This document shows, in pieces, positions 1 to 33,242 of a DNA stretch of 33,242 bases. The notes under the pieces are model-generated. The model worked only from the letters and a program-made list of their open reading frames with translations, ran no database searches and was not told where the DNA came from. This stretch comes from Nitrospinota bacterium (GTDB lineage: Bacteria; Nitrospinota_A; UBA7883), in assembly GCA_029879765.1 (NCBI GenBank), contig JAOUPQ010000005.1, forward strand, positions 1 to 33,242, given 5' to 3'. A program made the translations under genes and the position numbers. How positions within the stretch are numbered: the stretch's first letter is position 1; each line of letters starts with the position of its first letter.

Positions 1-172
1 GCAGCTTTATATCTTTCTCGTCGAAAATATCTCCCTTGTCCACCCTTGCCTGGATTTCCACAGAGGAAGTGTCTCCGGTCACAAGATATTTCACATCGCG
101 CACGCCACTGCCACAGCCGGTCATGACCCCGACCAGGGAGACCGCAAACGCCACTGCCATCAGGTTTTTCAT
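1..172 (-). CDS. Putative small lipoprotein, truncated by the window edge
   Basis: Reverse-strand reading from CAT at 170-172 gives MKNLMAVAFAVSLVGVMTGCGSGVRDVKYLVTGDTSSVEIQ..., a signal peptide with a lipobox-like MTGC; no stop before the window edge. Confidence 0.6.
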   Translation of the reverse strand, partial: MKNLMAVAFAVSLVGVMTGCGSGVRDVKYLVTGDTSSVEIQARVDKGDIFDEKDIKL

Positions 173-244
173 AGGTTCGGTTGAATGTGTCAGATTCAAT
201 TCTGGCACACAATGCAACCCCAGGCAACATCAACAGAAGGCCCG

Positions 245-535
245 CTATGGCCGGGGGGCGTCGGGATAGCTTCGAAACGCCGCCATGATGGCCTCCCGGA
301 TGGTGTCCCTGGTCTGACTGTCCTGGGGCAGGATAGTCTCCCTCCACTGGCCATCCTTGCCTTTGGTGGAGGGAAAGCCCACGAAAACCCCGCCGTTCTT
401 CCCCTCTATGATCCGGAACCCCCTTATGGCCAGCGCCCCGCCGATGGTGATCTGGGCCATGGCCAGGGTCTTGCCCCCCGCCGAATGGGTGTCGAAGGGG
501 TATATCCTCACATCAGTTATTTCCAGCCCGGCCAT
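245..535 (-). CDS. spoVG: SpoVG family protein
   Basis: MAGLEITDVRIYPFDTHSAGGKTLAMAQITIGGALAIRGFRIIEGKNGGVFVGFPSTKGKDGQWRETILP matches the SpoVG pattern (EITDVR, I.G..GVFV.FPS, D..WR). Start placed at the internal Met at 535, preceded by an AGGGA-like RBS; the track ORF extends to 580. Confidence 0.85.
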   Translation of the reverse strand: MAGLEITDVRIYPFDTHSAGGKTLAMAQITIGGALAIRGFRIIEGKNGGVFVGFPSTKGKDGQWRETILPQDSQTRDTIREAIMAAFRSYPDAPRP

Positions 536-669
536 CGCGATATTCCCTTTTTGATACATGCAACTTGGCACAAAACCCACTCCCGGTCAAGTCTCCCCCG
601 ACATGCGCCCCGCGCCGCCATGTTGGGGTATAATCGTCATCTTCAATCAAGTTTACATGGGAATTCGAG

Positions 670-1914
670 ATGCTCATCGCGCAAAGTATATTCGGCTTTT
701 TCGCCCTGGCCGCCATCGCCTGGGCCGTCAGCGAAAATCGCGCCGCCGTCAGCGGCAGGCATGCGGCCATAGGGTTCGGCGCCCAGATTATCCTGGCGTT
801 GATCCTGTTCAAGGCCCCCGGCGCCCGGGAGTTGTTTTTGGCGCTGAACAATGTGGCCCTGGCCCTGGAGGCCTCCACCCGCCAGGCCACCTCTTTTGTC
901 TTCGGATATGCAGGCGGCGGCCCGGCCCCTTTTGAAGCCACAGCCCCGCACAACGGATTCATCCTGGCCTTCCAGGCGTTGCCGCTGATACTGGTGGTCA
1001 GCGCCCTCTCCGCTCTTCTGTTCCACTGGGGAGTTCTGCCGGTGTTGGTGCGCGGATTCGCCTGGGCGCTGCAAAAGACCATGGGAGTTGGCGGGGCCGC
1101 TGGGCTTTCGGCGGCGGCGAATATATTCGTGGGAATGGTGGAGGCGCCGCTTCTGGTGCGCCCATATTTGCAGAAGATGACCCGCAGCGAGCTGTTCCTG
1201 GTGATGACCTGCGGCATGGCCACCATAGCGGGGAACATGATGGTGATCTACGCCCAGATCCTGGGCCCGGTGATCCCCTCGGCCCTGGGGCACATCATGG
1301 TGGCCTCCATCATCAGCGCCCCCGCCGCCATCACCATAGCGCGAATCATGGTTCCGGAAAAAGGCCAGGCCACCGCAGGAGAAATGGAAACTGGCAAACG
1401 CTCCGGCGGGGCCATGGGCGCCATCACGACGGGAACCGCCGACGGATTGACCCTGGTGCTAAATGTCACCGCCATGTTGATCGTGCTGGTGGCGCTGGTG
1501 GCGCTGGGCAATGCGTTGCTCTCCTGGATCCCGGACGTGGCCGGGGCGCCCATCACCCTGCAGCGGACCCTGGGGTGGCTGATGGCCCCCCTGGTGTGGC
1601 TGATGGGGGTTCCCTGGAGCGAGGCGGTGGAGGCCGGGGGGTTGATGGGGATGAAAACCGTACTCAACGAATTCATCGCATATCTTTCCATGGCCCAGTT
1701 GCCGGAAGGAACCTTGAGCGAGCGGACAGAGCTGATCATGACCTACGCCATGTGCGGATTCGCCAACCTGGGCTCGCTGGGGATCATGATCGGGGGAATG
1801 GGCGCCATGGCCCCGGAGCGAAAAGAGGAGATCGTCAGCCTCGGATTCCGCACCATAGTCTCCGGCACGTTGGCCACCATGATGACCGGCGCCGTGGCGG
1901 GGATATTGGGGTGA
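670..1914 (+). CDS. Concentrative nucleoside transporter (NupC/CNT family)
   Basis: 414 aa polytopic protein with CNT-type features: GVGGAAGLSAAANIFVGMVEAPLLVRPYLQKMTRSELFLVMTCGMATIAG and TYAMCGFANLGSLGIMIGGMGAMAPERK. Confidence 0.9.
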   Translation: MLIAQSIFGFFALAAIAWAVSENRAAVSGRHAAIGFGAQIILALILFKAPGARELFLALNNVALALEASTRQATSFVFGYAGGGPAPFEATAPHNGFILAFQALPLILVVSALSALLFHWGVLPVLVRGFAWALQKTMGVGGAAGLSAAANIFVGMVEAPLLVRPYLQKMTRSELFLVMTCGMATIAGNMMVIYAQILGPVIPSALGHIMVASIISAPAAITIARIMVPEKGQATAGEMETGKRSGGAMGAITTGTADGLTLVLNVTAMLIVLVALVALGNALLSWIPDVAGAPITLQRTLGWLMAPLVWLMGVPWSEAVEAGGLMGMKTVLNEFIAYLSMAQLPEGTLSERTELIMTYAMCGFANLGSLGIMIGGMGAMAPERKEEIVSLGFRTIVSGTLATMMTGAVAGILG

Positions 1915-1940
1915 AGGCTGCGCCGGACATGCCCTGAGCG

Positions 1941-2588
1941 TTATCCGTTGGGGGGCTCCCAGCCTCTTATCATCTGTATTTCGTCCGGCACGGCCCACAC
2001 CGCGGCGCCGCCGTGGTATATTTCATAGGCCGCCTTGGGGATGCGGCTGTGCTGGCCTATAGGCGTTTTGCGATCCAGACCCAGGCTTCTCTTGTACGAT
2101 ATTATCAGCGCCGCCTCGATCTCCTTTCGCAACACCGGCATGTCGGTTTCCAGATCCAGGGGCGGGTCCATATCCTCCAGGGTGGCGAAGGCGAACAGCA
2201 GCCTGCCCAGGTATTTCCGGTGCATGGGGCCCCATAGGTCGTCGAAAAAAGTCCTGGAGAGCCGCTGCGGGTCTGGTGTGTAGATCAGTCCGCCCGGGCG
2301 CCTTCCGGCAGCGTGGTCATTCAGCGCCTGGATGAACTCTTCCTTCCCCAGCTTCTCCAGCTCTTCCACGTTGAAGGACTCATAGAACCCGGAGAGGATG
2401 GCGCTTATGTGGGTTGTCATTCGGGTGAGAAAGGAATTGGTCTCCCCTATATAGTGGACTCCACCCGGCGCGGCGCCGTACACCCACATGTATATCCCGC
2501 CGTTATTCGCCAGAAAATCCCGAATGGAATCCAGCTCCGCCCCCCGCAGGGCATGGCGCCAGTTCAGTGTCAGCGATATTCTCTCCAC
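1941..2588 (-). CDS. GIY-YIG-like domain protein, otherwise uncharacterised
   Basis: NNGGIYMWVYGAAPGGVHYIGETNSFLTRMTTH contains GIY-(x11)-YIG-x-T followed by R and H; a later conserved-type Glu may lie in RKEIEAALIISY. Confidence 0.65.
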   Translation of the reverse strand: MERISLTLNWRHALRGAELDSIRDFLANNGGIYMWVYGAAPGGVHYIGETNSFLTRMTTHISAILSGFYESFNVEELEKLGKEEFIQALNDHAAGRRPGGLIYTPDPQRLSRTFFDDLWGPMHRKYLGRLLFAFATLEDMDPPLDLETDMPVLRKEIEAALIISYKRSLGLDRKTPIGQHSRIPKAAYEIYHGGAAVWAVPDEIQMIRGWEPPNG

Positions 2589-2594
2589 CGCCCC

Positions 2595-3290
2595 TCACCC
2601 TCTCATGGCCTTCTCCAGCGCCTCGGCCAGAGTCATATCCTCGGCGGTGGTGACCTTTATGTTCCAGTATGGCGAATCCACCACCGCAACGTCCATCCCC
2701 ATCCGCTGGACCAGGCTCGACTCGTCGGTGGCCGTGGCGCTGTCGATCTCCGCCTTCTCCAGGGCCTCGGCCAGGATGGCGTGGCGGAAGCATTGTGGCG
2801 TGTGGATATGGACCACGCCATCCCGAGAGATAGACTCAGCCAGTCGGCCATCCCGCTCCTTTTTCAAGGTGTCCCTGGCGCGGCACGCCGCCGTGGCCGC
2901 CCCCACTTTCGCCGCCGCCATGGCCACCTGCTCCACCAGCTCCTTCGTGACGAATGGCCGCACACCGTCGTGGACCATCACCAGTTCCGTGGCCGGGTCC
3001 AGATGGCCGAAAGCCATGGCCACAGATTCCTGTCGGGTGGCCCCCCCCGCCACAACCTTGCATGGCTTGGGCAACTCCGCCCGATCCACCGCCGCTTGCG
3101 CCGGACCCAGCTCCTCTTCCGGCGCCGCCAATATTATCCGCTGGATCAGGGGGGAGGAGGCCAGACGCCGCAAGGTGTGGATGAACATAGGCTCTCCGCC
3201 CAGGGCCATGAACTGTTTGCGCACATCCCCCCCCATTCGCAGGCCCGCCCCCGCCGCAGGGACTATCGCTTCCACCGTCATCTCCATCAT
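2595..3290 (-). CDS. ispD: 2-C-methyl-D-erythritol 4-phosphate cytidylyltransferase
   Basis: VEAIVPAAGAGLRMGGDVRKQFMALGGEPMFIHTL, VMVHDGVRPFV and TDESSLVQRMG are characteristic IspD motifs. Confidence 0.95.
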   Translation of the reverse strand: MMEMTVEAIVPAAGAGLRMGGDVRKQFMALGGEPMFIHTLRRLASSPLIQRIILAAPEEELGPAQAAVDRAELPKPCKVVAGGATRQESVAMAFGHLDPATELVMVHDGVRPFVTKELVEQVAMAAAKVGAATAACRARDTLKKERDGRLAESISRDGVVHIHTPQCFRHAILAEALEKAEIDSATATDESSLVQRMGMDVAVVDSPYWNIKVTTAEDMTLAEALEKAMRG

Positions 3291-3296
3291 CTCTTT

Positions 3297-6200
3297 TTAA
3301 AACCGGATTCTTCGCGGTTTGGGTTTGGCCACCGTCTCCGCCGCGGCTTTTATTATCGCATCCAGATCCCAATCCAGAGTTATCCGGGCTGTCTGGCCAT
3401 CTTTCAATGTGTACAGCATGTGGCCGTTCTCCAGCCCGAATTCGAACAGCTTCTTGGTAACCATCACATCCGCCTCGCAATAGTCGGCCACCTTGTCATA
3501 AAGCCCCTCTTTCCACCATGCCAGCGCCTGCAATCCATCGGCGGTCTTCCCCTTCCCCAGGGTGGCCTGGGCCAGATGATCCAGGGAGAGGCGATGGCCC
3601 AGCCTCTCCTTCACATCCAGCAGGATATCGAACGATGGGGCCGTGGCGCGCAGGTTTATTTTAGTGTATCCGGCCAGCACGCCATAATCGAACCCGATAT
3701 GGTTGAACCCCACCACCAGGTCCGCAGCGAGAAGCTTTTCCACCATGGCGTCCGTTTCCTGCTCAAAATACCGGGTGGCCTTTTTTTCCCGGGAGTCGTA
3801 AACAACTCCCACGGACATCCCCATCTTGTGGGTGTTGTTCCACCCCCCCACCTCGGCGGCGCTGCGCAGGGTCTCCAGGTCGAAGAAGAGTATCCGTTTC
3901 TCTGGGGCGGGGTCGTAGTATTCCGCGTCTTCTTTCTCTTCGGCCAGCGGCGGGCCATCCTGCATGGGGGCTGGGGAATTCGGTTTTGAAATTATCGATG
4001 GGGAAGCCGGTTCCGGCTTTCTGTGGCGAATCTCCGTTTCCCCGGGATATGGGGTTTTGGCGCACAGATATTCGAGCAGGGTACGGGCGGCCATTTTGTC
4101 CAGCGGCTTGTTGCCAGAGCCGCACTTTGGGGAATGGATGCAGGAGGGGCACCCGGTCTCGCACTCGCACCCGGCGATGAGATCCAGGGCGGCGCCCCAC
4201 ATCTTCTCCACCCTGTCGAATCCCGCCTCGCAAAGCCCCAGCCCGCCGGGGTAGCCATCATAGAAAAAGACGGCGGATTTGCCCAGGCCGGGATAGAGCG
4301 GATATGAGATGCCCCCTATGTCGTCCCGGTCGCACAGGGCGAACAGGGGAAACAGCGATATGACCCCATGCTCAAAGGCGTGGATCCCCCCCATATAGCC
4401 CAGCTTCGCCTCCTCGATGGCCAGTTTCACCGGGTCTTCGATTTCCACCCAGAAACCCACGGTCTCGAATTCCGTGCGGGGGCACTGCAGGTCATAGACT
4501 CCCAGCGCCTCCTGGCCAAAGATGGAGCGTCTTTCGTATCCGGTCACCTGTTCCGTGACTTTCAGCTTCCCCAGACGGATATGGAAGCCGTTCACCTCCC
4601 GGCTTTTGATGGTCTCCAGGATTTCGGTCTCTTTTTCCGAGCGGGGACGGGTGTAGTATTTCTCATCCATCGGCCTGGCGTGGGCGGCCCGTTTTTCCAT
4701 ATCCAGGCTGGTGATCAGGTATTGCCTGCCCATATGCAGATACACGGCGCCGGGGTGGCACTCGCCATACACCCGCGAGCCGCTGATGACGCCGATGACC
4801 GTCTTCCCACCCTGCAGGAATATGGTGTAGCTATCCCCAACGCTTCGGATGGGGGTGTCCCTGTGGGGATATCGCCGGGGGGAGAGCCACCTGGCGCCAT
4901 CGGCGGAGCGGACCAGGCGTCTTTCCCGCTCCAGGTCCGCAAAAGCGTCCTCCCGTCCCCCCTCTCCCAGCCACGGGTCGTTCCTGTCCAGCGCAAGCTC
5001 CGCCGCCGCGCAGGCGATATGGCTTTTGAGTATCGGCCTGTTCTCCGGATCCACCACCGCCGCCTCGAAGCCCCGGGTGAAAAGCTCCTCCGGACGGCGG
5101 ACGAAGTACTGGTCCAGCGCATCCGGCTGGGCGATGAGGACGATCATAAACTCCCGGTCCGCCCGGCCCACCCGGCCGGCGCGTTGCCAGGTGTTCACAA
5201 TGGCGCCGGGATAGCCCACCAGCAGGCACACGTCCAACCCGCCGATATCCACTCCCATCTCCAGCGCCGAGGTGGTGACCACTCCATCGAGCTTGCCGCC
5301 GAAAAGATCCTGTTCGATGGATCGCCGCTCTTCCGGCAGGAATCCGGCCCGATAGCAGCTTATCCTGTCCGCCATATCCGGCTCCGCCTGGACGCTCCAC
5401 GCATAGATCAGCTCCGTTATCTTGCGCGCCTTGGTGAACGCTATGGTCTTGAATCCCTCCCGGACGGCCAGCCGGAAGATGCGGGAGGCGTCGGCGTATG
5501 GGCTGGTGTTTGTGTCGTATATCACGAACACGCCGCCAGGCTTGGGCGCGCCGGAGCGGTCCACCAGCTCGAAGGGCGCCCCTGTGAGGGTTTGGGCGAA
5601 CTGGGCCGGATTGGAAATGGTGGCGGAGCTGGCCAGGAATTGCGGAGTAGAGCCAAGGGACGCGCACACCCGCCGCAGTCTGCGGAAGATCTGGGCCACG
5701 TGGGAGCCGAACACGCCGCGATATGTGTGGGCCTCGTCCACCACCACGTATTTGAGGCGGCGCAAAAAGCCTTCCCACTTGCCATGATACGGCAGGATGG
5801 AAAGGTGGAGCATGTCCGGATTCGTGAATATGGCTCTGGGTGGGTTCTTGGCGATCTTCCCTCTCTGGTACTGGGGGGTGTCCCCGTCGAATACCTCCAC
5901 CCGCAGATCCCCCGGCAGCCCATCGCCAAACTCCCGCCATGCCCCCAGCTGGTCCCGCTCCAGCGCCTTGAGGGGGAAGATGAATATAGCGGTGGCCTCA
6001 GGGTCGTTCATGAAATCGCTCATCACCGGGGCCATATAGCAGGCGGTCTTGCCGGAGGCGGTGGGGGTGGAGACGATGACGTTTTTCCCCTCCATGGCAA
6101 GCTCCATGGCCTTGGCCTGGTGGGAGTATAGCCTCTGGACCCCTTTTTCGCGGAAACGCTCCACCACTGATGGATGGAGGGCGCCAGGGAAATCCGCGTA

Positions 6201-6305
6201 TTCGGCCGGGGCGGGGGGGATGATACGCTCCGCCTTCACATTCTGGCCCAGCCCCTTTTCGGCTTTCAGGTTGGCCAGAAGATCCGATATTCCACCGGGG
6301 GGCAT
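3297..6305 (-). CDS. DEXH-box helicase with DUF1998/four-Cys region (MrfA/YprA-like) fused to a C-terminal DEDD exonuclease domain (MrfB/YprB-like)
   Basis: Walker A STPTASGKTACY, VVDEAHTYRGVFGSHVAQIFRRL, ATSALEMGVDIGGLD, QRAGRVGR, C-terminal CECETGCPSCIHSPKCGSGNKPLDK. Then a proline-rich linker and RILFFDLET..., VVGFNHIGFDYGVL, VADYCEADVMVTKKLF. Confidence 0.9.
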   Translation of the reverse strand: MPPGGISDLLANLKAEKGLGQNVKAERIIPPAPAEYADFPGALHPSVVERFREKGVQRLYSHQAKAMELAMEGKNVIVSTPTASGKTACYMAPVMSDFMNDPEATAIFIFPLKALERDQLGAWREFGDGLPGDLRVEVFDGDTPQYQRGKIAKNPPRAIFTNPDMLHLSILPYHGKWEGFLRRLKYVVVDEAHTYRGVFGSHVAQIFRRLRRVCASLGSTPQFLASSATISNPAQFAQTLTGAPFELVDRSGAPKPGGVFVIYDTNTSPYADASRIFRLAVREGFKTIAFTKARKITELIYAWSVQAEPDMADRISCYRAGFLPEERRSIEQDLFGGKLDGVVTTSALEMGVDIGGLDVCLLVGYPGAIVNTWQRAGRVGRADREFMIVLIAQPDALDQYFVRRPEELFTRGFEAAVVDPENRPILKSHIACAAAELALDRNDPWLGEGGREDAFADLERERRLVRSADGARWLSPRRYPHRDTPIRSVGDSYTIFLQGGKTVIGVISGSRVYGECHPGAVYLHMGRQYLITSLDMEKRAAHARPMDEKYYTRPRSEKETEILETIKSREVNGFHIRLGKLKVTEQVTGYERRSIFGQEALGVYDLQCPRTEFETVGFWVEIEDPVKLAIEEAKLGYMGGIHAFEHGVISLFPLFALCDRDDIGGISYPLYPGLGKSAVFFYDGYPGGLGLCEAGFDRVEKMWGAALDLIAGCECETGCPSCIHSPKCGSGNKPLDKMAARTLLEYLCAKTPYPGETEIRHRKPEPASPSIISKPNSPAPMQDGPPLAEEKEDAEYYDPAPEKRILFFDLETLRSAAEVGGWNNTHKMGMSVGVVYDSREKKATRYFEQETDAMVEKLLAADLVVGFNHIGFDYGVLAGYTKINLRATAPSFDILLDVKERLGHRLSLDHLAQATLGKGKTADGLQALAWWKEGLYDKVADYCEADVMVTKKLFEFGLENGHMLYTLKDGQTARITLDWDLDAIIKAAAETVAKPKPRRIRF

Positions 6306-6311
6306 GGGCGT

Positions 6312-7379
6312 TCAGGCCCTGGAGGAGCGGTGGCGCAGGTAGTGGTCGGCCAGGGTGATCAGCGTCATGGCCTCGGCCACCGGCACGGCCCGGGGGAGAA
6401 CGCAAGGGTCGTGTCTCCCTTCCACCTTCAACGAGGTCTCCTCCATGGATGTGTTGATGGTTTTCTGCTCTTTCAGGATGGAAGGGGTGGGCTTGACCGC
6501 AATCCGGGCCACGATGGTGTTGGAGTTGCTTATCCCACCATCAATTCCACCGGAGTTGTTGCTTTGGAAAGTGGGGCGGCCATCGGTGATCCGCATCTGG
6601 TCGTTGTTTTGGGAGCCGGAATGGAGGGTGGCGGCGAATCCGGCGCCGATCTCCACTCCCTTGACGGCGTTTATCGACATAAGGGCCTTGGCCAGATCCG
6701 CGTCCAGACGGTCATACACCGGCTCTCCCAATCCGGCCGGAACCCCCTCGGCCCGAATCTCGATGATCCCGCCCACGCTGTCCCCATCCTTGCGGGCGGC
6801 CATGATCAGCTCCTCCATTCTGGCGGCGGCCTCCGGGTCCGCGCAGCGGACAGGGTTTTTCTCTATCTGGTCCCTTTCGAATACAGTGGCCTGGATATCC
6901 TTCACGCTCACCACATGGGCGTATACGTCCACCCCCATGGGCCCCAGCAGGGCCGAGGCCACGGCGCCCGCCGCCACTCGGCAAGCGGTCTCCCTGGCGG
7001 AGGATCGGCCTCCACCCCTGTGATCGCGGATCCCGTATTTCATATGATATCCATAGTCGGCGTGGGATGGGCGGAAGAGATCCTTGATGTCGTCATAGTC
7101 GCGGGACTTGGCGGCCATATTCTTGATCATGATATGGATGGGGGCGCCGGTGGTGATTCCATCGAAGACTCCGGACATAATGATCGCCATGTCGGACTCC
7201 CCCCTTTGGGTGGTGATGGCGCTTTGTCCTGGTCGTCTGCGGTCCAGCTGTGTCTGGATCGCATCCGGCGATATCTTGACACCAGCGGGGCACCCGTCGA
7301 TCACCACCCCCACGGCGGGGCCGTGGGATTCGCCCCAGGTGGTGACTGTGAACTGTTTTCCGAATGTGTTTCCGGCCAT
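6312..7379 (-). CDS. aroC: Chorismate synthase
   Basis: MAGNTFGKQFTVTTWGESHGPAVGVVIDGCPAGV, GGGRSSARETACRVAAGA and SGGIDGGISN are hallmark AroC motifs. Confidence 0.97.
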   Translation of the reverse strand: MAGNTFGKQFTVTTWGESHGPAVGVVIDGCPAGVKISPDAIQTQLDRRRPGQSAITTQRGESDMAIIMSGVFDGITTGAPIHIMIKNMAAKSRDYDDIKDLFRPSHADYGYHMKYGIRDHRGGGRSSARETACRVAAGAVASALLGPMGVDVYAHVVSVKDIQATVFERDQIEKNPVRCADPEAAARMEELIMAARKDGDSVGGIIEIRAEGVPAGLGEPVYDRLDADLAKALMSINAVKGVEIGAGFAATLHSGSQNNDQMRITDGRPTFQSNNSGGIDGGISNSNTIVARIAVKPTPSILKEQKTINTSMEETSLKVEGRHDPCVLPRAVPVAEAMTLITLADHYLRHRSSRA

Positions 7380-7422
7380 GGGTAATAGACGATCGATGGT
7401 TCCGGGCTGGGCCCTGGAACGG

Positions 7423-7968
7423 TTAAATCAAGCTCTTTTCCTTCAGCGCCTCGATCACCTCATCCACCGTCTGCTCCGGGGATATATAGCTGTTGTCGAT
7501 GGTGATATTGGCGTATCTTTCGTATATGGGGCGCCGTTTTTCCAGCAGTTGCTCGAAGGAGTCCCTGGGATCGGTGGTGGTGAAAAACGCGGGAATGCCC
7601 AGCGCTATTATCCTGTCGAAGAGGACGCCAGACTCCGCCGTGAGGTATACCATGATGGCGTTTTGCGCCTCTATGCCGCGGGAGTCCATGGTCATCAGGG
7701 CGCCGCCACCGAAAGAGATCACTTTATCCTCCCCCTCCAGCGCCTTGTTCAGCGCTTCTATCTCCAGGTTCTCGAATACGCCCCTGCCATGGCGGACATA
7801 AATCTCTCGGAACCCTAATTTTTCCCCATTCTTTGCCAGATACAACTCTTCAAGGATATCGTCGGTGTCCTGGAACTGGCGCCCCAGCTTTTTGGCCAGC
7901 ATCTTGCCGACGGTGCTTTTTCCGCACCCCTTGAACCCTATAATGGCGATCTGCCTGTTATCGCCCAT
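7423..7968 (-). CDS. aroK: Shikimate kinase
   Basis: IAIIGFKGCGKSTVGKMLAKKLGRQFQDTDDILEE, FGGGALM, YLTAESGVLFDRI, RRPIYERYANITID. Confidence 0.92.
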   Translation of the reverse strand: MGDNRQIAIIGFKGCGKSTVGKMLAKKLGRQFQDTDDILEELYLAKNGEKLGFREIYVRHGRGVFENLEIEALNKALEGEDKVISFGGGALMTMDSRGIEAQNAIMVYLTAESGVLFDRIIALGIPAFFTTTDPRDSFEQLLEKRRPIYERYANITIDNSYISPEQTVDEVIEALKEKSLI

Positions 7969-7995
7969 TGCAATACCAATTCTCCAGCAAAACGG

Positions 7996-9471
7996 TTATA
8001 GCCTGATAAATTCACCCTGGTAATTGTAGCATTTATAGAATGTAAATTCCCTAATCAACTCCCCCTGGCGCTCTATGCGGATAAAACCGTCCTTCTCCAC
8101 CCGTTGGAAATGTCGCCCTATTGTGGCGATATCGTCCCTGCCGGTTTCCGTGACATACAGCGCCGGGGCGCCGGGGAGTTTTTCCACCGACCCCAGATAT
8201 CCGAACCGTCCCTTCCCGTTGGAGATATACGCGGGCCGGTGCCCTTTGGTGTAATAGGTGAGCAGGGTGGATATCTGGTAACGGTTGGCCAGGATGAAGG
8301 CGTTGGCTCCCAGTTCGGCAAGCCGCCTGTCCGATTCGGCCGCCAGGGCACGCCAGCCAAATATCCTGCGCGATATCTCATATTTTTTCGGCATGGGGAG
8401 GACAGGTTCCACAATCTGCACATGGGCGTATACCAGCAGGGCTGCGGCGAAGAAAAGAGAGAACCTGTAGCCCATGCTGGTCAACCGTCCCAAAAAGGCG
8501 CCCCGCTCCGAGTATATGGCGACCATAAACGGGGTGGCGGCGATGATGGTGAAATACATGGGAACCCCCCAGTTCCCCTCCATCCGCGTCCGGGCGCTGT
8601 TGAGCAGGAAGAAGCCGAACAGGCTTAGGGATATGACCCCCAGGTACAGATAGTCGTCCCTTCGCTCCCGAAGACCCCGGATGGACACTCCCACCATGGC
8701 GGCGATCATGAAGAAGAAGACGAACACACCGGTGATGGCGGCCTGGGAACCCCAGAACTCCCCCATGGTCAACAGAAATCCGGGATTCTCCCCCGCCAGC
8801 CCATGGGACAGCTGGAACCGGAACGAGATCCAGTCGCGCTGATAGTTCCACAGTATCACCGGAGAAAAGATGATCATGGAGAGCGCAAAGGCAAGATATG
8901 GCTCCTTCCGAAAGAGCCATGCCCTGTTTTCTTCCGATACGATAAGGAATACAAGCAGAGCCGGAGCGAACAGGGCGGCGGTGTATTTGGAAAGGAGGGC
9001 CAGCCCGAAAAAGAACCCCAGGGCATACCAGTAATGGGGCTGCTGGGTGTTGACCAATCGGGCGCCGTAATACACTGTCATCGCCCAGAAAGTGAACAGA
9101 GGGGAATCAGGGGTCATCACCAAAGATCCGAGGGTGAACATGGGGGTCAGATTCAGGAGAACGACAGCCCAGAAGGCCGGTTTGCCTTCGTTAAAGACTT
9201 CCCTGGCGGTGAGATATATGAAATAGGAACTGGCCGCGCCGCAGAGGATGGCGCCGAGCCGGATCATCCTTTCCGATTCCCCCAGAAGGCCAGTGGCGGT
9301 GATGATCCACGCCACCATGGGAGGATGGTCGTAGTATGACATGGAAGGGTGCTGGCCCCACAGCCAGTAGTACCCCTCATCCAGGGAAAGCTCGAACCAC
9401 CCCGCGAATGCTAACCTGAAAAGGGAGACAGCGGCGATGAATAATAGGGTGTGCGCCTTTGTCCGGTCCAC
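7996..9471 (-). CDS. PMT/ArnT-like membrane glycosyltransferase (GT-C fold)
   Basis: FELSLDEGYYWLWGQHPSMSYYDHPPMVAWIITATG is the conserved first loop of PMT_2/ArnT-like transferases; multiple TM segments follow. Confidence 0.85.
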   Translation of the reverse strand: MDRTKAHTLLFIAAVSLFRLAFAGWFELSLDEGYYWLWGQHPSMSYYDHPPMVAWIITATGLLGESERMIRLGAILCGAASSYFIYLTAREVFNEGKPAFWAVVLLNLTPMFTLGSLVMTPDSPLFTFWAMTVYYGARLVNTQQPHYWYALGFFFGLALLSKYTAALFAPALLVFLIVSEENRAWLFRKEPYLAFALSMIIFSPVILWNYQRDWISFRFQLSHGLAGENPGFLLTMGEFWGSQAAITGVFVFFFMIAAMVGVSIRGLRERRDDYLYLGVISLSLFGFFLLNSARTRMEGNWGVPMYFTIIAATPFMVAIYSERGAFLGRLTSMGYRFSLFFAAALLVYAHVQIVEPVLPMPKKYEISRRIFGWRALAAESDRRLAELGANAFILANRYQISTLLTYYTKGHRPAYISNGKGRFGYLGSVEKLPGAPALYVTETGRDDIATIGRHFQRVEKDGFIRIERQGELIREFTFYKCYNYQGEFIRL

Positions 9472-9475
9472 TTTT

Positions 9476-10366
9476 CTACCAGGCGGGCCATATGTAGTAA
9501 AAACCGCTGGTCATCCCGGCCCTGGCCAGATGCGTATTCGCCTTTCCGTCCAGCAACCAGTCCGCAAAACCCCGCCTCTCCTCCTCTTCCACCACCTCCG
9601 GGTCCGGATTCATTTTGGCCATACGGGCGGCGGCTTCGATAGAGTCTCGCAGGTTCCCCATTTTGTCCACCAGGTTCAGCTCCACCGCTTCCCTGCCGGT
9701 GAATATTCGTCCGTCCGCCATGCTTCGCACATGGTCCGGCTCCATTTTTCTCCCCTTGGCCACATCCTCGATGAACTGGTCGAGGATATCGTCGGCCACG
9801 CCTTGGAGCAGCTGGCGGTCATCGTCGCTCATGGGGCGGTATGGAGATCCGATATCCTTGAACTTGCCGGTTTTGATCACCATGGGGCTCAAGCCTATCT
9901 TGCCGAGGAGTTTTTCTATGTTGGAGAGATTCATGATCACGCCGATGGAGCCTGTGACCGTGCCTGGATTGGCGAATATGACGCTGCACGGGGCCGCCAC
10001 GTAGTAACCGCCGGAAGCGGCCACGGCGCCCATGCTGGCCACCACAGGCTTCTTCTTCACCGCCCGCTCCACTTCCTCATAGATCTCCTGGGAAGGGGCC
10101 ACGGCGCCGCCGGGGCTGTTGATCCGCAGCACGATGGCCTTAACGGAGTCATCCTCGACCCATCTTTTCAACTGGCTGTTGATTTCTTCCGAGTCGAGGA
10201 TGATGTTCTCCACCCGCACCAGGGCCACCTTGTCGCCGGATATGTCGATTCCTTCGCCGGTGGCGAATATGATAAGCCATATTCCCACCAGGAAGAAAAC
10301 CGCCATGACACCAAAAAAGATAACAATCGACCTGGCCGAATTCCGGCCCTGCCCAGATTGGGTCAT
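9476..10366 (-). CDS. sppA: Signal peptide peptidase SppA
   Basis: N-terminal TM anchor; VKAIVLRINSPGGAVAPSQEIYEEV, KKPVVASMGAVAASGGYYVAAPCSVIFANPGTVTGSIGVI. Confidence 0.93.
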   Translation of the reverse strand: MTQSGQGRNSARSIVIFFGVMAVFFLVGIWLIIFATGEGIDISGDKVALVRVENIILDSEEINSQLKRWVEDDSVKAIVLRINSPGGAVAPSQEIYEEVERAVKKKPVVASMGAVAASGGYYVAAPCSVIFANPGTVTGSIGVIMNLSNIEKLLGKIGLSPMVIKTGKFKDIGSPYRPMSDDDRQLLQGVADDILDQFIEDVAKGRKMEPDHVRSMADGRIFTGREAVELNLVDKMGNLRDSIEAAARMAKMNPDPEVVEEEERRGFADWLLDGKANTHLARAGMTSGFYYIWPAW

Positions 10367-10423
10367 AAAAAACTCTCCATTTCGAAAGGACGCCCTGCCG
10401 CAGCAGGCCAGAGACGGCCTGGA

Positions 10424-12205
10424 TTACTCGGAGGCGGATTCACCCGATTGACTGGTTTCCTCCGCGCCATAAGCGCTTTCGCTCATATCACCAGACTCAT
10501 CCGCATCAGCGGAGGCGCCCAGCTCCGACACAACCTGCTCCGGGGACAGCCCCTCTTCAAACGCCTTTATCGACAATCCGATCTTGCGGTTCGCCAGATC
10601 GACCTTGATTATCTTCGCCGTCACCACCTGCTCCAGCTCCAGAGCCTTGCGCTGGCTTTCGTCGCCCGCGGAGGAAAACTGGGAGTTATGGATAAGCCCT
10701 TCGATCCCGCTCTCGATCTCGGCGAAGGCGCCGAAGTTGGTGATCTTGACTATTTTGCAGCTCACGTCCGCTCCCACCGGATATTTCTCCTCGGCGCTCA
10801 TCCACGGATCCTTTTCAAGCTGCTTGACACCCAGGGAAAGCCGTTCGTTTTCCTTGTCGATGTTGAGCACCATGCAGCGCACCTTGTCGCGCTTTTTCAA
10901 GACTTCCGAGGGATGCTTCACCTTCTGGGTCCAGCTCATGTCGGAAATATGAATCAAGCCGTCCACGCCTTCTTCGAGTTCCACAAAGGCGCCGAATTCG
11001 GCCACGTTGCGGATTCTCCCCTCCACGATGGAGTTGACCGCGTATTTCTCCTCGATATTGTCCCAGGGGTTGGGCTGGATCTGTTTCATTCCCAGGGAGA
11101 TACGCTTTTTCTCCTTGTCAATGGCCAGCACCACCGCTTCCACCGAATCGCCCACGTTGACTATCTTGCCCGGATGCCTCACATGCTTGTTCCATGTCAT
11201 CTCGGAGATATGCACCAGGCCTTCCACTCCCTGCTCCAGTTCCACAAAAGCGCCGTAGTCGGCGATGGACACCACCTTGCCGGTGATCCTGGCGCCGGCG
11301 GCGTATCGCTCCTCCGCATAGCTCCAGGGGTCGGCCGTGGCCTGCTTGTAGCCCAGGGAGACCCGCTCCGATTCCCTGTCGAACTTGAGCACGATCACTT
11401 CCACCTGGTCGCCGATGTTGAACATCTCGGAAGGATGGTTCACGCGGCCCCAGGACATGTCGGTGATATGCAGCAACCCGTCGATCCCGCCCAGGTCGAT
11501 AAATGCGCCATATTCGGTGATGTTCTTCACGATACCGATGACTTTCGCCCCTTCGGTCAGCTGGGCCAGGGTGGTCTCCTTTGTGGCCTTGCGTTTTTCC
11601 TCCAGGATCGCCCTGCGGGAAAGGACGATGTTCCCCCGCTTCTTGTTCATCTTTATGATCTTGAAGTTGTGCTTTTCGCCCACCAGCTTGTCCAGGTTCT
11701 TTATGGGCCTAAGATCGATCTGGGAACCGGGCAAGAAGGCCTTGAGCCCTATATCCACGGTCAATCCACCCTTGATCTTGGAGACTATGACACCTTCGAT
11801 GATCTCGTCGTTATCATATTTCTCCGCCATGATCTCCCAGACCCGGATACGGTCCGCCTTCTCCTTGGAAAGCACAACCATCCCCTCGGCGTCCTCGCTC
11901 TTCTCCAGCAGAACCTCCACCGGGTCGCCTTCCGCCAGATCCTGGGCCTTGATGCCGAACTCCGACAAAGGAATGATACCTTCGCTCTTAAATCCTATAT
12001 CCACAATTACCGAGTCGTCAGTCTTCTTCACCACCCGGCCATGAATGATTTCCCCCTGTTTGAAGGAAACAATGCTCTGGTCTATAAGGTCGGCGTATTC
12101 ATCCACCGAAAAAGCGTCGTCGCTTTCCCCCTGTTCCATATCGAAACTATCTGCGTAGTCCGATTCCTTTACTCTTCTTGTCCCGTCTTTCAATGCAGCT
12201 GCCAT
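10424..12205 (-). CDS. rpsA: 30S ribosomal protein S1, six S1 repeats
   Basis: Six recognisable S1 domains, e.g. GIVKNITEYGAFIDLGGIDGLLHITDMSW, GKVVSIADYGAFVELEQGVEGLVHISEMTW, GRIRNVAEFGAFVELEEGVDGLIHISDMSW. Confidence 0.96.
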   Translation of the reverse strand: MAAALKDGTRRVKESDYADSFDMEQGESDDAFSVDEYADLIDQSIVSFKQGEIIHGRVVKKTDDSVIVDIGFKSEGIIPLSEFGIKAQDLAEGDPVEVLLEKSEDAEGMVVLSKEKADRIRVWEIMAEKYDNDEIIEGVIVSKIKGGLTVDIGLKAFLPGSQIDLRPIKNLDKLVGEKHNFKIIKMNKKRGNIVLSRRAILEEKRKATKETTLAQLTEGAKVIGIVKNITEYGAFIDLGGIDGLLHITDMSWGRVNHPSEMFNIGDQVEVIVLKFDRESERVSLGYKQATADPWSYAEERYAAGARITGKVVSIADYGAFVELEQGVEGLVHISEMTWNKHVRHPGKIVNVGDSVEAVVLAIDKEKKRISLGMKQIQPNPWDNIEEKYAVNSIVEGRIRNVAEFGAFVELEEGVDGLIHISDMSWTQKVKHPSEVLKKRDKVRCMVLNIDKENERLSLGVKQLEKDPWMSAEEKYPVGADVSCKIVKITNFGAFAEIESGIEGLIHNSQFSSAGDESQRKALELEQVVTAKIIKVDLANRKIGLSIKAFEEGLSPEQVVSELGASADADESGDMSESAYGAEETSQSGESASE

Positions 12206-12262
12206 AGTTTAAAAGTTACCACCAATTCCTGTATTCCACTCACCGGAGACCTTCCGGGCGTT

Positions 12263-12970
12263 TCAGGACGCTTCGTACTTATCCGAAACGATCAAAACTA
12301 ACATTCTTTCTAATACTTCGTCAATATCCAATTGTGATGTGTCAATCTCCACCGCCCCCTCCGGCTTCACCAAGGGAGACACCGCCCGCTGGCTGTCTTG
12401 CAGGTCTCGGGCTGTAATCCCCTCCAAAACTTCCTTGTGGTCCCGGCTTTCCCCGGCCTGGGCGATCTCCAGCCGACGACGCTCGGCGCGAACATCCGGG
12501 CCGGCCACCAGGAAAAACTTGAAACGGGCCTGGGGCAGGACCACGGAGCCTGTGTCGCGCCCCTCCATCACCACCGGCCCCCCTTCCGCCATTTTCCTCT
12601 GCAGCCCCACCAGCTCCGATCTAACCTGGGGGTATGCGGATATCTTTGAAACCAGGGCGTTGACATCCGCTTGTCTTATCCTGGCGGATTCGTCCTCTCC
12701 ATCCACCAGCACCTGGCGGCTATCCTCCCCGGCGAACCGCAGGTGGATCTCCCTGGCCACCCGGGCCACGGCGGTCTCGTCATCAGGATCCACCCCATTG
12801 TCTATCACCCTGGCTGTCACCGCCCGGTACATGGCGCCGGTGTCGATCATGACCGCGCCCAGTTTTTTCGCCAACAGCCGGGCCATGGTGCTTTTGCCAC
12901 TACCGGCGGGGCCGTCGATGGTGACGGCCAGAAGGGAAGGGGGCATATTCCCCCGGGGGTCAGCCGTCAT
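12263..12970 (-). CDS. cmk: Cytidylate kinase
   Basis: LAVTIDGPAGSGKSTMARLLAKKLGAVMIDTGAMYRAVTARV, GPVVMEGRDTGSVVLPQARFKFFLVA. Confidence 0.95.
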   Translation of the reverse strand: MTADPRGNMPPSLLAVTIDGPAGSGKSTMARLLAKKLGAVMIDTGAMYRAVTARVIDNGVDPDDETAVARVAREIHLRFAGEDSRQVLVDGEDESARIRQADVNALVSKISAYPQVRSELVGLQRKMAEGGPVVMEGRDTGSVVLPQARFKFFLVAGPDVRAERRRLEIAQAGESRDHKEVLEGITARDLQDSQRAVSPLVKPEGAVEIDTSQLDIDEVLERMLVLIVSDKYEAS

Positions 12971-13838
12971 CGCGATCCATCATCTGGCGTTCTTTGCTGA
13001 TTCTGTCTATGCGGCCTTCTATCTCATCGAAATCGGAGGCCTCGATACTCTGGCGGAATCCCTCCAGGCTCTGTTGATATCGGGTCAGTGAATCGAGCAG
13101 CGCGTCTTTGTTCATGGAGAAGATATCACGCCACATCTTGGGGTCACTGGCGGCGATCCGTGTGGTGTCCCGCAGCCCTCCTGCCGCGAATCGTCGCATT
13201 TTTCCCTCCGGATCCGCCCAGCAAACCGCTTCCATCAGGGAAAACACCGCCAGGTGGGGCAGGTGGCTTATGATCGACATGGTCGCGTCATGCTCCTCCG
13301 GGGCCATGGACACCACCTTCGACCCTGCGGCCTCCCACATGGCCCGCACTTTCCCCAGCGCCTCCTGGTTGGTGCGGGGGGTGGGGGTCAGCACTGTATA
13401 GCGCCCATGAAACAGCTCGGCGAAGGCGGCGGTGGCGCCTGTCTTTTCCGTGCCGGCCACCGGATGGCCTCCCACGAAATGGAGCCTGTCCGGAAGTTCG
13501 CTGTCCAGCTCATTTACTATGGCGCCCTTCACAGATCCGCCATCGGTGATGACGCATCCATCGGGAAGGAACTTGGCGGCTCTCTGGATCACCCAAGCGA
13601 TCGATTCCACGGGTGTGGAGACGAAAAACAGGTCCGCACCCCTGGCCGCCTCGGTCAGGTCGAAGGTGATTTCGTCCACGATGGAAAGTTTCAGCGCAGC
13701 CTCCAGGTTGGCCCTTCCTCTTCCGGAGCCCACCACCGTCCCAAAAATGCCCGCCTTTTTTCCAGCCAGGGCCAAAGATCCACCTATCAAACCCACTCCG
13801 GCTATCGCCACTCTTTTGAAAATCACTTTATCAGACAC
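12960..13838 (-). CDS. tyrA: Prephenate dehydrogenase
   Basis: VAIAGVGLIGGSLALAGKKAG, DLFFVSTPVES, FVGGHPVAGTEKTGATAAFAELFHGRYTVLTPT, ISHLPHL. Overlaps the cmk start. Confidence 0.92.
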   Translation of the reverse strand: MSDKVIFKRVAIAGVGLIGGSLALAGKKAGIFGTVVGSGRGRANLEAALKLSIVDEITFDLTEAARGADLFFVSTPVESIAWVIQRAAKFLPDGCVITDGGSVKGAIVNELDSELPDRLHFVGGHPVAGTEKTGATAAFAELFHGRYTVLTPTPRTNQEALGKVRAMWEAAGSKVVSMAPEEHDATMSIISHLPHLAVFSLMEAVCWADPEGKMRRFAAGGLRDTTRIAASDPKMWRDIFSMNKDALLDSLTRYQQSLEGFRQSIEASDFDEIEGRIDRISKERQMMDRDDG

Positions 13839-13868
13839 AAATCCTCTCCTGCTAAACAGCTCACTTTA

Positions 13869-14960
13869 TCACCCACCGCGCCGGACAGGCATGGCGGCGG
13901 GGTATGAGCCCAGCGGTTTGATGAAAGACGCGGATGGCTCCATTTTTTTCAGGGCCCACTTCACCGGCGCCGAGTCCAGGCTTCCGGAGAAATCGAGAAA
14001 GAAGACATATTCCCATTCCCGCACCGGGCTGGGGCGGCTTTGGATCCCCAGCAGGTTTATCTTTTTTTCCGCAAAGGGGCGCAAGGCGTTGAACAGGGCG
14101 CCCGCCTCATGGCGAGTGGAGAAGACTATGGAAGTTTTATCCGCTCCCGGTTTCGGAGAGCCGTTCATGGAAATGGCCAGAAAACGGGTCTGGTTGCCCG
14201 CCCGGTCTTCGATATTCCGCTCCAATACGTTAAGGCCATAAATCCTGGCCGCTTCCAGCGCCCCCACGGCTGCCGAGCCCTTTTCCCTGGCGGCTCTGGC
14301 GGCGGCGTCGGCGGTGGAGGCGGTCTCCACGATTTTGGCGTCTGGCATGTTCCTGCCCAGCCATCCCCTGCACTGGCCCAGCGGCATGTATTGGGAATAG
14401 ATAGTCTTCACAGTCTCCCGGCTCTCTTCGCTGGATATCAGGTTCAGATGTATATCGTAATAGTATTCGGCGTGGATTTTCACATCGGATCCGGCCAGAA
14501 GATCCATGGTCTGCCCCACTGCGCCTTCTATGCTGTTTTCTATAGGCGCCACCCCCAGGTCCGCCGCGCCACTTTCCACTGCTTTGAACACCCTGTCGAT
14601 TCCCGGCTCCAGAACGCTTTTGCATGAAGAGCCGAACATCCTGGATACGGCCAGGTGGCTGAACGAGCCGGCAGGCCCCAGGCAGGCCACCTGGAGATCT
14701 TTCTCCACGGAGCGGGTGGCGGAAAATATTTCCCTGAAGACGTTCTGGGCCGCCGTGTTGGAAAGTGGCCCGCTGTTGAGGGAGGCCACTTTTTCCAGGA
14801 TCTGGTTTTCCCTGGCCGGATGAAAGACAGGAGCTCCCGTGGCCGATTTTATATCGGCGATTTTCACTCCCAGGTTCGCCCTTTGATTGAGAATGCGGAT
14901 CAACTTCTCGTCCAGCTTGTCGATCTTTTCTCTGATTTCCCCGATGCTGTCCTTGACCAT
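13869..14960 (-). CDS. pheA: Bifunctional chorismate mutase / prephenate dehydratase
   Basis: N-terminal chorismate mutase helix IGEIREKIDKLDEKLIRILNQRANLGVKIADIK; VACLGPAGSFSHLAV, GVAPIENSIEGAVGQTMDLL, NQTRFLAI, ACT region. Start placed at MVKDSIGEIRE (14960) rather than the upstream Met at 15011. Confidence 0.93.
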   Translation of the reverse strand: MVKDSIGEIREKIDKLDEKLIRILNQRANLGVKIADIKSATGAPVFHPARENQILEKVASLNSGPLSNTAAQNVFREIFSATRSVEKDLQVACLGPAGSFSHLAVSRMFGSSCKSVLEPGIDRVFKAVESGAADLGVAPIENSIEGAVGQTMDLLAGSDVKIHAEYYYDIHLNLISSEESRETVKTIYSQYMPLGQCRGWLGRNMPDAKIVETASTADAAARAAREKGSAAVGALEAARIYGLNVLERNIEDRAGNQTRFLAISMNGSPKPGADKTSIVFSTRHEAGALFNALRPFAEKKINLLGIQSRPSPVREWEYVFFLDFSGSLDSAPVKWALKKMEPSASFIKPLGSYPAAMPVRRGG

Positions 14961-15075
14961 TTCGCCTGCGCGCCTATAAAAATTAATTCCCCAAAACCGA
15001 TCCCATGACATAAAGTGTCAAGAAAAAGATATCATAAACGGAGCCCTCGGCGCCGCAAACAAACACTATGAAACT

Positions 15076-15597
15076 ATGATTCAGCTTCTGACGTATTACG
15101 GAGTGGCCAACTGCCTGGTCCTGGCGGTGACCCTGGGCCTGGGATATATAGGGGACACAGCCATGATGGCCCACTTCCTGCTCGGGTTTGTAGGGTCGCT
15201 ATCGGCGGTTCTCTGGGTGGGGGTGGCGATGTTCTATCTTATCTATTCCGGACAGGCGGTGAAAAAAGCCGGGGAGGCGGGCTTGATGGAGCAGGGGCGT
15301 GTGGACTATTGCTACCAGGCCAAGAAACGGCTGTTTCCATGGTTTCTGACATCCATCCTGCTGCTGGTGATGGCCCCCTTTTTTGGCGCCACAGCCCAGG
15401 CGCATACCGGGTCGTCGCTGGCTCATCATCTGGTGGCGTGGCTAGCCGCGCTGGTGTTCTGGCTGTCGGTGTATTTGTCCTACAGCAGGCTTGTGGAGCA
15501 CAGCAAGATGATCGAGGAAATTCTGGGGAAGGTATTGGCCATGCGCCAGGCAAAAGCCGGGAACAAGAGCCAAAATGACTCTGCGCCTCAAGGATAG
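15076..15597 (+). CDS. Conserved-type integral membrane protein, about 4 TM helices, unknown function
   Basis: 173 aa with four hydrophobic segments and a charged C-terminal tail; its codon frame is not explained by another gene. Confidence 0.65.
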   Translation: MIQLLTYYGVANCLVLAVTLGLGYIGDTAMMAHFLLGFVGSLSAVLWVGVAMFYLIYSGQAVKKAGEAGLMEQGRVDYCYQAKKRLFPWFLTSILLLVMAPFFGATAQAHTGSSLAHHLVAWLAALVFWLSVYLSYSRLVEHSKMIEEILGKVLAMRQAKAGNKSQNDSAPQG

Positions 15598-15617
15598 GGA
15601 CGACTAGGGAATGCGCT

Positions 15618-16901
15618 CTAATCGCCCTTGGCCGGATGTCTTTCGGCGCCTTCCACCGGCAGGCGGATAATAAACGCGGTTCCCTCCCCCCTGGAGCTTT
15701 GGACGGTTATGGCCCCGCCATGCTGGGAGATTATTTCGTAGCACAGATACAGCCCCAGCCCCGTTCCTTTCCCTATCGGCTTGGTGGTGAAGAAAGGATC
15801 GAACACCCTGTTGATTTTATCCTTGGGGATACCTTCGCCGTTGTCATAAAAAGTGAGCACCAGGTTGTCCGGCGTCCTCCCTTCGCTGGTCTCGTCCCCC
15901 TCGAAGATGGTGGCGGACACGTCGATCTCCCCGGCTATGAAGTCTTTCCCTTCTTTCCGGTGTCGGAGCACCTTTTCCTCGATGGAGTCGGCCGCGTTAA
16001 TCAGCAGGTTCACGAACACCTGCTCCAGCTTGGAAAACTGCCCTTTTATCTCCTTGAGGTTGAGGAAGCTTTCCTTGATGGTGATATATTTGCGCATCTT
16101 GGAGCGGACCAGGTTCACCGCCTGGGCGATCACCTCGCGAATATCCACGTTCTCATCGATATTTTCATCGCTGGTGTATGCGTAGTGCTTTATCCCGGAA
16201 ACGATTTTTTCTATCCGCTCCGTCCCCCGCAGAGCCTCCCCTATCATCATGGGGAACTCCTCCAGGATGATTTTGCGGGTCACATCCACATTTTTCCGGT
16301 CATCGAGCTTGTCCAGCCGGGGCCGCAACCGCTTGATATACTCGTTCATCAGCTGCAGGTTGGTGCGGATGAAGGTGGTGGGGTTGTTGATCTCGTGGGC
16401 GATCCCGGTGCTCAACACCCCCACGGTGGCCATCTTTTCCGAGTTGATAAGTTGTCGGGTGCGGGCTATGAGGCTCTCGGAAAGCGACTTTTTCTCCAAC
16501 ACCCGCTCCACCGCCTTCAGGAACTGATCCTTTTCTATGGGCTTTACAATGAAGTCCCCCGCCCCGGCCCGCAACGCGTCGATGAATATCTCCATGCTGC
16601 CAAAGCCTGTGATCACGACGATGTTGACTTCCTTGTCGATAAGGCGGATCTTGGCGATCAGGTCCAGTCCGCTTATCCCCGGCATCATCAGGTCCGTGAT
16701 AACAAGATCGATCCCCCCCTTGCAGAACCTCTGATATGCGCTTTCGCCATCCATGCAGACGATGGTCTTGTATCCCACGCCTTCCAACAGCTTGACCAGA
16801 TATCCGGCGACTATTTTGTCGTCATCCACCACCAGAATGGTTCTTGGCCCCGTAGGCTCCAGGAACAGGTTCGGAATTTCTGGTGTATCTTTCAGATCCA
16901 T
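15618..16901 (-). CDS. Receiver domain - histidine kinase (N-terminal REC, C-terminal HisKA/HATPase)
   Basis: REC: ILVVDDDKIVAGYLVKLLEG...DLVITDLMMPGISGLDLI...FIVKPIEKDQFL. Kinase: MATVGVLSTGIAHEINNPTTFI, FVNLLINAADSIEE, YDNGEGIPKDKINRVFDPFFTTKPIGKGTGLGLYLC. Confidence 0.93.
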   Translation of the reverse strand: MDLKDTPEIPNLFLEPTGPRTILVVDDDKIVAGYLVKLLEGVGYKTIVCMDGESAYQRFCKGGIDLVITDLMMPGISGLDLIAKIRLIDKEVNIVVITGFGSMEIFIDALRAGAGDFIVKPIEKDQFLKAVERVLEKKSLSESLIARTRQLINSEKMATVGVLSTGIAHEINNPTTFIRTNLQLMNEYIKRLRPRLDKLDDRKNVDVTRKIILEEFPMMIGEALRGTERIEKIVSGIKHYAYTSDENIDENVDIREVIAQAVNLVRSKMRKYITIKESFLNLKEIKGQFSKLEQVFVNLLINAADSIEEKVLRHRKEGKDFIAGEIDVSATIFEGDETSEGRTPDNLVLTFYDNGEGIPKDKINRVFDPFFTTKPIGKGTGLGLYLCYEIISQHGGAITVQSSRGEGTAFIIRLPVEGAERHPAKGD

Positions 16902-16987
16902 AATTTCACGCCTCTTGTATTTGGCATATACTATTTCACTGTCCCATTATTATCCAAGGAAAATGTTTGCCGCATCCTCGGGCCCCC

Positions 16988-17494
16988 CTATACATCCTTC
17001 TCCAGTTCCTCCAGGCTTTCCATCGCCCTTTGTTGTCCCGGATCCATGTCGACGATCAATTGCAGAACGCTTTTTGCCTTTACAGTCATTCCCGCGCTGT
17101 AATAAATTGTGGCCACATGGTAAAGAGCGTCGATGTCGTTTGGATTCATTCTGATAATGCGGCGATACAGATAGAAAGCGTCCAGCAGGTTTCCTTTTCT
17201 GTCGAATTCTCCAGCCTTGGCCCGCAGCGCATCCAGCTCCATCTCCTGGTCGCTATCCATGCGGGGAGCAGAGGCGGCAGGCTCAGTCGCCTTCTGGGCC
17301 AGTTCCTTCATTTCTTCTTCCAGCCTGGCGGCGTATGTCTTAAGCTTATCCGCCTCTCGCGCCTTTTCATCCAGCCTGCGCATCAGCTCCGACACTATCC
17401 TAGAGTCCGCGGCGTCTGATGATTTCTCATCCTTTGCAACCTGGCTTACCACCGCCAACAACCCACGTCCTTTATTCTTTTCCATCATCGCCAT
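16988..17494 (-). CDS. Coiled-coil/TPR-like protein with ParB-like N-terminal GRGL peptide; candidate partner of the adjacent ParA
   Basis: MAMMEKNKGRGLLAVVSQVAKDE..., then heptad-rich SRIVSELMRRLDEKAREADKLKTYAARLEEEMKEL, then TPR-like AGEFDRKGNLLDAFYLYRRIIRMNPNDIDALYHVATIYYSAGMTVKAKSVLQLIVDMDPGQ. Start is 1 nt after the ParA stop. Confidence 0.75.
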   Translation of the reverse strand: MAMMEKNKGRGLLAVVSQVAKDEKSSDAADSRIVSELMRRLDEKAREADKLKTYAARLEEEMKELAQKATEPAASAPRMDSDQEMELDALRAKAGEFDRKGNLLDAFYLYRRIIRMNPNDIDALYHVATIYYSAGMTVKAKSVLQLIVDMDPGQQRAMESLEELEKDV

Positions 17495-17495
17495 G

Positions 17496-18257
17496 TTACA
17501 GCACCGAAATGTCGTCCGCCAGTATTTCAAAGTCGTAGGCGGCGTTGGATTTGGGAGCGAATATCTGGATAGGTTTTCCTGCGGCGGCGGCTTCCGGCAG
17601 CTTGGCGTCCAGCCGTATCCTGGAGCGCACCAGGCTCTTGCCGTATTTTTCCTCTATCTTTTTTATCAAGGCCCCCTGGCCCCCCATGCGCTTGTCTATC
17701 ATGTTGGGGATCAATCCCATCAAGCTGGTGGTCGGCCCCAGTTCCCCATTCACCGCCTCCACCACTTCCATCAGCCCCTCCACCGCCGCCATGGACAAAT
17801 ACGATCCATGGATGGGCGCCAGAGCCTCCGGGCAGGCGCAAAGGGCGTTGAGAGTCAACAGGCCGAAATTGGCGGGGCAATCCACGATCACTATGGAATA
17901 ACCTTCCTCCAGCTTTGCCAGCAGGGCGGAAAGCTTTTTCGCCCGGTCCGGCTCCTCCGCCAGCTCCAGCTCCGCCCCAAACAGCCGCAGGGCGGAGGGG
18001 ACCAGGTGCAAGTCGCGCGCGGGAGTGGGAACCACCGCCCGGGCCAGGTTCTTCTCCAGGCCCAGGGCCAGCTCATATACAGTCGCTTCCTGGCGCCCGG
18101 GTCGCGCTCCCAGGCTCAAGGTGGCGCTGGCCTGTGGATCCAGGTCCACCAGCAGGGTCTTGTTTCCCCGCAACGCCAGGGCGGCGGCCAGGTTCACCGC
18201 CACAGTGGTCCGGCCACACCCCCCCTTCAGCCCGGTCACCGCGATTCTTCTGGCCAT
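17496..18257 (-). CDS. ParA/MinD-superfamily ATPase with variant Walker A (KGGCGRTT)
   Basis: MARRIAVTGLKGGCGRTTVAVNLAAALALRGNKTLLVDLDPQASATLSLG, YSIVIVDCPANFGLLTLNAL, GLIPNMIDKR. Confidence 0.93.
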   Translation of the reverse strand: MARRIAVTGLKGGCGRTTVAVNLAAALALRGNKTLLVDLDPQASATLSLGARPGRQEATVYELALGLEKNLARAVVPTPARDLHLVPSALRLFGAELELAEEPDRAKKLSALLAKLEEGYSIVIVDCPANFGLLTLNALCACPEALAPIHGSYLSMAAVEGLMEVVEAVNGELGPTTSLMGLIPNMIDKRMGGQGALIKKIEEKYGKSLVRSRIRLDAKLPEAAAAGKPIQIFAPKSNAAYDFEILADDISVL

Positions 18258-18272
18258 CCTCTCCTCGGCAGG

Positions 18273-19625
18273 TTATTTGTGCAGGGCCTGGCCATGGACA
18301 TCATGGGCCGCCTCCAGCACAGCCTCGGCCAGAGTGGGGTGGGCGAAAAGCGTCTGTCCCAGTTGGGCGGCGGTCATTCCCGCCTTCATCGCCACGGCGG
18401 CAATATGGATCATGTCCGTGGAGCGGGGGCCGATCATATGAACTCCCAACACCCGGTCCGTCTGGCCATCGGCGATAATCTTCACAAATCCCGCTATCTC
18501 CCCCGTGGCGTGGGCCCGCGCCAGACCCCGGAACATGAAAGAGCCCACTTTTGCCCCCGGTGGCGCCTCCTCCTGGGTCACCCCCACGGCGCCGATCTCC
18601 GGTATGGTGAAGATGGCCATGGGGATGGGGCCGAAGTTTTTGTCCGGCGATTTGCCGGCGACCAGATCCGCCACATGCGCCCCCTCGCGGTATGCGGTGT
18701 AGGCCAGCAGAAAGCGCCCGGCCACATCCCCCACGGCGAAAATGCTGGGGGCCGACGTTCGATAATCCAGGTCCGTCTCCACACTGCCATTGTCCCGGAC
18801 CCGCACCCCCGCCGCTTCAAGCCCCAGCTTTTCCGTGGGGAACTTTCGACCCACGGAGAGGAAAACAGCCTCTGCGGCCACCTCCGCGCCGTTTTCCATC
18901 ACAGCCATGGCGTGGCCGGGGCGCGTTTCGATCCATTTGATTGCGGCGCCGGTGATAACCTCCACCTTCATCTTTTTCAGTTCCCGCTCCATCAGGCGGG
19001 CCACCTCCCCATCCATCCTGGGCAATACGGAGGGCATCATCTCCAGCATGGTCACCTGCACCCCCAGCCGGGCGAAGACCCCGGCAAACTCGCACCCCAC
19101 CACACCCGCGCCCACGATGATCATGGAGGAGGGGAGCTTCTCCAGCTCGAATATGGAATCGGTATCCAGGGCCTGATCTTTGGAGAGGCCAAACAGGGAC
19201 GCCGGGGCAGTGCCGGTGGCGATGACGGCGTGGGCAAAGGAAATATTCCGCCCATCCACGGCGATCACATCCGGTGAGGTGAAGGCCCCCTCCCCATGGA
19301 TTATCTCGATCCCTTTTTTCGTCATCATGGTGGAAAGCGCCTTGCGGAACTGGCCCACGATCTTTTTCTGCCGCTCGGCGATTTTGGCGAAGCTGGGGCG
19401 AAACTCAAAAGGCTCCTGCGCCACCTGGTTGATATGCGCCGCATGGTCCACGGTTTCGGCGCCGGCGATCCACGCCTTGGTCGGGATGCACCCGCGGTTC
19501 AGGCATGCGCCCCCCATTTGGTCCTTCTCCACCACCGCCACCTTCAGGCCATGTCCCGCGCCCCTCAGCGCCGCCGAGTATCCTCCCGGTCCCCCGCCCA
19601 GGACCACCAGATCGTAAGATTCCAT
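18273..19625 (-). CDS. lpd: Dihydrolipoamide dehydrogenase
   Basis: YDLVVLGGGPGGYSAALRGAGHGLKVAVVEKDQMGGACLNRGCIPTKA (redox CxxxxC), IIVGAGVVGCEFAGVFARLG, IFAVGDVAGRFLLAYTAYREG, HPTLAEAV. Confidence 0.93.
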   Translation of the reverse strand: MESYDLVVLGGGPGGYSAALRGAGHGLKVAVVEKDQMGGACLNRGCIPTKAWIAGAETVDHAAHINQVAQEPFEFRPSFAKIAERQKKIVGQFRKALSTMMTKKGIEIIHGEGAFTSPDVIAVDGRNISFAHAVIATGTAPASLFGLSKDQALDTDSIFELEKLPSSMIIVGAGVVGCEFAGVFARLGVQVTMLEMMPSVLPRMDGEVARLMERELKKMKVEVITGAAIKWIETRPGHAMAVMENGAEVAAEAVFLSVGRKFPTEKLGLEAAGVRVRDNGSVETDLDYRTSAPSIFAVGDVAGRFLLAYTAYREGAHVADLVAGKSPDKNFGPIPMAIFTIPEIGAVGVTQEEAPPGAKVGSFMFRGLARAHATGEIAGFVKIIADGQTDRVLGVHMIGPRSTDMIHIAAVAMKAGMTAAQLGQTLFAHPTLAEAVLEAAHDVHGQALHK

Positions 19626-19691
19626 TCAACCCTCCATCCAGAAAATTAGAAAACCCAAAAAGCATTATAACCGCCCAGGGCGCCGATCGCG

Positions 19692-21155
19692 TCACTTCAC
19701 CTTCATCGCCTTGATCGCTTCCTCGTCTATCCGCACGGAAACGCTCTTCGCTCCATGGACCAGAACCTTGCCCGCGGGGGCGCCTTTCGGTTTCTTTATC
19801 TGCTTGGCCAGGCACCAGGTCACCTCCCCCTTGCCAGCCTTAGCCGCCTTGGAATATTTGAGCGCGATCATCGCCGCCTCCTGTATCGTCCTGGCGGTGG
19901 GCTCCACCCCCTTGGGCATCCGCGCCACCACATGGGAGCCGGGATAGTCGCGCGCGTGCAGCCACAGGTCCCGCCCGTTGGCCACCCGGAATGTGATCTC
20001 GTCGTTCTCCTGGTCATTGCGCCCCACCAGGATGGTGTGCCCCTCGCTGCATATAAACCGCCGGGGGCCGGAGTATTGGGCCTGTTCCTTTTCCTTTTTG
20101 CCTCCCTTGCCTTTTGGTTGGGCGGTTTTGCCGGATCGGTCCGCGTCCTCCTCTCCCGGCAGGAACGGAGCCAGCTGGGCCATAGTTTCCGCGCCGTTCA
20201 CCTCCTCCATCTTGCGCAGGATCGGCTCCTCCTTGCTCTTCAGCGTCGCCATCTCCTCCTCGATCCTGGGGGCGCCTTTTTCGAACTTGCGATGCTTTTT
20301 GTAATACGCCTCGGCGTTTTTTTCCACGCCTTTGGCCGGGTCCAGGGGGATGGTGATCTTTTCCATCCCCGGCGAGAAAAGGTCGTCCACCTCCACCATG
20401 GCCGCCCCTTTGGCGATGGAGTGATAGTTGGCTTTCAGAAGATCGCCGAGCTTTTTGCAATTCTCATAGCCCTGCAGCGTGGCCATCTCCCCCGCCAGTT
20501 TTTTCCGCAGCTTCTCCATCTTCTTCAGCTCGCCGCGCAGGGGGGAGAGGATCATCGTCTTTGCATCGCTTAATTTTTCTTCAAAAGCAGGCCCAGCGCT
20601 CCTGCGCTCCAGCGCCAGGTTGTATGGATACCGGGCGCCTTGCGCAGGCTGAAGCTTCTCTGGCTCATGGTCCGGCCCCGCGCTATTGCGGGTATCGGGC
20701 AATGTGTATGTGGCCCCAGGCTCGTTGCGGCTTTTGCGTGGCAGCGCCTTGGCGCCCACCTTGCCGTCGAAATCGAAAAGATAGATGTTCCCCGCCGTTC
20801 CCATGATCTCGATCACCAGGGTGGATTCCCCCCCTGCGCCCCCCAGGGTTATGTGGACCACCCGGTCCTGCCCCATCTGGCGAATCGACAGAACCTTCTT
20901 GCGCACGATGGTTTTCTTTAAAGTCCGGGCAAATCCTTCCAGCGGCAATGTCTCTTCCGGCGCTTTTTCCAGCAGATGGATCCTTCCATTGCGCGCGGAG
21001 AGGGAGATAAGAAGCCACAACCGCTCATCCCCCTGGCGGACCTCCAGAACCCATTCGAAGACGCCGGTCTGGTGCACCTTTTGGACGAAGGCCCCCTCCA
21101 GCGCCCCGGCCGCTTCCTCCAATGCGAGGCTGATTTCCTGCGCGGTCATGCTCAT
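19692..21155 (-). CDS. NFACT family protein (RqcH/FbpA-like), NFACT-N plus NFACT-R domains
   Basis: MSMTAQEISLALEEAAGALEGAFVQKVHQTGVFEWVL, IRQMGQDRVVHITL (DR motif), IEIMGTAGNIYLFD, and RRFICSEGHTILVGRNDQENDEITFRVANGRDLWLHARDYPGSHVVARMP (NFACT-R). ATGA-type overlap with the nadC stop; the 620 aa track ORF is an N-terminal over-extension. Confidence 0.88.
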   Translation of the reverse strand: MSMTAQEISLALEEAAGALEGAFVQKVHQTGVFEWVLEVRQGDERLWLLISLSARNGRIHLLEKAPEETLPLEGFARTLKKTIVRKKVLSIRQMGQDRVVHITLGGAGGESTLVIEIMGTAGNIYLFDFDGKVGAKALPRKSRNEPGATYTLPDTRNSAGPDHEPEKLQPAQGARYPYNLALERRSAGPAFEEKLSDAKTMILSPLRGELKKMEKLRKKLAGEMATLQGYENCKKLGDLLKANYHSIAKGAAMVEVDDLFSPGMEKITIPLDPAKGVEKNAEAYYKKHRKFEKGAPRIEEEMATLKSKEEPILRKMEEVNGAETMAQLAPFLPGEEDADRSGKTAQPKGKGGKKEKEQAQYSGPRRFICSEGHTILVGRNDQENDEITFRVANGRDLWLHARDYPGSHVVARMPKGVEPTARTIQEAAMIALKYSKAAKAGKGEVTWCLAKQIKKPKGAPAGKVLVHGAKSVSVRIDEEAIKAMKVK

Positions 21156-22039
21156 CGTCGGGCAACCTCCACCAGCAGCGACAGATCCACCGCTGGCGCC
21201 GAATGGGTGAGCGCCCCCACGGAGATGAAATCGACACCGGTCCGCGCCACCCGCGCCACCCTCTTTATCGTCATGTTGCCGGAAGCCTCCAGCAGCGCCC
21301 GGCCTTTGTTCTGGCGGACCGCCTTTTCCATCATGGCCGGAGACATGTTGTCCAGCAGGGCCATATCCGCCCCGGCGGCCAGCGCCTCCTCCAGTTGATC
21401 CAGGTTCTCCACTTCTATTTCCACAAACCGCCTGGGCGCCCCCTTCCGGGCCATGGCCACAGCCTTGGCCACCCCTCCCGCCATGGCGATATGGTTCTCC
21501 TTTATCAGGACCATGGCGGAAAGATCCCGCCGGTGGTTGGCGCCGCCGCCGCACAGGACAGCGTATTTTTCCAGGTCGCGCAAACCCGGGGTGGTTTTTC
21601 GGGTGTCCAGGATCACGGCCCCGGTTCCCCGGACAGCCTCCACAAAGCTTGCGGTGAGGGTGGCCACGGAGCAGGCATGGATAAGGAAGTTGAGCGCCAC
21701 TCGCTCCGCCGTCAGGACAGCGTTTGCAGGCCCGGTCACCTGGGCCATCACCTCGCCTTTGTTCGCACGGGCGCCGTCGCGGATTTTCAGGCCCACCCGG
21801 ATGGAGGGGGCCACTTGCGCGAAAACCGCCTTGAAGACATCCATTCCCGCCACTGTCAGCGCCTGCTTGGCCACCAGGTTGGCCCTGGCGGTGGCGTTTT
21901 GTGGCACGGTCAGCCGCGTTGTGATATCCCCTTTCGGGGTGTCCTCGGCCAGCGCCCGGCGGATGGAGTCCCGATCCACCGGAGCCCTGGCGGGGATTTT
22001 GGCCGGCACGAAAACTCCAGGCGGTCTTTTGTCTTTCAT
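21152..22039 (-). CDS. nadC: Nicotinate-nucleotide pyrophosphorylase (quinolinate phosphoribosyltransferase)
   Basis: ALAEDTPKGDITTRLTVP, AERVALNFLIHACSVATLTASFVEAVRGTGAVILDTRKTTPGLRDLEKYAVLCGGGANHRRDLSAMVLIKENHI, LLEASGNMTIKRV. Confidence 0.96.
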   Translation of the reverse strand: MKDKRPPGVFVPAKIPARAPVDRDSIRRALAEDTPKGDITTRLTVPQNATARANLVAKQALTVAGMDVFKAVFAQVAPSIRVGLKIRDGARANKGEVMAQVTGPANAVLTAERVALNFLIHACSVATLTASFVEAVRGTGAVILDTRKTTPGLRDLEKYAVLCGGGANHRRDLSAMVLIKENHIAMAGGVAKAVAMARKGAPRRFVEIEVENLDQLEEALAAGADMALLDNMSPAMMEKAVRQNKGRALLEASGNMTIKRVARVARTGVDFISVGALTHSAPAVDLSLLVEVARR

Positions 22040-22133
22040 ACGATTCCTATGATGTCCTCCATCTTGTGATGTGTTAGATTATATAGATTACGCCCGGCAA
22101 TATCCCGCCAGGAATCACAGGATATATGAATTG

Positions 22134-23618
22134 ATGAACTCCATGGTTCTTTTATGCGTGCCCCCGCAAGGATATTTTGCGGAGAGGTGGCAGGACAGCT
22201 CCATGCCCTCGCTGGGGGTGCTGTATATGGCAGCCTGCCTGAAAAGGGAGGGGATACCTGTGCGCACTCTCCCCGCTTTCGTTCTGAAGCTGAACATCGC
22301 AGATATCGTCCGTCAGGTGGAGGAGGAGAGGCCGTCCATATTCGGCGTCACCGTCACCACGGAAAACAGGCTGGAGGCGTTCGATCTGGCCCGGGCGGTG
22401 AAGCGGGCCGTCCCCGAAACCCATGTTGTCTTGGGTGGCCCCCACTGCATGGCCACAGGGTTGGACACCCTCACCCACGTCCCGGAGGTGGATGTGGTGG
22501 TTTCCGGCGAGGGGGAGGAGACGATAGTGGAGCTTTTTCGCGCCGTGGAGGCAGGTGGCGGCTCCGGGGAGCTGTCCAAAGTGCGGGGGATATGGTATCG
22601 GGAAGGGGGGAAGGTGGTTTCCACCGGCCCCAGGGTCAAGATTCCCGACCTGAACACGTTGCCTATGCCCGCCAGGGAACTGGAGGATATGGCGCTGTAT
22701 AACTTTCATGTGGATGTGCCTGGCAGGGGGAAGCTGCCAGCGGCGAACCTGATGACCAGCCGTGGCTGCCCATTCGATTGCAACTTTTGCGCCACCCCGG
22801 TGAACTGGGGGCGCAAGGTGCGGGGGGTGACAGCGGAGAAGGTGCTGGACGAGATAGAGCATGTGATGGACCGGTATGGCGTCCAGGCCATCTGGTTCTA
22901 TGACGATACGCTCAACTACAACCCGAAGCGGCTGGAAAAGATATGCGACATGATGATCGAGCGGAAGCTTGGTCTGTCGTGGTTCTGCGAGATCCGGGTG
23001 GACGCCATCGATCGGCGGCTTTTCGACAAAATGGCCGAGGCGGGGCTGTTCCATGTGGGGTTCGGGGTGGAGTCCGCCAACGAGCGGGTGTGCCGGGAGA
23101 TCATCCACAAAAAAGCCACATTGACCCAGGCGCTGGATGTGATCGACTGGTGCAACGACACCGGGGTGATCGCCAATCCGTTTTTCATATTCAGCCACCC
23201 CACGGAGACCTGGGAAGAGGCGCTGGAGACAATCCGGTTCGCCGAATCGCTGAAGGGGAGGGCGATGTGCTCCATGGCCATATTGCATGTGTACCCTGCC
23301 ACCGAGCTTTGGGACAGGGCGTTGGGGGAGGGGAAGATCCCCGCCGATTTCACATGGACCGCCAAGGACGATCCGCGGATCATGGAGCTTCCCGAGGCCC
23401 AGGGGCGCGTGCCGCTTTATATGGACAAGCTTACATGGTTCCAGCTTTCCACCATCATCTTCCGCTTCTCCCAGAGCGCGCTGAAAGTGAGCCTGTGGAG
23501 CAAGGTGAAAAAGGCCGCGGCCAGGATCGACTCTTTCGGCAAATTCGCCCAATACTTTGTCATGGGGCTGGCGCTGGTGAACCTGAAGCTTAAAAAAGCC
23601 CTGGGGGGTGGGGCCTGA
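22134..23618 (+). CDS. B12-binding-like / radical SAM protein of unknown specificity
   Basis: Radical SAM CxxxCxxC in LMTSRGCPFDCNFCATPVNWG; N-terminal Rossmann-like PSLGVLYMAACLKREG, HVVLGGPHCMATG, VDVVVSGEGEETIVELF. Start placed at MNSMVLLC (22134) rather than 22071. Confidence 0.88.
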   Translation: MNSMVLLCVPPQGYFAERWQDSSMPSLGVLYMAACLKREGIPVRTLPAFVLKLNIADIVRQVEEERPSIFGVTVTTENRLEAFDLARAVKRAVPETHVVLGGPHCMATGLDTLTHVPEVDVVVSGEGEETIVELFRAVEAGGGSGELSKVRGIWYREGGKVVSTGPRVKIPDLNTLPMPARELEDMALYNFHVDVPGRGKLPAANLMTSRGCPFDCNFCATPVNWGRKVRGVTAEKVLDEIEHVMDRYGVQAIWFYDDTLNYNPKRLEKICDMMIERKLGLSWFCEIRVDAIDRRLFDKMAEAGLFHVGFGVESANERVCREIIHKKATLTQALDVIDWCNDTGVIANPFFIFSHPTETWEEALETIRFAESLKGRAMCSMAILHVYPATELWDRALGEGKIPADFTWTAKDDPRIMELPEAQGRVPLYMDKLTWFQLSTIIFRFSQSALKVSLWSKVKKAAARIDSFGKFAQYFVMGLALVNLKLKKALGGGA

Positions 23619-23686
23619 TCAGTGGTGGGCATGGTATGTGGCCGTTATATCGATGTGGCGATAAGGTGTTGTCCGGCTGATTGATC

Positions 23687-23695
23687 TGGTAAAAT
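23687..23695 (+). promoter_or_regulatory. Candidate extended -10 element (TGG-TAAAAT) upstream of the Cache-domain lipoprotein gene
   Basis: Sequence ctgattgatcTGGTAAAATattacg; TGn plus near-consensus TAAAAT, about 70 nt before the ATG at 23765. The -35 is weak. Confidence 0.4.
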
Positions 23696-23764
23696 ATTAC
23701 GATATGGGCCATGCGGGGTGTGGTGGAAAAGGCCCTCGTCGATTTTGACACTCATGGATATATA

Positions 23765-25288
23765 ATGCGCATGATGTCCATTCTCAGGTTCTGTCTCATC
23801 TTTTTTTTCGCGGTGGGGCTTTGTGGCTGCGCCAGAAGCGTCAATGGCGATATCAAGGCGGATACCTTCGCGAAACTCCAGACGTTGCGTGTCGAGCGCA
23901 AGGATCTGGTGGAAAACAAGCTTTTGCGTATGAGGGAGAAGGTGCGAGATTCGGTCTCCAACCCGGCGCTGGTTGGAGCTTTTGACAGGTTCCTCTCCAT
24001 GGTGGGGCAGGGAGGCTCTGTTGGTCGGCTGGATGAACTCGAAGACAAGGAGTTGGACCGGGAGTATCTGGAGCAGTATTACTATTTTTACGATATCCTT
24101 TTTATCGACCGGGACGGGCTGGTGTTCTATACCATCCGTCGCGAATCGGATCTGGGAAAGAACCTTTTTCGCAGTGAGTTATCCTCCACATTGCTGGCGC
24201 GAAAGCTGAAATCGGAGCCGCAGACCGATTTTGTGGATTACCATTTCTACTCCCCGTCCAAAGAGCCGGCCTCGTTTTTCATCGCTCCAGTACAGCGTTC
24301 GGGCAGGCTGGCCGGATGGATGGTGTTTCAGTATTCATCCTCCGCCTTGAAGGAAATCATGGCCCAGGAAACCGGCCTGGGAAAAACCGCGGAGGTGTAT
24401 CTTGCCAACGCGAACAAAGTGATGCTCACCCAATCGCGCCTGTTGCCGCAAAACACCGTGCTGCATCAAAGGGTGGAGACCCAGGCGGTGGAGATGGCCG
24501 GCAAAATAGGCCAGGGCAACGATATCATCCTCGATTACAGGGGGGTGCGGGTTTTCAGCTCCTTCGAGAAGTTCCAGTTCGCCGGGGCGGAATGGATCAT
24601 CATCGCCGAGGTGGACGAGGAGGAGGTGATCACCCAATGGTTTTCCGACAATCGGGAGTATTTTTACAAGAAGATATTCAAACGGCTGCCCGCCGGGGCG
24701 CCCATCGAGCCGAGGCCGGAATTGCTGTATCAGGAGAGCGTGAAGGTGGATATCAATGAGTATGGCGCCGGGCGAGCGGGGGATGTGATCTCCACAGCCG
24801 GAGTCACCACCTGCACGGCGGTGGTGGTTTATTATCCGGGCAAATTCGCTTTCATGGGGCACATTTATCCGCTGGACGACGTCTATTTCAATAGCTGGGA
24901 AAAGCGTATCCTGGGGGCGTATTACGGGACGTTCGGTGGTGTCCATGGAGACAAGGTGGCGGATCTTATGAGCAAGATGCTCCATGAGATCACCTATTTC
25001 AACATATACCCTTCAGAAACAAGAAAGCTGGAAGCGGTGTTGTTGGCCACCCATCTGGAAAGCTTCAAACGGATCACGGACAGGCTGCTGGACTCCGGGC
25101 TGCTTCTTTCCCAGATTAGGATAGCAACCATGGCGGACATGAAGTATCTGGATGTGGCTGTGGAAGTGGACAAGTCTTCGGTGGTGGCCCACTGGGTGGG
25201 CTCCGGCGGGAAAGCGGGATGGACCAACGCCGCCGCCGCCCCCACCCTGGACAGGCTGGTGAAAGATGTCCTGGGCTATGAGACATAG
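23765..25288 (+). CDS. Predicted lipoprotein with dCache-like sensor domain and C-terminal CheD-like domain
   Basis: MRMMSILRFCLIFFFAVGLCGCARS (signal/lipobox-like). Cache-type segments YDILFIDRDGLVFYTIRRESDLGKNLF, QETGLGKTAEVYLANANKVMLTQSRLL, IILDYRGVRVFSSFEKFQFAGAEWIIIAEVDEEEV. C-terminal VKVDINEYGAGRAGDVISTAGVTTCTAVVVYYPGKFAFMGHIYPLDD resembles the CheD core. Confidence 0.75.
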   Translation: MRMMSILRFCLIFFFAVGLCGCARSVNGDIKADTFAKLQTLRVERKDLVENKLLRMREKVRDSVSNPALVGAFDRFLSMVGQGGSVGRLDELEDKELDREYLEQYYYFYDILFIDRDGLVFYTIRRESDLGKNLFRSELSSTLLARKLKSEPQTDFVDYHFYSPSKEPASFFIAPVQRSGRLAGWMVFQYSSSALKEIMAQETGLGKTAEVYLANANKVMLTQSRLLPQNTVLHQRVETQAVEMAGKIGQGNDIILDYRGVRVFSSFEKFQFAGAEWIIIAEVDEEEVITQWFSDNREYFYKKIFKRLPAGAPIEPRPELLYQESVKVDINEYGAGRAGDVISTAGVTTCTAVVVYYPGKFAFMGHIYPLDDVYFNSWEKRILGAYYGTFGGVHGDKVADLMSKMLHEITYFNIYPSETRKLEAVLLATHLESFKRITDRLLDSGLLLSQIRIATMADMKYLDVAVEVDKSSVVAHWVGSGGKAGWTNAAAAPTLDRLVKDVLGYET

Positions 25289-25319
25289 GATGTAGCCTGA
25301 TGAACCGGCCTCGTCCGGA

Positions 25320-26687
25320 TTAACTTTCCTCCTCCGGGTTTGGCAGATGGACATAGAACACGGCGCCACTTCCCGGTTGGGACTTGACCCACATCCTTCC
25401 ACCATGGGCGGCGATAATCTCGTTGATCAGCGAAAGCCCTATGCCCCATCCGGAGCTTCCATCTGCGTTCGCTTCCCGAATGTCGGCGGAGGCGGCGGTC
25501 ATGATTTTTTTTGTCTGCGCTTCATTCATCCCAACGCCGCTATCCTCCACCGCCAGCGAGGCTCCTTCCTCTTCCGGGCAGTATACCCGCACGCTCCCCC
25601 CCGCGTCGGTATATCGGACGGCGTTGGACACCAGATTCTGAATCACATGGGCAAGCAGGGCCTCGTCGGCGAAGACTTCCGTATGTGGGGGGACATCGTT
25701 TTGCAGTGTCACCTTTCGTTTCTGGGCCAGGGGGCGCAATGCGTTAAACGCTTTTTCGGCAACGGCGCCAAGCTGTGTCCATTGTCGCTCTTTGAGCATC
25801 TCGCCCCCCTGTATCCCCTTAAGCCGCATCAGCAGGCCGATGATCTCGCGCATCCTGTCCACGTTATGGTTAAGGCTGTCCATCATCTCGTTTTTTCGGG
25901 CTTCGGTCAGATCGTCCCCGAAGTTTTTCATGATGTCCACCACCGCCTTAATGCTCGACAGAGGGTCCCTCAGGTCGTGAGAAACCAGGGAGACAAGCTT
26001 GTCCTTAAGCTGTGTCGCCGCCACCGCCTCGATTCTGAAGTCCTCCAGTTCGTAGGCCAGGGCGAATTCCTTTCTGGTGTGCCTGTCGCTGAAGTATGAA
26101 ATCACCAGGCTCAGCGACGCCGCAGAGATCATCAGGAATATCTTCTCCGCAGACTCCGCCATCCCCGCCCCCAGCACGATCAAAAGGTACACCACAAGCT
26201 GCGCCACCAGGAACAGAGTGGCGCCCAGGGCGAAATGGAAAAGCAGACGACACAAGGGAACGCAAAAAACCACCAGCATCATTCCGGTGTAATACATCAC
26301 TTCAGGGGATTGGGGCGACATATAGTCGATGGCCAATACGCTGGCTCCGGCGGCCAAAACCAGAGTGGACAAAAGCGCCTGGGCCAAAAAGCCGCGAAAT
26401 TTTTCCTGATATGAAAAACCCAATATTCCGATGGCCATGGGGATTATCAGGGCGAACCTGATGAAAAACGCCACCATGGCGTGCTCGGACACCTTTTGCA
26501 GATCCACCAGGAAAAACAGCGCATAGATCACCACCCCCACCAAAAGGCCGACCCGGACCGCCCGCTTGGTCTTCTCTGCATAATGGAGCTGAAATTCCTC
26601 CTCAATGGCAGGATCGTTGAATTCTAGCCGGAACAGCCCTTTTTCCATACGGATCTGTTCTGATCGGGGTGTTTTTCCAAACATCAA
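25320..26687 (-). CDS. Membrane-bound sensor histidine kinase
   Basis: Several N-terminal TM segments; His[26 protein letters not shown]; HATPase [73 protein letters not shown]. Confidence 0.93.
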
Positions 26688-26758
26688 TATCCTTCACGCC
26701 GCGCTATCCACCGCAGGCGTATACTGAATTTAAAGATTTTCTTTTTCGCTTTGGAAGC

Positions 26759-26789
26759 AAAAAAGGCCCGGAGAAAATCTCTCCGGGCC
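26759..26789 (-). terminator. Rho-independent terminator of hppA
   Basis: Perfect 10-bp stem GGCCCGGAGA/TCTCCGGGCC with 5-nt loop; followed by a T6 tract on the minus strand, 32 nt downstream of the hppA stop. Confidence 0.85.
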
Positions 26790-26820
26790 CAGTATCACAT
26801 AATCTTTTGGAAAATGCGCG

Positions 26821-28812
26821 TCATACGATGAGAATGGGCGCGATAACCAGCGAGATGATGGACATCAGCTTGATCAGGATGTTCATGGCCGGTCCGGAAG
26901 TATCCTTGAAAGGATCTCCCACAGTGTCGCCGATGACCGCCGCACGATGAGCGTCCGATCCCTTGCCGCCATGATTGCCCGACTCGATGTACTTCTTGGC
27001 GTTATCCCAGGCGCCGCCGCTGTTGGCCATGAACAGCGCCAGGGTCACACCCGTCACCAGGGCGCCGGCCAGCATTCCGCCCAGACCTGCCGGGCCCAGC
27101 AGCAGGCCCACTATAACCGGGGCCAGGACTGCGGTAACCCCTGGCAGCATCATCTCGAACAGGGCAGCTTTAGTGGCGATATCCACACAGGTGGCCGGGT
27201 CCGGCTTGCCGGTCCCTTCCATCAGGCCCGGGATATCCCGGAACTGGCGGCGGATCTCCTCCACCATCTTCATGGCGGCCTTTCCCACGCTTTTCATGGT
27301 CATGGATGCGATAATGAATGTTATGCCACCGCCCAGGAACAGGCCGATGACCACTCTTGCGTCCACCAGGTTGATAGTGTCAAGATGCACCGCCTGGGTG
27401 TAGGCGGAGAATAGCGCCAGCGCCGTCAGGGCCGCCGAGCCGATGGCGAAACCTTTGCCGATGGCGGCGGTGGTGTTCCCCAGGGCGTCCAGGCTGTCGG
27501 TGATCTTTCTGGTCTCCGGTCCCAATCCGGACATCTCGGAGATTCCTCCGGCGTTGTCTGCGATAGGCCCATAGGCGTCCACGCTCATGGTGATTCCCAC
27601 AGTGCCCAACATCCCCACGGCGGCCAGACCCACGCCATACAGTCCCGCCCAGCTGTTGGCCAGGAAGGTCGCTATGGCGATAACCACCACCGGAGCCGCC
27701 ACAGACTCCATGGCCAGAGCCACGCCTGTGATGATCAGTGTCGCCGCGCCGGTGGATGTGGAGGCGGCCAGGTTCTTCACCGGGCCGAACATTCCCGTGT
27801 AGTATTCAGTGAGCATGCCGATCATGACTCCAGCCAGACAGCCAGCCACCAGGGCGCCCCAAATTCCCCATTGCACGTCATTGGGCATGAGAGCAAGGAC
27901 AACGGGCATGGCAAGCAGCAGCATTAGGGCAGCGGCCACCAGGGCGGTGTATCGCAGCACGGCGGCGGGATCCACACCCTTCATCATGCGCATGGAGGCG
28001 ATGCCAAAGCCAGAGGCCAGAAGTCCGATCATGGCGATCACCAACGGCAGGATCATGTAGCGGGTGGGCTCCAGCATGGTGGCGCCTATGGTCATGGTGG
28101 CCACCATCGAGCCTACGTATGACTCGAATATATCCGCGCCCAGTCCGGCGGTGTCCCCCACGCAGTCGCCCACGTTGTCGGCGATAACGCCTGGGTTGCG
28201 CGGGTCATCCTCGGGGATTCCGGCTTCCACTTTGCCCACCAGGTCCGAGCCCACATCGGCGCTTTTTGTATATATGCCGCCGCCCACGCGGGCGAACAGC
28301 GCGATGGTGGAAGCGCCCATGGCGAACCCGGCAAGGTATTGGATGTTGGCCGCTTCCGAAAAGGCCACGTACATAATATAGAAGAAACTAAGGCCGATAA
28401 GCCCCAGGCTGGCCACGGAAAGACCCATGATCGAGCCTCCCTCAAAGGCGACCTGCAGCGCGGCGTCCTGCCCTTTTTGGTTGGCGGCGGCGGATGTGCG
28501 CACGTTGGCCATGGTGGCGCCTTTCATCCCGATGAATCCGGCGGCCATGGAGCATGCCGCGCCCACCACGAAGGCTATGGCTGTTTGCCAATGGATAAAC
28601 ACCGCCAGCAGGATGAATACGAAAACAATAAAACCGGCGAGGATGGAGTATTCCCTGCGCAGGAAAGTCATTGCCCCTGTGTGGATCAGCTCGGCGATTT
28701 CCTTCATCTTGTCGTTGCCGGGATCCTGTTTTTGGACCTCATGGTAAAGCCAGTAGACCCCGCCCAGGCCCACAGCGCCGACCACAATCGCTAAAAAAAC
28801 CAGAACTGTCAT
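26821..28812 (-). CDS. hppA: Membrane-bound ion-translocating pyrophosphatase
   Basis: [118 protein letters not shown]. Confidence 0.96.
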
Positions 28813-28866
28813 AATTCCCCCTTTATGTTTCGGGTATCAGTTAAAATTCGACGCGTTTTTGGCTTC

Positions 28867-29400
28867 CTAGGCCTTGAATAAAAACCTGCTTTCCAAAAGG
28901 TCGAAGGCCGATTCCAGGCCATCCAGGAATCCATCTTCCTCTTCAGTTGAAAACGCGCTTAATACATAATCGCTGGCGGCCATTCCTTCCGGTGGTCGCC
29001 CAACTCCAAGCCTTATCCGGTGGAAATCGGCCCCGCCGATACTTTCCATTATTGATCGCAGTCCGTTATGCCCGCCATGGCCTCCGCCAATTTTATACCG
29101 GGCCTCCCCGAACTTTATATCAATATCGTCATGCAGAACCAAAAGGTCCGATGGCTCCAGGCCCAGGTCATCCATCGCCTGGCGAACCGGGCCGCCGGAC
29201 AGGTTCATAAAAGAACCTGGCTTTAGAAAGGATGTGTCCACCCCGCTGGGCGACGCTTGAAGGAACCAGGATCCGTATTGTTTCCCCATCTTGCGTTGTC
29301 CGAACCGGGACAGATAAACATCCACTGCCATGAATCCGGCATTGTGCCTTGTGAAGGCGTATCTGGCGCCAGGATTGCCCAGCCCGACCACAAGCTTCAC
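28867..29400 (-). CDS. pth: Peptidyl-tRNA hydrolase
   Basis: MKLVVGLGNPGARYAFTRHNAGFMAVD, FLKPGSFMNLSGGPV, LLVLHDDIDIKFGEARYKIGGGHGGHNGLRSI, RIRLGVGRPP. Confidence 0.95.
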   Translation of the reverse strand: MKLVVGLGNPGARYAFTRHNAGFMAVDVYLSRFGQRKMGKQYGSWFLQASPSGVDTSFLKPGSFMNLSGGPVRQAMDDLGLEPSDLLVLHDDIDIKFGEARYKIGGGHGGHNGLRSIMESIGGADFHRIRLGVGRPPEGMAASDYVLSAFSTEEEDGFLDGLESAFDLLESRFLFKA

Positions 29401-29428
29401 TTTTTCGCCGGATTATTTTCCAAACCGA

Positions 29429-30076
29429 TTATTTCTTTTTAGCGTCCTTTGCCGGGGCGGCATTGGCCGCTGCCCCTTCTTCGCCTTGTCCAGCCGCCCC
29501 AGCTTTCTTGTCCTGCTTCGGCATGGCCACGGAGATAACCGGAGTTTCCGGGTCGGTCAGGACTGTCACCGCCTCGGAGCGCACCACATCCTTGGCTTTC
29601 CAGGTTTCTCCCACGTCCATTCCCCTGATGTCCACTTCCAGCCGGAGGGGGATATCCTTGGGCAGGCACTCGATGAGAAGTTTCTTCCGGTGCTCGCGCA
29701 GCTCTCCACCTTTTTCCTTCACGCCCACGGGCACGCCGTTAAACTCCAGCTCCATCTCCAGCCTCATCGGCTTGCTCTCGTCGATCTCCAAAAGATCGAT
29801 ATGCAAAAGGGTGTCGAGGGTGGGATGCACATCCAGGCTTTTGATCATCACAGCCCGCTCTTTTTTGTCCCCCTCGATCCGCGAATGGATGATCCTGTGG
29901 GAGCCGCCCCGGGTCTCCAGCAGTTTCAAGACCTCTTTTACATCGAGGCTGACGGGCACGTTCTCTCCATGGCCATAGATCATTCCGGGCAGTTTGCCTT
30001 CCCGGCGAAGCCTGCGCGATGGGCCTTTGCGCCCCACCTCTCTTAGTGTTCCACCCAAGTTTACTGCTTCACTCAT
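29429..30076 (-). CDS. rplY: 50S ribosomal protein L25/CTC family
   Basis: LREVGRKGPSRRLRREGKLPGMIYGHGENVPVSLD...; TL domain with basic/Ala-rich C-terminal tail; synteny with prs and pth. Confidence 0.92.
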   Translation of the reverse strand: MSEAVNLGGTLREVGRKGPSRRLRREGKLPGMIYGHGENVPVSLDVKEVLKLLETRGGSHRIIHSRIEGDKKERAVMIKSLDVHPTLDTLLHIDLLEIDESKPMRLEMELEFNGVPVGVKEKGGELREHRKKLLIECLPKDIPLRLEVDIRGMDVGETWKAKDVVRSEAVTVLTDPETPVISVAMPKQDKKAGAAGQGEEGAAANAAPAKDAKKK

Positions 30077-30137
30077 TTATCTGTATCCTTTTTTGGTTAG
30101 GTTTTTTTTTGGCGCCAGTTCGGCCTGGCGCGGTGTT

Positions 30138-31094
30138 TTAATATTCGAACAAGGAGCTGACCGAAGTCTCCGCATGGATTCTCATAATCGCCTCCCCCAA
30201 AAGCTTGGCCACCGAAAGGCGGGTAATCTTGGAATAATCTCCGTTTTCCTCCGCATGGAAAATGGAGTTGCTGGTTATGATCTCCCGCAGGGGAGAGCTG
30301 CTGATCCTGTCCATGGCCGGGCCGGAGAGCACCGCATGGGTGCAACATGCGGAAACGGATCTGGCGCCCGCGTTCATCAGGGCCTTGACGGCTTCCGTCA
30401 AGGTCCCCGCCGTGTCCACCATGTCGTCCACTATCAGCACATCGCGGTCCATGACTTCGCCAATGATATGCATCACATTGGCCACGTTTTTATCGGAACG
30501 GCGTTTGTCTATTATACCAAGCCCGGCGCCGATGACCTTGGCGAAACTGCGCGCCCGTTCCACGCCGCCGGCGTCGGGGCTGAAAATCACCAGATCTTTA
30601 TAATCGCCATTTTTCAGGTGATCTATGAATATGGGGGCGGCGTACAGGTGGTCCACCGGCAGATCGAAAAAACCTTGAATCTGGCCCGCGTGCAGGTCCA
30701 TGGTCAACACCCGGTCCGCGCCGGAGGCGGTGATGAGGTCCGCCACCAGCTTGGCGGTGATGGGGGTGCGCGACTGCACTTTTCTGTCCTGTCGGGCATA
30801 TCCGAAATAAGGGATCACCGCGGTGATTCTTTTGGCCGAGGCGCGTTTGATGGCGTCGATCATGATGAGCAGTTCCATCAGGTTGTCGTTGACGCTGGTG
30901 GAAGTGGACTGGATCACGAACACGTCTGAGCCTCGCACGTTCTGCTGGATCTGCACAAAGATCTCCCCATCAGAGAAGTTTGAAACTTCCCTGGAGCTCA
31001 AAGGCACAGAGATCGATCGTGAAATCTCATCAGCCAGGGGCAGATTGCTCCTTCCGCTGATAAGCACCAGCCTTTCGTTGTCCAATACGCTCAT
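30138..31094 (-). CDS. prs: Ribose-phosphate pyrophosphokinase
   Basis: FSDGEIFVQIQQNVRGSDVFVIQSTS, RITAVIPYFGYARQDRK, VLTMDLHAGQIQGFFDLPVDHL, DVLIVDDMVDTAGTL. Confidence 0.97.
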   Translation of the reverse strand: MSVLDNERLVLISGRSNLPLADEISRSISVPLSSREVSNFSDGEIFVQIQQNVRGSDVFVIQSTSTSVNDNLMELLIMIDAIKRASAKRITAVIPYFGYARQDRKVQSRTPITAKLVADLITASGADRVLTMDLHAGQIQGFFDLPVDHLYAAPIFIDHLKNGDYKDLVIFSPDAGGVERARSFAKVIGAGLGIIDKRRSDKNVANVMHIIGEVMDRDVLIVDDMVDTAGTLTEAVKALMNAGARSVSACCTHAVLSGPAMDRISSSPLREIITSNSIFHAEENGDYSKITRLSVAKLLGEAIMRIHAETSVSSLFEY

Positions 31095-31133
31095 GGCTCT
31101 CCCATCATATGCTTGTGTAAGGTGTGGCCACCC

Positions 31134-31208
31134 TGGCTGGGGCGGGAGGATTCGAACCTCCGAATGCGGGCTCCAAAGGCCCGTGTCTTACCGCTTGACG
31201 ACGCCCCA
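31134..31208 (-). tRNA. tRNA-Gln (anticodon TTG), encoded CCA
   Basis: Minus strand TGGGGCGTCGTCAAGCGGTAAGACACGGGCCTTTGGAGCCCGCATTCGGAGGTTCGAATCCTCCCGCCCCAGCCA. 7-bp acceptor stem, anticodon loop CTTTGGA, GGTTCGAATCC T-arm, discriminator G plus CCA. Confidence 0.95.
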
Positions 31209-31378
31209 CTTACAAAACGAAGTATTTTATCCTTACATCAGCCCAAAATCCATAACATTTTGTTCTTTTCCGCAGAACATGCCCCAAACCGCGGGGATTA
31301 AATCGGGTGAAATAATGGATTCCCAATGAATTCAATAGGAATACGTTAAATAGGCGGGTTTTTTAAATTGATATTTCT

Positions 31379-31407
31379 TTGACATTATCTCTGACGTTAG
31401 ATAGAAT
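31379..31407 (+). promoter_or_regulatory. Sigma70-type promoter upstream of the CMD-family gene
   Basis: TTGACA (31379-31384), exactly 17-nt spacer, TAGAAT (31402-31407). Confidence 0.75.
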
Positions 31408-31424
31408 CCATCCTATGTGAATAT

Positions 31425-31447
31425 TAGAAGAGGGGGTCTCTCTTCTA
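31425..31447 (+). promoter_or_regulatory. 5' leader hairpin in the CMD-family transcript
   Basis: Perfect 8-bp inverted repeat TAGAAGAG-ggggtct-CTCTTCTA starting about 18 nt after the -10 element. Confidence 0.55.
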
Positions 31448-31537
31448 GGCAGAAAAGGTGGGAGTTTCCAGGCGCTGCGGTGGCGTGGTGTTTTGGGCTT
31501 TTACAAAACAACAATATTATTTCAAGGGGATTTCTAA

Positions 31538-32071
31538 ATGAGCAACGTACAAAAGATGCTGGATATTCGTGCGCAAATGAAAGAACTGTCCGGCCAGATG
31601 AACGACGCGGAAGCCAACGAATATATGGACGCCGTTTCCGGATTCAATCCTCGCATGTTCAAGATCATCAACACCGTCAGCCCGGACGCGGGCGTTTGCT
31701 TCGGCAACTATTACTCCACTGTGTTTTCTGATGGCGCGTTGAGCCAGAAGATCAAAGAACTCATGTTCATGTCCGGCGGCGTGGGCACCATGTCCTCCAA
31801 ATGTATCGTCCATGTCATCCCCGCTTGCGAGAACGGCGCCTCCATTGGTGAGATTTTCGAGGCGGCTACCGTGGGCGTTATCCTGGGCGGTTTCTCCCCC
31901 AGGGGCGCGGGCATCCCTTACGCTTTCGACTATGCCCTCAAATGCATCGAAGGCGCCACCGCCTATCATAACGAGCTGAAAGCCTCCGGCAACAAAGCCA
32001 AGGCCAAGGCCGCTGGTTTCGAGGCGATGGCTGTCCGCCCCGCCAATATCGATGGTGGTATCGACAGGTAA
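31538..32071 (+). CDS. Carboxymuconolactone decarboxylase/AhpD-like family protein, single active-site-type Cys
   Basis: DGALSQKIKELMFMSGGVGTMSSKCIVHVIPACENGASIGEIFEAATVGVILGG has the CMD pattern (KIKEL, C..H, G.S..EI.EA). RBS AAGGGG upstream of the ATG. Confidence 0.8.
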   Translation: MSNVQKMLDIRAQMKELSGQMNDAEANEYMDAVSGFNPRMFKIINTVSPDAGVCFGNYYSTVFSDGALSQKIKELMFMSGGVGTMSSKCIVHVIPACENGASIGEIFEAATVGVILGGFSPRGAGIPYAFDYALKCIEGATAYHNELKASGNKAKAKAAGFEAMAVRPANIDGGIDR

Positions 32072-32097
32072 TCCCTCCCGCAAGGGTTTGCGATCAC

Positions 32098-32131
32098 GCC
32101 GGGCCCGCCAACACGGGCCCGGCTTTTTTTT
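32098..32131 (+). terminator. Rho-independent terminator of the CMD-family gene
   Basis: Perfect 10-bp stem GCCGGGCCCG-ccaaca-CGGGCCCGGC followed by T8, 26 nt after the stop codon. Confidence 0.95.
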
Positions 32132-32254
32132 CTTGCCTGCCCTCGGGGCCATTTTGCATTGCGTCCCGGGCGCATATCCCCTGGATTACGCCAGCCCTGC
32201 GGTCTGGTGTTGGCTCCGGCCAGGCGGCAAACCTGTATTCAACAAATATAAAGG

Positions 32255-33025
32255 ATGGCGACAGTGAATGATTCGGCAAAAGTGGCGATAGTGACAGGAG
32301 CTTCCAGTGGAATGGGAATGGAGACTGCCCGCCGGTTCTCCAGGGAAGGATACCGGCTGGCCCTTGGCGCGAGAACCGTGGAAAAGATGGAGAAGCTGGC
32401 CCAGTCCCTGGATAATCCGGACCGGGTGTATACGGCAGCCCTGGACCTGACCTCGCCTTCTTCCATAGAGAGTTTCGCCAAATCCACCCAGGAGCGCTTC
32501 GGCAAGGTGGATCTGTTGGTCAACTGCGCTGGGGTGGCCCTAGGCAGGGAGCCGGCGGACCAGGGAAACCTGGAGGAATGGCGGACCATGGTGGAGACCG
32601 ATTACTATGGCCCCATGGCGCTGGTCCGGGCCGTTTTGCCGGGGATGAGGGCGCAAGGTGGCGGCCATATAATCAATATCGGCGCCCTGGCGGCGCTCTT
32701 TCCCCATCCCGGTTCGGCGGCCTACGCTTCCGCCAAGGAGGGGATGAGGATGTTTTTGAAATGTCTTCGGGAGGATACCCTGGGCAGCGGAATCAGGATC
32801 ACCAACATAGACCCGGGAATCACCGACACTGATTTTGCCCTGACCAGGTTCCGGGGAAACAGCGAGGCTGTGGGCAAGCTCCTGGAAGGTTTCACCCCTT
32901 TGACCGCCGGGGATATGGCGGACTGTATATGGTTCGCCGCTTCCGCTCCGGCTCATGTGAATATTGACCAGATGACCGTCACGCCCACGGATCAGGCAAG
33001 CCCCACCCGACTGCACAAAAGATAA
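32255..33025 (+). CDS. Short-chain dehydrogenase/reductase
   Basis: VAIVTGASSGMGMETARRFSREGYRLALGAR, DLLVNCAGVALG, HIINIGALAALFPHPGSAAYASAKEGMRMFLKCLRED (YxxxK). Confidence 0.93.
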   Translation: MATVNDSAKVAIVTGASSGMGMETARRFSREGYRLALGARTVEKMEKLAQSLDNPDRVYTAALDLTSPSSIESFAKSTQERFGKVDLLVNCAGVALGREPADQGNLEEWRTMVETDYYGPMALVRAVLPGMRAQGGGHIINIGALAALFPHPGSAAYASAKEGMRMFLKCLREDTLGSGIRITNIDPGITDTDFALTRFRGNSEAVGKLLEGFTPLTAGDMADCIWFAASAPAHVNIDQMTVTPTDQASPTRLHKR

Positions 33026-33242
33026 TGAGCTCTGAGGCGCCCGAGGAAAAGGGGCGACAAAGCTCCTCCAGAATATTGCTGCTGCTGCTGGGCGCCGCAG
33101 TGGTGGTGGGGGCGGTCATGTTTTGGCTGGGGATGAAAGCGCTGGATATGTCCGGGGTGGCCATGGAGCATAACAAGCTTCTGAAACAAAAGACCCAGGC
33201 GTGCTCCGACCGAGGCCGATTGGATGAATGCGCGAAAGTGAT
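33025..33242 (+). CDS. Membrane-anchored hypothetical protein, truncated by the window edge
   Basis: TAATG overlap with the SDR stop; MSSEAPEEKGRQSSSRILLLLLGAAVVVGAVMFWLGMKALDMSGVAMEHNKLLKQKTQACSDRGRLDECAKV... with one N-terminal TM. Confidence 0.65.
   Translation, partial: MSSEAPEEKGRQSSSRILLLLLGAAVVVGAVMFWLGMKALDMSGVAMEHNKLLKQKTQACSDRGRLDECAKV

What the first reader, a model, noticed from the sequence alone, without database searches (positions are those of the whole stretch)
23765..25288. Predicted lipoprotein joining a Cache sensor to a CheD-like deamidase domain
Seen in sequence: after a lipoprotein-like signal (FFFAVGLCGC) and a double-Cache-type sensor region, the last ~180 aa begin VKVDINEYGAGRAGDVISTAGVTTCTAVVVYYPGKFAFMGHIYPLDD. 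Established knowledge: CheD chemoreceptor glutamine deamidases have a core of the type VGIGEY...PG.I.T.GLGSC.AV...D....GAMAH..LP, with a catalytic Cys, a His about 17 residues later and a Thr 6 residues before the Cys. Here Thr (aa -6), Cys (codon 24812-24814) and His (codon 24860-24862, +16) all occur in register. CheD is normally a stand-alone cytoplasmic chemotaxis protein. An exported, membrane-tethered CheD-like domain under a ligand-binding Cache module would be a new architecture, either an extracytoplasmic deamidase or a repurposed fold. No che genes are visible nearby.
Basis: partly seen in the sequence, partly recalled or inferred. Interest (0 to 1): 0.78.

Follow-up and report, generated by a model that had tools for sequence, protein, structure and literature searches.

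The report
Exported Cache-sensor protein with CheD-like domain
A bacterial lipoprotein predicted to sit outside the inner membrane joins a small-molecule sensor domain to a domain with the shape and catalytic residues of CheD, an enzyme previously known for modifying chemotaxis receptors inside the cell, which suggests a sensor-controlled deamidase working in the periplasm.

Summary
Window 23765-25288 encodes a 507-aa protein: signal peptide with lipobox, dCache_1 sensor, then a 186-aa C-terminal domain. No library names the C-terminal domain, but three independent tests place it next to CheD. First, AlphaFold (pLDDT 86.8) plus Foldseek gives T. maritima CheD 2F9Z as the top PDB hit (E 1.3e-8), followed by NTAN1, YfiH and CNF1. 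Second, the family profile's best PDB hit is 2F9Z, and its best hits outside the family in several hundred genomes are almost all genuine CheDs. Third, a CheD profile retrieves the window protein ahead of every unrelated ORF. Thr/Ser(-6), Cys and His(+16) are kept in all 13 family members. There is one N-terminal hydrophobic segment and no second transmembrane helix, so the CheD-like domain should lie outside the inner membrane. The family forms a single clade found in 5 of 24 Nitrospinota genomes and 7 of 80 genomes of one other phylum. It is not CheD proper: landmarks after the active site are gone and the Pfam CheD profile misses it. Most likely it is an extracytoplasmic, sensor-linked Cys amidohydrolase/deamidase with unknown substrate. 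I found no description of this architecture in the open literature searched.

The parts
23765..25288 (+). whole gene: exported dCache/CheD-like protein, 507 aa
   Evidence: open frame; five Nitrospinota members and a second phylum share the full-length architecture
23765..23830 (+). signal peptide with lipobox LCGC; Cys22 is the predicted lipidated residue
   Evidence: single hydrophobic peak at residue 4; all five Nitrospinota homologues keep a hydrophobic segment ending in a lipobox-like Cys
23933..24607 (+). dCache_1 sensor domain (aa 57-281)
   Evidence: Pfam PF02743 E 9e-11; Foldseek to dCache chemoreceptor/kinase ectodomains, best E 2.2e-9; 29-37% identical to dCaches of MCPs in the same genome
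24617..24727 (+). helical linker (about aa 285-321), no transmembrane segment
   Evidence: helices H285-295 and H297-307 in the model; no hydropathy peak above 1.4, whereas MCP paralogues have TM2
24728..25285 (+). [quoted passage not shown]
   Evidence: AlphaFold pLDDT 86.8, pTM 0.83; Foldseek 2f9z_C E 1.3e-8, TM 0.60/0.70
24794..24796 (+). Thr344, predicted third triad residue
   Evidence: Thr in 11 and Ser in 2 of 13 homologues; equivalent to CheD Thr and NTAN1 Ser69 (PMC7022378)
24812..24814 (+). Cys350, predicted nucleophile
   Evidence: invariant in 13 of 13; in the five Nitrospinota proteins the only Cys of the mature protein besides the lipobox Cys
24860..24862 (+). His366, predicted general base
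   Evidence: invariant in 13 of 13
24875..24877 (+). Asp371, invariant residue 5 after the His
   Evidence: 13 of 13; role unknown
25052..25054 (+). His430, family-specific invariant residue, roughly where CheD has its GG motif
   Evidence: 13 of 13; role unknown

Best explanation
The gene encodes a lipoprotein anchored on the periplasmic side of a membrane. Its N-terminal dCache domain senses a small ligand and its C-terminal CheD-like domain is a cysteine amidohydrolase of the CNF1/YfiH-like fold that deamidates an extracytoplasmic Gln or Asn side chain, with Cys350 as nucleophile, His366 as base and Thr344 orienting the His. The dCache domain either gates the enzyme or brings it to its substrate. 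The family arose once, when a chemoreceptor-type dCache ectodomain acquired a CheD-like domain where a receptor would carry its second transmembrane helix and signalling module. Shown by computation: domain order, fold, homology to CheD, conserved triad, single-clade family. Inferred: export and periplasmic location, catalysis, deamidase chemistry, gating. Unknown: ligand and substrate.
For: Fold. Profile in both directions: A3 against PDB, top hit CheD 2f9z_C E 0.045, triad in register; A3 against genomes, hits outside the family with E below 0.02 are 11 CheDs plus one secreted CheD/NTAN1-like protein (10 of these CheD sequences are Pfam-confirmed and the eleventh, L119, is identical to L118); CheD profile against 3508 ORFs puts the window protein at E 0.0012, just after all CheDs and one secreted CheD/NTAN1-like protein. 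Triad conserved across two phyla. Export: lipobox or other N-terminal signal-like segment in most members with a complete N-terminus, no TM2 in the Nitrospinota proteins. Triad chemistry of this fold: PMC7022378. The dCache domains of the family form one clade, SH-aLRT 96. Chemotaxis link: dCache 29-37% identical to tandem-dCache MCPs of the same genome and an MCP gene directly upstream of one homologue.
Against: No activity data. Profile E-values to CheD are individually modest (about 1e-4 to 0.05); the fold carries much of the weight. CheD landmarks downstream of the active site (GGA and GGxxGR) are absent. In most genomes no chemotaxis gene adjoins the gene. A catalytic thiol in an oxidising compartment is unusual, though these proteins have no partner Cys for a disulfide. 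Some second-phylum members have long or cut N-termini, so their exact starts are uncertain.
Confidence: 0.62

Rival explanations
1. Repurposed, non-catalytic CheD-like fold: the domain only binds another protein, for example a chemoreceptor ectodomain, and the Cys-His pair is kept for structure or metal binding.
For: CheD's GGA and GGxxGR landmarks are lost; no substrate evidence; family-specific invariant residues (D371, H430, W477) hint at a changed role.
Against: Thr/Ser-Cys-His with exact spacing is among the few things kept at 26-43% domain identity across two phyla, with the conservative T/S swap known in the fold.
Confidence: 0.2
2. Cell-wall or small-molecule amidase: the domain hydrolyses an amide of a muropeptide, peptide or free amino acid in the periplasm rather than a protein side chain. 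(This overlaps with the best explanation: same enzyme class, other substrate.)
For: YfiH, in the same fold and among the Foldseek hits (6dzd E 3e-4), has been solved with UDP-MurNAc-L-Ser (7w1g); NTAN1, second in the list, acts on short peptides (PMC7022378); Nitrospinota members mostly share the TTC motif with NTAN1, whose two Thr hold the amide.
Against: CheD is the closest structure and the only one found by sequence profile; the TTC motif is STC or GPC in the second phylum and STC in L011.
Confidence: 0.15
3. An ordinary Cache lipoprotein with an unrelated C-terminal domain; the CheD resemblance is coincidence.
For: Pfam, NCBIfam and PF03975 do not name the domain.
Against: Structure search, both directions of profile search and conservation all point to CheD. 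PF03975 begins after the catalytic His, so its silence is uninformative about the active-site half.
Confidence: 0.03

Closest known systems
CheD chemoreceptor glutamine deamidase (T. maritima 2F9Z)
   Same: overall fold (TM 0.60/0.70), Thr-Cys-His with -6 spacing, N-terminal VxIxEY strand and (G/A)H motif
   Different: exported and fused behind a dCache domain; His at +16 not +17; lacks GGA and GGxxGR; not in a che cluster in most genomes
NTAN1 N-terminal asparagine amidohydrolase (6A0E)
   Same: same fold and triad type, TTC before the nucleophile in most Nitrospinota members
   Different: eukaryotic and intracellular; NTAN1's appended C-terminal region for N-terminal Asn was not identified here
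YfiH and CNF1-type cysteine hydrolases
   Same: same superfamily fold by Foldseek
   Different: weaker match; YfiH binds zinc and lies in the cytoplasm; CNF-type domains belong to toxins; no Cache domain
Tandem-dCache chemoreceptors (MCPs) of the same genome
   Same: related dCache domain, 29-37% identity
   Different: MCPs have TM2, HAMP and a cytoplasmic signalling domain; this protein has a CheD-like domain in their place and no TM2

Membership tests
CheD (PF03975) | CheD fold | tested here: met
   Foldseek top hit 2f9z_C, E 1.3e-8, prob 1.00
CheD (PF03975) | catalytic Thr, Cys, His in register and conserved | tested here: met
   13 of 13 homologues, Thr or Ser at -6, His at +16
CheD (PF03975) | match to the Pfam profile (region after the catalytic His, with GGA and GGxxGR) | tested here: not met
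   no PF03975 hit to the window contig at E 10 or below; landmarks absent by regex, apart from a hit in one homologue (L108) judged spurious
CheD (PF03975) | stand-alone cytoplasmic protein of a chemotaxis cluster | tested here: not met
   fused to dCache behind a signal peptide; no che genes in the window; an MCP next to one homologue only
CheD (PF03975) | deamidates or binds chemoreceptors or CheC | not testable with these tools
   needs biochemistry
CNF1/YfiH-like cysteine hydrolase superfamily | shared alpha/beta sandwich fold | tested here: met
   CheD, NTAN1, YfiH and CNF1 are the top structural families
CNF1/YfiH-like cysteine hydrolase superfamily | strictly conserved Cys and His | tested here: met
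   criterion from PMC7022378
dCache_1 sensor domain | sequence profile and fold | tested here: met
   E 9e-11 though 42.2 bits against a 45-bit cut-off; fold
dCache_1AA amino-acid sensor | Y....R.WY-type ligand motif | tested here: not met
   regex written from my own knowledge, absent in all members scanned; only part of the motif could be checked against a paper
bacterial lipoprotein | signal peptide with lipobox | tested here: inconclusive
   by inspection and hydropathy met in the Nitrospinota members; second-phylum members mix lipobox-like and cleavable-type signals; SignalP not available
methyl-accepting chemotaxis protein | TM2 plus MCP signalling domain | tested here: not met

The most novel reading that the evidence does not exclude
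A ligand-gated extracytoplasmic receptor deamidase: the lipoprotein binds a ligand through its dCache and deamidates Gln or Asn in the periplasmic domains of chemoreceptors or other sensors, so that receptor adaptation also happens outside the inner membrane.
Probability: 0.13. Interest if true: 0.92.

Novelty: new variant of a known kind. Interest (0 to 1): 0.62.

Why it matters
CheD is known from cytoplasmic chemotaxis systems. A conserved, exported relative physically joined to a sensor domain would mean that protein or peptide deamidation can be a sensor-linked reaction in the bacterial envelope. It also gives a small protein on which ligand control of this enzyme fold can be tested directly. 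It shows too that Pfam's CheD profile, which starts after the catalytic His, can overlook relatives of this kind.

Tried and rejected
A genome-contig scan with the single protein found nothing; with the domain alignment it found six loci. The full-length AlphaFold model from six sequences was poor in the C-terminal domain and the Foldseek hits listed for it were nearly all Cache ectodomains; the 13-sequence domain model solved this. A PDB phmmer hit to an unrelated effector (E 0.4) was rejected as noise, as were concanavalin hits (E 0.5 and up) and a weak PP2C hit. One CheD alignment made from Pfam-match coordinates (A4) lacked the active site for most rows and was not used. Local hhalign of family against CheD gave probability 84-87% over the first 38-40 columns only, so the sequence evidence is strongest at the N-terminal half. 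A dCache amino-acid motif was looked for and not found. The phylum of the second group could not be named from record titles.

Full report
What is there. Window 23765-25288 (+) encodes a 507-aa protein. The window is the whole contig C230 of a 3.04-Mb genome assembly; its nearest named relatives are Nitrospinota MAGs. The protein starts with a hydrophobic signal ending in LCGC, continues with a dCache_1 domain (aa 57-281, E 9e-11), and ends with a domain of about 186 aa that neither Pfam nor NCBIfam names. Neighbours are a B12-binding radical SAM protein upstream and, convergently, a sensor histidine kinase downstream. I saw no chemotaxis gene among the neighbouring genes.

Relatives. Full-length homologues were found in two congeneric genomes (69-73% identity), in one of the same order (43%) and one of the same class (41%), and in a genome of another phylum (36-38%). 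Further searches brought the C-terminal family to 5 of 24 Nitrospinota genomes and 7 of 80 genomes, eight genes, of the second phylum. Two sets of 385 and 386 genomes, which largely overlap, gave only known members besides weak hits, of which the strongest are nearly all CheD. The dCache domains of the family form one clade (SH-aLRT 96), so the architecture most likely arose once. Transfer between phyla was not tested.

The C-terminal domain is CheD-like. From 13 homologues AlphaFold gives a confident model (mean pLDDT 86.8, pTM 0.83). Foldseek against the PDB returns T. [quoted passage not shown] Sequence agrees in both directions. The family profile's best PDB hit is the same CheD chain, with Thr, Cys and His in register (E 0.045). 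In genomes its hits outside the family with E below 0.02 are eleven CheDs and one secreted CheD/NTAN1-like protein. Ten of these CheD sequences were checked in Pfam and all are CheD; the eleventh (L119) is identical to a checked one (L118). Conversely, a profile of 20 full-length CheDs run over 3508 ORFs from fetched loci lists the CheDs, then the secreted CheD/NTAN1-like protein (E 7e-5), then the window protein (E 0.0012) and its Nitrospinota relatives (0.016-0.12); the first unrelated ORF has E 2.8, among the second-phylum members. The fetched loci are enriched in CheD and family genes, so the ranking, not the E-values, is the point.

Active site. Cys350 and His366 are invariant in 13 homologues, position -6 is Thr in 11 and Ser in 2, and Asp at +21 is invariant. 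This T/S variation matches the fold: CheD has Thr and NTAN1 has Ser at this place, and C75A and H92A abolish NTAN1 activity (PMC7022378). In the five Nitrospinota proteins the catalytic Cys is the only Cys of the mature protein besides the lipobox Cys, so an internal disulfide is unlikely to tie it up. The CheD landmarks GGA and GGxxGR are missing, apart from a regex hit in one homologue that looks spurious. The Pfam CheD profile does not match even at E 10; that profile begins just after the catalytic His, so it tests only the diverged half.

Location. The Nitrospinota members have a single hydrophobic N-terminal segment ending in a lipobox-like Cys (LCGC, LNGC, LYGC, LLSC, LPLSC). One second-phylum protein (L102) ends its signal in TASC and others carry signal-like segments without a lipobox. 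No second transmembrane segment follows the dCache in the Nitrospinota proteins, whereas the MCPs of the same and another genome show TM1 and TM2 clearly. Two weak peaks in second-phylum proteins (1.5 and 1.59) fall inside the domains and look like buried strands. The CheD-like domain should therefore be extracytoplasmic. This is inference; SignalP was not available.

Function. The most likely reading is a sensor-linked periplasmic cysteine amidohydrolase, probably a deamidase. The link to chemotaxis is suggestive: the dCache is 29-37% identical to tandem-dCache chemoreceptors of the same genome, and in one genome (L142) the gene lies about 100 bp downstream of a dCache chemoreceptor on the same strand. 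In another (L139) a cheA-cheD pair lies about 5 kb away, with unrelated genes between. In the remaining genomes examined the surroundings are unrelated, so chemoreceptor ectodomains are only one candidate substrate. Muropeptides or peptides are another, given YfiH and NTAN1.

Novelty. Searches of the open literature for Cache domain with CheD and lipoprotein, and for CheD-domain fusions, returned nothing, which covers only open-licence papers. I file it as a new variant of the CNF1/YfiH-like cysteine hydrolases, closest to CheD but outside the CheD family as defined.

Noticed in passing
L148:2625-3569 and L139:13084-14022: Nitrospinota encode CheD fused to a response-regulator receiver domain; in L139 it lies directly after a CheA gene, and in L148 it follows a 722-aa ORF that resembles CheA.
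   Followed up: partly
L150:4203-5321 (and 377-408-aa frames in several Nitrospinota genomes): A CheR methyltransferase carries an N-terminal stretch with a weak CheD-profile match (one case, in another genome, over the Pfam cut-off with its neighbours in frame), possibly a degenerate CheD-CheR fusion. The CheR domain was checked only for L150.
   Followed up: partly
L124 / L145:5695-6357: A stand-alone 222-aa protein with a signal peptide and a CheD/NTAN1-like Thr-Cys-His core (Pfam N_Asn_amidohyd E 0.0025) in an unrelated genome; no homologue in 147 related genomes. A second case of an exported CheD-fold candidate.
   Followed up: partly
L142:6526-8043 and 8143-10884: A homologue lies about 100 bp downstream, same strand, of a dCache chemoreceptor gene, with a BBP2-family porin gene before it and a NorB-like gene after.
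   Followed up: partly
window 25320-26687 (-): The convergent histidine kinase next to the gene appears to be kept in both congeneric genomes (L008, L009), while the upstream neighbour differs (radical SAM here, a ProS-like ORF there).
   Followed up: no
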